Source of the DNA: Peptococcaceae bacterium BRH_c4b
Lineage (GTDB): Bacteria > Bacillota > Desulfotomaculia > Desulfotomaculales > Desulfocucumaceae
Reading direction: 5' to 3'
Length of the DNA: 64,000 bases
Assembly: GCA_000961595.1 (NCBI GenBank)
Contig: LADO01000039.1
Span: forward strand, 1-64,000
In this document: positions 1 through 64,000 of the stretch, piece after piece
Numbering within the stretch: the stretch's first letter is position 1
How the letters are laid out: each line of letters begins with the position of its first letter
Position numbers and translations under genes: made by a program
Notes under the pieces: generated by a model
Seen by the model: only the letters and a program-made list of their open reading frames with translations
The model's database searches: none
Told to the model about the DNA's origin: nothing

Positions 1-116
1 CCGTTGAAAAACTGCGTCTGGCTTTGTCAGGCTCGCCGTCCAGTGCTCACGTACTATCAAGTACGCTCCGCGCTGTCCGGCTTCTCCTTCCGCGCCATAC
101 TTGTTTTTGAACGGCC
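1..116. repeat. imperfect long palindromic repeat
   Basis: The left end begins with CCGTTGAAAAAC and near position 115 runs into GTTTTTGAACGG, so the outer arms pair almost perfectly. The centre carries a second inverted pair, CGTAC and GTACG, around 50-66. No coding potential is seen. It looks like a REP-type or MITE-type intergenic palindrome cut by the window edge; no terminal transposase is visible, so the class is inferred. Confidence 0.5.
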
Positions 117-190
117 TCTGGAAGTTTTTTCACAGACACCTAGTAGTATATTTCCATAAATGTGGCTCTATTCCTCTTGTAGGCCTGGTA

Positions 191-222
191 AAAAGAAAAA
201 CCGCCCCTTGGCAGGGCAGTTA
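191..222 (-). terminator. Rho-independent terminator of the YabG-like gene
   Basis: Read on the minus strand, AACTGCCC and GGGCGGTT form a stem around a short loop, followed by TTTCTTTTT. The stem starts at the stop codon of the upstream small gene, so termination follows directly after translation ends. Confidence 0.7.
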
Positions 223-435
223 ATGAAGATGCATGCCGGTGTTAGTCAGGGCGAATAAATTTCTGGCTGATACTGGAGCAAGTTCCTGAACAGCAGCCTC
301 AACAATCAGGGTCGGGTCCAGCAGGGCCAGTATAGCCACCCTTTCCCCGGTTTCCTGGTTGGTATAAAATCCCAGAATACAAAATTGCATGTCCTCTCCA
401 TATACTTTTCTGGTAACAATGTCACCAATTTTCAT
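220..435 (-). CDS. small protein resembling the N-terminal domain of sporulation protease YabG
   Basis: This is a 71-residue protein beginning MKIGDIVTRKVYGEDMQFCI. The opening pattern (IGDIVTRKxYGxD, then a hydrophobic strand and the EVAIL-like stretch) matches the start of YabG, the spore-coat protease of endospore formers. YabG is normally near 290 residues, so the catalytic part is absent. The gene has its own terminator and no YabG-like sequence follows it downstream, so it is either a stand-alone version of this SH3-like N-terminal domain or a truncated paralogue. Similarity is judged by eye; function is unknown. Confidence 0.6.
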   Translation of the reverse strand: MKIGDIVTRKVYGEDMQFCILGFYTNQETGERVAILALLDPTLIVEAAVQELAPVSARNLFALTNTGMHLH

Positions 436-764
436 TTATTATACCCCCCAAGATAGCAACATTGCACGCCGGGGGATCCGCCGGAAAAGCAGTCCTCCCT
501 CCAAAGAACAGGTATAATTTACAAGAAAAAAAGGCGCAGTCAAAACACGTTACCTCTTTATTAACATATGCCCCGTCAAGGGCAGTTGTGCCAGAAACCG
601 CTGAATCCGTAATATAAGATGATGGTATTGCCACCAGAAAAAAACTCCTTGTAAGTATTCAGAGTCAACATATATTGAATAAATTTACATTTTATGCAAC
701 AGAATAATATAACAACCGGGGTAAAAATAATTTATGCCTCAGGATAGTTGAAGGAGTGAGAGCC
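436..764. other. intergenic region between divergent genes
   Basis: No convincing gene is seen here. An open frame on the minus strand (422-634) has no recognisable features and overlaps the start of the YabG-like gene. The AT-rich stretch at 660-745 should hold the promoter of the DUF3243 gene, but no clear -35/-10 pair with good spacing was found. Confidence 0.4.
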
Positions 765-1055
765 GTGGAATTTTTAAAGAAACAGGTCAACACAGATTGG
801 GATAGCTGGAAAATGTTTTTGGGTCAGGCGGTGGAATTTGCTGAGGAACTGGGGGTCTCCAGGGAACGTATAGCATCTCTGGCCCGGCAAGCTGGCGAGG
901 TACTGGCGGAGAGCGTACCGCCCTCAAACCCGGAGCAAAAGGCACTGAAAGAACTCTGGCAGGTGGCCGACCAGCAGGAAAAGCAGGTGCTGGCCAACCT
1001 GATGGCCAAGCTCAGCACCAAGCAACAAACCGGAACAGGGTACAACATTGTATGA
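765..1055 (+). CDS. DUF3243 (YmfJ-like) protein
   Basis: This is a roughly 96-residue soluble helical protein. The pattern NTDWDSWKMFLGQAVEFAEE, followed by ...AESVPPSNPEQKALKELW and the closing VLANLMAKL, is typical of the DUF3243/YmfJ family found across endospore-forming Firmicutes. Its role is unknown. A GTG at 756 is part of the AAGGAG Shine-Dalgarno sequence itself (751-756), so the GTG at 765, eight bases after that site, is the better start. The gene is monocistronic with a strong terminator. Confidence 0.8.
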   Translation: MEFLKKQVNTDWDSWKMFLGQAVEFAEELGVSRERIASLARQAGEVLAESVPPSNPEQKALKELWQVADQQEKQVLANLMAKLSTKQQTGTGYNIV

Positions 1056-1066
1056 ATTCACAAAAC

Positions 1067-1102
1067 AGGGGGCCATTTTAATGGCCCCCTGAAGCATTTT
1101 TT
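1067..1102 (+). terminator. Rho-independent terminator
   Basis: A perfect 10-bp stem (AGGGGGCCAT and ATGGCCCCCT) with a 4-base loop is followed by a T-rich run. It ends the DUF3243 transcript. Confidence 0.9.
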
Positions 1103-1192
1103 CATGTTACTTCCCGACACCCCTATTCCTTCAGGCTATGACCGAACCAATTTATTGTTTTCTTTTTGATATTCCTGCATATAATATTAAAG

Positions 1193-1246
1193 GGTCACTG
1201 TGACCACAGTATCCACCTTGACCACAGTGACCAGCTTTTATATAAT
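1193..1246 (+). promoter_or_regulatory. promoter with repeated operator half-sites for the HicBA-like pair
   Basis: TTGACC (1218-1223), a 17-base spacer and TATAAT (1241-1246) make a near-consensus housekeeping promoter. Overlapping its -35 box are the palindrome GGTCACTGTGACC (1193-1205) and two direct copies of TGACCACAGT (1201-1210 and 1219-1228, 18 bp apart). GTGACC-type half-sites recur at 1200 and 1227. This is the layout expected of an autoregulated toxin-antitoxin operon with cooperative repressor binding; repressor identity is inferred. Confidence 0.7.
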
Positions 1247-1265
1247 AAGAAAGCGAGGAAGCCTT

Positions 1266-1727
1266 ATGGAAGCCGGAAAGGGTGAGAAAAAAATGTCCAT
1301 CGCCATTCCTCAATATAATATAAGAGATACAAAAAAACGCTATTCAGAACTTAATAATATTGCGTTAAAAGGAATTGAAGTAATAACCTATAATGCAAAT
1401 AACGAAGAAGAAAAAGTATCTCATATTAAAACTACACATCTTGATCGACTTTTAGATAACCTATCCTTTTGTCCAATAGTTGATTTAGATGACGTGTTAG
1501 GAATATATACTGTTGCATTGAACGAAATTGATCTTTATGGTGAAGGCAACACAGTTGAAACAGCAGTTATAAATTTGATTGACAGTATCCTTCAATTTCT
1601 TATCATATACATCGATAAAATTGATTTGTTTTCTAAAGTTGAGTCTGACACAAAGCAGCTGTATTTATTAAAGCTGCTAAGATGTAATGGAGACAAAGAA
1701 CAAATTAAGAAAGTGATTGGTTACTAA
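1266..1727 (+). CDS. HicB-like antitoxin (putative)
   Basis: This is an AT-rich gene for about 153 residues, unlike its GC-richer neighbours. Residues near 105-125 read GEGNTVETAVINLIDSILQF, which matches the loop-helix segment of HicB-type antitoxins (G-T-x-E-A-x-x-N). No DNA-binding domain is obvious, although the promoter carries operator repeats. Starts at 1266 (after GAGGAAG) or 1293 (after a G-rich site) are both possible; with the promoter at 1218-1246, the 1293 start would leave a more usual leader. It overlaps the next gene by one base (TAATG), so the two are translationally coupled. Family assignment is by pattern, not search. Confidence 0.5.
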   Translation: MEAGKGEKKMSIAIPQYNIRDTKKRYSELNNIALKGIEVITYNANNEEEKVSHIKTTHLDRLLDNLSFCPIVDLDDVLGIYTVALNEIDLYGEGNTVETAVINLIDSILQFLIIYIDKIDLFSKVESDTKQLYLLKLLRCNGDKEQIKKVIGY

Positions 1728-1966
1728 TGCCTATACGATTTTGCCAGGGTGATATCAAAAGGCTACTAGCTCATTTTAATATGAAACCAGAAAAAGGTTC
1801 AAATATATACCTTGGCATTGGCAGAGATGGTATTTGGCGCACTTGTAAATTTGACTACCATAAAGATAAGGATCCTGTGGCTACTGGAACCGCAAAAGTA
1901 ATTGCAGCTTCCTTGAAATTTAATAATGTCATGGAAATGAAAGACTATATAAATAAACGTCTCTAG
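1727..1966 (+). CDS. HicA-like mRNA interferase toxin (putative)
   Basis: This is a 79-residue basic protein. The segment KFDYHKDKDPVATGTAKVIA resembles the catalytic-His region of HicA (H-x-x-K-x-x-P-x-G-T-x-x-x-I), followed by a helical end. HicA toxins are dsRBD-like ribonucleases that cut mRNA. The usual order is hicA-hicB; here the antitoxin-like gene comes first. Translation is coupled to the upstream gene and a terminator follows. Low GC suggests transfer. Confidence 0.5.
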   Translation: MPIRFCQGDIKRLLAHFNMKPEKGSNIYLGIGRDGIWRTCKFDYHKDKDPVATGTAKVIAASLKFNNVMEMKDYINKRL

Positions 1967-1991
1967 TGGCCATCTGCCACTTTTTCTTTTT
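1965..1991 (+). terminator. Rho-independent terminator of the HicBA-like operon
   Basis: The stem AGTGGC (1965-1970) pairs with GCCACT around a 5-base loop, followed by TTTTTCTTTTTT. The stem begins at the stop codon of the toxin gene. Confidence 0.8.
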
Positions 1992-2174
1992 TATGCATTT
2001 AATAATTTCCTGATCCCAGTAGCCATAATGGGGATGTCGACTTGAAACTTAGAGTTGAAAATAACGGCTATGTAACTTCTTCATCCATACCTGGGCATGG
2101 GTCTGCATATTGCCCTATCGCACCCACTCGCCTCCCGTTCAGGCCTGAGGCCAAGGGCGAAGAACGGGCAGCTC

Positions 2175-2522
2175 TTATCCGATCTCCTTCTTTAGCGCAT
2201 CAAAGCTAGCCTTTGCATCCGGTGAGAACTTGTGAAATTTTTTAAGTTTTTCACAGGGCTGTTCCTCGCAAAGTGCACAGTTTTCCAGGCCCCTTTCGCT
2301 GCAGCACTGCCTGATCCCGCAAGTCTGGCAATAGCCGATTAACCTTCCTCCTACGGTAAGACATCCTTCGCAGTTGATATCTTCAGGCTTCAGGTCGAAC
2401 CCGAATTTCTCGGCACAGAAGGCTGCAGTCTTTGCCCTGGCGACGTCATCATCGTTTTTAGTGGCCAGAAACGTGGGACAGTTAGAGCAGACAAGTCCGC
2501 AATAAGCGATCATTTTAGACAT
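2175..2522 (-). CDS. DUF3795 cysteine-rich protein
   Basis: This is a 115-residue protein with the DUF3795 signature. Its early motif is YCGLVCSNCPTF, followed by C-E-G-C, the C-x2-C-G-I-R-x-C-C group, and the closing C-A-L-C-x4-C. About a dozen cysteines suggest zinc or iron-sulfur binding; the biochemical role of DUF3795 is not known. It is the last of three DUF3795 genes downstream of an ECF sigma factor. Its gap to the preceding gene is 114 bp, so it may have its own promoter. Confidence 0.85.
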   Translation of the reverse strand: MSKMIAYCGLVCSNCPTFLATKNDDDVARAKTAAFCAEKFGFDLKPEDINCEGCLTVGGRLIGYCQTCGIRQCCSERGLENCALCEEQPCEKLKKFHKFSPDAKASFDALKKEIG

Positions 2523-2636
2523 AAAGTGTTCCTCTTTTCCTGTTCAGATTCGCAAAATTCTCCTAAATCAAGCATCTGCCTGATTCGGTCAACAATGGCC
2601 TCGAGAGCAGCATAGTCTAATATGGCAAATTACCTG

Positions 2637-3164
2637 TCACTTCATTTTAGCTAGTTGTTGAATGATTTCGTCTTTGTGTAGACTCACATATGTACAGCTC
2701 GGAGTTGTGCCGCATTTCCTGCATACCATGTCATAGGCAGAATTTAAAGTACCGCATTCCGGGCACGAGTAATGCTCAATCATTTCCGTATACCATTTTT
2801 CGTATCCGACTTCTTTGATGCGTTCTTGAGATTTCCACAATTCATTTCTATGCGGCCTTTCGGCTTGAAACAGTTTCAACACTGCACAAGGATATTCCGC
2901 GCATTCGCCGCAGAAATCTACACCTCTTTCAGCAGCGCATTTTACCATTTTACAGTTGCTCTCACAGTAAATGCATCGTTTTTCTGCCCGGCAACCCTCA
3001 CATTCTAATTCTTCAACCGAGCGTTGGAAACGTTCTGCAATCCCTTTAAGCCTTTCCGGATCTTCATTGGTTCCAATAAATACGGTACATGCAGGACAAA
3101 ACAAACCGCAAATGGCGGCAAGCCGTTTATCCGGCATATAAAGACTTTCGTTAGTCCTCCCCAT
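2637..3164 (-). CDS. DUF3795 protein with C-terminal zinc ribbon
   Basis: This is a protein of about 175 residues. Residues near 15-95 carry the DUF3795 cysteine pattern (AAICGLFCPACTVFIG, CEGC, CIYCESNCKMVKCA, CGECAEYPC). The C-terminus adds a zinc ribbon, CPECG...CRKCG. The frame stays open to 3245, but GGAGGT lies seven bases before the ATG at 3164, so this start is preferred and the longer reading would overlap the upstream gene. It is the middle member of the DUF3795 trio. Confidence 0.85.
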   Translation of the reverse strand: MGRTNESLYMPDKRLAAICGLFCPACTVFIGTNEDPERLKGIAERFQRSVEELECEGCRAEKRCIYCESNCKMVKCAAERGVDFCGECAEYPCAVLKLFQAERPHRNELWKSQERIKEVGYEKWYTEMIEHYSCPECGTLNSAYDMVCRKCGTTPSCTYVSLHKDEIIQQLAKMK

Positions 3165-3225
3165 AAATTTACCTCCATCCCTATCAATTATTTTCGAATA
3201 CCCGTCCACTTTTTGCCTGAAAGGG

Positions 3226-3675
3226 TTATTCCAGTTGAGGCCCATTGCCGATTGCCATTTTGCCGTTGTAATATCTTTGCCTGATTTCTGAAGCTTTTTC
3301 CAGCCACTTGGTCAGGCCTTGTTCCTTGATGCTGCATAGGTTGAACAACTTAATATTGTGTGGCAAGACGTCGGCCCTGTCCGCAGCCGGGTTTAATTTG
3401 GCGCAGGGAAATTCCGGGCACTCAAAGCAGAAGTCGAGCCCGTTTTCGGTCACGCAGGCGTAAGTTGCGCATATACCGTCAGTGAACTGGCAGTTTCCCC
3501 CGACTTGTCGGCATCCCGGACATGGAACGCCGTTCCAGTTTTGCAAGCTGATGGTCTGCATTCTAGCAGCAATTACTTCCCGCAGAGAGGGGTCATCCTT
3601 GACTCTGTAGACCCCGCAGTGGCCGCAATATGTTCCACACGGCGCCACCAGAGAAATATCCTCGGTTGTTTTCAT
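3226..3675 (-). CDS. DUF3795 cysteine-rich protein
   Basis: This is a 149-residue protein with the full DUF3795 pattern: VAPCGTYCGHCGVYR, then VPCPGC, then CATYAC and CFECPEFPC. GGAGG stands seven bases before its ATG. It is the first gene after the ECF sigma factor (66-bp gap, no terminator seen), which suggests cotranscription. The three paralogues differ clearly from one another, so the cluster is not a recent duplication. Confidence 0.85.
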   Translation of the reverse strand: MKTTEDISLVAPCGTYCGHCGVYRVKDDPSLREVIAARMQTISLQNWNGVPCPGCRQVGGNCQFTDGICATYACVTENGLDFCFECPEFPCAKLNPAADRADVLPHNIKLFNLCSIKEQGLTKWLEKASEIRQRYYNGKMAIGNGPQLE

Positions 3676-3741
3676 GTGATCAACCTCCTGTTTTCAGTCT
3701 ATCGGTTAGACTGTTTAAGAAGGCCATAGGTTACAAAAAAA

Positions 3742-4533
3742 TCAAGAAAAAATGGCCCATTCTTTATTTTTTATGCCTTCCCTGATCTTTTGGGCTAAAG
3801 ATTCGTCGGCCGTTTCCCGGTAAAGTTTTTGGTAGATATCACGTAAAGTTTTTAGTTTTATAATTTCTTCCTTTACCTCAAAGGAATTATCGGGACGGGG
3901 ATTGACCAAGTGCTGTTTCGATAACCAGCCTTGGGACAGGCCGAAACGAACCCACTGTTTACAATTGCAGGGATTTGATTTTTTGATTAGCTGACATCTG
4001 TTTTCCATGTAGCCTGTCCATCTTTTTTTAGCCCGGTGAAGCGTTGTTTTGACCGAACTTATAGAACAGTCCAAAATTTCGGCGACGAGTTTATGAGGTA
4101 AGCCTATGGTAATCGCCAGGCAAAAAACCTTTCGCTGGTTGGCCGGAAGACATTCCGTCAGACAGTGCAGGCATTTGAATCTTGCTTCCCGAGCAAGCAG
4201 TTCGGTTTCAGGGTCGTTGGCGGGATCGGGGTCGATGATTTCCTCGATGGAATAGCCTAAATCCTCGGTAAGTTCATAAATCGGCAATTTGGCTCTTTGC
4301 TTCAGGTAATCATTGGCGACATTGAGGGTTATTCGATAGATCCAGGTAAAAAAGGAGCTTTCTTCGCGAAAAGCATGATAGGAACGTAAAGCCCGGAAAA
4401 ATGCTTCCTGGGTTATTTCTTCGGCGTCATTCGTGTTGCCGGTGAGTCCCAGGGCTAACCTGTATACCTTTGCATGGTTGTCATGATATAACTGGTCAAA
4501 AATTTCCATAGGTTTATCAAACAAGGATATCAC
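3742..4533 (-). CDS. ECF-type RNA polymerase sigma factor with Cys-containing C-terminal extension
   Basis: This is a 263-residue protein. Region 2 spans about residues 12-80 (AEEITQEAFFRALRSYHAF...FTWIYRITLNVANDYL) and region 4 spans about 125-175 (LPANQRKVFCLAITIGLPHKLVAEIL...SSVKTTLHRAKKR). ECF factors are usually near 190 residues. Here about 85 more follow, starting with C-x10-CNCKQWVRFG and ending in charged helices. No separate anti-sigma gene is next to it, so the Cys-bearing tail may do the sensing (inference). It leads an apparent operon with three Cys-rich DUF3795 genes. Confidence 0.85.
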   Translation of the reverse strand: MISLFDKPMEIFDQLYHDNHAKVYRLALGLTGNTNDAEEITQEAFFRALRSYHAFREESSFFTWIYRITLNVANDYLKQRAKLPIYELTEDLGYSIEEIIDPDPANDPETELLAREARFKCLHCLTECLPANQRKVFCLAITIGLPHKLVAEILDCSISSVKTTLHRAKKRWTGYMENRCQLIKKSNPCNCKQWVRFGLSQGWLSKQHLVNPRPDNSFEVKEEIIKLKTLRDIYQKLYRETADESLAQKIREGIKNKEWAIFS

Positions 4534-4807
4534 CTTTTTCTATAGTCGAAACATCATCCATCCACAAACTGTACAGGTTTGCAAGTAAGGGCGTCATCAT
4601 TTCAGCGCGAGTTTATCCGGATTTTCACACTTTGGGTTACCTCAGCAACGGATTCAGCCACTCCGGGAAAGCTATTGTTCAGGCCTATAGCAACTAAACA
4701 TTTAATATGCCTAAAAAAGGAAATTTCTTCTTTACAAAACAAAAATCCTCTTTATTAAGTTGTATGCAATATATGTTTTAATTTTATTAAATCCCCTGTC
4801 GCATCTT

Positions 4808-5986
4808 TTATATACAAAGTGGCAATTCAATCCGGACCACTGTCATTACATTTAATTCGCTCCAAACATTAATTTTCCCATCGTGATTGTCTATAATCCA
4901 TTTAGCGATGGCAAGGCCCAGGCCTGTGCCCCCGCTGGCCTTAGTTCTTGATTTATCAGCCCGGTAAAACCGGTTGAAGATATAGGGAAGGTCTTCCTGA
5001 GAAATTCCGATTCCCGTATCTTCAATACATATCAATGCTCTTTTGTTTTTCTGGTATAAATTCAGCTTGATAGTACCACCGGCGGGAGTGAACTTGATAC
5101 TATTGTCCATGAAGATTCTAATCGCTTCTTTAATCAGTTTTTGGTCCGCGTGAATGATCAAATCTTCGTTTTGATCATTTAAAATGTTATGGCTTTTATC
5201 AATTAATCTTGTTTCTTTTAAAATCTCATTAATAACTTCGCTCAGTACAAAATCCGCCTTCTCAACTCTCTGAGTGTTCTTATCTCCCCGGGCGAGGAAT
5301 AGAAGCTTTTCAACCAGGGATTTCATACTTACGGCTTCACTTTTAATCGCCGCAATAGACTCTTCAAGTACCTGCTGGTCATCTTTTCCCCAGCGATCAA
5401 GCAGATCAGCGTATCCCTGGATGACTGCAATTGGTGTCCTCAGCTCATGGGAAGCATCAGAGACAAACTGGTTTTGCTGTTCCACTGATTTTTGAATTCT
5501 ATCCAACATCTCATTAAATGTTCTGGCCAGGTCTTTTAGCTCGTCCTTCGAACCGCTGACATCGAGCCTTTTATCCAGCACATTGATGGATATTTCTTTT
5601 ACTGTTTTTGTCATGATCTTTATGGGCGCCAGGAGCTTTCTGCTGGCCTTTGACCCGAAAAAAATTATGGAAATCAGGCCGACAATATTGAAAATCCCCA
5701 GTATGGCCACCAGGAAAAGCACATAATCTTCAGGCGGGTTATTTTGAATATAGTACCTGAAGCTGACCGTTATACCCACACTCATCAGGCAAAAAATCAA
5801 TAGGAACAAAAAAACATAGGTTGTGGTAATTTTGAAGGTAATGGAAAAGCGCAATTTGTTTGTTACGGCATGGGAAAGATGATGCAGTAACCGGAAGATC
5901 ACCTTAAAAATAACTGATAATACAACGAGGAGCGCTTTGCTCACTTTGAATAAGCTTTTCATAATAAGGATAATTTTATTCCTCAT
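4808..5986 (-). CDS. membrane sensor histidine kinase
   Basis: This is a 392-residue protein. A hydrophobic N-terminus is followed by two clear membrane segments near residues 52-75 and 88-110 with only a short extracytoplasmic loop. A HAMP linker follows, then the H-box SDASHELRTPIAVIQGYADL (about 175-195) and an ATP-binding domain with N, G1 (DTGIGI) and G2 (GGTGLGLAI) boxes. The tiny sensor loop suggests it senses membrane or intramembrane signals. It overlaps the response-regulator gene by 11 bases, so the two are coupled. The GC-richer neighbouring heme genes show no link. Confidence 0.93.
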   Translation of the reverse strand: MRNKIILIMKSLFKVSKALLVVLSVIFKVIFRLLHHLSHAVTNKLRFSITFKITTTYVFLFLLIFCLMSVGITVSFRYYIQNNPPEDYVLFLVAILGIFNIVGLISIIFFGSKASRKLLAPIKIMTKTVKEISINVLDKRLDVSGSKDELKDLARTFNEMLDRIQKSVEQQNQFVSDASHELRTPIAVIQGYADLLDRWGKDDQQVLEESIAAIKSEAVSMKSLVEKLLFLARGDKNTQRVEKADFVLSEVINEILKETRLIDKSHNILNDQNEDLIIHADQKLIKEAIRIFMDNSIKFTPAGGTIKLNLYQKNKRALICIEDTGIGISQEDLPYIFNRFYRADKSRTKASGGTGLGLAIAKWIIDNHDGKINVWSELNVMTVVRIELPLCI

Positions 5987-6662
5987 ATTTCAGCTGATAT
6001 CCCACCCCTCGGACGGTGTGAATAAATTTTTGATGAAAACGGTCATCAATTTTAATTCTGAGATAGCGGATATAGACATCTACAATGTTAGTGTCACCTG
6101 CAAAATCATATCCCCATACTTTTTCCAGGATTGTATCTCTGGTTAGCACAATTTCATTATTAAGCATCAAAAACTTTAACAAATCAAATTCCTTTTTTGT
6201 TAAATCTATTGTTTCTTTATTAAAGCTCACTGTATATTTATGCATATCAAGTTTAAGGTTTCCAATCTGAATAACATCGGATTTCACATGCTGTACCCTT
6301 TTATGTTTAAAAGCCACCCGGATCCGCGCCAGAAGCTCCTCAATGGCAAAAGGTTTGGTCAAATAATCATCAGCACCAAAATCCAACCCCATGACCTTGT
6401 CCATGACATCATCTTTGGCAGTGAGCATAATAACCGGAATCTCGGAGACTTGCCTCAAACGTCTTAATACTTCCATCCCATTCAGCGAGGGAAGCATCAC
6501 GTCAAGGATGATTAAGTCATGATTACCATGCAAAGCTTTTTCCAGACCGGCTCTTCCGTCCTGTTCCTGCTCCACGGTATATCCTTCATGTTCCAGTTCC
6601 AATTGGACGAACCTGGCTATTTTCACTTCGTCTTCTATGATCAGGATTCTTTGATCACACAT
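5976..6662 (-). CDS. OmpR/PhoB-family response regulator
   Basis: This is a 228-residue protein. It has a receiver domain with the acidic pair IIEDE near residue 10, phospho-acceptor D in LIILDVMLPSLNG, T in MLTAKDD and K in YLTKPF. A winged-helix DNA-binding domain follows (VWGYDFAGDTNIVDVYIRYL). The frame is open to 6701, but the ATG at 6662 has an AGGGGG site seven bases upstream. It is upstream of and coupled to the histidine kinase; it probably follows the DUF4342 gene, from which it is separated by a hairpin. Confidence 0.93.
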   Translation of the reverse strand: MCDQRILIIEDEVKIARFVQLELEHEGYTVEQEQDGRAGLEKALHGNHDLIILDVMLPSLNGMEVLRRLRQVSEIPVIMLTAKDDVMDKVMGLDFGADDYLTKPFAIEELLARIRVAFKHKRVQHVKSDVIQIGNLKLDMHKYTVSFNKETIDLTKKEFDLLKFLMLNNEIVLTRDTILEKVWGYDFAGDTNIVDVYIRYLRIKIDDRFHQKFIHTVRGVGYQLKYEE

Positions 6663-6777
6663 GATGTACCCCCTGAAAAAGGCTATAATACAGTATATCA
6701 TGCTTACCTTGAAAAGTAGGAACAGTCGTGGCCCACGACTCCAGGCAACCTATTTTCAGGAATTAAATACAAGCAAA

Positions 6778-6812
6778 ACAAAACCTGCAGGAAAAAAATA
6801 CCGGCAGGTTTT
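6778..6812 (-). terminator. Rho-independent terminator after the DUF4342 gene
   Basis: On the minus strand AAAACCTGC pairs with GCAGGTTTT around a T-rich loop and is followed by further T residues. Confidence 0.65.
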
Positions 6813-6834
6813 ACTCTACGGAGCTTTTTCTTAA

Positions 6835-7296
6835 TTATGCTTTTTTTATTTCTTCAGCCACTTTATTGGTAAGATTATTTACCGTATTGGAAATATTTTC
6901 TATGTTTTTGTTGATACTGCATTCTTCCCCGTTGCTTTTATGGAACCTGATTTTGCAGCCTGTAAACAGAGCAAGTAGCAGCATTGCCACGGAAAGCGGC
7001 AGTGCAACGATGGCTAAGATCAGGGCAATTGTCAAAGGAATATCAAGTTTTGTTTTCTCATCATGGGAGATGGTGAAACTGATTCTATTTAATTTCCCTA
7101 CAATGTTTTTGGCCTTTTGAAAAAAAGATGAGTGTCCGCAGCAATCTTTTTCTGGCTTTAGTTTATTGTCTTCCTCCAGGTAGGCCAGAGCCTCGACAAT
7201 GTTTCCCCCGCATTTTTCCAGGGCTTCTTTTGCTTCTTTGTAGCCTACATTTGCTCTTTTCCTCAATAGATCAATTTGTTCCAGGGTAATTTCCAT
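6835..7296 (-). CDS. DUF4342 protein: UBA/TS-N-like domain plus membrane segment
   Basis: This is a 153-residue protein. Residues 1-45 (EQIDLLRKRANVGYKEAKEA, then GGNIVEALAYLEE) form the UBA/EF-Ts-like helical domain that opens DUF4342 proteins. A basic central part follows, then a strong membrane helix near 90-115 (IALILAIVALPLSVAMLLLAL), then a short tail. The ATG at 7296 follows GGAGG by eight bases and is better than the ATG at 7311. It lies just upstream of the two-component genes on the same strand, which suggests a link to that envelope-type system (inference). Confidence 0.75.
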   Translation of the reverse strand: MEITLEQIDLLRKRANVGYKEAKEALEKCGGNIVEALAYLEEDNKLKPEKDCCGHSSFFQKAKNIVGKLNRISFTISHDEKTKLDIPLTIALILAIVALPLSVAMLLLALFTGCKIRFHKSNGEECSINKNIENISNTVNNLTNKVAEEIKKA

Positions 7297-7457
7297 GTTT
7301 AATGCCTCCACTTTAAAATTTGGTTTATGTATATATCATAGACAGCTAGAGTTAGAGAGACATTAGTCAAAAATTAGAATTTGATTAGAAAATTATATGG
7401 AATCATCCGACTTTTCACGCCAGAGTAATCTTTCAATTTCAATATATAGATACAAAT

Positions 7458-7492
7458 GCAAAAGCCTGTTGACAGAAATATAGTCAACAGGC
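7458..7492 (-). terminator. Rho-independent terminator of the PPOX gene
   Basis: A perfect 10-bp stem (GCCTGTTGAC and GTCAACAGGC) is followed on the minus strand by TTTTGCATTTG. It is 95 bp past the stop of the PPOX-family gene. Confidence 0.6.
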
Positions 7493-7587
7493 ACGTTATG
7501 CCGGAGAAAATTACAGATTTACCCTTAAAAAATATCTCAACCTGGAACTGGCTGTATATAGCCCCATATTTAACGCAGCATAAACTT

Positions 7588-7989
7588 CTAAAAGCTAAAG
7601 CAATGGGGAGGCTGCCCGGAAAAATCGAATATTATGGCCTCGCCGTGTTCAATGTAAAATACTTCAAAAACTGGATTATCCGCTGATTGGTATATAGACC
7701 TTACAAGGTCGTTGTTATTGATAATTCTTTCTTTAATTACTTTTCCTTCATAAAACTTAACTTCCCCACGAAGGCGAACAGTCACGTAATCCTTTGACGT
7801 TGTGGTAAACTCCACAAAAGGCATTGCCACCAGTTGTTTGTATACGTCTTTTGTATTGGCGGTACAAAAATAATATTTATCATCATGTTCAAACTGAAAC
7901 TCGAAGGGGCGAACGCGTGGTTTACCTTCGTCGACTGTGGATAAAACGCCAACCTTATTTTCAGCTAAGATTTTAATAACTTCTTGCAT
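7588..7989 (-). CDS. pyridoxamine 5'-phosphate oxidase-like (PPOX) flavin protein
   Basis: This is a 133-residue split-barrel protein: ILAENKVGVLSTVDEGKPRV at the start, then YYFCTANTKDVYKQL and a Gly/Pro-rich end. The family binds FMN, F420 or heme and reduces small molecules; the substrate is unknown. The upstream palindrome at 8018-8033 matches the one in front of the neighbouring marR gene, so it is probably repressed by that regulator and expressed together with it. Confidence 0.85.
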   Translation of the reverse strand: MQEVIKILAENKVGVLSTVDEGKPRVRPFEFQFEHDDKYYFCTANTKDVYKQLVAMPFVEFTTTSKDYVTVRLRGEVKFYEGKVIKERIINNNDLVRSIYQSADNPVFEVFYIEHGEAIIFDFSGQPPHCFSF

Positions 7990-8017
7990 ACCAGAAAACC
8001 TCCTCTTGGTTTATTTT

Positions 8018-8033
8018 AGTTAGACATCTAACT
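8018..8033. promoter_or_regulatory. MarR operator, copy 1
   Basis: AGTTAGACATCTAACT is a near-perfect palindrome between the marR stop and the PPOX start. It shares the GTTAGAC...TCTAAC arms with the site at 8485-8498. Confidence 0.75.
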
Positions 8034-8049
8034 ATTTTTGCATAAAAAT

Positions 8050-8472
8050 CTATAGATTGTTTTTAATTCTAACCAGAATATCTATCAGCACCTCCTTTTC
8101 ATCCTCCGTAATACCCCTGTAAACGTTGGCAAGCAATTTTTTTGATATATCTTCAAAGTCAGGCTTTAAAGCCTGGCCCACTGGGGTAAGTGAAACCAGT
8201 GTAAAACGGCTATCCTCCGGGTCTCTTGTTTTTTTAACATAACCCATGGATACCAGCTTATCGACCAGGACAGTAACAGTCGGCTTTTCCCTGCTGATTA
8301 TCCTGGCCAACTCTGACATAGGAAGGGTTGCATGGTTAAAAAGGGCTACTAATATATCGCCGTGGCTGGTAACCAACCCCTCCATCTGCCGCAAACTCAT
8401 CTCCCGTATGATGAATCGATTAGCCTTCTCTCTTATTTGTGAAATCAACGAAATTATTTGTTGAGAATTCAT
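8050..8472 (-). CDS. MarR-family transcriptional regulator
   Basis: This is a 140-residue winged-helix protein: a dimerisation helix at the N-terminus, a recognition helix in ELARIISREKPTVTVLVDKL (about residues 55-75) and the wing KKTRDPEDSRFTLVSLTPVG. Matching palindromes lie upstream of its own start (8485-8498) and upstream of the downstream PPOX gene (8018-8033), which points to autoregulation and control of the flavoprotein. Confidence 0.92.
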   Translation of the reverse strand: MNSQQIISLISQIREKANRFIIREMSLRQMEGLVTSHGDILVALFNHATLPMSELARIISREKPTVTVLVDKLVSMGYVKKTRDPEDSRFTLVSLTPVGQALKPDFEDISKKLLANVYRGITEDEKEVLIDILVRIKNNL

Positions 8473-8484
8473 GCCTTTATTATA

Positions 8485-8498
8485 GTTAGACGTCTAAC
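8485..8498. promoter_or_regulatory. MarR operator, copy 2
   Basis: GTTAGACGTCTAAC is a perfect 14-bp palindrome 13 bases upstream of the marR start codon. It has the same arms as the site in front of the PPOX gene, so one regulator probably serves both. Confidence 0.8.
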
Positions 8499-8542
8499 CA
8501 TTGTCAACTATTCATAAAATTTTTAAAAATCTTGACTTTTCA

Positions 8543-8579
8543 ATGTTAGCATGCTAACATTTTTGTTAGCATGCTAACA
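8543..8579. promoter_or_regulatory. tandem operator of the second MarR regulator
   Basis: Two perfect copies of TGTTAGCATGCTAACA (8544-8559 and 8564-8579) stand head to tail, 20 bp centre to centre. A TTGACT box lies just upstream at 8532. The arms (GTTAGC) differ by one base from the neighbouring MarR operators (GTTAGA), which suggests two paralogous regulators with separated specificity. Confidence 0.85.
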
Positions 8580-8600
8580 TATAGTTTGGAGGGATCCCCA

Positions 8601-9059
8601 ATAAAGCAAAACGAAGACGCACTAGATCACTATCTTTCAAAACGCACGCTGTATGAACTGAAAACAACATGGGATGCCATAGAAGATGTTTTTTCTATGC
8701 ATTTTGCCCGTTATGGCCTTTCCTCGGCGAAATTCAACGCCTTGATTCATCTGTACATGGCGGGCGACCAGGGATTAACGCAGTCAGAATTGGGTAACAA
8801 GCTACTGGTTGCCAGGGCCACCATCTCTGGCCTAATAGAGCGATTGGAAAAAGAAGACCTGGTGGTTCGAAAAACTGACCCCGCCGATAAAAGGGTATTC
8901 CTGGTCTGCCTCACGAACAGGGCTTTTGCACTCATGCACGCCTTCCTTCCTGTACACAACGATTACATGCGTAAAGTCATATCCGCTCTCGACAGGCATG
9001 AAAAGGAAGCATTGATTTCACTGCTGGAAAAAATCAGAAAAGGATTGGGATCAGTTTAA
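8601..9059 (+). CDS. MarR-family transcriptional regulator (second), unusual start
   Basis: This is a winged-helix regulator with helix TQSELGNKLLVARATISGLI and wing VRKTDPADKRVFLVCLT. Its start is unusual. The only in-frame ATG (8571) lies inside the operator palindrome, and TTG 8586 has no ribosome site. A good GGAGGG site at 8588-8593 points to ATA at 8601. Either an ATA start is used, translation begins within the operator, or a base is wrong. The next gene follows after 31 bp and the product probably represses this operon through the tandem operator. Confidence 0.8.
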   Translation: MKQNEDALDHYLSKRTLYELKTTWDAIEDVFSMHFARYGLSSAKFNALIHLYMAGDQGLTQSELGNKLLVARATISGLIERLEKEDLVVRKTDPADKRVFLVCLTNRAFALMHAFLPVHNDYMRKVISALDRHEKEALISLLEKIRKGLGSV

Positions 9060-9090
9060 TTTTGTTTGTTTCGAAAAGAGGTTATAACTT

Positions 9091-9891
9091 ATGTCTCAAC
9101 TAAATAATCCCCTGGAAATTTACAAGTTACTCCCAAAAATAAATTGCGGACAATGTCAAGTGCTGACATGCCTGGCCTTTGCCACTGCGGTAATCCAGGG
9201 TCAAAAAAGTCTCGGCGACTGCCCTCACCTGGAGAACAATGTAGTTGAACGAATTGATGTGAAAATAAAAAAACGAGTGCCTTATGAGCAGCAGTTAGAG
9301 CAATTACTGCAACAACTGAAAAAAGAAATCGCCACAATAGATTTTTATTCATCAGCGGAAAGACTGGGTGCATCACTTTCCGGCGAGAAGTTAAAAATCA
9401 AGTGTCTCGGCAAAGACTTTATTGTTGATTCTAATGGGAGTATTACATCTGATTGCCATGTGATTCCATGGTTGATGATACCATTACTCGACTATGTTAT
9501 ATCGTGTTCGGGAAAAAATGTTACTGGACAATGGGTTCCGTTCAGGGAACTAAAAAATGGGATGACATGGATTCCGCTTTTTGAACCTCTATGTGAAAAA
9601 CCTTTTAAACAAATTGCTGATACCCATACCGATCTTTTTGAGATCATTTTACATGTGTTTGCTGGAAAGCCAGCGACGATTAGTTATTCCTCTGATATTT
9701 CGCTTGTTTTACATCCCCTGCCGAAAGTCCCAATCCTCATTTGTTACTGCAAGCCGGAAGACGAACTTGAATCCAAACTCAATATTTTTTTCGATACAAC
9801 TGCGGAAGAAAATCTCAACATACGCTCAATTTTTGGTATTACTGCCGGGCTTGTCAGAATGCTGGAAAAAATCTCTCTCAGGCACGGTTAA
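9091..9891 (+). CDS. Fe-S domain plus DUF3786 protein
   Basis: This is a 266-residue protein. The N-terminus carries KINCGQCQVLTCLAFATAV...GDCPHL, the C-x2-C-x4-C-x(about 20)-C motif of the iron-sulfur domain (PF04060) seen in corrinoid/acetyl-CoA proteins. The rest matches DUF3786, a domain common in anaerobes and of unknown function (central GQWVPFRELKNGMTW). A spaced AAGAGG ribosome site precedes the ATG. It lies between a MarR regulator and a CGGC-domain gene, which suggests a small redox-responsive operon. Confidence 0.8.
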   Translation: MSQLNNPLEIYKLLPKINCGQCQVLTCLAFATAVIQGQKSLGDCPHLENNVVERIDVKIKKRVPYEQQLEQLLQQLKKEIATIDFYSSAERLGASLSGEKLKIKCLGKDFIVDSNGSITSDCHVIPWLMIPLLDYVISCSGKNVTGQWVPFRELKNGMTWIPLFEPLCEKPFKQIADTHTDLFEIILHVFAGKPATISYSSDISLVLHPLPKVPILICYCKPEDELESKLNIFFDTTAEENLNIRSIFGITAGLVRMLEKISLRHG

Positions 9892-9915
9892 AATAACTGA
9901 AAGGAAGTGTTAATA

Positions 9916-10370
9916 ATGGCCAGGATAGGTATTATTACCTGCTCTAACGTAACTCAAGAATTAGGTTGCGTCTCTAGCGTTTGCTTGTCGGAAAAAAGGA
10001 AAGAAAAGGGTTTTTTAAAGACTATCATCCCGATGAAAATTTAGACCTCGTGGGAATAATTAATTGTTCCGGTTGTCCTACCGTCGGTGCTCCTCAAAAA
10101 ATATTGCGGCGGGTTCGTGCTATGGCGAATCTCCAGGTTGAGACAATTCATCTTTCATTTGGCATGACAGCCCTTTGTCCCTTCAAGCATAAATATGAGG
10201 AGGTTATTAAGGAAGCTTACCCGGAAATTAAGGTTATTATGGGTACTCATACGCCTGGGGACCCAAAAGATTTGCAGAATGATGTAAAGAAGTTGTTTTG
10301 TGCCGATCAATTGACATTGGCAGATTTATATTATGAACGGCTTAAAAACCAGAGCCTAACAACAGAATGA
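9916..10370 (+). CDS. CGGC-domain metal-binding-like protein split by a -1 frameshift
   Basis: The first frame starts at ATG 9916 (after AAGGAAG) and reads MARIGIITCSNVTQELGCVS...SEKRKEKGFL, stopping at 10042. The second frame carries KDYHPDENLDLVGIINCSGC...TAL and CPFKHKYEEVI, up to 10370. Joined by a -1 shift, they form one complete CGGC-domain protein (PF08821) of about 151 residues with Cys in ITC, INCSGCP and LCP. The shift point is T TTT TTA (10011-10017), in phase for tandem slippage, and gives ...KGFFKDYH without loss. It may be recoding, mutation or sequence error. Confidence 0.7.
10011..10017 (+). other. in-phase slippery heptamer T TTT TTA
   Basis: In the frame of ATG 9916 the codons are GGT TTT TTA AAG, so T TTT TTA fits the X XXY YYZ rule for -1 frameshifting. 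No strong downstream stem-loop or pseudoknot was recognised by eye, which weakens a programmed event. Confidence 0.5.
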
Positions 10371-10398
10371 AATCTTGCACAAGAAACTGCAAACAAAA

Positions 10399-10427
10399 TT
10401 GTATAATATTCCTTTCTGAAGTATAAT
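10399..10427 (+). promoter_or_regulatory. promoter of the AbrB-PIN operon
   Basis: TTGTAT (10399-10404), a 17-base spacer and TATAAT (10422-10427) stand 31 bases before the likely start codon. GTATAATAT occurs twice, 20 bp apart (10401 and 10421), which could also be the antitoxin binding site. Confidence 0.6.
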
Positions 10428-10457
10428 ATAAGAAATTCGGAAAGGATGAAATTAATA

Positions 10458-10751
10458 ATGTCAGAAAGTTTTACACCAAGTTATTTGAAAAACCAGAAAA
10501 CAAGAAAAGTCCGGGTTTGGGGTAAAGGACAATTCACAATACCAGCGGAAATTAGAGAGCGACTGGACATTAAAGAAGATTCCTATCTGGAGGTATTCCA
10601 GGTTGGCAGGGCAATTGTATTGACGCCGGAAAGGTTGGTAGTAAAAGAACTTGCCGACAGTTTTCAAAAAGAGATGAACAAGAACGGCATTGACCTTGAA
10701 CAATTACTGCAGGAATTAAGGGAAGGCAGTCATGAGTATGAAACAGATTAA
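10458..10751 (+). CDS. AbrB/MazE-type (SpoVT-AbrB fold) antitoxin
   Basis: This is a protein of about 97 residues. The swapped-hairpin DNA-binding domain is seen in KVRVWGKGQFTIPAEIRERL (about 18-40) with the following LEVFQVGRAIVLTPE. The acidic C-terminal helix should cap the toxin. AGG directly abuts the ATG at 10446, so ATG 10458 is the likelier start. It overlaps the PIN-domain gene by 20 bases, as in vapBC operons. Confidence 0.85.
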   Translation: MSESFTPSYLKNQKTRKVRVWGKGQFTIPAEIRERLDIKEDSYLEVFQVGRAIVLTPERLVVKELADSFQKEMNKNGIDLEQLLQELREGSHEYETD

Positions 10752-11160
10752 AGTCTTCCTGGACAGCAGTGTAATCATTGCGGGCTTGGCCTCGAAAAAA
10801 GGTGGTTCTTACGAAGTCTTGGCCCTCGCGGAATTGAAAGTATTGCTTCCTTGCATATGCGAAAATGTTGTAAGCGAAGCATTCCGAAATGTACAAAAAA
10901 AATTGCCCGGTAGTGTGCCATATGTTTACACGCTATTTAAAAAGTTGCCATTAAAAATGATAGATCCGTCCGGAGAGGACATGGCTTTGGCAAAAAAGCT
11001 AATTAACGAAAAGGATGCACCGATATTGGCGGCAGCCATAACGGGAAACGTGGACTGGCTGTTAAGTCTGGACAACCATTTTCTTGAAGCTGACATGGAA
11101 GGAAAGATTAATTTTCAAATCTGTTCGCCAGGAGAATTTTTGCAAAAAGTATTCAGATGA
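10732..11160 (+). CDS. PIN-domain ribonuclease toxin (VapC-like)
   Basis: This is a 142-residue PIN-fold protein. Acidic active-site positions are visible in VFLDSSVIIAGL (D near residue 10), E in VVSEAFRNV, D in NEKDAPILAAAI and D in WLLSLDNHFL. PIN toxins cut tRNA or rRNA. It is coupled by overlap to the AbrB-like antitoxin. Its substrate cannot be told from the sequence. Confidence 0.87.
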   Translation: MSMKQIKVFLDSSVIIAGLASKKGGSYEVLALAELKVLLPCICENVVSEAFRNVQKKLPGSVPYVYTLFKKLPLKMIDPSGEDMALAKKLINEKDAPILAAAITGNVDWLLSLDNHFLEADMEGKINFQICSPGEFLQKVFR

Positions 11161-11305
11161 TGAAGTGATTAATCATCTCGTTAGGGGGCTACCTCCCGTC
11201 GAGTAGGTTCTTCCACAGGCATGATGGATGCGACGTAATATTGTAATATCCCTTCATGCAACACGTGAAACAATCCCCTGTCGCACTCCTGCGGAATCAT
11301 GTGTA

Positions 11306-11359
11306 AAAAGTGTAAGGCCCGTAAGATTCCTGTCTTATTAACAGAAGCCTACGGGCCTT
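11306..11359 (-). terminator. terminator after tRNA-Leu
   Basis: The arms AAGGCCCGTA (11314-11323) and TACGGGCCTT (11350-11359) form a 10-bp stem. On the minus strand it is followed by ACACTTTTTACAC. It lies 14 bases past the tRNA 3' end. Confidence 0.8.
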
Positions 11360-11372
11360 GATAATATTGGTT

Positions 11373-11459
11373 TGGTGCGGCAGAGAGGACTTGAACCTCC
11401 ACACCCGTACGGGCATAAGAACCTGAATCTTACGCGTCTGCCAATTCCGCCACTGCCGC
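11373..11459 (-). tRNA. tRNA-Leu (anticodon CAG)
   Basis: The minus strand reads GCGGCAG at the 5' end and CTGCCGC-A-CCA at the 3' end, a perfect 7-bp acceptor with encoded CCA. The anticodon stem TAAGA/TCTTA encloses the loop TTCAGGT, so the anticodon is CAG. A long variable arm (CCCGTACGGG type) and a T-arm with GGTTCAAGTCC make it a class II leucine tRNA of 87 nt. Confidence 0.95.
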
Positions 11460-11551
11460 ATATTTGTTTTTCGTCCCTGCGGACAAGAAATATAGTAACA
11501 TAGCCATATAGCTTTGTCAACATGGTACTTTGTGGCTTTACCCGGAACAGG

Positions 11552-13012
11552 CTAAAATATTTTTCTAGCCACTCTCTCCAACTGAAGCAGGTTGCGGCAT
11601 TCAAATACGTGGTGGCAGTGAGGCGAGTATATCCCCATGATACTGTCCTCCCTGTCCCACTTTTCCCGGGGGGCGGGGTTCAGCCAGAGCACCCTGGCGG
11701 CACTGCCGGCTATCTCCGCAAAGTGGTCCCTGCCGTCCGGCTTGTAATTGTTCCGGGCGTCCCCCATGACCACCAGGGTGGTTTTATTGTTTATCAGGTG
11801 CATATGCTCATGCCGGAACTGCCTCCAGACCTCACAGTAGTCGGAGAAGCCCGTCTGCCAGATGGAGGTTTTCCTGTACAGGTCATTGACGGATAAGTTC
11901 AGGTCGCCGGCCCGGATGTAAGAGGTCACTTCCTCCACCGCCTCCACAAAGGCAAATAACCGGGTGAGCCGGAATTTGGACTGCATGGCATTCAGCATGA
12001 GGAGCATAAACTTGCTGAAGGGCGCCACGGAGCCGGAGAGGTCGCACAGCAGCACTATCTCCGGCCTGTTGGGCTTCCTGTTCTGGTAATACAGTTTCAG
12101 TGGAATGCCCCCGGTTGCCCCGGCCCTGCGCACGGTACGACGCAGATCAACCCGGCCCGAAGGCGCCGGCCCCCTGCGGTAGCCCAGCCTGGTGGCCAGA
12201 TGCCGCCCCAGCCGCACCAGTTTCTTTTTGATTTCCTCCGCCTGCTCCAGCTCCAGCCGGTCAAAAACCTGCAGCCTGGTATCGGAGCGGGAAGCAATCT
12301 CTTTCCTGGTTTTTTCCCCGCCCTGGCGCCAGCGGCGGCGGTCAAGCTCATCCGCCAGCATTTTTTCCAGCAGTTTCAGATTTTCCTGCCACTGCAGCGC
12401 CTGCACTATATTATCCAGACCGCTCAGCCAGTCTTCCCCTTCGGCCCAGCCCAACTGCAACTTAATACGACGCAGCCATTCCAGTTGTTGGTATTCCTCT
12501 TCATGACCGGCAGGTAGGTTTTCCGCTGATTCTCTGGCCAGTGCTGCCAGGGTGGTTTTGCTGCCTTTTTTTATGGCCTCAATCAGCCTGCCCGCACCCG
12601 ACCGGCCACCGCCGCCTGGCGCTCCGGACGAGCAACCCCGGGAAGCCCCCGGCACACCGGGGATACCGGCTCTTTTTTCCTGAATATCCCGCCTCAGCCA
12701 GTCCTTAATTACTGCAAGCCTGGCCGCAAACACTTCCGGCTCCAGCCGCGGAGGGTTGCCCGGGTCATACTGCGCGGTTTCCGCCGCAGGCAGTTGTCCC
12801 GTGCTGCCATACCAGTACAGGTGATAAAATTTGTCCAGTATGTCCCGGTCTACGGCATCCTTTACCAGCACCGCTTCCAGCGCCCATTTAAACTCCTCGC
12901 GCCCGGCGCCCAGCAGTTCAACCGCTTTCAGCAAAGAGGCGATGTCCCCGGACGAGATTTTCATGCCGGCATCCTTCAAAATGCTGGCAAACTCTATAAT
13001 ATTATGCAGCAT
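11552..13012 (-). CDS. VWA-domain protein, CoxE/MoxR-partner type
   Basis: This is a 486-residue protein. The N-terminal 110 residues are helical, a Gly/Ser-rich linker lies near 125-145, and basic coiled regions follow. The von Willebrand A domain spans about 300-486, with the MIDAS motif DLSGS in EIVLLCDLSGSVAPFSKFML and a later MGDARNNY. CoxE-like proteins work with MoxR AAA+ ATPases to load metals or remodel enzymes. The moxR gene is divergently placed just beyond the next gene. It overlaps that gene's end by 11 bases. Confidence 0.87.
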   Translation of the reverse strand: MLHNIIEFASILKDAGMKISSGDIASLLKAVELLGAGREEFKWALEAVLVKDAVDRDILDKFYHLYWYGSTGQLPAAETAQYDPGNPPRLEPEVFAARLAVIKDWLRRDIQEKRAGIPGVPGASRGCSSGAPGGGGRSGAGRLIEAIKKGSKTTLAALARESAENLPAGHEEEYQQLEWLRRIKLQLGWAEGEDWLSGLDNIVQALQWQENLKLLEKMLADELDRRRWRQGGEKTRKEIASRSDTRLQVFDRLELEQAEEIKKKLVRLGRHLATRLGYRRGPAPSGRVDLRRTVRRAGATGGIPLKLYYQNRKPNRPEIVLLCDLSGSVAPFSKFMLLMLNAMQSKFRLTRLFAFVEAVEEVTSYIRAGDLNLSVNDLYRKTSIWQTGFSDYCEVWRQFRHEHMHLINNKTTLVVMGDARNNYKPDGRDHFAEIAGSAARVLWLNPAPREKWDREDSIMGIYSPHCHHVFECRNLLQLERVARKIF

Positions 13013-14081
13013 TTGCCGTCACCAGGCTGTAAAATTTATTAATTCCGGAAAACCTGTCCAGCATGTTTTCGATATTGAACTGCCCGTCCTGTAAGACTGA
13101 CAATACTACCAATTCCCTGTCCCTGATATTATACCTGGCCTCCATATTGTCGCCGGTATATACAAACAGGAAGAAGTCATCTGCCTTGGTGAAGCCCAGC
13201 TTTTGCACCAGCACCTGGGGGGACAGCAGCAGCCGGCTCACCTTCCCGCTAATACGCAGGCTTTTTATATTCAGAAGTTCCAGGGCCGGGGTTATTACAC
13301 CCGGGTCAATGCTGGCCGGGTCTTCCACCTGCAGGAAAACATCAATATTTTTCGCATTGGCCTGGCGTTTAAACTCGATCCGCCCGGCTTCCCCACCCAG
13401 TAACACCATAAAAGTTTCATCCTCCGCCCGGTACACCACTTCCCTGGGGCAGCGGTTGATAAAACTGCTATACGCCTCCGGCCCGGCTACGGAATGCCCC
13501 TCGGCCACGGCCTCCGAAACGTCCGGGCCAGGCGGAGCAGCGCCGGCCTCACCGGTGAATACCTCCAGTAGCCTGTTCAGCGCTACCTTCTCCAGGCAGG
13601 CCCGGCAGTGCCATTCGCTTTCCCGGAAATGGCCGGCAAATTTAACCCTGGCCACGGCCAGACCGCCCTGCACCATTATTTCGCACCAGGCCATCACCGC
13701 CACATCCCGGGACTGCCAGGAGGGCTCGAAAAGGCCGGCCAGTTCTCCCCTCTCCAGATCAATATGCTCCAGTTTGTTTAGACCCGGTATAATCCGGTTG
13801 ATAGGCCGGGAGGAAGCCGTAATCAGTATTTTCTGGTCTGTTACCAACTCATAAAAGGCCGGGGCGAAGGGAACCGGCCTTACGGTAAATAAGGTTTTAA
13901 CCACCCTGTCCGCCAGTTCAACCCGCCGGGTGGTAAAAAGCATATAGTCTGCTCCCAGTTCCAGCTCCGCGCCTTCAGCCCGGACAATGTCCCCTATGGC
14001 GTTAAAATCTCTTTCCTTCGCCAGAAAGGTGAGCAAATCAGCTTTTTTATCCATCTGCCTGGTCAGAATTTCTATCTTCAT
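13002..14081 (-). CDS. unknown protein between VWA and MoxR genes
   Basis: This is a 359-residue protein with no signal peptide or membrane helix. I do not recognise a family. It is acidic and strand-rich, with one C-x2-C (WHCRACLEKVAL, about residue 160) and a linker rich in Ala/Pro/Gly near 180. A TGGAG site precedes the ATG. It is translationally coupled to the VWA gene and divergent from moxR, so it probably belongs to the same chaperone or remodelling set, as client, adaptor or regulator (inference). Confidence 0.75.
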   Translation of the reverse strand: MKIEILTRQMDKKADLLTFLAKERDFNAIGDIVRAEGAELELGADYMLFTTRRVELADRVVKTLFTVRPVPFAPAFYELVTDQKILITASSRPINRIIPGLNKLEHIDLERGELAGLFEPSWQSRDVAVMAWCEIMVQGGLAVARVKFAGHFRESEWHCRACLEKVALNRLLEVFTGEAGAAPPGPDVSEAVAEGHSVAGPEAYSSFINRCPREVVYRAEDETFMVLLGGEAGRIEFKRQANAKNIDVFLQVEDPASIDPGVITPALELLNIKSLRISGKVSRLLLSPQVLVQKLGFTKADDFFLFVYTGDNMEARYNIRDRELVVLSVLQDGQFNIENMLDRFSGINKFYSLVTANAA

Positions 14082-14167
14082 CAGTCAACTCCAGATTTTT
14101 TTGAAATTTTATCACGGAACCGGCGGGAATGGCTATATAATATATTTGTGTTTATGATGTAAACGGG

Positions 14168-15145
14168 GTGTCTGCGGTGTTTGAGAGTGTCGACATAGTG
14201 ATGGACTCCTTAATGGCAGCGGGATATATTGCCCGGCGCAGGGTGGCGGCCACGGTGTTCCTGGCCGGTAAAATGAAAAAGCCCCTGCTGGTGGAAGGTC
14301 CGGCGGGGGTGGGTAAAACCGAACTGGCCAATGCTCTGGCCAGAGCATTGAGCACAGAGCTAATCAGACTGCAGTGCTATCCGGGGCTGGACGAAAGCAA
14401 AGCCCTTTACGAGTGGAACTATCAGAAGCAGCTTCTTTATATACAGTCCCAAAGATCGGACTGGCGGGAGGTCAAGTCCGGGGTATACACGCCTGACTTT
14501 CTGCTGGACAGGCCGGTGCTGAAGGCCTTTACCTCTCCTAAGCCGGTGGTATTACTCATCGACGAGGTGGACAAAAGTGACGACGAGCTGGAAAGTTTTT
14601 TGCTGGAGGCGCTTTCTGACTATCAGGTGAGCATACCGGAATACGGCACCATTTCGGCCAGGCAGATCCCGTACGTTGTCATCACCAGCAACAACTCCAG
14701 GGATTTGAGCGACGCTTTGAAAAGGCGCTGCCTGCACCTTTATATACACTACCCCACCCCGGAAGAGGAAGAGGCCCTGATTCAGATTAACCTGCCCGGC
14801 ATTAGCAGTTCGCTGTCCCGCCAGGTGGCCGAATTTGTGGCGTCGGTAAGAAGAATGCCCCTGAAAAAACACCCCGGTGTCGCCGAAACCATCGACTGGG
14901 CTAGGGCGCTGATTACTATGGACGCCTCCGGTTTAACCCCCGGGATAGCACAAGATACCCTAAACGCCCTGCTCAAATACGAGGACGACATGTTAAGGGT
15001 CACGGAAAAACTGGACGGGCTCATTACCTCCCCCCGGGCCGGCGACAAAGTCGGAAATCCCGGAAAAACGCAGCAAATACTAGCAACCGCTTCTGGAACC
15101 ACCGGGACAGGCAATGGACCCGATTTATCCAGATTCGACTTCTAG
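14168..15145 (+). CDS. MoxR-family AAA+ ATPase
   Basis: This is a 325-residue AAA+ protein. The Walker A motif is GPAGVGKTEL (about residues 43-52) and Walker B is VVLLIDEVDKSDDELESFLL (about 125). Sensor 1 lies in VVITSNNSRDLSDALKRRC, with an arginine finger. The C-terminal lid carries LKKHPGVAETIDWARAL. MoxR ATPases pair with VWA proteins, here divergently transcribed 86 bp away. Starts at GTG 14168 or GTG 14177 are both possible. Its end overlaps the convergent YjbQ gene by four bases. Confidence 0.9.
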   Translation: MSAVFESVDIVMDSLMAAGYIARRRVAATVFLAGKMKKPLLVEGPAGVGKTELANALARALSTELIRLQCYPGLDESKALYEWNYQKQLLYIQSQRSDWREVKSGVYTPDFLLDRPVLKAFTSPKPVVLLIDEVDKSDDELESFLLEALSDYQVSIPEYGTISARQIPYVVITSNNSRDLSDALKRRCLHLYIHYPTPEEEEALIQINLPGISSSLSRQVAEFVASVRRMPLKKHPGVAETIDWARALITMDASGLTPGIAQDTLNALLKYEDDMLRVTEKLDGLITSPRAGDKVGNPGKTQQILATASGTTGTGNGPDLSRFDF

Positions 15146-15543
15146 CAGCAGGAAATAATTTTCACACTAACGGTGCGTTTCCTCGGCCCGTCAAATTCGC
15201 AGAAAAAAACACCCTGCCAGGTTCCCAGGTCCGCCTGACCGCCCGTCACCGAAATGTTTACCGAAGATCCCACCAGCACAGCTTTAATGTGAGCGTCTGA
15301 ATTCCCTTCGCTGTGCCTGTAGTCCCCCGCCAGGGGGGACAGTATCTCCAGCCTTTTAAGTATATCCGCCGGCACCGTAGGGTCGGCGTTTTCGTTGATC
15401 GTCACCGCCGCTGTGGTGTGGGGCACGTAGACGCAACACAATCCCTCAACTACCCCGCTTTCGGCAATGACATCCCTAACCCGTCCGGTTATATCCACAA
15501 ACTGATTCCTGGCCGAGGTTTTAATCTGAAATGACCTGTTCAT
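15142..15543 (-). CDS. YjbQ/UPF0047 family protein
   Basis: This is a protein of about 133 residues. YVPHTTAAVTINENADPTV, then a conserved HSEGNSDAHIKAVLVGSS and GTWQGVFFCEFDGPRKR, are the signature blocks of YjbQ (UPF0047), which has weak thiamine-phosphate synthase activity in E. coli but an unsettled role. GAGG six bases before ATG 15543 makes this a better start than 15570. Confidence 0.92.
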   Translation of the reverse strand: MNRSFQIKTSARNQFVDITGRVRDVIAESGVVEGLCCVYVPHTTAAVTINENADPTVPADILKRLEILSPLAGDYRHSEGNSDAHIKAVLVGSSVNISVTGGQADLGTWQGVFFCEFDGPRKRTVSVKIISCC

Positions 15544-15610
15544 ATATTCCCTCAGTTCCGGCAAAAGCAAGACTACATCCTTGCTTACACCATGGGCTTT
15601 TCCATACTAA

Positions 15611-15640
15611 TCTAAAAACGCCGGTGCTGACCGGCGTTTT
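15611..15640 (-). terminator. bidirectional-type terminator after rex
   Basis: AAAACGCCGGT and ACCGGCGTTTT form an 11-bp stem with a 4-base loop, flanked by A and T runs on the two sides. It is 31 bases past the rex stop. Confidence 0.85.
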
Positions 15641-15670
15641 GTATATCAGGGTATTATGAGCATCCTTATC

Positions 15671-16315
15671 CTACAAGTTTTGTGCCGCCCTGAAACCAAG
15701 GTTAAAGGTGAGTATTTCCAGCTTTACGGACAAATCAACATTTCTTACTTCCACATAGTCCGGCACATTCAGGGCTATGGTAGAAAAATTCATAATGGCC
15801 TGGATATCGTTTGCCACCATAATATCGGCTATACCCTGGGCTCCGCCGGGAGGTACGGCAATAATTCCTATCCTGACGTTGTTCTCCTTAATCACCCTGG
15901 GAATTTCCTCCAAAGGCATAACATCCAACTCGTTAATCTTCTTGCCTATCTTGGTCAGGTCGTCGTCAAAAACGCCCACGATGGTAAATCCCCGATCATC
16001 AAATCCCTTGTATGTACAAAGTGCATAGCCCAGGTTGCCAGCCCCCACCAGTATTAAATTCCAGTGACGGTCAAGGCCCAGTATTTTAAGGGTGTATCTC
16101 ATCAGATCCTTTACGTTGTAACCCACGCCCCGTGTGCCAAACTCGCCGAAATATGCAAGGTCTTTTCTAACCTGAGCCGGGCTTACACCCACACCCTCAG
16201 CAATTTCACCCGAGGACACCGTGATCACCCCGTTGCGATCCAGCCTTTCCAAATATCTTGAATAAACTGACAACCTGGTGACTGTGGCCTCCGGAACCCT
16301 GAGTGTCTTCACCAA
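15671..16315 (-). CDS. rex: redox-sensing transcriptional repressor Rex
   Basis: This is a 214-residue protein. The N-terminal winged helix (about 1-80) contains [18 protein letters not shown], the hallmark Rex recognition segment. A Rossmann domain follows, with the NAD(H) motif [12 protein letters not shown] near residue 90. Rex senses the NADH/NAD ratio and represses fermentative and respiratory genes. The GTG start has AAGGAGG eight bases upstream. No clear Rex operator was found in this window; a degenerate candidate lies in the upstream region. Confidence 0.97.
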
Positions 16316-16839
16316 GCGCGCCTCCTTTAGATAAATTTATGTTAATTATTAAAGGGAGATAATGAGTAAAAGTGATAAATTAAAGGAAAGGAATGTTTTG
16401 AAAATAAAGTACAATGTTATGCTATTCACATGCTATGTATTTTATATCATTAGTTTTATTCATTGTCAAATACCTTGTTGGGCCTTATAATGCGCGCTTT
16501 TTGTCGCGGTTTTTGTCCCTTTTTGTCGTTGTGGCAGGCTGCCTTTCATCAACAACCTGAATCAGCAACGTCCTAGCACTCCATTATCTATTCCCCTCCA
16601 GGTTGAAACCTGTGTACCATTATATTCTATATTACCCTAAATATTCGAACTAATAAATAAAAATCCTTTAAATATTGTAGATTATTTTATATATTAATAT
16701 CTATTATATGCATTTTTTTCTCAAGTACTATATCATATTAATACCTTTCGTGCATTATAATAGCCTATCATGGCCTATCCCAGAGCCAATCCTCCATCAC
16801 CGGCGGGTACCTGACGGTGAATATACACGCTTTTTAATA
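16316..16839. other. AT-rich intergenic region upstream of rex
   Basis: No gene is seen. The region has three spaced copies of TTTTTGTC near 16498, 16508 and 16519, about one helical turn apart. A loose palindrome, TGTTAT-GCT-ATTCACA, near 16422 resembles half of a Rex site. The rex promoter should lie at 16320-16450. Confidence 0.4.
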
Positions 16840-17607
16840 TCAGCAGGATATGGATATAAACACGGACAGGAGAAAGCCTGCGGCAATACCCAGACGGGAA
16901 AAAAAGCTGTGCATTTTACAAGACTCTGGTATTAGTTCACTCCATACAACATATAGCAGCGCCCCAGCCCCTACAGCCAACATGGCGGATATTGAATAGG
17001 GGGCAACCGCAAAATGTTGCCCTATAATAGCCCCGGCAGGGATAAACAATCCCGCCGCCGCAGTGGTCAGCACCGACTTATAATGGCACTGGCCAGCTGC
17101 CCTGAGCAGGCCGGCCAGTGCCATGCCCTCCGGAATATTGTGTATACCAATGGCCAAGGCCAGCATAATGCCCAGCTTTTCGTCCGCCTCTAAACCGGCC
17201 CCGATAGCCAGCCCCTCGGGAAGGTTGTGCAACGCCATGCCCAGCCCCAATAAATAAGCGGTTTTCAACAGTCCAGCCCCAGCAGGAAAAGGGCTTCCGG
17301 CTATTGGCTCCTTGGTACACGAACAGGTTGGGCAAAGGCCGCTGACATGCAAATGAGGCAGCAGCACATCAACCATCCGGCCCAGCAGAATCCCACAAAC
17401 AAAGCCAGCTGCTGCGGCGCTGAAAGAACCAATTTGCACTGCGGCCGGCAGCAGATCAATAAACACAATGGTAAAGCCTATACCTGCAGCCGCCCCCAGC
17501 ATCAGGGAGAGTCCTTTTTGACCCGGACCGCCACATAGAGATGAAAACACACCACCCAGTGCGGTGGCCATTCCTGATATAAGGGGAATCAGTATATAGG
17601 CAGGCAA
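16840..17607 (-). CDS. ZIP-family metal transporter
   Basis: This is a membrane protein of about 255 residues with eight predicted helices. The family hallmarks are both present: HNLPEGLAIG in helix 4 and HNIPEGMALAG in helix 5, whose His/Glu residues bind Zn2+ or Fe2+. A short loop near residue 100 carries H-x-H and C-x2-C-x-C, possibly a metal-sensing loop. The frame is open to 17640, but only TTG at 17607 has a GGGG-type ribosome site at the right distance. Confidence 0.92.
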   Translation of the reverse strand: MPAYILIPLISGMATALGGVFSSLCGGPGQKGLSLMLGAAAGIGFTIVFIDLLPAAVQIGSFSAAAAGFVCGILLGRMVDVLLPHLHVSGLCPTCSCTKEPIAGSPFPAGAGLLKTAYLLGLGMALHNLPEGLAIGAGLEADEKLGIMLALAIGIHNIPEGMALAGLLRAAGQCHYKSVLTTAAAGLFIPAGAIIGQHFAVAPYSISAMLAVGAGALLYVVWSELIPESCKMHSFFSRLGIAAGFLLSVFISISC

Positions 17608-17693
17608 TCTATCACCCCGTTTTGTTGGCTTGCGCCGCATCGGTTAATATCTATTCCTATATGATAGGAAAATACCGTAAAAATATACCTCCA

Positions 17694-17725
17694 AAGGGGA
17701 CCTATCCTTCCGGACAGGTCCCCTT
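17694..17725 (-). terminator. hairpin after hemL
   Basis: AAGGGGACCT and AGGTCCCCTT make a 10-bp stem 60 bp past the hemL stop. A T-rich stretch follows some way downstream on the minus strand, so it is a plausible end of the heme operon. Confidence 0.55.
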
Positions 17726-17785
17726 GCATATAATCAAAGATTATTTACTTCGGTCAGGCAGATATGGAAACCCAGGAAAAAGAGA

Positions 17786-19075
17786 TTATATTGCCGCAAT
17801 TTTATAGGCTTTATGCGCAGCCGCCACGGTTCGTTCAATTTGCTCGTCGGTGTGGGCCAGGGACATGAAGGCGGCTTCAAACTGCGACGGCGCCAGATAA
17901 ATTCCCTCTTCCAGCATGGCTTTGAAAAATCTTGCGTATTTTTCTGTATCCGAGGAACAGGCGGTTTTATAATCGGCTACCTGGCCGGAGGTGAAAAATC
18001 CGCACATCATGGAGCCCACCCGGTTGAAGGAGACAGCCGCACCGGCGGCGGCAGCGGCTTCCGCCAGCCCCTCGGCCAGCTTTTTCGCCTTGCGCTCCAG
18101 TTCATCATAGGTTCCCGGCCTGGAGAGTATCTTCAGCGTGGTTATGCCCGCCGTCACCGCCAGGGGGTTGCCCGACAGGGTCCCGGCCTGATAAACAGGG
18201 CCGGAGGGTGCCATCATAACCATAATGTCTTTCCTGCCACCATACGCCCCCACCGGCAGTCCGCCGCCGATAACCTTACCCATGCAGGTAAGATCCGGTG
18301 TTACCCCGTAATAAGACTGGGCTCCGCCGTAGGAAAGCCTGAAGCCGGTAATCACTTCGTCAAATACGAGCAGTGCTTTATATTCCGCTGTTATTTCCCT
18401 GAGTCCCTGTAAAAAACCCGGGGCCGGGGGCACAACCCCCATGTTGCCGGCCACCGGCTCTACAATGACACCGGCAATGTCCTCCCCTTCCAGCCTGAAT
18501 ATTTTCCTCAGGGTATCCAGGTCATTGTATGGAGCGTTAATGGTATTGGCCGCCGCGCCAGCCGGAACTCCGGGGCTGGTGGGCACCCCCAGGGTAAGCG
18601 CCCCGGAGCCGGCCTTGATTAGTAACATGTCTGCATGCCCGTGGTAGCAGCCCTCAAATTTCACTATTTTATTGCGACCGGTATAGGCCCTGGCCAGTCT
18701 AAGGGCGCTCATGGTGGCTTCTGTGCCAGAATTTACCAGACGGACCATTTCCACCCCCGGCATGGCTTCCACAATCATTTCCGCCAGAGTAGTCTCCAGT
18801 TCCGTTGGTGCTCCGAAACTTGTCCCTATCTCCAGGCATCCCCGCAACGCCTCCACCACCTCGGGGTGCAGGTGGCCGAGGATCAGCGGGCCCCAGGAAC
18901 CCACGTAATCAATAAAAACATTGCCGTCCACGTCCTGTATTTGGGCTCCTTTGCCCCTGCTGATAAACAGGGGGTTTAAACCCACCGATTTAAACGCCCT
19001 GACGGGGCTGTTCACGCCGCCGGGTATATATTCCTGGGCTCTTTTAAACATTTCCACCGAACGATCTGTTTTCAT
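17786..19075 (-). CDS. hemL: glutamate-1-semialdehyde 2,1-aminomutase
   Basis: This is a PLP enzyme of about 429 residues that converts glutamate-1-semialdehyde to 5-aminolevulinate. The start motif is [10 protein letters not shown], the PLP-lysine region is [15 protein letters not shown], and the end is [13 protein letters not shown] 19075 with an AAGGCGG site upstream is preferred over GTG 19084. It is the last gene of the heme operon and supplies, with hemA, the C5-pathway precursor. Confidence 0.97.
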
Positions 19076-19109
19076 AAACGGCACCGCCTTAATTTATGTA
19101 GTTGTTAAT

Positions 19110-19577
19110 TTACACGAAATATTTCATGGAATTCTTTTTTAATTCCCTGCTGCTGAATATCACCTGATAATCACCGGCGCCTGTGGCCTCCGACATCCTC
19201 CGGGCAATCTCCCGGCAATCCTCCTCGGTCCTGCCGTGCACCATGGTAAATATGGTATATGGCCAGTCTGGCAGCGATTTACGGTTATAGCAGTGGGTTA
19301 CCTCCGGGAAATCAGCCAGTCGCTGACCCATTTCCACAGCCCGTCCTGGCCCCACCTTCCAAACCACCATAGCGTTGGCCACAAAACCAATATCCTGGTG
19401 CCGCAGGGTAGCGCCGAAACGGCGGATAACGCCCCTGTCCATAAATTCCTTTATTTTATCAATGAGCTGGCCCTCCGTCATACCCAGTCTTTCAGCTATG
19501 TATAGAAAAGGGCGCCTTTCCAGAGAGAGTCCTTCCTGGAGTTCCCGCACAATCTTTTTTTCCATTTCGGTAAGCAT
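19110..19577 (-). CDS. ahbB: siroheme decarboxylase subunit AhbB
   Basis: This is a 155-residue protein of the Lrp/AsnC fold: helix-turn-helix IAERLGMTEGQLIDKIKEF and GVIRRFGATLRHQDIGF, then an ACT-like domain with VWKVG and HCYNRKSLPDWPY. AhbA and AhbB together decarboxylate siroheme at C12 and C18. The gene follows ahbA after two bases, as in other Ahb clusters. In these enzymes the Lrp-like fold is catalytic rather than regulatory. Confidence 0.92.
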   Translation of the reverse strand: MLTEMEKKIVRELQEGLSLERRPFLYIAERLGMTEGQLIDKIKEFMDRGVIRRFGATLRHQDIGFVANAMVVWKVGPGRAVEMGQRLADFPEVTHCYNRKSLPDWPYTIFTMVHGRTEEDCREIARRMSEATGAGDYQVIFSSRELKKNSMKYFV

Positions 19578-19579
19578 GA

Positions 19580-20041
19580 TTACTCCTCGGAAAGGTCAAA
19601 ATTGACCCGGATTTTAAATATATGCTCTGCAGGCAGGTCTATCAAATCCGCAATGCCTGTCTTTTTCCTGATCTCGTCCAATATAGCCCCAATATTTTCC
19701 TGGCTTTCCGCCAGTAGGGTAAACCACATGTTGTAATCATGATCCCTCAGATAATTGTGAGTGATGCCCGGAAAAGCATTTATTATACCGGCCACTTCCG
19801 TTATCCTGTCCGTAGGCACCTTCATGGCGCAGAGGGTGCCGGTGTAGCCGACTTTCCTGGAATCGAAAACGGCGCCCAGCCGCCTGATAATTCCCATGTC
19901 GATCAGACGACGCAGCCTGGCAATTATATCTTCCTCGTTGGTGTCCAGTACACTCGCCATTTCCCGGTACGGCTCAGGGCTGACGGGCAAACCCGACTGT
20001 ATGTAATCCAGTAGCCTGGCATCCATTTTATCCAAATCCAT
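19580..20041 (-). CDS. ahbA: siroheme decarboxylase subunit AhbA
   Basis: This is a protein of about 154 residues, paralogous to AhbB: winged helix at residues 1-65 (MDARLLDYIQSGLPVSPEPY, then GIIRRLGAVFDSRKVGYTG) and a domain with HNYLRDHDYNMWFTL. The frame is open far upstream to 20305, but that part reads as shadow of the ahbD gene. The ATG at 20041 gives a family-length protein that starts right after the ahbD stop. Confidence 0.92.
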   Translation of the reverse strand: MDLDKMDARLLDYIQSGLPVSPEPYREMASVLDTNEEDIIARLRRLIDMGIIRRLGAVFDSRKVGYTGTLCAMKVPTDRITEVAGIINAFPGITHNYLRDHDYNMWFTLLAESQENIGAILDEIRKKTGIADLIDLPAEHIFKIRVNFDLSEE

Positions 20042-20048
20042 ATATCTA

Positions 20049-21050
20049 CTATTCCCCCCGGATCTTCCCGGATTCCCTGTATAGACACCACGGCTCCTCG
20101 GCCATGTAGTCCCCGTTATAGTAATTGGCTCTGGCCCTGCAGCCGCCGCATATTTTCTGATAGCGACAAGACCCGCAGCCGCCGGTATATTCCTCCGTGC
20201 GCAACCTCTTAAAAACAGGGTTATCCCGCCAGATTTCACTGAAAGGCGTTTCCCTGACATTTCCCACGGGCACGTCCAGGTAGGCGCAGGGCTGCACCTT
20301 GCCAACCGGGCTGATTATACAGTATGAAATCCCGGCCAAACAGCCCTTACTGAATCTTGTCTCAATCCCCAGTTCTTTAGCAATACGCATGAACTGTGGC
20401 GCACAGGTAGGCTTTAGCTCAATGCCGACCTGCTTCTGCTTCTGCATTATCCTGGTCAGCAGCGACTCGTACCTGTTGGCCTTTAGGGACTCTTCCTCTA
20501 TATCCGCCCCCCTGCCGGTGGGCACCAGGAAGAATACGTGGTGGGCCATGGCGCCTATCTCCACCGCAAAGTCGGTAAGGTTCTCCACCTCTTCATAGTT
20601 CCAGTCCATCACCGTGGTGTGGATTTGAAACGGCAGCCCGGCTTCCCTGCAGGCTTTCATACCGTCCACCGCCGCCTGCCAGCAGCCCTGCGCCGCCCTG
20701 AATTCATCATGTCTTGCCGGGTCGGCGCTATCCAGGCTGATACCCATGGCCATGGCCCCGGACCTTTTCAGCCTGGCTGCCACCTCTCCGGTAATCAGCG
20801 TGCCATTGGAGCCGAATACCGGCCGCAGGCCCTTTGCCCTGGCATGTTCCACCAGGGTATAGATGTCGTCCCTCATCAGTGGCTCGCCGCCGCTGAAAAT
20901 CATTATCTTAAAACCGGCCCGGGCAATTTCATCAATCAGGGCCAGGCCTTCATCTGTATTTAATTCCTCTTCCTTCTTCACCCCGGCATCCCGGTAGCAG
21001 TGCCGGCAGTAAAGATTGCAGGCGTTGGTTGTATTCCAGGAGACAAGCAT
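20049..21050 (-). CDS. ahbD: radical SAM heme synthase AhbD
   Basis: This is a 333-residue radical SAM/SPASM enzyme. The SAM cluster motif is NACNLYCRHCYRDAG (C-x3-C-x2-C, residues about 10-20), then FSGGEPLMRDDIY, and the C-terminal SPASM cluster is GGCGSCRYQKICGGCRARA with more Cys upstream. AhbD converts Fe-coproporphyrin III to heme b by oxidative decarboxylation. The gene lies directly before ahbA, and GGAGC precedes its ATG. The distinction from AhbC rests on the lack of the LLCGSENFGDSLRYH-type N-terminus. Confidence 0.9.
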   Translation of the reverse strand: MLVSWNTTNACNLYCRHCYRDAGVKKEEELNTDEGLALIDEIARAGFKIMIFSGGEPLMRDDIYTLVEHARAKGLRPVFGSNGTLITGEVAARLKRSGAMAMGISLDSADPARHDEFRAAQGCWQAAVDGMKACREAGLPFQIHTTVMDWNYEEVENLTDFAVEIGAMAHHVFFLVPTGRGADIEEESLKANRYESLLTRIMQKQKQVGIELKPTCAPQFMRIAKELGIETRFSKGCLAGISYCIISPVGKVQPCAYLDVPVGNVRETPFSEIWRDNPVFKRLRTEEYTGGCGSCRYQKICGGCRARANYYNGDYMAEEPWCLYRESGKIRGE

Positions 21051-21074
21051 ATTGAACAGCTCCTTCCCGGCAAA

Positions 21075-21185
21075 TTTGAGAGGTGAGACGTGAGATGTAA
21101 GAAGTGGGAATACAGAAACAGGAGGAATTTACTCTGCCAATTCCTTTTAGTCCCTCACCTCTAACCTCTTACTTCACACTTCAAA
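21075..21185. repeat. imperfect inverted repeat between ahbD and hemB
   Basis: A purine-rich arm (GAGAGGTGAGACGTGAGATG type, 21075-21108) and a pyrimidine-rich arm (CCCTCACCTCTAACCTCTTA type, 21151-21185) can pair imperfectly across about 35 bp. It would form a large hairpin in the operon mRNA, possibly an RNA processing site or a remnant of tandem duplication. Confidence 0.45.
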
Positions 21186-21201
21186 TACCAGGGGCATTTT
21201 T

Positions 21202-22182
21202 TCAATGACCGCCCTGCAGCCACTGGGCCACATCCTTGGCGTGGTAGGTCAGTATTATATCGGCCCCGGCCCTTTTCATGCCGGTAAGGGACTCCAGCAC
21301 CACCCGGCGCTCGTCCAGCCACCCTTTGGCGGCAGCGGCCTTCACCATGGCATATTCCCCGCTGACATTGTAGGCTGCCACCGGATAACCGAACTCCTCT
21401 TTAACCGCCTTAATTATGTCCATGTAGGCCAGAGCAGGCTTGACCATAACAATATCCGCCCCCTCTTCAATATCCAGGGCGGTTTCCCGGAGTGCTTCCA
21501 GGGCGTTAGGGGGATCCATCTGGTAAGCCTTGCGGTCACCAAACTGCGGCGCCGACCCGGCGGCTTCCCGGAAAGGGCCGTAGTAGGCAGAGGCGTATTT
21601 AGCCGAATAGGCCATAATGGGTATGTCCTGGTAGCCCTCCCGGTCCAGGGCTTCCCTGATAGCGCCAACCCTGCCGTCCATCATGTCACTGGGGGCCACC
21701 ATATCCGCCCCGGCCCTGACGTGGGAGAGTGCAGAGCGGGCCAGCAGCTCCAGTGTGGGGTCGTTAAGCACCCGGCCATCCCTGATTACCCCGCAGTGGC
21801 CGTGGTCCGTGAACTCGCACAGGCAAACATCGGTAATGACCAGCAGTCCTGGAAATTCCTTTTTGACGGCCCGGATGGCCTCCTGTACCACACCGCTGTC
21901 ATCATAGGCCCCGGAGCCCACTGCATCCTTAGTTTCCGGTATGCCAAACAGCAGTATCGCCGGTATGCCCAGAGAGTTAACCTGGTCTACCTCTGCCAGC
22001 AGGTTGTCCACCGACAGATTATATACACCCGGCATGGATTCCACCGGCTTTTTAACCCCGCCGCCATAAGTTACGAATAGCGGGTAGATCAGGTCGTCCA
22101 CTGACAGTTGGGTTTCCCTGACCATCCTGCGGATAGTCTCGCTGGCCCTGAGCCGCCTAGGGCGGTACACGGGAAATCTCAT
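21202..22182 (-). CDS. hemB: porphobilinogen synthase (5-aminolevulinate dehydratase)
   Basis: This is a 326-residue enzyme that joins two 5-aminolevulinate molecules. Its metal site differs between species; here [12 protein letters not shown] shows a Cys/His-type zinc site. The Schiff-base lysines lie in [16 protein letters not shown] and [10 protein letters not shown]. The ATG at 22182 with GGAGG upstream is preferred to 22251. It is inserted between the two radical SAM genes of the heme operon. Confidence 0.97.
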
Positions 22183-22249
22183 TATACAAACCTCCAACAC
22201 AAAAAGAGTGTTAATGAACTTAAGGCTGCAAATGCACAGTAACATCATC

Positions 22250-22280
22250 ATAAGTTAATAAGTTGGGTGCCTGACCCCTA
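22250..22280 (-). repeat. stop-codon-linked short repeat, copy 1
   Basis: This 31-base unit is identical at 44270-44300. On the coding strand it begins at the ahbC stop codon (TAGGGGTCAGGCACCC) and contains a small GGGT/ACCC hairpin. Both copies coincide with a TAG stop. Confidence 0.75.
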
Positions 22281-23450
22281 AATGCCTATTTCCTCATCCG
22301 TCAAATAGCAGGCCGGATCGGGGGCCCAGAAATCGCCGTATACAGCCTCGGCCCTGGCCCTGAAATTGCCGTTGCACAGGTCCAGCCATTGGCACCCGGC
22401 ACACCTGCCGTGCAGCAGGTTCCTGCGGTTTTTCAGCCCGGCCAGGATAGGATGGGATAGGTCTGTCCAGATTTCGCCGAATTTCCGTTCCTTTACGTTG
22501 CCAAAAGTATGATTGCGGGTAAACTGGTCAGGATGAACGTCACCGTGCCAGTCCACCTCCCCAATGGCGATGCCGGTGCGGTTGCCGCCATTGCGCTGTA
22601 ATAGTTCCAGCGCTTCAACAGCCCGCTCCGGGTCATCCCGCTTCATTTTCAGGTAAAGGTAAATGGCGTCGCAGTGGTTGTCCACCGTGAGCACCTCAGT
22701 ATATATGCCCCGGCGGTGGAAATCCGCAGTTCTTTCCATAATCAATTCAAGTGCTTCTCTGGATTCCCCGTGGGAAAGGTCTTCATCCATCATAGCGCTT
22801 CCCCTGCCGGAATATACCAGGTGGTAAAAACAAACCCTCGGTATTTTTTCTTCACCGATGAGGTCGAATATATCGTTCAGTTGGCTATAATTGTGGCGGT
22901 TGATGGTGAAACGAAGTCCCACCCGCTGGCCTATATCCATGCAGTTGCGGATACCCCGCAGGGCGTCGTCAAAAGCACCCTTTTTGCCCCGGAAGAAATC
23001 ATTTTTCTCCCCGATACCGTCAAGGCTTATGCCTACATAGCCCACGCCAATTTTTTTCAAATCAGCTGCCGTAGTGCGATCAATAAGGGTGCCGTTAGTG
23101 GATATGGTAGGCCTTATGCCCCTGCCGGCGGTATGGGCGGCCAGATCATAAAAATCCGACCGGATCAGCGGCTCCCCGCCGGAAAACAACAGCACCGGCA
23201 CGTTAAATTCCGCCAGATCGTCGATCAAATTAATGGCCTCCCCGGTGGTAAGCTCGCCCTCATATTTTTTGGCCTCGGATTCCGAGTAACAGTGCCGGCA
23301 TTTAAGGTTGCAGGTGCGGGTCATGTTCCACACCACCACCGGGCCTACGCCCGAGGCCGCACCGTGCAGCTGCCTGCCGGAGGTTTTATGGTAGCGCAGG
23401 GAATCACCGAAATTTTCCGAGCCGCAAAGAAGCCTGCTGATACTAATCAT
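22278..23450 (-). CDS. ahbC: 12,18-didecarboxysiroheme deacetylase AhbC
   Basis: This is a 390-residue radical SAM/SPASM enzyme. The N-terminus ISRLLCGSENFGDSLRYH is a hallmark of AhbC. The SAM motif is TCNLKCRHCYSES (about 45-57), then FSGGEPLIRSDFY. The C-terminal Cys group is GRCAGCQWLDLCNG with a final Cys in DPACYL. It removes the acetate side chains of didecarboxysiroheme to give Fe-coproporphyrin III. Its stop codon lies in a short repeat shared with another locus. Confidence 0.93.
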   Translation of the reverse strand: MISISRLLCGSENFGDSLRYHKTSGRQLHGAASGVGPVVVWNMTRTCNLKCRHCYSESEAKKYEGELTTGEAINLIDDLAEFNVPVLLFSGGEPLIRSDFYDLAAHTAGRGIRPTISTNGTLIDRTTAADLKKIGVGYVGISLDGIGEKNDFFRGKKGAFDDALRGIRNCMDIGQRVGLRFTINRHNYSQLNDIFDLIGEEKIPRVCFYHLVYSGRGSAMMDEDLSHGESREALELIMERTADFHRRGIYTEVLTVDNHCDAIYLYLKMKRDDPERAVEALELLQRNGGNRTGIAIGEVDWHGDVHPDQFTRNHTFGNVKERKFGEIWTDLSHPILAGLKNRRNLLHGRCAGCQWLDLCNGNFRARAEAVYGDFWAPDPACYLTDEEIGI

Positions 23451-23532
23451 AGCTGTAATTACACCTGCCCTGTAAGTGGTTTTACCACAATATTATGGTC
23501 AGGCCCGATCATTGCCAAGCCTGGTGTATATC

Positions 23533-23570
23533 AATTAAAACCCCGGCAAATATAGAATATGGCCGGGGTT
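23533..23570 (-). terminator. internal terminator after cobA-hemD
   Basis: AACCCCGGC and GCCGGGGTT form a stem, followed on the minus strand by TTTAATTG. It lies 13 bases past the cobA-hemD stop, inside the operon, so it may reduce expression of ahbC and later genes. Confidence 0.65.
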
Positions 23571-23582
23571 CTGCCGCTGTCA

Positions 23583-25112
23583 TTATACCATAGTATTTCC
23601 GAAGTGTTCCACTATCGCCTCCACCAGCCCGTCTATGGTGTAGCTGGCGGCCTCTATATGGACCGGGATATTCAGTTCCCTGGCGGTATCCGCAGTTATG
23701 GGGCCAATACAGGCCACGGTGACCCCCTTCAGCAGTCCGGGCAATGCACCTGCGCCCAGCAGGCGCACAAAATTCCTTACGGTGGATGAACTGGTAAAGG
23801 TAATGACGTTTATACCGCCCTCACGGAGCAGGGTACCCACCAGTTCCGCATCCCCGCCGCCCTCCACGGTGCGATAGGCCACCACTTCATCCAGCACGGC
23901 GCCCATCAGGGCCAGGGCCTCCGGCAGCGCCTTCCGGGCTATATCAGCCCTGGGCAGCAGCACCCGGTCACCTGGATTAACCTTTCCTTTTAAACCTTCC
24001 GCAATTTCCTCCGCCCGGTACTCTCCCGGCACATAATCAACCTTTAGCCCGTAGGATTCCAGTTCCTCCCGGGTTTTGGGGCCGATGGCGCAAAGTCTTA
24101 CTCCATGCAAATCCCGGATGTCCCGGCCCAAAAACAGCATGCGGCTGAAGAAATACTTTACCCCGTTTACACTGGTAAATATTATCCAGCTATAATCCCC
24201 CGCCCGTCCGATGGCCCGGTCCATGGGAGCATAGTCATCCGGGCCGGTAACGCTGATAGTGGGAAACTCCAGCGGCTCGCCGCCCAGTTCTTCAATAGCC
24301 GCAGAAAGAACGCTGGCCTGCTCCCGGGAGCGGGTAACCAGCACCCTTTGGCCGAACAAAGGCTTATTCTCAAACCATTTAAGCCTGTCCCTTAAATGCA
24401 CCACTTCCCCCACCACTATAACCGCCGGGTTGCTGAAATTCTCCCGGGCCGCCCGTTCCGCTATATCCTTCAGAGTACCCACCAGGGTGCGCTGTTCCGG
24501 CCTGGTACCCCAGCGGATCAGCGCCACGGGGGTGCTTTCGCCGCGACCATGCTCAATCAGCTTGGCGGCTATGGCCGGAAGATTGCCCATGCCCATTAAA
24601 AACACCAGTGTCCCGAAGCCGTTGGCAATACCGGGCCAGTTAATATCGCTGTCATCCTTGGAGGGGTCCTCGTTGCCGGTGATAATGGCCAGGGAGGAGG
24701 TAACACCCCGGTGGGTAACCGGTATGCCGGCATAGGCAGGCACAGCCACAGCCGATGTAACACCTGGCACCACTTCAAAGGTAATGCCCCTTTCCACCAG
24801 CGCCTCGGCTTCTTCCCCACCACGACCGAAAACAAAGGGATCGCCCCCCTTTAAGCGGGTAACCACCTTGCCCTCCAGGGCCTTTTGCACCAGCAGGAGG
24901 TTGATTTCTTCCTGTTTCATGGCGTGACGTTCCGGGCTTTTGCCCACGTATATAAGTTCCGCCCCCCGTCTGGCGTGTGCCAGCAGGCGAATTCCGGCCA
25001 GGCGGTCATATACCAGCACCTCGGCCTTTTTAATACATTCCAGCCCCCGCACGGTGATTAACCCCGGGTCGCCGGGGCCGGCCCCCACCAGGTATACAAT
25101 TCCCTTATTCAT
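23583..25112 (-). CDS. cobA-hemD: fused uroporphyrinogen-III C-methyltransferase / uroporphyrinogen-III synthase
   Basis: This protein is about 509 residues. The N-terminal half (1-245) is a SAM-dependent methyltransferase: VYLVGAGPGDPGLITVRG, then VTRLKGGDPFVFGRGGEEAE and the P-V-T-H-R loop. The C-terminal half (about 255-509) is a HemD-like synthase (VLVTRSREQASVLSAAIEEL, then GPKTREEL, then TFTSSSTVRNF). It closes the tetrapyrrole ring and makes precorrin-2. Two ATGs (25118, 25112) follow AGGGAG by 4 and 10 bases; either may serve. It overlaps hemC slightly. Confidence 0.95.
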   Translation of the reverse strand: MNKGIVYLVGAGPGDPGLITVRGLECIKKAEVLVYDRLAGIRLLAHARRGAELIYVGKSPERHAMKQEEINLLLVQKALEGKVVTRLKGGDPFVFGRGGEEAEALVERGITFEVVPGVTSAVAVPAYAGIPVTHRGVTSSLAIITGNEDPSKDDSDINWPGIANGFGTLVFLMGMGNLPAIAAKLIEHGRGESTPVALIRWGTRPEQRTLVGTLKDIAERAARENFSNPAVIVVGEVVHLRDRLKWFENKPLFGQRVLVTRSREQASVLSAAIEELGGEPLEFPTISVTGPDDYAPMDRAIGRAGDYSWIIFTSVNGVKYFFSRMLFLGRDIRDLHGVRLCAIGPKTREELESYGLKVDYVPGEYRAEEIAEGLKGKVNPGDRVLLPRADIARKALPEALALMGAVLDEVVAYRTVEGGGDAELVGTLLREGGINVITFTSSSTVRNFVRLLGAGALPGLLKGVTVACIGPITADTARELNIPVHIEAASYTIDGLVEAIVEHFGNTMV

Positions 25113-26046
25113 TAACATCAAACTCCCTGCGTACCATCCTAAGTATCTCACCGGCGCCCTGCTTCAACATATCCTCAGCCAGCCTGACCCCCAGCCCGGC
25201 AGGATCACCCAGCGGGCCGGTAAGGGAGCGGCGTATTAGCAATTTGCCATCCAGGCTGGCCACAACCCCCTCCAACAGCAGTTCATCCCCATCCACCAGT
25301 CCCAAGGCACCTATGGGAACCTGGCAACCTCCCTCCAGACGGCGCATCAGCCCTCTCTCCGCGGTGATGGCGGCCCTGGAGAAAGGATGATCAATGGCAG
25401 CCGCAATTTCAGCTATTTCCCTGTCGTCTTCCTTTATTTCAATGCCTATGGAGCCCTGGCCCACCGCCGGCAGGCTCACGTCAAAGGGAATCAACTGGGT
25501 GATTCTGTCCCCTAGATTCAGGCGGTGTATGCCGGCATATGCCAGCACGGTAGCGTCGATGTCGGTCTCCTCCAGTTTGCGCAGCCGGGTCAACAGATTT
25601 CCCCTCATTACTGCCATTCTGAAGTCGGGCCTGTAATTTAGCAACTGGGCGGTCCGGCGCAGGCTGCTGGTGCCGATGACGGCCCCGGCGGGCAATTCAT
25701 CCAGGTTCAAACCCCTTTTAGAAATCAACACATCCCCCGGGTGCTCCCTCCGGCAGACCGCGCCTATAATCAGTCCCCGGGGCAGCTCGGTGGGCAAATC
25801 CTTCATGCTATGCACAGCCATGTCTATCTCGCCCCTGAGCATGGCCATTTCCAGCTCTTTGGTGAACAGCCCTTTATCCCCCAGCTTGGCCAGGGCCGCA
25901 TCCAGTATATTATCTCCCTTGGTTTTCATCCCCACTACCCGAAATACTCTCCCCGGGTACAGGCGGCGTAGGTTTTCCACCACCCATTCCGCCTGCCACA
26001 TGGCCAGCCTGCTGTCCCTACTGCCCACCACTATTTCCTGTCTCAT
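25105..26046 (-). CDS. hemC: hydroxymethylbilane synthase (porphobilinogen deaminase)
   Basis: This is a 313-residue enzyme. GSRDSRLAMWQAEWV opens domain 1, then MKTKGDNILD, KDLPTELP and GTSSLRRTAQLL. The cofactor Cys is in RRLEGGCQVPIGA. It links four porphobilinogens through a dipyrromethane cofactor. ATG 26046 has GGAGG six bases upstream and replaces the longer 26070 start. It overlaps the downstream cobA-hemD gene. Confidence 0.97.
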   Translation of the reverse strand: MRQEIVVGSRDSRLAMWQAEWVVENLRRLYPGRVFRVVGMKTKGDNILDAALAKLGDKGLFTKELEMAMLRGEIDMAVHSMKDLPTELPRGLIIGAVCRREHPGDVLISKRGLNLDELPAGAVIGTSSLRRTAQLLNYRPDFRMAVMRGNLLTRLRKLEETDIDATVLAYAGIHRLNLGDRITQLIPFDVSLPAVGQGSIGIEIKEDDREIAEIAAAIDHPFSRAAITAERGLMRRLEGGCQVPIGALGLVDGDELLLEGVVASLDGKLLIRRSLTGPLGDPAGLGVRLAEDMLKQGAGEILRMVRREFDVNE

Positions 26047-26180
26047 GGATATCCTCCAATCAGCATCCAAAGAGCCTCGCGCACAAACTTATCAAAAAGC
26101 TTACCCCCTGATGCGCCCTTTTACGCAGGGGGGAAACCCTTGCCCCATAAAGCTGCCTGGGCGCCTGCCCAATAACAAGC

Positions 26181-26223
26181 CGGACAAACCTGAAGCTGTT
26201 TTGTAACGCCTCCGGTTTGTCCG
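26181..26223 (-). terminator. hairpin in the hemA-hemC gap
   Basis: CGGACAAACC and GGTTTGTCCG form a 10-bp stem with a long loop in the 200-bp space between hemA and hemC. No strong T run follows, so it may be an RNA stability or attenuation element rather than a full terminator. Confidence 0.4.
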
Positions 26224-26247
26224 CATAATTTCTATAACATATTATAT

Positions 26248-27579
26248 TTATTTATCAGCCGGCATGGCCAGGCACAGAGCCTTTTGCCCATCCTTCGCCT
26301 TTTTGTCCTGCCCTGGAACATCCAGCTCAAACAGGTTTTGCATGACTTCCGTATACAGGTGTCCCTCTGGGCTCAGGGCATACTCCTTCAGCCTGGTAAC
26401 AGGTAAATGCAACATTTTGTTCACTATAGAGTTAGCCAGCGAGCCGATGACCTTACGGTCATGGTCGGAGAGTTCACCCAGGCGGTTTAACGCCCGGCGT
26501 AGCTCCTGCTGCTTGATTTCCTCCCCCCACTGTTTGAGGGCGGCAATGGTAGGCACCACGAACTGGGTCGCCAGCCACTTCATGAACTCTTCCAGTTCCT
26601 CTTCGATGATACCCTCGGCCAGGACGGCGGCCTTTTTCCTTTCATGCAGGTGTTGGTCCACCACATTTTGCAAGTCGTCCACATCGTAAAGGGCGACGCC
26701 GGATATGCCGGCTATCGCGGGATCAATATCCCTGGGCACGGCTATGTCAATCATCATTATTTTTTTATTGCTGCGCCCGGCCATCAACTGCTCCATGTCA
26801 TTATACCTGACCACGAAATGGGACGCAGCTGTGCAGCTGATTACTATATCTGCCTCCGCCATATGGTGGGCCAGCTGATCAAATTTTACCGCCTTGCCGC
26901 CGAAGCGCCCGGCCAGGGCCAGTGCCCTGTCGTACGAACGGTTAGACACGATCACACCGGTAACACCGTTGGCCACCAGGTGCAGGGCGGTGAGTTCACT
27001 CATTTTGCCGGCGCCGATAATTAGCACCGTACGACCCGCCAGGCTGCCGAAAATCTGCCTGGCCAACTCAACTGCGGTATAACTTATGGACACGGAATTT
27101 TGATCTATACCCGTTTCGGTACGCACCCTTTTTCCCACCGTAAGGGCCTGCTGGAAAAGTGTATTAATTACCCTGTTAGTGGCGCCCAAGGCACAGCATG
27201 CCTGATAGGCCTGACGAACCTGGCCCAGTATCTGGGTTTCCCCCAGCACCATGGAATCCAGGCCTGAAGTTACCCGGAAAAGGTGTCTGATGGTGTCATA
27301 CAGCGTGTGGGCATAGGTGCAGTTTTTTATTTCAGATATATCAACACCGGATTTCCGGGAAAGGAAATCCCAGATGGCATTTAAGCCCTCGTCCATTTCC
27401 CTGGTGGCGGCGTAGATCTCCATTCTGTTGCAAGTGGATATGATTACACAGCCCTCGATGGCCGGGTTTTCCTGTAATTTCCTAAGGGCTTCCCCCAGCG
27501 CGTTTTCCGAAAAGGACAGTTTTTCCCTTATTTCCACCGGCGCGGTTCTATGATTGACTCCTACTACTATGATAAGCAT
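26248..27579 (-). CDS. hemA: glutamyl-tRNA reductase
   Basis: This is a 443-residue enzyme that makes glutamate-1-semialdehyde from glutamyl-tRNA. [13 protein letters not shown] opens the catalytic domain, and the active Cys is in [12 protein letters not shown]. The [17 protein letters not shown] block is followed by a Rossmann NADPH domain ([17 protein letters not shown]) and a helical dimerisation domain. ATG 27579 with GGAGCGG upstream is chosen. It overlaps sirC by 32 bases. Confidence 0.97.
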
Positions 27580-28195
27580 TAGAGATCCGCTCCTTTGCCA
27601 GATCAAATTGACCCTCCAGCATCAGCCGCATGGCCTGCCTGTCAACCAGGCCGGCCAGTATTGTTTTTTTGCTGGTATCATCGTCAATATTGCTGATAAT
27701 GTTCTCTCTTATATCTCCTAAAAATTCCACCATTGGACCAAATCCCGGGCTGAACACAGTATCCAGGTACTCTCTAATCCGTCTGGCCAGCAGCGGGCTT
27801 TTGCCGTCAGTGGACACGGCCACCTGTAAAGATTCCCGCCGTACAACAGCGGGCACAAAAAAATTACCGTTCGGCGGATCGTCAACCGCATTCACCAGCA
27901 GATTACGTTCGAAACAGTCGGCGGCAACCCTGCGGTTTACCTGTTCGCCGTCGGTGGCGGCGATTACCAGAAAGACACCGTCCAAATCCTCCACGGTGTA
28001 CTCCCCCGGCCTGTACTCAATGTCTCCCGATTCGGCCAGGTCCGCAAGTCCGTCAGCCAGTCCGGGGCTGACCACCCTCACCCTGGCGCCGCATTCTAAA
28101 AGCGAATGCACTTTTCTTTCGGCCACCGCTCCCCCGCCTACCACCAGGCAGAGTTTATCTTTTATGTTTAAGGAAATGGGATAGCATCTCGCCAA
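27548..28195 (-). CDS. sirC: precorrin-2 dehydrogenase / sirohydrochlorin ferrochelatase-type protein
   Basis: This is a protein of about 215 residues. [20 protein letters not shown] is the NAD-binding Rossmann motif, then [18 protein letters not shown] and the conserved [19 protein letters not shown], then [17 protein letters not shown]. This is the CysG N-terminal/Met8/SirC family. It oxidises precorrin-2 to sirohydrochlorin; some members also insert iron. No separate sirB-like chelatase is in the operon, so this protein may do both steps (inference). TTG 28195 has AAGGG eight bases upstream; GTG 28204 is the alternative. Confidence 0.92.
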
Positions 28196-28229
28196 AATAA
28201 TCACCCTTGACTGGTTTATCTTGAATAAA

Positions 28230-29192
28230 TTAAAACTTCCTTATACTTATAAAGTCTGCTATGGTGAACAAAGTATCCCTGGCCGGAATATCCGGCAGCA
28301 GGCTAAGTTCTTCCTTGGCCTTTTGGATATATTTTAGAGCAACCTTGTTGGCGTATTCCACTCCCCCGCAGGAAACTATCAGTTCCACAGCCTCCTGCAC
28401 TTCTTGCTCCGTTTTTACCTCTTTAAATACTATTTCCCGAAGTCTTTCTTTAAATGAACACCGCTCCAGGGCATGGATCACGGGGAGGGTTATGATACCC
28501 TGGTGCAGGTCGCTGCCTATAGGCTTGCCCAATTGTTGCTGGTCAGCCACCAGATCAAGTACATCATCGGTAATCTGAAAGGCCATGCCTATATTATGGC
28601 CGTAACGGCGCAGGGGTCCGTGAACGGAGACAGGCGCACCGCAAGCCACCGCACCCAACTGGCAACTGGCGGCTATCAAAAGAGCGGTCTTACGGTTGAT
28701 ACGGTAGAAATAGTCTTTGATGCTCTGGGATGCATCCAGCACAGTGGATATCTGTTGTATTTCACCCTCACACATTTTCACGCTGGTGTCTGATAGCACC
28801 CGGGGAATAATGGGATTATCGTAAGTGGATATGAGAATTAAAGATTTGCCAAATATATAGTCGCCCAGATGGGTGGATATCCTATTGCCCCACATGGATT
28901 TAACCGTGGGAATGCCCCTGCGGGTCACTGCGGAATCAACTACATCGTCGTGCACCAGGGAGGCCATGTGAATTAGTTCCAGCGCCACCGCCAGGGCTAG
29001 CACCTTCTTAATATCATAATGATAAAATTTGGCGCCTAACAAACTAAAAGCCGGCCTAAGTCTTTTTCCTCCGGCATTTATCAAGTGTGTGGCAGTCTCG
29101 GTGATAAACGAATCGGGAGCCTGTACCACAGACACTAATTCTTCTTCTACAATTTTTAAATCGTCTCTGATTTCAGCAAAAATATCAAGCAT
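28230..29192 (-). CDS. long-chain (all-trans) polyprenyl diphosphate synthase
   Basis: This is a 320-residue prenyltransferase. The first Asp-rich motif is LVHDDVVDSAVTRRG and the second is FQITDDVLDLVADQQQLGKP. GGKRLRPAFSLL near residue 40 is the typical opening block. The small residues before the first motif fit a long-chain product for the menaquinone side chain (HepT/IspB type). It is the first gene of the heme operon, which joins quinone and heme supply for respiration. Confidence 0.93.
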   Translation of the reverse strand: MLDIFAEIRDDLKIVEEELVSVVQAPDSFITETATHLINAGGKRLRPAFSLLGAKFYHYDIKKVLALAVALELIHMASLVHDDVVDSAVTRRGIPTVKSMWGNRISTHLGDYIFGKSLILISTYDNPIIPRVLSDTSVKMCEGEIQQISTVLDASQSIKDYFYRINRKTALLIAASCQLGAVACGAPVSVHGPLRRYGHNIGMAFQITDDVLDLVADQQQLGKPIGSDLHQGIITLPVIHALERCSFKERLREIVFKEVKTEQEVQEAVELIVSCGGVEYANKVALKYIQKAKEELSLLPDIPARDTLFTIADFISIRKF

Positions 29193-29460
29193 ATCTGCAC
29201 CTACTTGTATGATAGAGCAAAAGGTTTTCAGACAGTTTTATATTCTTCGGCAGATGGAAAAATCCTCCCCTGTCGAATTATACTATATAATTTAATTCCC
29301 TGTTGAAGAACACTGTCTCAAGACAAACTATATATAAGATATATTATTTCCCGTTATAAATCAATGGCAGACACTGGCGGAGGCAGGCGCTCAATAATAA
29401 TTTGCCTGCAAACCATTCCCTGTGCTATAATAATTTTTGTCCATTTAAGCAGAAAAATAC

Positions 29461-29558
29461 GGGGGTGGATGGTGCCTGGTGGTGCTCCCGGTCTTCAAAA
29501 CCGGTCGTTGGGCGGCGTTCCCGTCCATGGTGAGTTCGATTCTCACACACTCCCGCCA
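29461..29558 (+). tRNA. selC: selenocysteine tRNA (anticodon TCA)
   Basis: This is a 98-nt tRNA. The extended acceptor GGGGGTG pairs with the 3' CACTCCC (one G-T wobble), with encoded CCA at 29556-29558. The anticodon stem CCGGT/ACCGG-type encloses TTCAAAA, so the anticodon is TCA. A long variable arm (TGGGCGG/CCGTCCA) and T-arm GTGAG/CTCAC complete the fold. It shows the host decodes UGA as selenocysteine. A tyrosine-recombinase element is integrated in its 3' half. Confidence 0.93.
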
Positions 29559-29721
29559 GCAAAAAGACAGATTTTAGACAGATTAATGCTTTTGGACAGA
29601 TTATAGACAAAATAACGGTGTGAATTCATACCATCTAAAATGCCTTCCGGTTATTTCATCTTCTCCCGGGTGCAAATTTGCACCTTATGAGCAATTTTCA
29701 AATCCGCCAACGTTGGCGGAT

Positions 29722-30120
29722 TTACATTTTTGATTTCCGTACCTTCTTCTTTTTTTCTTCCTGCTTCTTTTTACTGAATGTATCCTCCATGATATCCGCT
29801 GCCTGCCGGTCCTTGCTCTCCAGGAAGTGACTATATACATTTTGTGTTGTCGCTGAGGTGCTATGCCCCAACCTGCCGGCCACTGTCTCTATATCCATCC
29901 CCCGGCTTATTAAGAATGTTGCGCTGGTATGCCGCAGGCCGTGAAAAGGTATATGCGGCAGCTTATTTTTTTCAAGAAAATCCTTAATTTCGTCCATTAA
30001 AAACTCAGTCCGCCCGCGCATTCTGTTACTGAAAGCCCTCTCGGAAATTCCAGTCTTGGCAGCTATTTGTTTACCGATCAGATCTTGCCGGGCCATTTCT
30101 GCACGGAGATTTTTAAACAC
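29722..30120 (-). pseudogene. chimeric ORF: phage HTH regulator fused to integrase C-terminus
   Basis: The 132-residue product has two parts that do not belong together. Residues 1-47 (MFKNLRAEMARQDLIGKQIA, then TGISERAFSNRMRGRTEF) are the helix-turn-helix of a small phage regulator. From about residue 50, IPFHGLRHTSATFLISRG, then RLGHSTSATTQNVYSHF, is the catalytic end of a tyrosine recombinase (H-x-x-R, G-H, Y). The R-I motif and the arm-binding domains are missing. An internal deletion joining two genes in frame is the simplest explanation. As integrase it should be inactive. Confidence 0.8.
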
Positions 30121-30167
30121 TTTTGCACGCCTCCTTTTCTGTCATGGGGTGGGGTAGACACTCCAGA

Positions 30168-30471
30168 TCAAAGGGCCTGCCGCCAGCTAGGGCTATCACA
30201 GCCGTACCGTATGGTTAATCCCTCCAGGGCCACCCGGGTGTTGCCATTATCCAGCCGCTTGAATATCTCATTAACGTTAGCCTTGCCGGCATCAGTGAAG
30301 ATGTTCACAGCCCCGTATGTCAATGTTTTAGTTCCGGATATACTTGCCCAGGGGCTTACCTGTAGCGGCCAGCAGGTAGAGTGCAGAACTGTATTCCCGG
30401 TTGTTGCCGGTCTCCGCCTGGGCCTGGTACTCCTCAAAAAGGCTTTCGTGGTCAGCGTTTTTGAAGTACAT
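30168..30471 (-). pseudogene. frameshifted phage-type gene, DUF6075-like N-terminus
   Basis: A 47-residue start beginning MYFKNADHESLFEEYQAQAE ends at a stop at 30328. Homologous-looking continuation (VNEIFKRLDNGNTRVALEGL) is in another frame, ending at 30168. The split and the loss of central sequence suggest a decayed gene typical of prophages in this bacterial group. Family naming is tentative. Confidence 0.5.
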
Positions 30472-30626
30472 ACAATAACCCTCCTTTATAAATTTATCTT
30501 CTTTAATATTAATTTAATTACGCTAACATTAGTATAACATGTCTAATATTTGTGTCAAGTCATTTTTCTTTGACATGTCAAACTTTATTTCGTATAATTA
30601 AATAAATATTAAATAGGAGAGGGCAC

Positions 30627-30884
30627 ATGATAAGTTATAAACCTTTTCAAAAATTACTTATAGATAAAGGATTGAAGAAACAAGAAGTAATTAAAACCGC
30701 TGGCATATCTAACGCAACAATGGCAAAAATGAATACAAATGAATACGTTTCTCTGGAAGTAATTGATAAACTCTGCGTCGCCCTTAACTGCCAGCCGGGG
30801 GATTTACTAGAACATATCCCCGTCGAGAAGAAAACCGCAACCCCTCAGACATTTAACATAACCCTGCGCAATAATCCGGATTAG
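30627..30884 (+). CDS. Cro/CI-type helix-turn-helix regulator
   Basis: This is an 85-residue protein with an HTH domain at residues 5-65 (FQKLLIDKGLKKQEVIKTAG, then ISNATMAKMNTNEYVSLEVI, then LCVALNCQPGDLLE). This is the YozG/HTH_26-like group. AGGAGAGG stands upstream of the ATG. It is divergent from the integrase remnant and may have been the element's own regulator. Confidence 0.87.
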   Translation: MISYKPFQKLLIDKGLKKQEVIKTAGISNATMAKMNTNEYVSLEVIDKLCVALNCQPGDLLEHIPVEKKTATPQTFNITLRNNPD

Positions 30885-30934
30885 CCAGGGGCGGCGGATC
30901 TATTTGAATACATAAAAAAAGGAGGCTCCTGCCA

Positions 30935-31165
30935 ATGCAACGCAGATTTAAAGTTGTCCTTGCATGGGATAAAGAGGATAAGGTTTATGTTGCTACTGTG
31001 CCTGCTATTCCTGGTTGTTCTACCTTTGGTGATACTAAAGAGGAAGCCCTTGCTATGGCTGAGGATGCTATAAAGGTCACCATGGAAGGGCTTGCTGCCA
31101 CCGGGCAGCCGATACCTGAAGGTGATGTTGACGTAAGCATTGCTGAGGTCGTGGTTCCTGCATGA
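30935..31165 (+). CDS. hicB: HicB-family antitoxin
   Basis: This is a 76-residue protein: FKVVLAWDKEDKVYVATVPA, then GCSTFGDTKEEALAMAEDAI is the classic HicB N-terminal fold. It lacks a clear C-terminal DNA-binding domain. A strong AAGGAGG precedes the ATG. It overlaps hicA by four bases (ATGA), in hicB-hicA order. Confidence 0.93.
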   Translation: MQRRFKVVLAWDKEDKVYVATVPAIPGCSTFGDTKEEALAMAEDAIKVTMEGLAATGQPIPEGDVDVSIAEVVVPA

Positions 31166-31404
31166 TGATGTCTCCCAGGCTCCCGCGTGTAACGGGCAAA
31201 GAAGTTATTGCTGCATTAAAAAGAGCGGGCTTTGTAGTAGTAAGAGATAAAAGCGGAAGTCATAAATTTTTAAGCCATCCTGAAGATGCAACAAGATACG
31301 CTACCGTTGCCGTTCACAGTGGAAAAAATATTCCGGTTGGCACACTGAATGAAATCCTACGTACAGCCAGGCTTACTCCAGAAGAGTTTAAAAAATTACT
31401 ATAA
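31162..31404 (+). CDS. hicA: HicA-family mRNA interferase toxin
   Basis: This is an 80-residue protein: VTGKEVIAALKRAGFVVVRD, then SGSHKFL with the catalytic His, then VAVHSGKNIPVGTLNEILRT. HicA cuts mRNA and is neutralised by HicB. It looks intact, unlike most of the element, which fits post-segregational maintenance of an otherwise decaying island. Confidence 0.93.
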   Translation: MMMSPRLPRVTGKEVIAALKRAGFVVVRDKSGSHKFLSHPEDATRYATVAVHSGKNIPVGTLNEILRTARLTPEEFKKLL

Positions 31405-31581
31405 GCCCCGCTCCTCCCGGCCGCAACGCCGGGTTTTGCTTTTACTGCCCTCAATAATGAAGCGGGTAAGCCTTTCATACCTACCACCTAATTAAACCGC
31501 TTGGAGACGAGGCTTCACAGATTCCAAAATACCCATCCCTGTGCTCCGGAACATCAAATTGACATTACCGGTAATCTTATT

Positions 31582-32195
31582 TCATAAACCTATTGATGTT
31601 TTACCCTGCTTTTCAACTATGCTATAATCATACCCCAGGGCCTTTGCGGCTTCCTGAACAACTTTCAAGTAATCCTTTGCTGTGGTTGCCCCCTGCTTTA
31701 AGTTATTAATTACGCTTCGAGGCAGGTTAAAGCGTTCTTGCAGGCTCACAAAGTCACCTGACAGGGCCTCGCGCAGGGCAAACGCTCCACCTTCCAAACC
31801 TTCCACCGGGTTGATGCTGGCCAGGACTTCCGCCGTACGCATAAGCTCCTTAAAATCATCTATGTTGGTTCGGGCATAGGGTGCCAGGGAGGATGCAGCC
31901 GTCATCATCTCGGTATCTTGGAACATGGTTTTGACTGATTCCTGCATAGTCCACCGCATATATTCCATGGCTTTTTTTTGTGATTTTAGAACAGCCTCGA
32001 TGCCTACTGCCTGGAGTTCTGTCTGCGAGCTGCCCCGATGGTAGCACCACCCAGGGCGCCAACACCCATAGCCCCCAGGCCAATTGCGGCCATACCTTGC
32101 AGTGAGGTAACGCTGTTTTTGATTTTACCAATTGTCTTTGTGACTTCATCTTTGACACGAATAACAAGGCCTGACAACCGTATGCCCCAGGACAC
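31582..32195 (-). pseudogene. phage tail tape-measure protein remnant
   Basis: The start (MSWGIRLSGLVIRVKDEVTK, then GMAAIGLGAMGVGALGGATIGAA) is the N-terminus of a tail length protein. After about 60 residues the frame shifts near 32035, and ELQAVGIEAVLKSQKKAMEY continues in the frame that runs to 31582 (SLAPYARTNIDDFKELMRTA). The rest of this normally very long gene is absent. It shows a tailed phage contributed to the island. Confidence 0.7.
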
Positions 32196-32431
32196 GGAGC
32201 TTTGCCGTGGTTTAATAGTATATAAACCCTTGGTACTACTGGTTTTTATTCAACAACTGCCACTTGATGAATACTTGTCAAATCCCTTTACGAATAGTTC
32301 GATTTAACATCCATTTATCAACTGCCACTTGATGAATTATTTCATACTCTCTGTAAGGCTAGACCCTATTCGACAAGGGATTCTCCCTCTCTAGGGACGC
32401 TGCTGTTAAATCAGAGTAATTGACAAATAAA

Positions 32432-33130
32432 TCAGTTTAGAAAATCGTCTTCAACATTAAAAGGTATACAGAATGTTTTATTCCGGGTGCTACCGCTGGC
32501 TGAAAGTTCACCGCTGCCAACCATAACCTTTAACACCTGGCTGACTGACGTGTGAGATAGCCCCGTGAGATTCATAATGTCCTGCCGAGTGAAGCTTTTG
32601 CCATCGGCATAGTTTTCCATAATTATATGTTTGATGTGATCTTTCGCGTTTTTATCAAACGCTGGCGTTAAATCGATCTTCATTCGTACCCACTCCCGCC
32701 CGGCCTCGTCGGTTTCATCCTCCAAGGTATAGCTGAATGTCGAAAAACCTTGTAACCAGGATTGCAGGCTCCGTACTGTGAAAATGTCCTGACCATTGTC
32801 ACCGGCCTTTTTTTCAATACCAATCATACAGCCCACAAGCCGGTTCAGGACGCCTGCGCCAACCGAATCGTGCTGGCTCATGCTTATGGCATACTCACTC
32901 CGTTTCTTCTTTCGAGCGTGGTGCAGGATGACAATCGCAGCATTTGTTCTGTGGGCCAGCATACTTAGTTTTTCAGTAACTTTTTTCATTTCTGAATTGT
33001 CGTTTTCGTCCAAGCTGTGAAAACTGGTCAGGGTATCGACAAAGACGATCTGGGGATGCTCCTCTTCTATAAATAGCCTCTCGGCATTCGCCGAGCCAGT
33101 TGGGACAAGGGTTTCCCTGAACCAACTTTA
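32432..33130 (-). pseudogene. RecA-fold AAA ATPase (RepA/helicase-loader type) remnant
   Basis: The readable part begins upstream of any start codon: HPQIVFVDTLTSFHSLDEND is the Walker B strand, then MLAHRTNAAIVILHHARK, then SVGAGVLNRLVGCMIGIEKK. It closes with a winged-helix tail (SFTRQDIMNLTGLSHTSVSQ). A Walker A-like GSGKPLSQLA is seen in another frame near 33100. The N-terminal half is lost at the junction with the transposase region. Such ATPases are common in plasmid and phage replication modules. Confidence 0.65.
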
Positions 33131-33337
33131 TAGCATTCCTCCTACTTTGAGTGGGAGGTTTTTTGCTTTTCATCGAGATAAACTGGAAATTCGTGAATGA
33201 TAAATATTTTCTTGACTTCCCCAAAACGGCTAAAAAACACTTGACATTTTCTAAACACCCCCATAATCGCGCAAAAGGGATTTTTACCTTTGAATACAAA
33301 ATATGGGGTGATTGTTTGAAACCAGTGCTGATTTCAC

Positions 33338-34243
33338 ATGCAATGTATCAGGACCCTACGTTCGTATCTTCTCTTGCTCATGACGAAGACGGGAATCGGT
33401 GTTACCGAGTGGATTAATGAAATGAATCGTATTCCCTACTACGCCATCCTTAGCGGTTTCGAACCCGGGGATATTCCCGGTGTCGGTACCTTCTATGACT
33501 TCTTCAAACGCCTTTGGGCTGCCAGCGGAAATAATCTCAAACCTAATAAACAAAAGCGTAAACGCAAGCCCAAGAAAGGGAAAAAAGGCGAAAAAGCTCT
33601 TACCACCACGCCGGGTAAGGTCAAACGTCTGGTCGAGTGGGTGATTCGTCACGCCGCTAAGAAAACCGACTTGCCATCTGACCGCTTGTTCCACTTCTTC
33701 CAGACTCAAATCCTTACCCTTTCGGCGAAGCTTGGTTTACTTGGGGATATGAACGCCTTGAGTGCGGCAGGTGACGGCACACCCTTTGTCACTGCTGCTT
33801 ATCCCCGAAGTAAATCAACTTGTAGTTGTCGTGCCCAAGGCCTTGCTGATTGCAACCATCCTCGTATCTACTCCCAGCCCGACTGCGACTCGGGCTGGGA
33901 TAGCGCCCGGGAGAAGTACTTCAACGGTTACCATCTCTACATGATTTCTGCTGCGGACAGTCGATACGACTTGCCAATGTATCCAAGACTACAGCCTGCT
34001 TCCAGGCACGATTCTGTCAGTCTGGTCGTCAGTGCGGTTGAATTCAAGCAACGTTTTACCTTGGGCACGGTGGAAAAGATGCTGTTGGATGCCGCTCATG
34101 ATGCTGAGGCCATTTATCACCTGATAGATCACCAGAACATTGAGCCGTTTATTGATCTGAACAGCCGCAGTAAGAAGAATACAAAAACCAGCGGAGATAT
34201 TCACGCAAAACTAAAAAACATAAAAAATAGGCCACTTCCGTAA
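33338..34243 (+). pseudogene. truncated DDE-type transposase
   Basis: The readable product begins in RTLRSYLLLLMTKTGIGVTE and includes NRIPYYAILSGFEPGDIPGV and GTFYDFFKRLW, a block typical of a DDE transposase group. It continues through SAAGDGTPFVTAAYPRSKST and FNGYHLYMISAADSRYDLPM (catalytic D region). It stops soon after FIDLNSRSKKNTK, where the family goes on for another long stretch. The N-terminus lies in another frame upstream (33180-33340). It is inactive; the IS family was not determined. Confidence 0.65.
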
Positions 34244-34422
34244 AAAACTTTTTAGCAATAATATATCCCATAATATACCAGACAAAAAGACAAATAAAAA
34301 GACAGAAATTCATAAAAAACCATAATAAAATAGCCGTTTGCATAAAAACGACTATCAAATAAATCCCGTAATATCGAGGGTTAAACGTCTACATACAAAA
34401 GCGTAAAAATGGCTGTATCGTT

Positions 34423-34493
34423 CTTCAAAACCGGTCGTCGGGCAGCGTTCCTGTCCGTGGTGGGTTCGATTCCCACACACTCCCGCCAGCAAA
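34423..34493 (+). repeat. displaced 3' half of tRNA-Sec (element end, att copy)
   Basis: CTTCAAAACCGGTCG through CGCCAGCAAA repeats the anticodon-to-3'-end part of selC. Compared with the intact gene there are six substitutions: two pairs in the variable arm (T-A to C-G, G-C to A-T) and one pair in the T stem (A-T to G-C). All keep the helices, so this half was part of a working tRNA. No 5' half is attached. Confidence 0.9.
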
Positions 34494-34498
34494 GCCTT

Positions 34499-34536
34499 AA
34501 GGCGTTTGGGTTACACTATCCAAACGCCTTTTTATT
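34499..34536 (+). terminator. original selC terminator, now displaced
   Basis: AAGGCGTTTGG and CCAAACGCCTT form an 11-bp stem followed by TTTATTTT. It directly follows the displaced tRNA half, whereas no such hairpin follows the intact selC. This suggests the right-hand half is the native chromosomal one. Confidence 0.85.
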
Positions 34537-34720
34537 TTGCGTTAAAAAGCAAAACCGGTACGCCTAAAATGGCTGTCTTTAGCACAACCGGATTAATTTA
34601 GACCGACCGGTTTTTTAACCCCCTTCCAGCCAAATAAGGAGGTTATATTCATAATTAGATATCATCTTCCAAGAGATTCCTATTATTAATGCTATTACTT
34701 TAAGAAAGAATACTTTTGAG

Positions 34721-35272
34721 GTGAACGAAAAAATGAAAAAAATAACTGACCGCTTTTGGCTGGGAATTATTGCAGGTATCGGAGGGAACCTGGCTAAGAA
34801 TACTGTAGAGGGTATCTTCACCAGAAAAGGATTGCTAAAATCAACTGCAAAACAAAAAGCTGCCGGTATCTTTGTCAGAAAAGCAGATATTAATACGCCC
34901 CAGGGTAAATTATTAGGTGCAGTTGCTGATAACATGATCGCTGCGGGACTCGGGATAACCTGTATTTATTGGTTGACTTTAATGGGAAAGGACAAATATT
35001 TTATCAAGGGAGCGGGCCTTGGGGCAGCGGAGTGGACAACTCTATATGGAGTTATGTCTAAAATAGGAGCAACAGCTATATACCCCATCAAACCACGTGA
35101 AGCATTAATATCTCTACTTTCACACTTTGCGTTTGGGGCAACCAAAATGGCCATAGCAGTTAATCTTGGTGACAGTAGATTATTTAAGCCAGGGAATTTA
35201 ACTTTAGAAATAGATAATCCTGAAAAACTTAACCTGCTTGACAAAAACCAATCAAATCCATTGCACCAGTAA
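34721..35272 (+). CDS. unknown membrane-associated protein
   Basis: This is a 183-residue protein. Gly-rich hydrophobic segments lie near residues 12-30 (FWLGIIAGIGGNLAKNTVEG), 65-90 (LGAVADNMIAAGLGITCIYWL), 98-115 and 130-150, suggesting four weak membrane helices. I do not recognise a family. The GAGGTGAACG site before the ATG is a fair ribosome site. It stands alone just outside the selC element. Confidence 0.7.
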   Translation: MNEKMKKITDRFWLGIIAGIGGNLAKNTVEGIFTRKGLLKSTAKQKAAGIFVRKADINTPQGKLLGAVADNMIAAGLGITCIYWLTLMGKDKYFIKGAGLGAAEWTTLYGVMSKIGATAIYPIKPREALISLLSHFAFGATKMAIAVNLGDSRLFKPGNLTLEIDNPEKLNLLDKNQSNPLHQ

Positions 35273-35533
35273 AGTTATAATTAAAAGTTTCGCAGTATGT
35301 TAAACATACATGCCTGCCATACTGACAGGTTTCTAATGGGTAGTTTACTGTCAGCTGCGATAACCGACAACAATCAATAGTATTATTCAACTACCATCAT
35401 CCGCGACAAACATTTCGCTCTTTTTCGCTATATAATTATGCTGGTAAACATTTTCACTATCATTATGCAATCCTATCATGTATAATTGCTTTCGGTGACA
35501 AACCAAATTTATAAAAGGTGGTGAACGCTCAGC

Positions 35534-35791
35534 ATGAAAAAAATATTTGTACTGGCAGCACTGGCAGCGTCACTTATGGCGTTCTCAGCCCCGGCCTTGG
35601 CAGCTACCGGCTGCAGCAATGCCGTAGCGGGAAACACAGCCCCTCAGGTCAGCAAATGCGTACCACAAATGCAGGTTAATGTTGTTCCTAGCGGAATTTC
35701 CGGCCAGCAACTGAAAGACTGTATTCAACAAATAAAAACAGCTGCCTGCACACCGGGCTTCGTAATGGGAACAACCAGTTGCTCACGCTAA
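35534..35791 (+). CDS. small secreted cysteine-containing protein
   Basis: This is an 85-residue precursor. Residues 1-24 form a signal peptide (MKKIFVLAALAASLMAFSAP then ALAA, cleavage after ALA). The mature part of about 61 residues has five Cys, widely spaced, and no known domain. AGGTGGTGA precedes the ATG. The strong hairpin downstream suggests a monocistronic, well-expressed gene. Function is unknown. Confidence 0.75.
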   Translation: MKKIFVLAALAASLMAFSAPALAATGCSNAVAGNTAPQVSKCVPQMQVNVVPSGISGQQLKDCIQQIKTAACTPGFVMGTTSCSR

Positions 35792-35831
35792 GCAACTTTT
35801 TTCCATGACTTATAAGCAAGTCTGGTCTGCA

Positions 35832-35895
35832 AATAGTTTAAAGCCCCCGGTTCGGAAGACAAATATTCGTCTTGCCCCGGGGGCTTTAAACTATT
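35832..35895. terminator. long perfect hairpin after the secreted protein gene
   Basis: The arms AATAGTTTAAAGCCCCCGG and its exact complement are 19 bp long, and inner arms AAGAC/GTCTT extend the stem. A-rich and T-rich ends make it a possible two-way terminator, but the length is unusual and could mark a small mobile palindrome. Confidence 0.7.
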
Positions 35896-35942
35896 AAACA
35901 TCTGTAATTTATATTGGCCGGAGATACGCAATATAAATGATT

Positions 35943-35969
35943 AAAACCGCCCGGGATGGGGCGGTTTTA
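35943..35969 (-). terminator. terminator of the 36-residue membrane peptide gene
   Basis: AAAACCGCC and GGCGGTTTT form a stem followed by T residues on the minus strand, 15 bases past the small gene's stop. Confidence 0.8.
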
Positions 35970-35983
35970 ATCATCATCTGTAT

Positions 35984-36094
35984 TTACAGGTGGGCTGCAG
36001 TAATGAAAGGCAGGTTGATGGTGAGCATGGCCAGCACAAATACCAGACTGAGTAATGCCAGCAACGAGAACGGGGAATTATCATCATCTTTCAT
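35984..36094 (-). CDS. 36-residue single-pass membrane peptide
   Basis: The product begins MKDDDNSPFSLLALLSLVFV and continues through LAMLTINLPF to a short Thr/Ala/His end. An acidic head is followed by one strong membrane helix. A GGGAGTGG site precedes the ATG and a clean terminator follows the stop, both of which argue for a real gene. No family is recognised. Similar short peptides act on membrane complexes or in sporulation, but nothing here fixes a role. Confidence 0.65.
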   Translation of the reverse strand: MKDDDNSPFSLLALLSLVFVLAMLTINLPFITAAHL

Positions 36095-36208
36095 AAAGCA
36101 CCACTCCCAAAATATATGTTTGGCTAATTATAGTGAAAGTTTCTTAAAATACCCTGAAAATCAAAATATTTTTTAATACTTATTTTTTATGTCAAGAAAA
36201 AATTTGCT

Positions 36209-36877
36209 CTAACCGCCAAGGGTTATGTCCTGGGTTTCATACCATTTGAGCGCCTGGTACAGGTGCTCCGGCTGAAAATCCGGCCACATATCATCGATCA
36301 CGAACATGTCGGCATATATGGACTGAACCGGCAAAAACCCGCTGAGCCTTCTCCTGGCGCCCCAGCGAATAATCAGGTCGATGCGAGAAATGTCCCTGGA
36401 AGCCAGGCCATCCAGAAAATTTCCGACATTTTCGGTGGACGGGCCGGTCTCGAAGGCATGCTTGAGATCCCACTTCCACCCATAATTAACCAGGAAATTT
36501 ATTTTTAGCAATCCCCTGCCGAAGTGATACCTTTTTGTAAAAGGCAGCAATTCCCTGGGAAACATCGGGGAAGAGGTGTCACCTATAACCAGCAGTGACG
36601 CATCCCTGTCAGCAAGAAGCTTAACGGCGTCCACGCAGGCTTTTTGGAAAGCCTTTCTCTGCACGGAGGGGCGCTTGGTATTATCCTGAGTGAAACCATA
36701 AAAAGTTAGTTCATCAATCCCCAACTCAAGGCACATTTCATACAACATCAGGCCCGGGTCAAGACCCCTGTCATACCCCTCTTCCCTGGCCAGTCCCCTA
36801 TCCACGGCCCAGCGCCTGTTGCCGTCAGGAATAACACCTATATGTTTCGGTACCCTGCTAAATTTCCGCTTCTCCAT
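36209..36877 (-). CDS. cis-prenyltransferase (undecaprenyl diphosphate synthase family, divergent)
   Basis: This is a 222-residue protein. VIPDGNRRWAVDRGL is the diphosphate-binding loop with the essential Asp, then EEGYDRG and LTFYGFTQDNTKRP. RIDLIIRWGARRRLSGFLP is the second substrate block. The family is usually near 250 residues; some C-terminal sequence is reduced. Housekeeping uppS normally lies with cdsA and frr, so this is probably a second copy with its own product length. Confidence 0.87.
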   Translation of the reverse strand: MEKRKFSRVPKHIGVIPDGNRRWAVDRGLAREEGYDRGLDPGLMLYEMCLELGIDELTFYGFTQDNTKRPSVQRKAFQKACVDAVKLLADRDASLLVIGDTSSPMFPRELLPFTKRYHFGRGLLKINFLVNYGWKWDLKHAFETGPSTENVGNFLDGLASRDISRIDLIIRWGARRRLSGFLPVQSIYADMFVIDDMWPDFQPEHLYQALKWYETQDITLGG

Positions 36878-36919
36878 TTATTCACGTCTCCATGTCACCA
36901 TCCAGTTGCCAGGCACAGG

Positions 36920-37939
36920 CTAGTTTCTTGACCCGATAGTCTCCAACTGGTCCAAAAGTTCCTTTTCCCCGGCTGTCCAGAGGCAGTATAGGGCAAGAGC
37001 CAGGTTAAAGAGGGCAAAGGCAAGATACATCGTATTATACGAACCCATATTGAAAGCCAGATACAGAGCAGCCATTATTACCGAGGCTGTTAAATAACTT
37101 ATACCCTTTTTTCTGCCACTCAATGCCTCTCTAAACATCCTTTTTCGGTTAAGGTGGCCGGGTGCTACTTTCATCTGTTCCGGCTTGCTACCTTCAACGC
37201 TGAAAATTTCATGTCCAGCCTGTCTGGCCAGTTCCACCAGCTTAACCACATTTACCAGCCGAATGGCATAGCCCTTGCCGGTCTCCAGGGCTACACTTCC
37301 GGCTTCTTCAGAAAATTCACCGGTGCTAATCATAATCCCACTGCGAAGCCCCGACCTTTCTATCTCCCCGATAAACGACAACACCTGCTCCGGGCCGGTC
37401 TCCTTACTGTCACCGCCCGGCAAATCAGTGTTAATAACCACCGGGATACCATTGCAAACTGCACGCAGGGAGATATCCCTCCGCTCAAGGTCTTCCGCCC
37501 GAACAGCATGTACATCACTGCAATAGGGCAGACCGCACATTATCTGGCGGACCAATTCGGTAAACTGATCCGGACTGGTCATACCCTGAATTTTAGCCAG
37601 AGCCTCTTTTCCGGCCAGCCATATCCTTCTGTGTAAAATATAAATATTTTTTTTCCTGGTTTTAATTACATTAGCGATAATAACCTCTACCGCCCACAAG
37701 GGCAACGCGTAAATCAACGCCTTTACCGGGTTTCCCACTGCACCCTGGATAAAAAGCAGGGTCAGCAGCATGGTCACCATCAGTGTTCCATAAAAATCAA
37801 TCCGGCGGGCCAGCCGGTTCCTGCCGTCGTCAGCTGGCTTAATATAATAGCGCATCAGCCTGCCGGTGCGCCTTTTTTTTCGCCATCCATCCAATTCAAG
37901 ACTAAACAGCCTTTTACCAGCCCGGTATAAACCTGTCAC
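36920..37939 (-). CDS. membrane protein with Mrr-like restriction-endonuclease-fold domain
   Basis: This is a 339-residue protein. Two membrane helices lie near residues 50-90, then a soluble part with TSPDQFTELVRQIMCGLPYC, then GIPVVINTDLPGG, then GLRSGIMISTGEFSEEAGSV resembles the Mrr/DUF2034 catalytic fold. Two further membrane helices lie near 290-330. Such membrane-anchored Mrr-like proteins are of uncertain function. Not all PD-(D/E)XK residues could be placed. Confidence 0.65.
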   Translation of the reverse strand: MTGLYRAGKRLFSLELDGWRKKRRTGRLMRYYIKPADDGRNRLARRIDFYGTLMVTMLLTLLFIQGAVGNPVKALIYALPLWAVEVIIANVIKTRKKNIYILHRRIWLAGKEALAKIQGMTSPDQFTELVRQIMCGLPYCSDVHAVRAEDLERRDISLRAVCNGIPVVINTDLPGGDSKETGPEQVLSFIGEIERSGLRSGIMISTGEFSEEAGSVALETGKGYAIRLVNVVKLVELARQAGHEIFSVEGSKPEQMKVAPGHLNRKRMFREALSGRKKGISYLTASVIMAALYLAFNMGSYNTMYLAFALFNLALALYCLWTAGEKELLDQLETIGSRN

Positions 37940-37971
37940 CGATAAACACCCCCGTTTAATTGTTTCTTAGA

Positions 37972-38047
37972 TTGGGGACATTCCTTCTCGCATCTGTTAA
38001 TAAAGAAGGACTTTATCCTAACCAAAGAAGGTGTGTCCCCTTTCCTT
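37972..38047. repeat. GGGGACA-type palindromic repeat, copy 1
   Basis: TTGGGGACATTCC stands at one end and GGTGTGTCCCCTTT at the other, as imperfect terminal inverted repeats around a 40-bp core. The same ends occur at 44131-44187 and, reversed, at 51304-51360. It resembles a small MITE or REP element. Confidence 0.75.
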
Positions 38048-38150
38048 ACTAATTATTCCCACTATGCTATGAATAATACTCCAGTGAATATGTCGGTATA
38101 AAAAGCAGCCAACTATTAAAACTAAGCATAATGACCAGGAGGTGTGGTGT

Positions 38151-38708
38151 TTGGACATTGATGGCAGCGAAATGCAATCGGGGTTCAGAAAACTTGACCA
38201 CGTAATAGAAGTGTACGGACAAAAACCGGGGCAACTGATTAGGGTGCTGCAGGGCGCCCAGGAAATTTTCGGCTATTTACCAGAGGAAGTACAAACATAT
38301 ATAGCAGGCAAAATGAACTTACCCGTGAGCGAGGTCAACGGGGTGGTTACTTTTTACTCCCTTTTCAGTACTCAACCCATAGGGAAAAATGCTATCAACG
38401 TCTGCCTGGGAACCGCCTGCTACGTTCAGGGCGCGGCAGGGGTACTGGAGGACTTCAGGCGGGAACTGGAACTTAAAGACGGCGATACCACGGAAGACGG
38501 TCTTTTTACCGTGAAAAGCACCCGCTGCATAGGAGCCTGCGGGCTGGCCCCTGTACTTACGGTAAACGATCATGTACACGGCAAGTTGAGCCGCAAAGAT
38601 GTGAGTAAGATACTGCGCAAATACAGGCGGGAGGCGGAGGTAAAAAGAGATGATCAAGACTATGCAGGACTTGCAGGAGATCAGGAACAGCTTCCTGCCG
38701 GACCTTGA
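38151..38708 (+). CDS. NuoE-like [2Fe-2S] subunit of NADH-dependent oxidoreductase
   Basis: This is a 185-residue protein of the 24-kDa NADH dehydrogenase/HndA type. Cys ligands are in NVCLGTACYVQGA and STRCIGACGLAPV. AGGAGG (38137-38142) lies eight bases before TTG 38151; the GTG at 38142 overlaps this site and is unlikely. It overlaps the next gene by 59 bases, a long overlap. The two form an electron-transfer module to NAD(P). Confidence 0.9.
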   Translation: MDIDGSEMQSGFRKLDHVIEVYGQKPGQLIRVLQGAQEIFGYLPEEVQTYIAGKMNLPVSEVNGVVTFYSLFSTQPIGKNAINVCLGTACYVQGAAGVLEDFRRELELKDGDTTEDGLFTVKSTRCIGACGLAPVLTVNDHVHGKLSRKDVSKILRKYRREAEVKRDDQDYAGLAGDQEQLPAGP

Positions 38709-40524
38709 AGTCAGGCTGGGGAAAAAGGACTCCGCTCAGGAATACCAGGTGATGGTCTGCACCGGTACCGGATGTTCTTCCTCCGGGAGTCACCCCCTGA
38801 TTAAAGAATTGGAAGAAAGTATAGCAAGTTCGGATTTAAATGAACGGGTCAGGGTCTTTAAAACGGGGTGTTTCGGTTTTTGCAAACTGGGGCCGATTGT
38901 GGTTGTTCATCCGGGAAACGTATTCTACTGCCTGGTGGAGCAAAAGGATATCGCTGAACTTATGGAGGAACATTTCGACAGGGGCAGGATTGTTGAAAGG
39001 CTGCTCTACCAGGAACCCGCCAGCGGGGTACGGAAAAAAAGGCTGCAGGACATTCATTTCTTCAATGCCCAGCAAAGGGTGGCGCTGCGCAACTGCGGGC
39101 TGATCAACCCCGAGAATATCAAAGAATACATAGCCACCGGGGGATATTTCGCCCTGGCGGATGTGCTGGCCAAAGGAGAGCCGGAATGGGTTATAGACGC
39201 CGTGAAACGCTCAGGATTAAGGGGACGCGGCGGCGGCGGCTTCCCGACCAGCAAAAAGTGGGAGGCCGCAGCCCTGGCGGAAGGCTCTCCCAAATATGTG
39301 GTGTGTAACGCCGATGAGGGCGATCCGGGAGCCTTTATGGACAGGAGCATTCTGGAAGGGGACCCTCACAGCGTACTGGAGGCCATGACCATTGCTGGTT
39401 TTGCCGTGGGGGCGGATGAAGGCTACATTTATGTCCGGGCCGAATACCCCATTGCCGTGAACAGGCTGGAACATGCCATCCGCCAGTCCCGGGAAGCCGG
39501 CCTACTGGGCAAAAACATACTGGGTTCCGGTTTCAGCTTTGATATTGACCTGCGACTGGGGGCAGGGGCTTTTGTCTGCGGAGAGGAAACCGCCCTGCTG
39601 CGTTCCGCCACCGGCCAGAGGGGAGAGCCCATGCCCAGGCCTCCTTACCCCGCCCAGTGCGGCTTATGGGGTCAACCCACTCTGTTAAGCAATGTAGAAA
39701 CCTTTACCAATATACCGTCCATATTTCGCCACGGCCCCGCATGGTATGCCGCCATGGGCACGGAGTCCAGCAAAGGCACCAAAGTTTTTTCCCTGGCCGG
39801 CAAGATTGTAAATACCGGACTGATCGAGGTGCCCATGGGAACCACCCTGCGCCAAATTATATTCGACATCGGTGGGGGAATACCGAATGGCAAAAAATTC
39901 AAGGCAGTACAAACCGGAGGTCCCTCCGGCGGTGTTATACCAGAAAAACATCTGGATACTCCCATTGACTATGAGTCGCTGAAAGCCATAGGCTCTATGA
40001 TGGGGTCCGGTGGTTTAATCGTCCTGGATGAGGACGACTGCATGGTGGACATAGCTAAATTTTATTTGCAATTCAGCCAGGACGAATCATGCGGCAAATG
40101 CACCCCCTGCCGGGTGGGCACCAAGCGCATGCTGGAAATGCTGGAGAGAATAACCGGGGGTAAGGGCACACTAGAGGAACTTGACGAACTGCAAGATCTG
40201 GCCCGGGAGGTGATGGACGCTTCTCTGTGCGGACTGGGCCAGACGGCCCCCAACCCGGTGCTATCCACCATCAAATATTTTAGAGACGAGTATGAGGCCC
40301 ATATTTTACATAAAAATTGCCCGGCTGGAGTGTGCCGGGCGTTACTGGATTACACCGTGGATGAGGAAAAATGCATTTCCTGCGGACTTTGCGCCCGGGC
40401 CTGTGTGGCCGAGGCTATCAGCGGGGATAAAAAGGGGCAGCCCTATTTTATCGACCGCCAGAAGTGCCTGAAATGCGGGGTATGCCAGGCCAAATGCCCG
40501 AAAGAAGCGATATATGTTTCGTAA
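38650..40524 (+). CDS. NuoF-like flavin/Fe-S subunit with two extra [4Fe-4S] sites
   Basis: This is a 624-residue protein. A thioredoxin-like [2Fe-2S] domain comes first (CTGTGCSSSGSHPL). The NADH/FMN domain follows with GLRGRGGGGFPTSKKWE and CNADEGDPGAFMDR, then the N3-type cluster ESCGKCTPCRVGTKRM. The C-terminus adds CISCGLCARACVAEAIS and CLKCGVCQAKCPKEAI. This HydB/HndC-type subunit is used by bifurcating hydrogenases and formate dehydrogenases, but no catalytic partner gene is adjacent, so its partner is elsewhere or it acts as an NADH:ferredoxin module (inference). Confidence 0.93.
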   Translation: MIKTMQDLQEIRNSFLPDLEVRLGKKDSAQEYQVMVCTGTGCSSSGSHPLIKELEESIASSDLNERVRVFKTGCFGFCKLGPIVVVHPGNVFYCLVEQKDIAELMEEHFDRGRIVERLLYQEPASGVRKKRLQDIHFFNAQQRVALRNCGLINPENIKEYIATGGYFALADVLAKGEPEWVIDAVKRSGLRGRGGGGFPTSKKWEAAALAEGSPKYVVCNADEGDPGAFMDRSILEGDPHSVLEAMTIAGFAVGADEGYIYVRAEYPIAVNRLEHAIRQSREAGLLGKNILGSGFSFDIDLRLGAGAFVCGEETALLRSATGQRGEPMPRPPYPAQCGLWGQPTLLSNVETFTNIPSIFRHGPAWYAAMGTESSKGTKVFSLAGKIVNTGLIEVPMGTTLRQIIFDIGGGIPNGKKFKAVQTGGPSGGVIPEKHLDTPIDYESLKAIGSMMGSGGLIVLDEDDCMVDIAKFYLQFSQDESCGKCTPCRVGTKRMLEMLERITGGKGTLEELDELQDLAREVMDASLCGLGQTAPNPVLSTIKYFRDEYEAHILHKNCPAGVCRALLDYTVDEEKCISCGLCARACVAEAISGDKKGQPYFIDRQKCLKCGVCQAKCPKEAIYVS

Positions 40525-40527
40525 AAA

Positions 40528-40592
40528 TAGGGGTCAGGCTATTAACATATTAACTTATTATGAACATTGGATATGTTAATAGCCTGACCCCA
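40528..40592 (+). repeat. TAGGGGTCAGGC inverted repeat after nuoF
   Basis: Arms beginning GGGGTCAGGCTATTAACATA pair exactly with the distal GCCTGACCCC end, forming a hairpin of about 20 bp. It starts four bases after the nuoF stop. The TAGGGGTCAGGC end matches the repeats at the stops of ahbC and the GNAT gene. Confidence 0.75.
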
Positions 40593-40661
40593 TCTGAGCT
40601 TATTAACAATATCTATGAGTAATACCTAGGCGCAAAATAATTGTTATGAATAATTGAGTGA

Positions 40662-40883
40662 TTACTTAATCATAGTAATTGCCTTTGCCGGACAAACTCT
40701 TTGACATTCCCCACAACCGGTACACATTGACATTATGACAGGTTTAATCCTCCCCTTGGCCACTTCAGCATAAGGGCTTAATACCAATAGAACTCCGCTC
40801 CGGCAAGCATCGATACATTTCAAACAATCAAGGGCATTAATACATTTGTTACGATCAATCTTTATATTCAGCATGATTACCAC
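40662..40883 (-). CDS. small ferredoxin-type 4Fe-4S protein
   Basis: This is a 73-residue protein with two clusters' worth of Cys: KCINALDCLKCIDAC near the start and MCTGCGECQRVCPAKAI near the end. Spacing in the first is irregular for a classical 2[4Fe-4S] ferredoxin. It overlaps the upstream Fe-S protein gene by seven bases, so the two are coexpressed. Confidence 0.87.
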   Translation of the reverse strand: MVIMLNIKIDRNKCINALDCLKCIDACRSGVLLVLSPYAEVAKGRIKPVIMSMCTGCGECQRVCPAKAITMIK

Positions 40884-41698
40884 ACTCCTGCCAATTCGGG
40901 TAATTGGTTTCTATCATTTAAGGTAATAGCTTCCTTATTGCAAGCGCTACGGCATACTCCGCACCCATAACACTTCATGGGATTGATATAACACTTCAGG
41001 TTTGAAGAGGAGAATTCAATAGCTCCAAACTGGCATAACTTCTGACAACTCCTGCAGCCAACACATTGGTCAAGGTCAATCTCGGCGACATACTCTCCTT
41101 TAAACATTATCTGCATCAAATCCGCAGTCACCTGAATCCGGTATGCCAGGCAGTCGCGGTCACAATTACAAATGCCGCCGATAAAAGGAGTCTTAAAAGT
41201 CCATATGGAATGAATCAAACCCTCTTGATCAAATTTTCGCAGAAGTTTTTTTGCCTCATCACGGGTGAGCGTCTCAAGGTTCTCCTTTAAATGAGGATAA
41301 TCCCCCAAAATATCGCTTGGGCTTGGGTCCACACCGATAGCGAAACAGTAGCGTGCGTTCTTTTCGCCTCTGGTCAACCCCCTGCATATACAGGGTACCC
41401 TGGTTATAGACTGCATCATATCGATTATCATTTCGGCATCTTCCAAAGGGATTATCTGGCCGAAGTGGTTTTTTTTCATATGCGAAGTAGCCATTTTTCT
41501 AATGAAACCATATACTATGGATCTTTTCCTTTTAGCCGCGTCCAGCTTTATAATACCATTAAATTCCTTATGAAAATTAAGGAAAAAATCTTTCATAAAT
41601 TGCTCCACGTTATTCTGGGAATACAATTCCTTCGAATAATTTTTCATAACCTCATACCACTTTTTCCCCTCTCCGTGCTTAATACACAATTCGCACAT
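40877..41698 (-). CDS. multi-cluster 4Fe-4S protein
   Basis: This is a protein of about 273 residues. The N-terminus has a MCELCIKHG motif, the middle has Cys groups VPCICRGLTRGEKNARYCFA and GGICNCDRDCLAYRIQ, and the end is a typical ferredoxin pair, QCVGCRSCQKLCQFGAIEF and KCYGCGVCRSACNKEAITL. Such proteins occur in sulfate reducers and acetogens as electron carriers or reductase subunits; the partner is unknown. ATG 41698 is preferred over 41725. Confidence 0.83.
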   Translation of the reverse strand: MCELCIKHGEGKKWYEVMKNYSKELYSQNNVEQFMKDFFLNFHKEFNGIIKLDAAKRKRSIVYGFIRKMATSHMKKNHFGQIIPLEDAEMIIDMMQSITRVPCICRGLTRGEKNARYCFAIGVDPSPSDILGDYPHLKENLETLTRDEAKKLLRKFDQEGLIHSIWTFKTPFIGGICNCDRDCLAYRIQVTADLMQIMFKGEYVAEIDLDQCVGCRSCQKLCQFGAIEFSSSNLKCYINPMKCYGCGVCRSACNKEAITLNDRNQLPELAGVW

Positions 41699-41890
41699 GG
41701 ATAGTGTCCCCCTTTTTAATGGCAATTACCATCGATCAAAACAACTAAACAGAAGCCTTGTATTGCGCTATGAATTTAGAGATCTACAACTTTACTATCT
41801 TATGTTACTACACCTTCAAACATAATTCATTCCACCTGTTTCTTCACATTGCGACAATTTTTAAATACCATTTTTAAATAGTTAATAGGA

Positions 41891-42007
41891 CGTTACTGGA
41901 ATACACCGTGAATGAGGAAAAATGCATTTCCTGCGGACTGTGCGCTTGAGCCAGTGTGTCGTCGAGGCCATCAGCGGGGAGAAAAAGGAATCGCCCTATT
42001 TTATCGG
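41891..42007 (+). pseudogene. remnant of a second nuoF 3' end
   Basis: Bases 41891-42007 match nuoF positions 40340-40453 closely (CGTTACTGGA, then AATGCATTTCCTGCGGACT). The reading frame is broken: TGA replaces an Arg codon after the CISCGLCA segment. Only this C-terminal ferredoxin part is left. It is a decayed duplicate or paralogue, with ferredoxin genes between the two copies. Confidence 0.85.
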
Positions 42008-42057
42008 AAGAAGGATGGTTTATTACAGAGATGCTACAGTCTAGCGGTGATGGATGA

Positions 42058-42126
42058 GTTCGAGCTATACAGTCTGTTGATCCCCGACCTTCGAGGACGG
42101 GGTCTTACAGACTGTTAGCGAGATAA
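42058..42126. repeat. CAGCCTGT-type palindromic repeat, copy 1 (C family)
   Basis: ACAGTCTGT and ACAGACTGT enclose ATCCCCGACC/TTCGAGGACGGGG, a nested hairpin of about 45 bases ended by TAGCGAGATAA. Related copies are at 44202-44270 and 51362-51427. The outer arms covary (GTCTG here, GCCTG there). Confidence 0.85.
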
Positions 42127-42134
42127 AAGATTAT

Positions 42135-42497
42135 TTACGGAAGTTTAGAAATCTTTGTAAAGCAACAGAGAGGATAACAGGTTTTCGGGTAGTTTATAGC
42201 CAGCACTGCAAAGACCGGATCAATATTGTGCAGATAATACTGTATTTTTGAATCACTATAAAATGCATTGAAATCCAGACCGGTCCAGTAAATCCTGAAC
42301 AGTAACATATACCTGGTAAAAGAATTCAAAGCCATGTATTTTTCCATTTTGACTGTCGGCACTAATAACCGCTTATCATTTTTGGTGTACTCCACTGTAA
42401 GGAGCCCAACCTTCCTGGCCAAGTGAAAAAGCAGGTTTATTTCCGAATAGGCAGGCTGCATATATTTCGGACCATCCACATCCTTTGGCCTGGCCAT
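42135..42497 (-). CDS. unknown protein, possibly truncated
   Basis: This is a 120-residue product beginning MARPKDVDGPKYMQPAYSEI and containing a helical, aromatic-rich segment (SFTRYMLLFRIYWTGLDFNA). I do not recognise a family. The ending is short, Cys-rich and lies close to a palindromic repeat, which suggests loss of a longer C-terminus. The 42498-42645 stretch before it holds a possible promoter and no gene. Confidence 0.45.
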   Translation of the reverse strand: MARPKDVDGPKYMQPAYSEINLLFHLARKVGLLTVEYTKNDKRLLVPTVKMEKYMALNSFTRYMLLFRIYWTGLDFNAFYSDSKIQYYLHNIDPVFAVLAINYPKTCYPLCCFTKISKLP

Positions 42498-42645
42498 CAG
42501 GGCAACAATTTTCCTCCTGGGGTACCAGGTATCTAACTTATTAACTTATAAAATTATGGTTCTGGCCGGACATGGATGACATTATGCAAATTCAGATATT
42601 GCTTATATAATTAATATTGTATAATAATGACAGGAACACAAGGAA

Positions 42646-42885
42646 GTGATGATTATGCAAAACGACTCAAGAGAAAAAAGATTATTTATTAAAACCCAGC
42701 ATGCTATTAACAAACACGAATCTGCCATACTGAGGCAAAGGCAAAATACGGCGTTGGACAAAACCCGTAACGCCGCTCATATTTTAAAACATAAATATGG
42801 ATGCAGAAAAGTTATACTCTATGATCAGTCTATACCGGGCAGGGAAGAGTGGCACAAGGAACTGTTGGAACAAAATGGCTATTAA
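42646..42885 (+). pseudogene. MntA-type nucleotidyltransferase antitoxin remnant
   Basis: This is a 79-residue product. The part TRNAAHILKHKYGCRKVILY resembles the start of minimal nucleotidyltransferases (A-x-x-L-K-x-x-Y-G-x-K-x-V-x-L-F), but the following GS and D-x-D active site is missing. It ends by joining the HEPN-like fragment in another frame. It probably derives from an MntA/HepT toxin-antitoxin pair. Confidence 0.5.
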
Positions 42886-43111
42886 GATACCAGGCGTGCG
42901 CATAGCACTGCTTAACCCTGCCACTACAAAAAAGTTGCACGAATTAAGAAGCTTCCGGTACAGGTTCAGAAACGTATACGGCTATATGCTTGATTTTAAT
43001 AAATTAAAAGACTTATTGGCCATGCTGCCTGCAGCCCTCAGGGATATGCGCAGCGACCTGACTCTTTTCAGAAAAAAAATGCGTGAAATGTACGATTTGC
43101 CCGCTGATTAG
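42797..43111 (+). pseudogene. HEPN (HepT-like) toxin remnant
   Basis: The C-terminal part, PGVRIALLNPATTKKLHELR then SFRYRFRNVYGYMLDFNKLK, has the R-x4-H-like helix (here RYRFRNVY) of HepT-like proteins, with His replaced by Asn. The N-terminal helices are absent. With the preceding fragment it forms the debris of one MntA/HepT module after an internal deletion. Confidence 0.55.
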
Positions 43112-43872
43112 ACACTTACCGCCCCTTCAACGTCCCCGGCGGGGGTTTTTATTTCTCCCACCTTGAAATGGGAGGGCATGTCCACCATCAGGTATTTCCA
43201 TGTCTCCTCGGCATTGGTCCGCCAGTTGGTGGGGCAGGTGGACAGGGCCTCTACAAAGGAAAATCCTTTCCCCTCCAGCTGGTTCTGCAGCGCTTTTTTA
43301 ATCATTGATTTCAGCTGCCTCATATTGGTAACAGTCCCCCTTGACACATAGGCCCCCTCCCTGGTGATGGCCGCCACCATCTCCGGACCCTGCATGGGGT
43401 AGCCGGTTTTTAGCGGGTCCCTGCCGTAGGGGCTGGTTTCCGTCTTTTGGCCGGGCATGGTGGTGGGGGCCATTTGCCCTCCGGTCATGGCATATACAGT
43501 GTTGTTGGCCAGTAATACCGTTATTTTTTCATTGCGGGCGGCAGCGTTGACCAGATGCTGGGACCCGATGGCGTAGCCGCCCCCGTCCCCCATATAGGCG
43601 ACGCAGATTAATTCCGGCCTGGCCCTTTTGATCCCCGTCATCACCGGAGTTGTCCTGCCGTGGTGGGTCTGCACGCTATCCAGATTGAAAAAGTCCCAGG
43701 CTAACAGGGAGCAGCCTATATCGCAGCCAAAAACGGTGCGCTCCTGGATACCCAATTCGTCCACGGCCTCCCCCAGCGCCTTCAGCACCAGCCCATGCCC
43801 GCAGCCGGGGCAAAATTTGTGCGGCTTGGTCTCCACCCGCCAGGATTTCGGCATTACCGGTTGAGCTGCCAT
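43108..43872 (-). CDS. 2-oxoacid:ferredoxin oxidoreductase, TPP-binding beta subunit
   Basis: This is a 254-residue protein. HKFCPGCGHGLVLKALGEAV at the start, then GCDIGCSLLAWDFF, then the TPP motif MGDGGGYAIGSQHLVNAAARN and NNTVYAMTGGQMAPTTMPGQ. This is the KorB/PorB/VorB type that oxidises a 2-oxoacid and passes electrons to ferredoxin. ATG 43872 is preferred over 43911. No alpha, gamma or delta subunit gene is next to it; upstream there are only repeats. Confidence 0.9.
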   Translation of the reverse strand: MAAQPVMPKSWRVETKPHKFCPGCGHGLVLKALGEAVDELGIQERTVFGCDIGCSLLAWDFFNLDSVQTHHGRTTPVMTGIKRARPELICVAYMGDGGGYAIGSQHLVNAAARNEKITVLLANNTVYAMTGGQMAPTTMPGQKTETSPYGRDPLKTGYPMQGPEMVAAITREGAYVSRGTVTNMRQLKSMIKKALQNQLEGKGFSFVEALSTCPTNWRTNAEETWKYLMVDMPSHFKVGEIKTPAGDVEGAVSV

Positions 43873-44076
43873 ATGTAAACCCCCATAAAATAAGTTTTTC
43901 AGAAAAAACAATGCAGTGAAGGTAATTACTCCTCGACATCATTTTAATTTTTTGCCGATTATTGCCGCTTTATACAGAAAAACAGGCATCACAAAAGTGA
44001 GGCCTGTTAAATTCATCTTAAATCTCAAAACCTTAAAGGTTTTTCGCACTAATCAAACGATAAGTTCATTCGGCAA

Positions 44077-44270
44077 CGAATATAAGTGAGTCTTGGGTTC
44101 GGAAGGGGTTATTCCCCTACCGAACATACGTTGGGGACATTCCTCACCCCAAAGTCAGACTCTTATTAGAGGTGTGTCCCCTTTCCTTAAAAGCGAACTT
44201 AGTTCGAGCTTTACAGCCTGTTTATCCCCGACCTTCGAGGACGGGGTCTTACAGGCTGTTAGCGAGATAA
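44077..44270. repeat. 194-bp composite repeat B-A-C, copy 1
   Basis: It has three parts. B (44077-44125) contains the hairpin GTTCGGAAGGGG/CCCCTACCGAAC. A (44131-44187) is the GGGGACA element. C (44202-44270) is the CAGCCTGT hairpin. The same order and exactly the same total length occur at 51234-51427, but there A is inverted. The 43873-44297 gap between genes is filled by this and a further repeat. No gene is seen. Confidence 0.85.
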
Positions 44271-44300
44271 TAAGTTAATAAGTTGGGTGCCTGACCCCTA
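44270..44300 (-). repeat. stop-codon-linked short repeat, copy 2
   Basis: Identical over 31 bases to 22250-22280. It abuts the C part of the composite repeat and contributes the TAG stop of the GNAT gene. Confidence 0.8.
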
Positions 44301-44750
44301 CAGATCTATCACCAGCGCCTCTTCCTCGCAGTTGGGAAACTGCGGGCAGTTGATACACTCCTTCCAGACCTTCTGGGGCATATCTTCCTTTGCTTTCAGG
44401 GTAAAGCCGCATTTCTCAAAAAATCCTGCCTGATAGGTAAGGGTGAATACCCTGGGTATGTGCAGTTCCCTGGCCTCCAATAGAAAGGCGTTGACCAGTA
44501 TTCTGCCGATACCCTGGCCGGTCATATCCTGATCTACCGCCAGGGCCCGGATTTCCGCCAGATCCTCCCAGATGATGTGCAGTGAGCCCACTCCCACCAG
44601 CTTGCCTTTTTCCTCCGCCACGGTGAATTCCCTGATGCCCTCGTAAAGCATGGAGCGCGGCCTTGCCAGCATAAGGCCCTTATTGGCGTAAAATGTAATT
44701 AAAGCATGAATATCCTCAACATCAGTTATTTTTGCCTTGCGTATAAACAT
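44298..44750 (-). CDS. GNAT N-acetyltransferase (single-domain N-acetylglutamate synthase-like)
   Basis: This is a 150-residue protein: FIRKAKITDVEDIHALITFY, then the acetyl-CoA loop VDQDMTGQGIGRILVNAFLL and FTLTYQAGFFEKCGFTLK. The C-terminus has C-x2-C-x5-C (ECINCPQFPNCEEE). This is the ArgA-like short acetyltransferase type of Firmicutes and Deltaproteobacteria, but other amino substrates are possible. It lies three bases from the end of purQ (44762) in the same direction and may share its transcript. Confidence 0.83.
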   Translation of the reverse strand: MFIRKAKITDVEDIHALITFYANKGLMLARPRSMLYEGIREFTVAEEKGKLVGVGSLHIIWEDLAEIRALAVDQDMTGQGIGRILVNAFLLEARELHIPRVFTLTYQAGFFEKCGFTLKAKEDMPQKVWKECINCPQFPNCEEEALVIDL

Positions 44751-44761
44751 ATCGGACAACC

Positions 44762-45538
44762 TCACATTTCCCTGGCATAGCTTACGGCATTTTGGAAAAC
44801 GGCCAGACCGTGGGGGTCTCCCTCAATACCTCGCCGCCAGTTGGGGTGCTGGGTTTTCTCCACGAACCGCTCCGGGTGCGGCATCAGCCCCATCACCAGG
44901 CCTGTTTCATCGCATATACCGGCGATGGCATTTAGCGATCCGTTGGGGTTTGCGGGATACAGGGCGGTGGCTTTTCCTCCGGCGTCACAATAACGGAAAA
45001 CCACCTGTCTGGACGACTCTATCCTGTTCAATGTTTCCGGATCAGTGTAAAACCTGCCCTCGCCGTGGGCCACTTGAATGCTGATAGTTTTCTCCGTCAT
45101 CCCCCGGGTAAAAATGCAGGGGCTGTCCTCTACCAGCAGATTAACCCAGCGGCATTCAAATTTACCAGAATCATTATGCATGAGGGTAGTGTTAATAGTG
45201 CCTATTTTTCTTTCCGGCAGCAGCCCGGTGCGCACCAGCACCTGAAAGCCGTTACAGATGCCCAGCACCGGCTTCCCGGCCTCCACGAATTCCTGAAGTT
45301 GTTCCTTCAGCAGAGAGGTAAGCTCCACCGCCAGCACCTTGCCGGAATGCACGTCGTCACCATAGGAAAATCCTCCCGGCAGGGCCAGGATGTGATAGGA
45401 GGATAACTTTTCTTCCCCGGAGCGCAACTGGTTAACATGCACCATCCGGCAGTCGCCCCCAGCCTTGGCAAAGGCGTAAAAGGTCTCTTCATCGCAGTTG
45501 GTTCCGTCCGTTCTTAAAACGCATACCGGCGGTTTCAT
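44762..45538 (-). CDS. purQ: phosphoribosylformylglycinamidine synthase, glutaminase subunit
   Basis: This is a 258-residue class I amidotransferase. The nucleophile Cys is in VLGICNGFQVLVRTGLLPER, with His/Glu in GLMPHPERFVE. It supplies ammonia to PurL in step four of purine synthesis. Its ATG overlaps the purL stop by four bases (ATGA). Confidence 0.96.
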   Translation of the reverse strand: MKPPVCVLRTDGTNCDEETFYAFAKAGGDCRMVHVNQLRSGEEKLSSYHILALPGGFSYGDDVHSGKVLAVELTSLLKEQLQEFVEAGKPVLGICNGFQVLVRTGLLPERKIGTINTTLMHNDSGKFECRWVNLLVEDSPCIFTRGMTEKTISIQVAHGEGRFYTDPETLNRIESSRQVVFRYCDAGGKATALYPANPNGSLNAIAGICDETGLVMGLMPHPERFVEKTQHPNWRRGIEGDPHGLAVFQNAVSYAREM

Positions 45539-48390
45539 GCTCCGAACACCTCCTTCATGGGCTTCTGCCAGGCATCTTTAAGTTCTACCAGCTCAGCCCC
45601 GAACAACTGCTGATCTTTATAATACACTGCCACTTGCTGCTCTGGAACGGTAGTACCTATCTCCACCCAGGGCACGACACCAAATATTTCTGCGCCATCA
45701 GCGCCGGCATCTATTTCCACCACGAAGCAGCCCACGGTTTCGTTGAATAAAAATTGTTCCGGAGATTCGCCGGGAACCACATTAAGGGCAGCCCCCAGCC
45801 TGCCGCCGAAGCACATCTCCGCCACGGCAGCAGCCAGGCCTCCCTCGCTGATATCATGGCAGGCCAGCACCAAACCCCGCCGGACGGCCCGGTGCACTGC
45901 CTTCAGCACCAGGGGCAGGGTCGCCAGGTCCAGGCAGGGCAAATTTCCGCCCTCCCTGCCCAGCCAGTCATAGTAGGTCGAACCGGCCATTTCGGAAGGA
46001 TTTCTTTTACCCACCAGCACAATTTTACTACCCTGCTTTTTAAAGTCCGCCGATACGGTCAGGTTTACATCCGGCACCCGCCCGAAGGCCGATACGCATA
46101 GCACCGGGGGTATTTTGAGCACAGCGCCGTCTGTCCCCCGGTAGGTACTGGAAAGACTGTCTTTGCCGGAAATAAAAGGCATGCCCGTAGCCCGGACAAA
46201 ATCCACGCAGGCATCCACCGCCAGATCCAGGGCACCCAGGGACTCCTCATCCGGGAAGGGCCAGATAAAATTGTCAATCAGGCACAGTTCCTCCGGGTTG
46301 GCGCCCGTCGCCACCGCGTTGGATACCGCCTCGGCGGCGGCCCAGAGGCTGCCGTAATAGGGATCGATGTTGTTCAGCACAGGGTTCAGCCCGTGGCTGA
46401 TAACTACCCCGCAGGCTTCGCCCGGGAGGGGTGTGAGTATCACCGCGTCGTTAGGGGCGTCACCCCCCTCTCCGCCCAGCGGAGGCAAGGCACAGGAACC
46501 CTGAACTCCATGGTCATAAACCCTTATAATGGGCTCCTTGGAACATACATTTAGGTGAGACATAATACTTTTATATATATTTAGCCAGTCAATAGCCAAT
46601 GAATTACTTTCCTTTTCCACCCCGTCCGGACACACTGGCTTCCTCTCCCAGCGGGCAGTCATACGCCTTTTAGGCAGCCCGTTGTGCAGAAATTCCATAT
46701 CCAGGTCGCATACAATATCGTCACCATGGGTTACTCTAAGCCTTCTGTCCGCAGTAAACTCCGCCAGCACCGTGGCCTCCACATTGTAACCGCGACAAAT
46801 TTCCAGCAGCCTCTCCAGATTCTCCGGGGCCACTGCCAGCACCATGCGCTCCTGGCTTTCGGACAGCCAGATTTCCCAGGTGCTTAACCCCGAATATTTT
46901 AGCGGGGCCCGCTCCAGCCATGCCCTGACCCCGGTATTTTCGCCCATTTCTCCCAGGGCTGAGCTGAATCCCCCTGCCCCGCAGTCTGTGACGGCCCTGA
47001 TGAGCCCCTCGGCGGATGCCGCCAACAGGGCGTCACTCATCCGCTTTTCCTCTATGGCGTTGCCTATCTGCACCGCGCTGGAATTGACGTCCACCGTACG
47101 GTGAGTCATTTCCCCACTGGAAAAAGTAGCGCCGTGAATACCGTCCCTGCCTGTTCGCCCACCCAGGACCACTCCGAGATCACCAGGCCGGGCCTGTCCC
47201 TTGCGGCAGGACTCTACCGGCAGGATGCCGTAAGCCCCCACGATGATGGAGGGTTTAGCCCGGAAATCCTTATGAAAGTGCACCGAGCCGTTATTGGTGG
47301 GTATGCCCATGCGGTTGCCGTAATCCTTCACCCCGGCCACCACCTGGCGCAGCAGGTAATGGGGGTGCAGGCAGCCCGCCGGTATGTTTTCCGCCAGTGT
47401 TTCCGGGGGGGCAAAACAAAACATGTCAGTGGAGGCAATCACCCTGGCCCCGGCCCCGGTGCCCATAATATCCCTAAAAACCCCGCCGCTGCCGGTCATG
47501 GCCCCGCCATACGGCTCAATGGCGCTGGGGGAATTGTGAGTCTCCACCTTGCCGCAAATGGCCTGGCCCCGGTAAAATTCCATCACCCCTGAATTATCTA
47601 CAAAGGCAGACAGCACCAGGGGGTGATTTACGTCTTCCGTGGCCTTTTTAAGCCTGGCCAGCATGGGCTCCTTTTCCTTTCCGTTAACCACCAATGTGGC
47701 CCGGAAGGTTTTATGTCCGCAATGCTCAGACCATGTCTGGGCAATGGTTTCTATCTCGCAATCCGTAGGCTCCCTGCCTGTATCGAGGAAATATTTACGG
47801 ACCGCCCTCATTTCCTCCAGGTTAAGAAATAATTTGTCCCTGCTCAGTTCCATCAACTGTTGATCATTCATCTGATTGATTGGTATAGTTTTGATACTAC
47901 CGATGCTGCCTTTAATAATTAAGGTTTCCGGCTTGGCAATGACAACCCTTTCCACCGTAGCGTTGACCAGCAGTTTATCCACAATCAGGGCAATATTTTC
48001 CGCGGTGGCGCCGGGTCCCCGAAAGGTGTATTCCCGGCTGGATTCAGCCGCCAGGAGACCTTCTATGCCCAGATCCAAAGCTGCCTTTATCAGGGAAGCT
48101 GCCTCGGGGTTCATCACCCCTGGTTTGTAGGCCACCTCAACCAGAACCCCGGTGTTATCCGGTAACGGACCGTTGATACTGTATATTTGGAATACATCCT
48201 CGGCCAGCAGCCTTTCCGCCAGCAGCCGGGCCTGCCCCTCATCAATACCCTCAAACCGGTACACCTTGGCCGTACTAACTTTTTCAAAGCCGTCAAGGCC
48301 AAGAGCGTGGTGCAAATCATACAACAGGCCGTTACCAGCGGGATCGGGCAACCCGGGTTTATTGGTCACCCTGACTTCCTGGATAGCCAC
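45535..48390 (-). CDS. purL: phosphoribosylformylglycinamidine synthase, fused PurS-PurL
   Basis: This is a 951-residue protein. Two PurS-like segments open it: residues 1-78 (VTNKPGLPDPAGNGLLYDLH) and about 79-165 (VLVEVAYKPGVMNPEAASLI). The PurL synthetase domain follows, with TWSEHCGHKTFRATL, VETHNSPSAIEPYGGAMTGS and ACHDISEGGLAAAVAEM. The glutaminase is a separate gene (purQ), so this is an intermediate between three-gene and single-chain forms. A terminator of the upstream usp gene precedes it. Confidence 0.95.
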   Translation of the reverse strand: MAIQEVRVTNKPGLPDPAGNGLLYDLHHALGLDGFEKVSTAKVYRFEGIDEGQARLLAERLLAEDVFQIYSINGPLPDNTGVLVEVAYKPGVMNPEAASLIKAALDLGIEGLLAAESSREYTFRGPGATAENIALIVDKLLVNATVERVVIAKPETLIIKGSIGSIKTIPINQMNDQQLMELSRDKLFLNLEEMRAVRKYFLDTGREPTDCEIETIAQTWSEHCGHKTFRATLVVNGKEKEPMLARLKKATEDVNHPLVLSAFVDNSGVMEFYRGQAICGKVETHNSPSAIEPYGGAMTGSGGVFRDIMGTGAGARVIASTDMFCFAPPETLAENIPAGCLHPHYLLRQVVAGVKDYGNRMGIPTNNGSVHFHKDFRAKPSIIVGAYGILPVESCRKGQARPGDLGVVLGGRTGRDGIHGATFSSGEMTHRTVDVNSSAVQIGNAIEEKRMSDALLAASAEGLIRAVTDCGAGGFSSALGEMGENTGVRAWLERAPLKYSGLSTWEIWLSESQERMVLAVAPENLERLLEICRGYNVEATVLAEFTADRRLRVTHGDDIVCDLDMEFLHNGLPKRRMTARWERKPVCPDGVEKESNSLAIDWLNIYKSIMSHLNVCSKEPIIRVYDHGVQGSCALPPLGGEGGDAPNDAVILTPLPGEACGVVISHGLNPVLNNIDPYYGSLWAAAEAVSNAVATGANPEELCLIDNFIWPFPDEESLGALDLAVDACVDFVRATGMPFISGKDSLSSTYRGTDGAVLKIPPVLCVSAFGRVPDVNLTVSADFKKQGSKIVLVGKRNPSEMAGSTYYDWLGREGGNLPCLDLATLPLVLKAVHRAVRRGLVLACHDISEGGLAAAVAEMCFGGRLGAALNVVPGESPEQFLFNETVGCFVVEIDAGADGAEIFGVVPWVEIGTTVPEQQVAVYYKDQQLFGAELVELKDAWQKPMKEVFGA

Positions 48391-48458
48391 CTGAACACCT
48401 CCAAAAAATTTTTCTTCTGCTCATATGCAGCTTCCGCTGCTAGGCCAGCCCGGCCGTG

Positions 48459-48494
48459 AAAAAATAAATTTCCCGGCTCTGCAGGGAGCCGGAA
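48459..48494 (-). terminator. Rho-independent terminator of the universal stress protein gene
   Basis: On the minus strand TTTTCCGGCTCC and GAGCCGGGAA form a stem with a 5-base loop, followed by ATTTATTTTTT. Confidence 0.85.
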
Positions 48495-48580
48495 AATATA
48501 TTGCAACTCCAATTGAAATTGTATTATATACAGCCGCAAAAAACAACTGTACAGTAGAAAACCTGACAAAATGACTTGGT

Positions 48581-49009
48581 TTACCTGACAATCAGCACCG
48601 GCGTCGAAGCGTGTCTCACTACTCGATTGCTGACGCTGCCCATAATGAATCCCCTTATTTCACCCAGGCCACGGCTACCCATAACTATCAGGTCAAATTC
48701 TCTCTCTTTGGCCTCCCGGCATATTTCCTCCGCAGGGTCGCCCCATATTACTTTAATATCAAGCTTCACACCTGATTTAGCAAAATTGTCCTGGGCTTTT
48801 TGAAGCGTTTCCTCGCCGGTGGCCTGAATTTCGTTGTGTATCTGTTGATAAGCGCCGTTCAGGTTACTGTTACCATAGGGGCTCAGGGCCGGTATGACAT
48901 GATACAGAGTAACTTCCGCATCTAACTTGGCCGCCAGTTCAATAGCATGTTCAGCCGCAGCATTGGCCTTTTCCGATCCGTCCAGGGGAACTAATATTTT
49001 CTTATACAT
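48581..49009 (-). CDS. universal stress protein, UspA family
   Basis: This is a 142-residue protein: MYKKILVPLDGSEKANAAAE at the start and the ATP-binding pattern VMGSRGLGEIRGFIMGSVSN then VLIVR at the end (G-2x-G-9x-G-S/T). It is an ATP-binding UspA type. ATG 49009 follows GGAGG and replaces the open frame to 49051. Confidence 0.93.
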   Translation of the reverse strand: MYKKILVPLDGSEKANAAAEHAIELAAKLDAEVTLYHVIPALSPYGNSNLNGAYQQIHNEIQATGEETLQKAQDNFAKSGVKLDIKVIWGDPAEEICREAKEREFDLIVMGSRGLGEIRGFIMGSVSNRVVRHASTPVLIVR

Positions 49010-49236
49010 GTTGTATCCCTCCTCCGATTTGATTAATATTTCACAATCCATTATACTGTATTTTGTATACTTTCTCTATATTTTTTTTTAGTTTTTGCAA
49101 AAAATTTTACAATACAACCGGGCCAACTATACAGTATAGTCCCAGGGCAAATACCGGATATTTTTTAAAGGCTGTACTGACTGGGAATATTACAAATTAA
49201 GAAAAATATTAAGGATACTACTCCGGAGGTATAACC

Positions 49237-50565
49237 GTGACCCTAATAAAAATCCCCGCATCATCCCTGGTGGTGCTTTGCGGCCCGGCGGGCTGCGGCA
49301 AATCAACTTTCGCCCGGAAAAATTTTAAGCCTACCCAAATCGTATCAACGGACCACTGCCGGGCGATGGTCAGTGACGACGAGTCCAACATATCCTCCAG
49401 TTACAGGGCCTTCAAAGTTTTCCGCTGTATTATCGAACAACGGCTGGCCATGGGACGGCTCACAGTGGCGGATTCCACCGCCCTAACCCGGAAGGCCCGC
49501 CGGGAACTCCTGGAAATGGGCAGGGCCTACGACTTTCAGATAATTATCCTCGTCTTTAATATACCGCTGGAGACTTGCATCAAGAGAAACCTGTCCAGAA
49601 GCAGGGTGGTGAGTGAAAAAGTACTGGCCGGCCACAGCCGGCAATTGAAAAAAACACTGGAGGAAATAAAACAGGAAGGGTTTGACGGTATCCATATACT
49701 GGACCTGGAGGAAAAGGAGAACACCTCTGTACATGTGGTTCCCCTGCCCCTGGAAAGACAGGATAGCGGCCCCTTCGATATCATCGGCGACATCCACGGC
49801 TGCTGTGATGAATTGGAAATGCTGCTGGACCGTCTTAGTTATATAAAGAACGATAACAGCTATGCCCACCCCTCCGGGAGGAAAGGCATATTTCTTGGGG
49901 ATCTTGGCGACCGTGGTCCACGTTGTCTGGACAGTATCAATCTGGTCATGGCTATGGTGGACGAAGGTAATGCCCTCTACGTACCCGGCAACCATTGCAA
50001 CAAACTGGCCAGATACCTTGCGGGGAGAAGCGTGAAAGTCAGTCATGGCCTGGAGAACACCGTGCGGGAAATAAATAAACTTACGGAATGGAAACGGACG
50101 GAATTTAGCAGCCGCTATCTAGAGTTTTTTTATAACGCCTGGCCCTATCTCATTCTGGACGGAGGAAAACTGGTGCTTTCCCACGCCGGTATAACCGGTA
50201 AAATGATCGGCAAACTGTCCGGGAGAATCAGGGAATTTTGCATGTATGGGGACACCACCGGGCAGCTAACCCCTGAAGGCCTACCGGTGCGCCGGGACTG
50301 GGCCAGGAATTACCGGGGCAAAGCCCTGGTGGTTTACGGGCATGTGCCCGTGCCGGAGGCCGAGTTTAGAAATAATACCATTGATATCGACCAAGGCTGC
50401 GCCATAGGGGGAAAACTCACTGCCCTGCGCTACCCGGAAAGGGAACTGGTTCAGGTGCAGGCCCTGGACAGGTACTACTGCCGGGGAATTTTCCGAAACC
50501 TGGCCAGCCTCCCCGGGCCGGGAGAAGACCTGCATCCCTCTCTGATGCCCAGTGCAGACGCTTGA
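49237..50565 (+). CDS. P-loop kinase fused to calcineurin-type phosphatase (Pnkp-like, no ligase)
   Basis: This is a 442-residue protein. The N-terminal kinase (1-165) has Walker A GPAGCGKSTF (about 16-25) and STDHCRAMVSDD. The metallophosphatase (about 180-420) has FDIIGDIHGCCDELEMLL, FLGDLGDRGPRCLDSINL, VPGNHCNKLA, LSHAGI and YGHVPVPEAEF, with all metal ligands. Bacterial Pnkp RNA-repair enzymes have this order plus a C-terminal ligase (total near 850). The ligase and Hen1 partner are missing here, so it may be an RNA-end healing enzyme or a dinucleotide phosphatase with a kinase. Confidence 0.83.
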   Translation: MTLIKIPASSLVVLCGPAGCGKSTFARKNFKPTQIVSTDHCRAMVSDDESNISSSYRAFKVFRCIIEQRLAMGRLTVADSTALTRKARRELLEMGRAYDFQIIILVFNIPLETCIKRNLSRSRVVSEKVLAGHSRQLKKTLEEIKQEGFDGIHILDLEEKENTSVHVVPLPLERQDSGPFDIIGDIHGCCDELEMLLDRLSYIKNDNSYAHPSGRKGIFLGDLGDRGPRCLDSINLVMAMVDEGNALYVPGNHCNKLARYLAGRSVKVSHGLENTVREINKLTEWKRTEFSSRYLEFFYNAWPYLILDGGKLVLSHAGITGKMIGKLSGRIREFCMYGDTTGQLTPEGLPVRRDWARNYRGKALVVYGHVPVPEAEFRNNTIDIDQGCAIGGKLTALRYPERELVQVQALDRYYCRGIFRNLASLPGPGEDLHPSLMPSADA

Positions 50566-50712
50566 AAAAACCGGCTGTAATTGCCCATAAGGAATTGTCA
50601 GACTTTGTTCGCAAAATCGTAGCAATTAGAGGATAAACTATTTATAAGGGGTCGGGTAACGGCACCAGATTTGGTGAACGGCACCAATCCCGCAGAAAGG
50701 AGGTGAATATAG

Positions 50713-51190
50713 ATGAAGAAAAAATTATTTGCTCTATTAGTGGCAACCATGATACTGGTATTGGGAATAGCCCAGGTAGCCTCCGCGGACTGGGGCGGCG
50801 GAATGTTCTGTACAAGGGGTGGCAATCTGTCCCAACTGAGCGCCGACAACTGGCAAAACCCGACCGCATTTTTGGACCTGACCGATGAGCAAGTCCGCAA
50901 GGCTCAAGGAAATCCAGCAAAATGCCTTCAATAGCTCCCAGGACCTGCGCACCAAACTGCAAAAAACCATGTTTGACTTAAGGCAAATGCAGTGGGAGAA
51001 AAATCCCGACCAGGCCAAGCTGAACGCTAAAATAAACGAAATCAACAGCCTGCGCAACCAGTTGTACCAGCAAAACCAGAAAACCCGTGAACAAATGTCC
51101 ACCGTACTTACCCAGGAGCAACTGGCCAAAATAGGCCGGCAAGCTTTTGGCTGCGACGGTAGAGGATTTGGACACCGGGGCGGCATGTGA
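50713..51190 (+). pseudogene. frameshifted LTXXQ/Spy-CpxP-type periplasmic protein
   Basis: A signal peptide (MKKKLFALLVATMILVLGIA, cleaved after ASA) leads to FLDLTDEQVRK. An extra base at about 50901 changes the frame, and LKEIQQNAFNSSQDLRTKLQ continues in the next frame to HRGGM at 51190. Joined, the protein is about 158 residues, with a long amphipathic coiled-coil region and the LTxxQ motif of Spy/CpxP/metal-resistance proteins (second copy LTQEQLAKI). GAAAGGAGG precedes the ATG. Single-base error or true inactivation cannot be told apart. Confidence 0.75.
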
Positions 51191-51233
51191 GGGTTCCAGG
51201 GAACAGCCCAATAAATGTTCCCGGGACATCCAT

Positions 51234-51427
51234 CGAATATAAACGAGTCTTGGGTTCGGAAGGGGTTATTCCCCTACCGAACCCTTAGAGCGAACTATAA
51301 GGTATGGGGACACACCTCTCTTTGGAGCTTGGATCTAGTGTCAGAGGAATGTCCCCAATTTTGAGCTATACAGCCTGTTGATCCCCTGCCTTCGAGGACG
51401 GGGTCTTACAGGCTGTTAGCGAGATAA
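51234..51427. repeat. 194-bp composite repeat B-A-C, copy 2 with inverted core
   Basis: B spans 51234-51282, A (reversed) 51304-51360 and C 51362-51427. The A core reads GGGGACACACC...GGAATGTCCCC here and GGGGACATTCC...GGTGTGTCCCC in copy 1. It fills the 51191-51536 gap between genes; no gene is seen there. Confidence 0.85.
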
Positions 51428-51536
51428 ATATTGTATCTAAATAACAGTCCCTATTCCAGACGTTCTCATATAAAACATAACAATGACACATAATCTATAA
51501 AGAGCCGCTCACTTCATAGCCGGGGAGTGATAAATC

Positions 51537-52481
51537 ATACAGGAAAACAATAAGAAAAAAATTGCCGTGGTAGGCGCAGGCCAGGTGGGTACAGCAACCG
51601 CTTACGCCATCGTAATTAGCGGCCTGGTCAATGAACTGGTACTTGTGGACATAAACCGCAGCAAGGCTGAAGGGGAAGCCATGGATATAGCCCATGGGGC
51701 TTCTTTTGTCAAGCCCGTAAATATATATGCAGGTGATTTTTCTCAATGCCTCGATGCCGATATAATCATATACACCGCAGGTGCGGCCCAGAAGCCCGGG
51801 GAAAGCAGGCTGGATCTGGCGGCCCGGAACACCGCCATACTAAAGGAGACACTATCGGAAATAATCTATCCGGATAGCAAATCCATTTTGCTGGTGGTGG
51901 CAAACCCGGTGGATGTTTTAACCTATGCAGCACTAAAAACCATAAAAATGCCGCCCGGCAAGGTGCTTGGCTCCGGCACGGTACTGGACACTTCCCGCTT
52001 CCGCTATTTAATCAGCCGGCACTGCCTGGTGGAGCCCAGAAATATACATGCCCATGTGGCCGGAGAGCATGGTGACAGCGAAGTGCTGCTCTGGAGCACG
52101 GCCAATATAGCCGGCATCAGTATTGACAAATTCTGCGACCGCCGGGGTCTGTCCGTTCCGGACAGAAATACTATCAGCAGCGGGGTGCGCCGCGCCGCCT
52201 ATGAAGTTATCGCCCGCAAGGGTTATACCTGCTTTGCCATAGGACTTGCCGTGAAAAGAATTTGTGAATGCATTTTAAGGGATGAGAGTTCCATTCTGAC
52301 CGTATCGGGGCTTTTATCCGAGGAATATGGCCTTAACAATGTATGCATGAGCCTGCCGTCTATAGTTAACCGTGAAGGAAGAGCCATAACCCTGGAAGTT
52401 TCTTTGGCCGAAGACGAAAAATCCGCACTGCAGCGCTCTGCGCAAGCATTGCGGCAGGTACTGGATAATTTAAAAATATAA
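51537..52481 (+). CDS. ldh: L-lactate dehydrogenase-type NAD-dependent enzyme, unusual start
   Basis: This is an enzyme of about 315 residues: NAD motif VVGAGQVGTATAYAIV, active site HVAGEHGDSEVLLWS and ANPVDVLTYA, with DTSRFRYLIS. It reduces pyruvate to lactate. Malate dehydrogenase is a less likely alternative, because an Arg-to-Gln change at the substrate loop (GAAQKPGESRLD) fits LDH. The first in-frame GTG is already in the NAD motif. Upstream, only ATA 51537 or ATC 51534 lies after GGGGAG at the right distance, so the start is non-canonical or altered. Confidence 0.85.
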   Translation: MQENNKKKIAVVGAGQVGTATAYAIVISGLVNELVLVDINRSKAEGEAMDIAHGASFVKPVNIYAGDFSQCLDADIIIYTAGAAQKPGESRLDLAARNTAILKETLSEIIYPDSKSILLVVANPVDVLTYAALKTIKMPPGKVLGSGTVLDTSRFRYLISRHCLVEPRNIHAHVAGEHGDSEVLLWSTANIAGISIDKFCDRRGLSVPDRNTISSGVRRAAYEVIARKGYTCFAIGLAVKRICECILRDESSILTVSGLLSEEYGLNNVCMSLPSIVNREGRAITLEVSLAEDEKSALQRSAQALRQVLDNLKI

Positions 52482-52507
52482 CCAGTAATTTATTCTATTC
52501 ATGATGA

Positions 52508-52882
52508 TTATCTGCCCAGTTGCCTGCGGATTTCCGCACAAACGGTATTGATGTCTCCGGTCGCCAGGTTGAAATCGTGGTTTTTCTTTATTCCCAGTTC
52601 TGTTGCAATTGTATAATCAGTTACTTTAAACCCGGCGTGCTCCAGTGTCTTTTTGGCGCAGCCGGCCGGGCAGCCGTCTATGGCCACGATGCGCCTGGCT
52701 ACCTTGGCCGATTCAATGAAACTGTCCAGGTGCCCGCCGATGCCGGCAAGGCAATACAGCTTGCCCACACCGGCTTTGGTCAGGTCCACTCCGGCCTGGT
52801 TTGCAATCTGCCCCACATTGGAGCCTCCGGAACATGGAAAAATTAAAATTTCAGTGGGTTCACAGTTACAAGTATCGGACAT
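52508..52882 (-). CDS. putative zinc-binding DGC-domain protein
   Basis: This is a 124-residue protein. ILIFPCSGGSNVGQIANQAG near the start, then CLAGIGGHLDSFIESA and AIDGCPAGCAKKTLEHAG are the conserved Cys blocks of the DGC domain (PF08859). The family is often near arsenic and metal genes. ATG 52882 follows GGGAGGG. It lies downstream of the acr3 gene in the same direction. Confidence 0.87.
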   Translation of the reverse strand: MSDTCNCEPTEILIFPCSGGSNVGQIANQAGVDLTKAGVGKLYCLAGIGGHLDSFIESAKVARRIVAIDGCPAGCAKKTLEHAGFKVTDYTIATELGIKKNHDFNLATGDINTVCAEIRRQLGR

Positions 52883-52968
52883 TTTATTTACCCTCCCCAA
52901 AAGGTAAAATTATTTTATTAGTAGATTGAAAACCTTCCGGCCCCTTTGTATTTTGCACAAAATGAAAA

Positions 52969-54069
52969 CTACATATTTTGCGTACTGAAATATTTTCTTT
53001 TATACCCAAGGGCTACATTTACCAGCCCGATCATAACGGGCACCTCAATAAGTGGACCGATTACCGCTGCAAAGGCCTGGCCGGAGTTGATGCCGAAAAC
53101 CGCCACGGCCACGGCTATGGCCAGCTCGAAGTTATTGCTGGCGGCTGTAAAGGCCAGGGTTGTGGACTGCTCGTAATTAACTCCCGCCCTCTTGCTGAGG
53201 AAGAAAGAAAGGAAAAACATGATCAAGAAGTAAATCAAAAGGGGAATGGCTATCCTGACCACATCCAGGGGCAGGCTGATAATATAATTACCCTTTAAGG
53301 AAAACATGACCACGATGGTAAACAAAAGGGCTACCAGCGCCAGGGGACTAACGGTGGGCACGAATTTTTTTTCGTACCACTCCTTGCCCTTGGCGGGGAT
53401 CAGTGTAAACCTGGTTATGACGCCGGCGGCAAAGGGAATACCCAGATAAATGGCCACGCTTATGGCCACTTCGGCCATGGAAATATGTATCTCCATGGAT
53501 GCCAGACCCAGCCAGCGGGGGGCCAGGGTTACAAATACATAGGCGTAAACGGAAAAGAATATAACCTGGAATATTGAATTCAGGGCCACCAGCGCCGCGG
53601 CGTATTCCGCGTCACCCCTGGCCAGTGAATTCCATACTATGACCATGGCAATGCAGCGGGCCAGTCCAATTATAATCAGACCCACCATGTATTCAGGATA
53701 GTGTTGCAAAAATATTACAGCCAGAAAGAACATCAGCACCGGGCCTATGACCCAGTTTTGCACCAGCGACAGGCCAAGCACCCTGCCGTTTTTCAACACT
53801 TTGCCTATTTCCTCATACTTCACCCTGGCCAGGGGGGGATACATCATCACAATTAGGCCGATGGCTATAGGTATTGAAGTGGTGCCCACCTGGAATTTAT
53901 TCAACAGTCCGGCCACCTGGGGCACGACATAGCCCAGTCCAACCCCCAAAAACATGGCTAAAAATATCCAAAGGGTGAGAAATCTGTCCAGCACGGACAG
54001 TTTTGCAGCTGCTTTTTCATTCAAGGCGCTTACCTCCCGCAAAAAATATTTATCCCTTGCCTCTGCCAA
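52969..54069 (-). CDS. acr3: arsenite efflux permease ACR3
   Basis: This is a 366-residue membrane protein with ten predicted helices. The N-terminal helix block [39 protein letters not shown] (with the conserved Cys of ACR3 in helix 4) and [20 protein letters not shown] are family hallmarks. It exports arsenite using the proton-motive force. It is preceded by arsR, so it is likely arsenite-inducible. Confidence 0.93.
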
Positions 54070-54116
54070 ACATAATTTGCACTACGTTGCTAAAGGCAGG
54101 TCAAATTTATGCTGCG

Positions 54117-54479
54117 TCATATATCCTTTTCGCATACTGATTTTTTATAACCCAGTGTCTCGCACATATTGGGATTTTGCCTCAGCGGCGAGGATCCGGG
54201 CATAGTGTCGGAAAAGCAATGCAAATCATGGAGAAAAAGATTTACCTGGTTGAAAAAATTTTGCAAACCGGTTTTATTAAGCGTATAAAATACCATTTTC
54301 CCTTGTTTTTCTGTGCACACCAGGCCGGCCTGCTTAAGTATCTTTAAATGATGTGAAACCGCCGGCTGCGACAGACCGATAGCATGCATTATTTCACAGA
54401 CGCCCATTTCCTGGCGGGCCAGCAATTTTAGAATATTTTGGCGGTGCTGGTCCGCCAGGGCTTTTAGGATATCAATCAT
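54117..54479 (-). CDS. ArsR/SmtB-family repressor of the arsenic operon
   Basis: This is a 120-residue protein: winged helix MIDILKALADQHRQNILKLL, then ICMHAIGLSQPAVSHHLKIL-type recognition helix and the wing YFTLNKTG. Cys residues lie in MGVCEIMHAIG, GLVCTEKQG, LHCFSD and the tail (NMCETLG, SVCEKDI), which could form an arsenite site. It leads the arsR-acr3-DGC group. Confidence 0.9.
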   Translation of the reverse strand: MIDILKALADQHRQNILKLLARQEMGVCEIMHAIGLSQPAVSHHLKILKQAGLVCTEKQGKMVFYTLNKTGLQNFFNQVNLFLHDLHCFSDTMPGSSPLRQNPNMCETLGYKKSVCEKDI

Positions 54480-54632
54480 TACATCACCTGCCTTAATAAT
54501 ATTTATCTTGTTAAATATATGAATATGTTAATGGGTTTAGTATGTTATGTCAAGAAAAGTACAGGCATCCCCGGAAGAAAAAAATACCCGGCAGCTATTG
54601 TGCCGGACTTATCAAGACGTTACCAAACCGTT

Positions 54633-54959
54633 TTAATGTCTTGGACCCCACATTATAATGGATACACCTGCAAGACAGATAACCGCACCGATCCAGTCAT
54701 ATATATCCGGCGTCTTTTTATCTATCCACCAACCCCATAATGTTGATAGTACAATGAATATGCCACCGTAAGCCGCATAAACCCTGCCAAAGTTTTGTTC
54801 GGTCTGCAGGGTAGGTATTATTCCGTATAATACCAGTACTACACCACCAATTAACCCAATTGTGATGCTTTTCTCTTCCCTCAACCAGAGCCAAATAAGA
54901 TATCCCCCACCAATTTCAGCCAATCCGGCAATAATAAATAATAAAATAGACTTCAACAT
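54633..54959 (-). CDS. YnfA/UPF0060 family membrane protein
   Basis: This is a 108-residue protein with four membrane helices: SILLFIIAGLAEIGGGYLIW, then LIGGVVLVLYGIIPTLQ, then FGRVYAAYGGIFIVLSTLWG and YDWIGAVICLAGVSIIMW. It is an SMR-like transporter family; multidrug efflux has been reported for a homologue. It is monocistronic in the metal-resistance region. Confidence 0.93.
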   Translation of the reverse strand: MLKSILLFIIAGLAEIGGGYLIWLWLREEKSITIGLIGGVVLVLYGIIPTLQTEQNFGRVYAAYGGIFIVLSTLWGWWIDKKTPDIYDWIGAVICLAGVSIIMWGPRH

Positions 54960-54993
54960 AATTTATCACCTATTTTTAAAACATAATTTATTT

Positions 54994-55037
54994 GAAAGGC
55001 CATTGATACTAACGTCAGGTAGTATCAATGGCCTTTC
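54994..55037. terminator. long hairpin between ynfA and the permease gene
   Basis: A perfect 17-bp stem (GAAAGGCCATTGATACT and complement) with a 10-base loop lies nine bases past the permease stop. No strong T run follows. Confidence 0.7.
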
Positions 55038-55045
55038 ATTCCCGC

Positions 55046-55993
55046 CTATAAAATTATATTAAACAAATATCCCACCAGAGTTATAGACACCGCCAGAATA
55101 CCGACAAAAATAGCAATCAATTTAGGCTTTAAGACATTGCGCAGTATGATCATCTCCGGCAGCGAAAGGGCGGTTACCGACATCATAAAGGCCAGCACCG
55201 TTCCTATGGACATACCTTTTTCCATCAGGGCGTGCACAATGGGGATGGTGCCCGCGGCGTTGGAATACAGCGGCACGCCTATAATTACAGCCAGCGGCAC
55301 GGCAAAAAAATTACCCTTGCCCGCCCATTTGACCAGAAAATCCTGCGGGGCATAGCCATGGATAAAACCGCCGATGGCTATACCGATAATCACATACAGC
55401 CACACCTTTTTTAATATCTGTAAAGTATACTGGTAAGCCTGCACAGCCCTATCCCGCCAGGACGGTTTTTCCATTTCCATGTCCACGGACTTGATCTGAT
55501 ATACATAGTCTTCCACATAGCCTTCCAGCTTCAGCTTGCCTATCATGATGCCGCCGAAAATGGCTACAATTAGTCCGGCAGCAGTATATATAATGGCCAC
55601 CTTCCAGCCCAAAAGGCCCCACAGCATTACCAGGGCCACTTCATTTACCATTGGTGATGATATAAGAAAGGAAAAAGTCACTCCCAGAGGCACCCCGGCT
55701 TCTACAAAGCCTATGAAAACCGGTACGGCGGAGCATGAGCAAAATGGTGTCACTATTCCCAGCAGTGCTGCCATAATGTTTCCAATAAACAATTTTTTGT
55801 GGCTTAATATTTTTTTTGTTTTTTCCGGAGGGAAAAAACTCCGGATAATGGACACAAAAAAAATAATTATGGAAAGCATCAGCAATATTTTTACAGTGTC
55901 ATAAACAAAAAAGTTCAGTGCATCCGCCAGATGGGTGCCGTGAGCAAGCCCAAATAATTTGTAAGTTACAGTATCAGCCAGCCATTTTAGCAT
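55046..55993 (-). CDS. ArsP/UPF0718-type permease
   Basis: This is a 315-residue membrane protein with eight helices. TPFCSCSAVPVFIGFVEAGVP and SSPMVNEVALVMLWGLLGWK are signature blocks of the DUF318/ArsP permeases, with the TPFCSCSAVP Cys motif. ArsP exports trivalent organoarsenicals; other members are linked to other metals. It lies 11 bases after an arsR gene and should be controlled by it. Confidence 0.93.
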   Translation of the reverse strand: MLKWLADTVTYKLFGLAHGTHLADALNFFVYDTVKILLMLSIIIFFVSIIRSFFPPEKTKKILSHKKLFIGNIMAALLGIVTPFCSCSAVPVFIGFVEAGVPLGVTFSFLISSPMVNEVALVMLWGLLGWKVAIIYTAAGLIVAIFGGIMIGKLKLEGYVEDYVYQIKSVDMEMEKPSWRDRAVQAYQYTLQILKKVWLYVIIGIAIGGFIHGYAPQDFLVKWAGKGNFFAVPLAVIIGVPLYSNAAGTIPIVHALMEKGMSIGTVLAFMMSVTALSLPEMIILRNVLKPKLIAIFVGILAVSITLVGYLFNIIL

Positions 55994-56004
55994 TTTTAGT
56001 CCCC

Positions 56005-56316
56005 CTATTTTCTAACCCGTTGCAGTAATTTAGACTTTTTTTCTGCATTGTTGAGCAATATTCCATCCAAAACCTTCATCATGTCATGAATTTCCGGGTA
56101 ACATACCCAGTACACAACCCTTGCCCCTTCTTTTCTACAATCAAGAATTCCTGATTTTTTCAAAATACTCAGGTGCTGGGATGTGTTGGATTGCTCCAGC
56201 CCGATTTCCTCGATAATGTCACAAACACATTTTTCCCCCGCCCGCAGCGTTTCAATTATGGTAATCCTGGTTGGGTGGGCAATGGATTTTAATATTTCCG
56301 CCCTTTCTTCTATCAA
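56005..56316 (-). CDS. ArsR/SmtB-family metal-responsive repressor
   Basis: This is a 103-residue winged-helix protein. EILKSIAHPTRITIIETLRA, then the ELCVCD-type metal site as GEKCVCDIIEEIGLEQSNTS, then HLSILKKSGILDCRKEGARV. It precedes the permease gene in one operon, so it likely senses arsenic or another thiophilic metal. Confidence 0.93.
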   Translation of the reverse strand: MIEERAEILKSIAHPTRITIIETLRAGEKCVCDIIEEIGLEQSNTSQHLSILKKSGILDCRKEGARVVYWVCYPEIHDMMKVLDGILLNNAEKKSKLLQRVRK

Positions 56317-56408
56317 AACCGTTCACCTCTTTTAATCACATTATTATATTACAATTTCATAATATGATACATTTACCACAAGGTCAATAGCCATATGAAA
56401 AAATTTTA

Positions 56409-57085
56409 CTAACAGGGGGCAATACCAGCGAAGGTTAAACCAGGGGCAATTGTCAGACAATTTACACACGTATACGTGGTGCCTTCGCCCCATATTTCTT
56501 GGCGTCTACTGTCCATGATGACATTGGCCACTTCGGCAATGGCGTTTCGCAAATTATCCTTGTAAATAAATTTCCGACGGATGTAAAGAAGATCTTTGTA
56601 ACTCTCACCATGCTCACCGGCGCTAATCCTTTTTAGACCGGTGTTGGTACCCAGTCCGTATAAAGTAAGAATAAGCCGTTTCTGGAGGGTTGCACGATCA
56701 ATTACCTCTCTCGCGGCGACCGTTTTGAACTGGTCGGTAAAAAATACCCGAAGGTCGGCTTCTTTCAGGATATCCAAGAGGTTTGTCATAGGCCACCTTC
56801 ACTGGACTTCGGCCTTCAGCCTCGATTTACCGGTTCTGGTTGAGCTTCAAGGGGTGATACTGATATCCACCCGTTTCCTTTAGTCGTTATCTTGACCTTA
56901 GGATTTTTCGGAATGCTGTTATTGAGGCGTTCTAAAGCGGATTTCATAGCCAATATAAGCCCTTCAATAAATACATCGGCCTCAATGGGCTGTTTTAGAA
57001 CCTTGTAGTTCTCAACGCGGTATTGCTCAAAGTCGGCAGGCAGATCCTCGTCGGGGTTATGATAACGGTTAGCAGAATAATATTT
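56409..57085 (-). pseudogene. Tn3-family transposase remnant
   Basis: The first part (57085 down to 56815) reads YSANRYHNPDEDLPADFEQY, then GLILAMKSALERLNNSIPKN, a middle segment of Tn3 transposases. The next (LKAEVQ-stop-RWPMTNLLDILKEADL) lies in another frame with an in-frame stop, and the rest (LYGLGTNTGLKRISAGEHGE, then LLYIRRKFIYKDNLRNAIAE) ends at WGEGTTY near 56409. Both ends are missing, so only an internal third is left. Frameshifts make it inactive. Confidence 0.87.
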
Positions 57086-57223
57086 CTAGGAATTATTTTT
57101 AACACAAAATATACCTCTGGAATGATGGTTGCCAGAGGTATATTACAATTCTATAACTAAAACAATAAGGCGGCTAAAATGCTGCCTTATTAATGATCTT
57201 CGTGACTATCCTGCCCGCTTTGA

Positions 57224-57394
57224 CTAAGGTAAATCAACCTGTAAACCGAATTCATGCTTGGACACCTCTCCGGTAATATAACCGGCATCACTATTTAGTT
57301 GGCGAAGTTCTTCTTCGATTAAAGGTTCTTCGTCCAGATTAATTTCCTGCTTGGCCAAGGTTACTTTTAATCTCTTACTTTTTTCTTTAATCAT
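57224..57394 (-). CDS. 56-residue third gene of the BrnTA operon, unknown
   Basis: The product begins MIKEKSKRLKVTLAKQEINL and is acidic in the middle (DEEPLIEEELRQLN), ending LQVDLP. Its ATG overlaps the brnA stop by eight bases, so it is translated in the same operon. No family is recognised. It could modulate the toxin pair or be a regulatory peptide. Confidence 0.55.
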   Translation of the reverse strand: MIKEKSKRLKVTLAKQEINLDEEPLIEEELRQLNSDAGYITGEVSKHEFGLQVDLP

Positions 57395-57641
57395 TATTAA
57401 GGCGCTCTTTTACCCATGAGGCAATAAGGTCAGAGTATTTAACACCTTTTTGTTTTGCAATCAAACGAAGGCGTTTTTCGTCTTCTTTTTCAAGGTCAAT
57501 AGATATAATTAATTTTTTTCTGGTAAACTTTACTTCTTTAGTTTCCTCAAGATCATTTTCAAAATCAGCGAGAGAATTATTATTCCAAAAATCTCTGGCT
57601 TCTTGAAAGGTGCCAAAATTAGGTATGGTTTTGTTAGTCAT
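57387..57641 (-). CDS. BrnA-like ribbon-helix-helix antitoxin
   Basis: This is an 84-residue protein: FGTFQEARDFWNNNSLADF, then a strand (KLIISIDLEKEDEKRLRLIA) and helix GVKYSDLIASWVKERL of an RHH DNA-binding fold. It overlaps the toxin gene by eight bases. ATG 57641 is preferred over 57680. Confidence 0.83.
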   Translation of the reverse strand: MTNKTIPNFGTFQEARDFWNNNSLADFENDLEETKEVKFTRKKLIISIDLEKEDEKRLRLIAKQKGVKYSDLIASWVKERLNND

Positions 57642-57927
57642 TATTGGATTGCCTCCGGTAATATTTTCGTTCGTTTTCATCCATATCCCGGGCAGTGACT
57701 ACCATGGCCCGGCTATTCTTAAAGTATATAAACATTACGAAAAGATATCGGCCTGATTCAGTTTTTCCCAAGGCATAGTAGGTAAGGTTTAACCCCTTGG
57801 AGGCTTGTTTGTTTTTAACGATTATTGGTTTTCCGAAACATACCTCTTCGACTTCTTCCGGATCTACGTTATGCCTTGCTATGTGATAAATTATATCATC
57901 ATTCCAAATAAATTCATGGATATTCAA
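57634..57927 (-). CDS. BrnT-like RelE-fold ribonuclease toxin
   Basis: This is a 97-residue protein: FIWNDDIIYHIARHNVDPEE, then VEEVCFGKPI, then YALGKTESGRYLFVMFIYFK and VVTARDMDENERKYYRR. The pattern matches BrnT, which inhibits translation by RNA cleavage. TTG 57927 is the start seen. Confidence 0.85.
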   Translation of the reverse strand: MNIHEFIWNDDIIYHIARHNVDPEEVEEVCFGKPIIVKNKQASKGLNLTYYALGKTESGRYLFVMFIYFKNSRAMVVTARDMDENERKYYRRQSNND

Positions 57928-58094
57928 AAGATCTCACCGCATTTCTTTAAAGACGGGTGTGTATGAATTATAACTGTTTAATCTTATGGCTGTCAATAAT
58001 ATCCATATGTTATTTATAACCAACTAAATACTGTCTCAAACTTTCCTTTTCCTGTTTCCGTCAGATAGATAGCGGATATTAATTCAGATAACCA

Positions 58095-58154
58095 AGATAC
58101 CTTAGTATCTCGGATTCTACATCCCTGTACTTGACACAGGTACAGCCGGATGTA
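58095..58154. other. paired hairpins upstream of the metal-peptide gene
   Basis: AGATAC-CTTA-GTATCT is followed by TACATCC-CTGTAC...GTACAG-CC-GGATGTA, a nested 13-bp stem. They lie upstream of the promoter, so they are probably DNA sites or transposon debris rather than an mRNA leader. Confidence 0.5.
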
Positions 58155-58192
58155 GGGCACCAGAGAAATTCCTTATGGTAGATGCTTTTTTC

Positions 58193-58221
58193 TTGACATT
58201 AACGCCCAATGGAAGTTTAAT
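58193..58221 (+). promoter_or_regulatory. promoter of the Cys-peptide / czcD remnant
   Basis: TTGACA (58193-58198), 17-base spacer and TTTAAT (58216-58221). It is about 100 bp upstream of the small gene. Confidence 0.65.
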
Positions 58222-58319
58222 AAACATATAAGTACATTATTATATTAATATATTTTGCGTATCATTTTCAGTTTCTATCAAAAAAATAATATCAAAATAA
58301 CAGCAAGGAGGATTTTATC

Positions 58320-58397
58320 ATGGGGGAAAAGAAAACCTGCGGAAGCGGCTGCAGCACTGCCTTAACCGCTGAGCATACTGATAAAATAGAATATTAA
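58320..58397 (+). CDS. 25-residue Cys-rich peptide
   Basis: The product begins MGEKKTCGSGCSTALTAEHT and ends DKIEY. AAGGAGG (58305-58311) stands eight bases before the ATG, and the next gene follows after 22 bases. A C-x3-C pair and a His suggest metal or iron-sulfur binding. It lies between a strong promoter and a His-rich cation transporter start. Small size makes it uncertain, but the translation signals are good. Confidence 0.55.
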   Translation: MGEKKTCGSGCSTALTAEHTDKIEY

Positions 58398-58419
58398 TTT
58401 TTTGGAAAGGGTGTATATA

Positions 58420-58702
58420 TTGGGGAAAATCACTGAAATAAACAGCCACGATCATAAACCTGAACATAATCATAAACACGAACATGAACACAGCCATAAC
58501 CACAGCCACGCTGCTCACCATTGCGGCGGAGCAATTCATTCCAATGCCTCGGTCGGGAAAATGGGTATAGTATTCTTTATCACCCTGGTTATTCTGGCGG
58601 TGGAAATCACCGGGGGCATAATATCCAACAGTCTGGCCCTGCTGTCCGACGCCGGGCACGTATTCACCGATCTGGCTGCCATAGGACTATCCACAATCAC
58701 TG
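58420..58702 (+). pseudogene. truncated CDF (CzcD-like) cation efflux gene
   Basis: A His-rich head (SHDHKPEHNHKHEHEHSHNH) is followed by membrane helix 1 (MGIVFFITLVILAVEITGGI) and the CDF motif SNSLALLSDAGHVFTDLAAI. At about 58702 the CDF sequence ends abruptly and runs into the end of the opposite arsR gene. The other four to five helices are lost. Start at TTG 58420 (after GGAAAGGG) or TTG 58402. Confidence 0.8.
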
Positions 58703-59074
58703 TGATGCCAAATCATTTTCAGCACTTTTGCAGCTGGCCACGCAGCTTTCGCTGTCCAGTCCCGCCAGCCTGCGGCTTTCCTCTCTGAATTCCGGCAGGG
58801 TTGTTATGTCTGCCGCCAGAAAATCCTGAAAGCCGTTCAGTACATTTTCCATGACTTCACGGCTGATTATATAAAATGTTTTTTGTGCTTCTTTGTTTTC
58901 CTTTAATATATAGGCATCCTTAAGCACTCTTAGGTGTTGCGATATTCTGGGCTGGCTCATTTGTAAAACCGCTTCCAGCTCACACACATACATGGGCCGC
59001 ACGGACAGCAACCTTAATATTTTTATTCTGGTGGGCTCTCCCAGAGCTTTAAAAACTCTCACATACTGTTCCAT
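58697..59074 (-). CDS. ArsR-family repressor
   Basis: This is a protein of about 125 residues: VRVFKALGEPTRIKILRLLS, VCELEAVLQMSQPRISQHLR and the wing KENKEAQKTFYIIS. The tail has C-x3-C (ESCVASCKSAEND). It is convergent with, and touches, the czcD remnant; the joint at 58700 may have changed its own C-terminus too. ATG 59074 is preferred over 59086. Confidence 0.87.
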   Translation of the reverse strand: MEQYVRVFKALGEPTRIKILRLLSVRPMYVCELEAVLQMSQPRISQHLRVLKDAYILKENKEAQKTFYIISREVMENVLNGFQDFLAADITTLPEFREESRRLAGLDSESCVASCKSAENDLASQ

Positions 59075-59246
59075 AAATACCTCCATAAACAGAAACTTAT
59101 ATAATTATAGTATAACAAAAAATAGTGAATAACTATATCTCCGGGCCAAATTTGTGCTCCCGGGCCTAGGCAATCAATATTTATTAAATCTTTCAGCCAG
59201 TCAAACACTTGATAGGCATCGGTGGAATTAGCCGCCTTGGCTATGG

Positions 59247-59767
59247 TCACCCGCCGGGGAAGAGCGTTATTAGACGCACATCCCTGGTAAAGGTAAGATT
59301 GTAGGCATGACTGTTGAATGTGGCTATGCCCATGACACCGCCAAAAATAAATGTGTAGCGGGGTCCCAGGGTATCCATGGCCCGGTGCAGTCCGAAGGAT
59401 TTGCCTTTCTTGTCGGGATCACAGGAAACTGCAATTATGGCGTCCCTGGGCGCGGTGCGAATACCTGTCGCCCACCCTGCCCCAAAGCACCCAGGACCAG
59501 GAAGAGGCAAATACAATCAATATTTTCGCCAGCGCGGAAAAGCCATAGCCGAAAATAGCCAGGTGTTTCCTGCAGTTAAACCTATCCGACACATAGCCGG
59601 AGAAAACCTTCAGCAGGCTGGCCAGGCTTTCCGCAAACCCTTCTATGACTCCTACGATGGCCGGAGTAGCACCCAGGGTGTTGACCAGAAAAAGCGAGCG
59701 GGTTGACCATTTCCGAACTGATATCTGTCAGCAGGCTTGTCAGTCCCAGGAGAATAATATTAAACAT
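59247..59767 (-). pseudogene. frameshifted major facilitator transporter
   Basis: The start MFNIILLGLTSLLTDISSEM matches the MFS opening and metal/bicyclomycin-like group. Just after VNPL the frame shifts, and FLVNTLGATPAIVGVIEGFA continues, then VSDRFNCRKHLAIFGYGFSA. Further on, GIRTAPRDAIIAVSCDPDKK lies in a third frame, and the sequence decays by 59250. Only the N-terminal half is left. A fluoride riboswitch stands directly upstream. Confidence 0.75.
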
Positions 59768-59784
59768 AACTCTGCCACCTTATG

Positions 59785-59863
59785 AAAAATTAAAGGCTCC
59801 CGCCGGGGCCACACAGCCCGGCAGAAGCCATCAGCGCAACGCATTAGGCGAGCTCCATCGCCG
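59785..59863 (-). promoter_or_regulatory. fluoride riboswitch (crcB motif) before the MFS remnant
   Basis: On the minus strand GGCGATGGAGCTCGCC is the first helix with the conserved GATGG. It is followed by TAATGCGTTGCGC and CTGATGGCTTCTGCC, the pseudoknot partner. An overlapping hairpin (GGCTTCTGCCGGGC with its GCCCCGGCGGGAGCC complement) and a TTTAATTTTT run form the expression-platform terminator. This fits the crcB RNA class, which turns genes on with fluoride. Confidence 0.85.
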
Positions 59864-59972
59864 CTTGTATTAGAATTACCAGTACAATTTAACATTTTAG
59901 CTACAAAGTGTCAACGGTAAGAACTAACGACAACTTGCATCCCCATTATTGAAGATTTAATCAGTAGCATCA

Positions 59973-60236
59973 TTACGCCGTTTTTTGCCCGGAGGCAGGA
60001 CTGCTCCGGTGTATCTGGTACATAATTCTATATGGGCCATATATAATCTCACGGGTGTTTTCCTCACCGATTTCCGGCACAATCCGTCCACTTTTAGGAT
60101 ATCGGGACAGCCTCTTTGTTGCCATAATTACATCGCTCGCAAATTTTTCAGAATAGTAAACTGAATCCCTCGCAATATAATTCTTAATGGACTGTAAATC
60201 CTGAAAAGCCGGTTTTGTCCAAAGCACCTTAATCAT
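59973..60236 (-). CDS. ParE/RelE-family toxin with altered C-terminus
   Basis: This is an 87-residue protein: VLWTKPAFQDLQSIKNYIAR, then RYPKSGRIVPEIGEENTREI, then IYGPYRIMYQI. The normal ending (V-x-I-L-x-V-x-H-x-x-R) is replaced by a short unrelated tail (HRSSPASGQKTA), suggesting a frameshift that removes the last strand. Overlap with the antitoxin gene is four bases. Confidence 0.85.
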   Translation of the reverse strand: MIKVLWTKPAFQDLQSIKNYIARDSVYYSEKFASDVIMATKRLSRYPKSGRIVPEIGEENTREIIYGPYRIMYQIHRSSPASGQKTA

Positions 60237-60406
60237 TGCTTGACAAGCAAGCCTTTCACTTCATCCACCGTGAAAACATCTCCGTTTTCAATAGCAACCA
60301 TGGCATTTTTATGTTTCTGTAGGATATACAGTTCATATATAATATCTTCCAGCGTAGCATTTTCCGGCAATCTGCTGATAAGACTGATAACCTCTTGTTT
60401 TACCAT
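60233..60406 (-). CDS. antitoxin partner of the ParE-like toxin
   Basis: This is a protein of about 57 residues: VKQEVISLISRLPENATLED, then IIYELYILQKHKNAMVAIEN and EVKGLLVK. This small helical protein type precedes ParE-like toxins. ATG 60406 with GAGGTG upstream is the likely start; the frame is open to 60439. Confidence 0.8.
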   Translation of the reverse strand: MVKQEVISLISRLPENATLEDIIYELYILQKHKNAMVAIENGDVFTVDEVKGLLVKQ

Positions 60407-60497
60407 CGATTTCATCACCTCAAAAATATTGTACCACAAATTCAGTCACATAAACGTAAAACCATAGTTTTATGTCTATCCAGCAGCTATTTTGCGC

Positions 60498-60968
60498 TTA
60501 ATACCTCAGGGTAGCAATAAGCCGTTGCGGGTTGAGCAGGAGGTCCAGGGCGTCACAAATTCTGCTCACTATAATGTCGGCGCTTTTTATGGTTATGCCC
60601 GAGGCCCCCTCCGGGCCGATTATAGCTATCCCAAGAGCCGCCCGGGCCAGCATGAAAGCGTCGTTGGCGCCGTTGCCCACTGCCACCACACCATCAGTCC
60701 CCAGTTTCTTCACGAAATTCTCTTTTTCACTGCCGCCGATGGGGTTTGACAATATTGTCAGTTTTCCATTGATGCCCTTGCACTGCGCCGCCGCCTTGCC
60801 GAAGGTATCCGCAGTCAGTATGTGTACCTTTAAATCCCCGGCGAGGATATTTAATTTCTCTTCAACCTCCTTGATTAATACACCGTCGCAGGCCATGGTG
60901 CCGTTGTAATCCAGCACTATATGCTGCAAATTTAGTTCACCGTACCCGGGTATAGTTACGCTGATCAT
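60498..60968 (-). CDS. HAD-family phosphatase-like protein (soluble P-type-ATPase-like)
   Basis: This is a 156-residue protein: LQHIVLDYNGTMACDGVLI holds the D-x-N-G-T version of the nucleophile motif, then HILTADTFGKAAAQC and GDGxND-like VAVGNGANDAFMLARAALGI. It lacks a cap domain. It resembles the P domain of P-type ATPases standing alone; substrate unknown. Confidence 0.85.
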   Translation of the reverse strand: MISVTIPGYGELNLQHIVLDYNGTMACDGVLIKEVEEKLNILAGDLKVHILTADTFGKAAAQCKGINGKLTILSNPIGGSEKENFVKKLGTDGVVAVGNGANDAFMLARAALGIAIIGPEGASGITIKSADIIVSRICDALDLLLNPQRLIATLRY

Positions 60969-61053
60969 TATTATCTCTCCTCGGTTGTCAATTAATAATT
61001 TGTTTACATGACTTCACCGCAAGATCATCTGCCGATCCGGCCAACCGCAGAAA

Positions 61054-62235
61054 CTATTGATATATATGTTCCAGAGTAAGGGGTAATTTATTGTTAAGTC
61101 CTTTGGAAAACAGCAACTGGTAGACATTAAGCCCGGATACCCTGAAAGAAGAGGCACAGCTGCTCAAATAAAGCCCCCACATACGTACGAAGCGCTCTCC
61201 GAATTTTTCCTTGACCACCGATATGTGCTTTTGAAAATTTTCATACCAGCGGTCCAGGGTCATGGCGTAATGCAGGCGCAAACTCTCCGCATGCAGCAGG
61301 TGAAAATTATGCCCGGACAATAGCCAGATAGTTTCCCTCAATGACGGTATGTAGCCTCCGGGGAATATATATTTATCGATCCAGGGATTGATGGGATATT
61401 CATCGGTGCCCATGATGGAATGAAGCAGGGACAGCCCGCCGGGCAACAGCATTTTGTCAACCGCTTCCATATATTTAGCCAGGTTTTCCTTACCCACATG
61501 CTCGAACATACCCACGCTGACTATCTTTTCAAAACTATAATCCTCCCCGGCCAGGTCAAGATAATTGGCAAGCCTGACGTCTACCAAATGTGACAGGCCC
61601 AGGTCTTTCACCCTCTCCCTGACGGCGCTGTACTGTTCCTCGCTAAGGGTAATGCCCAGTGCCCGCACCCCATAATCCCTGGCCGCTTTAATGATCAGCC
61701 AGCCCCAGCCGCAGCCTATATCCAGCAGCCTTTCGCCAGGCTTAAGCTGTAGCTTCTTCAGAGTATGGTCAATTTTCCGCAACTGGGCCTGGTGTAATGT
61801 GTCGCCGGGTCTACCAAAATAGGCACAAGAATAACTCATAGTTTCATCCAGCCAGAGGGAAAAGAAATCATTGCCCAAGTCGTAATGATGCTGTATATTT
61901 TGCTTTTGCCTGGCTTTGGAGTTGCCGATTATGCTGCCGATGAGGGAAACGATTTTGCCGGTTATGCCGTCGGTAATGTTCTCCTTGTTTTTCTCGACTA
62001 TGTTTATAATTTCCTCCATACTGCCCTCAAAATCGACAACGCCGTCCATATAAGCCTCCCCAAAGGCCAGTACGATATTGTCCGTTTCAAAGTTGACGGC
62101 CAGGGGTTTTTTGAAGACAATCTTAGCTACGGGCTCTCCCTGGCCGTAGGCTATGGTGTCCCCGTCCCAGTAGCACACCTCGAAATTGGCATCCCGGAAC
62201 TTGTTAAAGAAAGAGTGATATATGCTCTTGATCAT
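61054..62235 (-). CDS. cfa: cyclopropane-fatty-acyl-phospholipid synthase
   Basis: This is a 393-residue SAM-dependent enzyme. The N-terminal lipid-binding part is followed by IQHHYDLGNDFFSLWLDETM and YSCAYF, then the SAM motif LLDIGCGWGWLIIKAA, and SVGMFEHVGKENLAKYM and HSIMG. It adds methylene to unsaturated acyl chains in the membrane, which helps acid and stress tolerance. Confidence 0.95.
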   Translation of the reverse strand: MIKSIYHSFFNKFRDANFEVCYWDGDTIAYGQGEPVAKIVFKKPLAVNFETDNIVLAFGEAYMDGVVDFEGSMEEIINIVEKNKENITDGITGKIVSLIGSIIGNSKARQKQNIQHHYDLGNDFFSLWLDETMSYSCAYFGRPGDTLHQAQLRKIDHTLKKLQLKPGERLLDIGCGWGWLIIKAARDYGVRALGITLSEEQYSAVRERVKDLGLSHLVDVRLANYLDLAGEDYSFEKIVSVGMFEHVGKENLAKYMEAVDKMLLPGGLSLLHSIMGTDEYPINPWIDKYIFPGGYIPSLRETIWLLSGHNFHLLHAESLRLHYAMTLDRWYENFQKHISVVKEKFGERFVRMWGLYLSSCASSFRVSGLNVYQLLFSKGLNNKLPLTLEHIYQ

Positions 62236-62517
62236 ATGGCACCCCCTGAAATATGGAATCTTAAAACAATCTTATTCAAGACGAAGAACGTTTTTTCCGA
62301 ATATTTTTTGATGGCCTCCAGGAAACTCCACTTCCGCCTGGCTGATGGGCTGGTCGGAGAAAAACAGAAATATGGCGGCTTCCACCATGGGCAGGTGACT
62401 ATGACCCGCTGGGAGATACGCTGACTATTTTTACTGTATTCAGCTAATTTCCTTAATTACCAGCACCACATAACCGGTACCCCCCTTTTTTTTTATACTG
62501 TAACCCAGCCTATATCT
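62236..62517. other. gap between cfa and the antiporter gene
   Basis: No gene with recognisable features is seen. An open minus-strand stretch (62430 to 62240) contains SFLEAIKKYSEKTFFVLNKI but lacks a start and a known family; it could be a gene remnant. The AT-rich part near 62240 should hold the cfa promoter. Confidence 0.35.
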
Positions 62518-63663
62518 TTACATCTCACCCACTTCTCCCAGCTGATCTTCCTCTTCGGGATAAAAATACTTTTGGGCGATGACAGTTGGCACTATGGCGC
62601 TTAAAATAACGGCAGCCACCAGAATGCTGTATTGTCCCTGGTTAATGAGTTTATTGTTCAAGCCGTACAGGGCGGAGATGGTACCGAAGGTCAGTCCCGT
62701 GCTCATCAGCAGGGTAGTATAGATGGCCACACGCCTTTTGTATTTAAAAAAATAAGTAACGGGCATTATCCCTATAAATTTAGCAGCCATTTTTATTAGC
62801 AGAAAAACCGCCGTAATACCGGCAAACATCCATAATGCCCTGACGGAGACCAGTGAGCCCGCCTTGAGGAAATAAAAAGGTGTGAAGGCTGCAAATGCAA
62901 TGGATCGCATTTTGTCCAGCGTTCCTCTGTAATGGGTAAAAAATTTAGCCATGGCCATGCCTATGATATAGGCCGGAAGAACGGCCTCACTGCCGCTGTA
63001 TACCGCCAGGCTGGCCAATACGGCCAGAATTAAAAAGATGAATTTAATTTCCGGCTCACTTACCACCCCGCCAAACTTGCCAAACAGGTATTTGGCCATG
63101 GGCGTCACCAGCAAAACGGCCATAAAAAGTGCTGCAGTAAAGATCCACAGCTTCAGGGTAAATCCGGTAAACAGAAGTCCCAGGGCCACCACGGTACCCA
63201 GATCTGTAATGAAGCAGGCGGCCAGGATTGTTTGACCCAGGTCGCTCTTATTCATCCCAGTTTCGATCATCACAGCGTAAACCACCGCCACTGAGGTTGT
63301 GGACAGGGCAATGCCGGCTATTTTAGCCGCGTTCAAATCCCAGTGAAAAATATAATAGGCGAAAGCCATAGCCCCCAAAAAGGGGAACAAGAACGATATA
63401 AAGCCGATACTCATACTCTCCCGGAATTTTTTCTTTAATATTCCAGGATCAATTTCGACTCCGGCTAAAAAAGTTAAAATAACAGCGCCGAAGCTGGCAA
63501 AAAAGGTAACCCACTGGGTGATTTCCAGGTTCACAATGTTTGCCCCCACCGTACCGCACAGTATTTCCACCAGAGCCACTGAAATACCGAATCTTATAGA
63601 TATCAGGCTGGCCAGCAGGGCCAGGAGTATCCACTGGGCAGCTACCACATAGCTATGTTCCAT
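62518..63663 (-). CDS. CPA2-family cation:proton antiporter, fluoride-riboswitch-controlled
   Basis: This is a 381-residue membrane protein with about eleven helices. FLAGVEIDPGILKKKFRESM is the typical early block, then ALSTTSVAVVYAVMIETGMN, then AACFITDLGTVVALGLLFTG carries the ion-binding Asp. No C-terminal TrkA domain is present. The 181-bp leader contains a crcB-type riboswitch, and antiporters of this type are a known class of fluoride-responsive genes. It probably exports fluoride or balances pH during fluoride stress (inference). Confidence 0.9.
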   Translation of the reverse strand: MEHSYVVAAQWILLALLASLISIRFGISVALVEILCGTVGANIVNLEITQWVTFFASFGAVILTFLAGVEIDPGILKKKFRESMSIGFISFLFPFLGAMAFAYYIFHWDLNAAKIAGIALSTTSVAVVYAVMIETGMNKSDLGQTILAACFITDLGTVVALGLLFTGFTLKLWIFTAALFMAVLLVTPMAKYLFGKFGGVVSEPEIKFIFLILAVLASLAVYSGSEAVLPAYIIGMAMAKFFTHYRGTLDKMRSIAFAAFTPFYFLKAGSLVSVRALWMFAGITAVFLLIKMAAKFIGIMPVTYFFKYKRRVAIYTTLLMSTGLTFGTISALYGLNNKLINQGQYSILVAAVILSAIVPTVIAQKYFYPEEEDQLGEVGEM

Positions 63664-63843
63664 ATAGATTCACTCCAAAATAATAATTTGAGTTACAATT
63701 CCGTGTTTTCTTGCAAGATGACTAAATAAGCAAGTTGTTTCTGTAACGGAGAAAATATTCCAATCAAATAATAGTATTTCCCAGGAGCCGACCTCAATTA
63801 ACGGCAAAAATACTAACTACACTCTCCTTTCTTTAATTAATTA

Positions 63844-63924
63844 CAAAAATTAAAGCTCCTACCACATACTTATGCTTGTGGTAGGAGCCATCAGCTTCGC
63901 AGCATTAGGCGAGCCCCATCGCCA
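63844..63924 (-). promoter_or_regulatory. fluoride riboswitch (crcB motif) before the antiporter gene
   Basis: On the minus strand GGCGATGGGGCTCGCC, then TAATGCTGCGAAGC, then TGATGGCTCCTACC give the conserved aptamer. The terminator hairpin (GGCTCCTACCACA and TGTGGTAGGAGC) with TTTAATTTTT overlaps the last aptamer bases. It is about 180 bp before the antiporter ATG. Confidence 0.9.
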
Positions 63925-64000
63925 AAATTATATATTTTATAAAATTTTAATCTAGACAGCAATAAATGTCAATTAAAAATACAATTGTGTTTCGTAGCAA

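Follow-up and report, generated by a model that had tools for sequence, protein, structure and literature searches.

A prophage-like remnant in selC lies between two tRNA-Sec 3′ halves that differ only by compensated base pairs

The window analysed here comprises 64,000 nucleotides of Peptococcaceae bacterium BRH_c4b (contig LADO01000039.1). An intact selC gene, with anticodon TCA and all stems paired, lies at 29461–29558 on the forward strand; ARAGORN and Infernal gave a single tRNA-Sec there (67.5 bits) and made no tRNA call at the right copy or elsewhere between the copies. A selB gene is present, which points to selC being in use. A displaced selC 3′ half is found on the same strand at 34422–34493, with no 5′ half in front of it. 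Its homology begins at the anticodon loop and ends 5 nt beyond the CCA, within an ungapped repeat of 29489–29563 against 34419–34493. An initial sequence-only reading of this DNA had given its span as 34423–34493, of which the end stands while the start moves to 34422. That reading had also described a terminator directly after the displaced half and none after the intact gene, and this is what we find: a hairpin at 34499–34530 is followed by a T tail (terminator at 34499–34536, forward strand), whereas behind the intact gene no terminator-like hairpin lies closer than 29700–29723 (forward strand). The right-hand terminator is homologous to that following selC of genome G068, and we read it as the native selC terminator.

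Within the tRNA, the two halves differ at six bases, which make up exactly three compensatory pairs, two in the variable arm and one in the T stem, as the initial reading had claimed. Pair 29509:29527 is T-A in the left copy and C-G in the right, pair 29514:29522 is G-C against A-T, and T-stem pair 29533:29543 is A-T against G-C. No stem pair is lost, either in the intact gene or in a tRNA composed of its 5′ half and the displaced half. To put this in context, we compared 39 distinct selC genes of 98 nt from the order of the host, in which no other stem pairs vary as much as the three that differ here. Both states of each occur naturally: GC in 21, TA in eight, CG in five, GT in four and TT in one for 29509:29527; GC in 25 and AT in 14 for 29514:29522; AT in 27 and GC in 12 for 29533:29543. 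Because the differences fall on these pairs, the copies look, by comparison with related genes, like two natural alleles rather than one decayed copy. Decay of displaced halves after integration does happen elsewhere, with a 12-nt deletion plus an unpaired change in G079 and one change in G083. Here all six differences are compensated and sit on naturally variable pairs, and in simulations of six random substitutions three paired double changes arose in approximately 1 in 100,000 trials, none of which kept all pairs. The initial observation stands, and we give simple decay of the displaced half practically no credence.

The order hemA-cysG-hepS-selC is conserved across many relatives. On the other side, REase-nuoE-nuoF follow selC in G005 and G083, and the same genes lie at 36920–40524 in the window. 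Gene order is therefore conserved on both sides of the element and both flanks are native. For the right flank this is also apparent at the nucleotide level, as 34492–34652 (forward strand) is identical at 127 of 159 positions (80%) to the DNA directly after selC of G068, a genome with a single selC (score 177; shuffle maximum 51). Contiguous flanks are thus seen in G005 by gene order and in G068 by the right junction, both from other genera; in the same-genus genome G001 (84% complete), selC and both flanks are absent. The proposed layout of intact tRNA, element, displaced half and native flank is accordingly borne out. The DNA after the intact copy has its best matches at selC loci that bear signs of related elements, namely G102, which has an integrase remnant, and G099, with which the GACAGATTTTAG end is shared. 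The stretch after the selC terminator, 34540–34652, is conserved with G068 (locus L179) despite the different family and is possibly an unknown RNA or a leader; a search for an Rfam match to it gave none.

The 4.9 kb between the copies is the remnant of a dead prophage or phage-like element, which holds phage-type genes, a shortened integrase and the two clusters of integrase arm-type sites. On the reverse strand at 29722–30120, an integrase C-terminal remnant (aa 47–132; PF00589, E 1.3e-10, and PHROG matches) is fused in frame to a repressor-like N-terminus (aa 1–46). Approximately 300 N-terminal integrase residues are missing, so the enzyme is presumably inactive and the element immobile. 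A small open reading frame follows (30168–30437, reverse strand); G096 has a homologue of it just past its selC (64% over 42 aa). On the forward strand lie a Cro/C1-type regulator of the HTH_26 family (30627–30884; PF13443, E 1.2e-19), a HicB-like antitoxin (30935–31165; PF15919) and a HicA toxin (31162–31404; PF07927). Between the integrase side and the regulator, at 30531–30598, are divergent sigma-70-like promoters, one matching the consensus at 12 of 12 positions, in an arrangement resembling a lysogeny switch. An open reading frame at 31582–31968 (reverse strand) has no family match, and support was sought for a tape-measure identity but none was found. Further right are the C-terminal piece of a RepA/primase-helicase-like ATPase (32432–33013, reverse strand; PF13481 below cut-off, with PHROG primase/helicase matches) and a partial IS1182-like transposase (33338–34243, forward strand; NF033551, E 3.4e-6, far below cut-off). 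The sequence AACTGCCACTTGATGAATA occurs twice, at 32248–32297 and 32313–32362, some 65 nt apart, and may mark the ends of a lost insertion sequence. Matches in the region to CRISPR-DR47, HgcG and a microRNA were below cut-off and are ascribed to chance.

The closest relatives of the integrase are those of G082 (93% identity over 70 aa, residues 315–384), G081 and the viral contig L184. Taken over 70–85 aa, the remaining C-terminus is 80–93% identical to a family (G113, G081 and G082) that we refer to as Trp-type, since the readable attachment sites of the relatives are mostly in tRNA-Trp (L184, G113, G114, G081 and G102). In the viral contig G113 (IMGVR 3300007037_000016), an intact tRNA-Trp and a displaced Trp half lie 14.8 kb apart with a prophage between them. 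A second viral contig, G114 (IMGVR 3300000568_000480), carries a P arm, a Trp half and a P′ arm, and a 56-nt end repeat suggests that it is circular. In L184/L196 (IMGVR 3300033145_003417), a tRNA-Trp half lies between two distinct integrase genes that point towards each other. Genome G102 (loci L168 and L169) has integrase remnants of this family directly after both selC and tRNA-Trp. In G081, the only differences between two tRNA-Trp 3′ halves, L263/L289 (contig C162) and L166 (contig C185), are two compensatory T-stem pairs, a further instance of the pattern seen at selC; trpT genes of congeners include both states. The half that completes the gene in G081 has the same sequence as trpT in G029, a close relative (93% DNA identity beside hepS). 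We considered G081 as an empty-site test and set it aside, because the contig with the second Trp half has a flank that does not adjoin trpT in G029.

A search of 113 genomes of the host's order revealed a second selC 3′ half on the same contig as selC in G009, G034, G079 and G083, and on another contig in G066. The displaced halves of G083, G009 and G066 begin with CTTCAAA, exactly where the anticodon loop begins, and that of G079 retains the loop start. Two partial copies in one locus could also be left by a second complete selC or by a local duplication, with no site-specific integration involved. This would not explain why the right copy lacks a preceding 5′ half and starts its homology at the anticodon loop, why an integrase remnant and arm sites lie within the element ends, or why the same layout is seen in G034, G079, G083 and G009, and we regard such an origin as very improbable. 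In two loci, L116:13982 (G034) and L125:6825 (G097), a degenerate 5′-half-like sequence precedes displaced selC copies. Some genomes have a selC 3′ half whose variable arm is short, and its occurrence is patchy (L243 of G037, L168 of G102, L230 of G094 and L028 of G019, against L181 of G101); G037 and G101 have the 3′ flank in common but carry different halves, as would result from an exchange of halves. A search of IMG/VR for an attP carrying selC gave no match to the selC pattern, while two matches to a selC-plus-arm pattern lay inside phage genes and were dismissed as chance.

Integration into selC leaves the question of which 3′ half belonged to the host. Relatives do not decide this. Among 79 selC genes, the left copy is the nearer one for 44 and the right for 28, with seven ties; in the host's own family the numbers are two, two and one. 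Those nearer the left include G002, G005 and G068, while most Pelotomaculaceae, as well as G006 and G007, are nearer the right. Over 66 nt, selC of G030 matches the left half without a difference; the right half is 97% identical to G013. The alignment that the sequence-only reading had put forward as a check therefore does not single out the right half, and similarity to relatives was rejected as an arbiter. The direction depends instead on where strands were exchanged. Two stretches are identical between the copies: a block at 29492–29508 (forward strand), with the anticodon loop (29493–29499) inside it, and a 20-nt block at the 3′ end (29544–29563). A crossover in the first would make the left 3′ half that of the element, while a crossover in the second would leave it native.

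Putative arm-type sites lie on both sides of the core. On the P′ side, GACAGA/GACAAA repeats start at 29566, 29577, 29595 and 29606 (29566–29611, forward strand), and their spacing of 11, 18 and 11 nt is the same in the Trp-type relatives. On the P side, GACAAA/GACAGA repeats start at 34281, 34289 and 34301 (34281–34306, forward strand), in an arm homologous to those of G113 (similarity 161; shuffle maximum 71) and G081 (125; shuffle maximum 73). The P-side sites precede the anticodon loop by 142, 134 and 122 nt in the window, by 143, 134 and 122 nt in G113 and by 134 and 122 nt in G081. These distances agree although the Sec half, at 66 nt, is 21 nt longer than the Trp half, at 45 nt, so that spacing is constant to the loop and not to the 3′ end. 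The P′ repeats begin approximately 2 nt past the 3′-end block, which leaves too little room for the usual kind of core, and they would overlap it. For these two reasons, together with the displaced halves in other islands that start at the same base, we place strand exchange at the anticodon loop with considerable confidence, within 29492–29508, the remainder of the left 3′ half (29509–29558) then probably being supplied by the element.

Exchange in the 3′-end block would instead make the left selC wholly native and the right half the element's copy. The identical block reaches 5 nt past the CCA, and such a crossover would also account for GCAAA just beyond the CCA in both copies. The family members G002 and G005 and the right-flank relative G068 are nearer the left half, the right half resembles selC of Pelotomaculaceae, a group with related selC elements, and the gene-completing half of G081 trpT, equal to that of G029, fits this version better. 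Set against this are the loop-anchored P-side spacing in Sec and Trp elements, the crowding of the core by the P′ repeats and the loop-starting displaced halves of several islands, which it does not predict. We consider it rather unlikely. With exchange at the anticodon loop preferred, the intact selC would be a hybrid of a native 5′ half and an element-supplied 3′ half, and the displaced half the host's own. Of the claim that the element's 3′ half now completes selC while the native half was pushed 5 kb away, the layout is confirmed; the direction is deduced from the anatomy of the attachment site, in particular the loop-anchored arm spacing.

The history that we think probable is as follows. 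A temperate phage-like element would have inserted into selC when its tyrosine integrase recombined the anticodon loop with an attP that brought along a complete selC 3′ half acquired from an earlier host. Integration would have rebuilt a working hybrid tRNA at the left and left the host 3′ half and terminator at the right. The halves would have evolved in selC genes of different hosts before meeting, giving the three compensated pair differences, and an internal deletion would later have removed most of the integrase and immobilized the element. The integrase belongs to a family found, where members could be placed, mostly at tRNA-Trp, whose anticodon arm is almost the same as that of tRNA-Sec. 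In this host, the trpT core CGGTCTCCAAAACCG has one other site in the genome at one mismatch or fewer, and that site is selC. The element departs from its Trp-type relatives in using selC, whose anticodon arm is one base off the host trpT core. More broadly, we lean slightly towards a scenario in which a tRNA-Trp-based integrase family has repeatedly switched to tRNA-Sec via the near-identical anticodon arm (CGGTCTYCAAAACCG), moving from tRNAs without to one with a long variable arm and carrying foreign selC 3′ halves from one bacterial family to another. Among the papers searched, none describes an integrase with paired tRNA-Trp and tRNA-Sec targets. For archaeal integrases, a review reports that target switches stay either among the tRNAs that have an extra arm or among those that lack one (PMC8371274).

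On this reading, half of a single-copy tRNA gene has been exchanged by a mobile element for the allele of another lineage, so that a tRNA gene can be a mosaic of two histories. The kinship of selC and tRNA-Trp elements also offers a testable route for integrase target change in which the anticodon arm is retained as the core.

Among known systems, the closest architecture is the type A island of Islander, which lists more than 2,000 islands with an anticodon-centred site (PMC4383910). As in those islands, an intact tRNA gene lies at one end and a 3′ fragment starting in the anticodon region at the other (at 34422/34423, TCTTCAAA), a tyrosine integrase gene lies inside, arm-type repeats flank the core, and the flanks are contiguous at the empty sites of relatives (G005 and G068, both of other genera). 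In those islands the split gene is restored by the island, as the arm spacing suggests for selC here. The present element departs from them in having compensated pair differences between its halves, an integrase reduced to a C-terminal remnant with mobility lost, and selC as its target. The attP of mycobacteriophage Boilgate likewise carries a tRNA 3′ half with several mismatches to the host half (attB-4) and with folding kept; that case involves tRNA-Lys of Mycobacterium smegmatis and an active phage with PCR-confirmed integration (PMC10865867). In tRNA-dependent lysogeny (PMC10865867), by contrast, the phage supplies a full tRNA gene and the target is not rebuilt, whereas here selC is rebuilt and there is no second tRNA. 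The Trp-type prophages (G113, G114, G081 and L184) share a related integrase, the P′ spacing and a half starting at the anticodon loop, and G113 and G081 also the P arm, but they carry a tRNA-Trp half and a terminator between half and P′ arm. Restoration of a tRNA gene by an attP half is an established mechanism, and mismatches that keep the fold have already been published for Boilgate (PMC10865867); less ordinary here is the use of both tRNA-Trp and tRNA-Sec by one integrase family.
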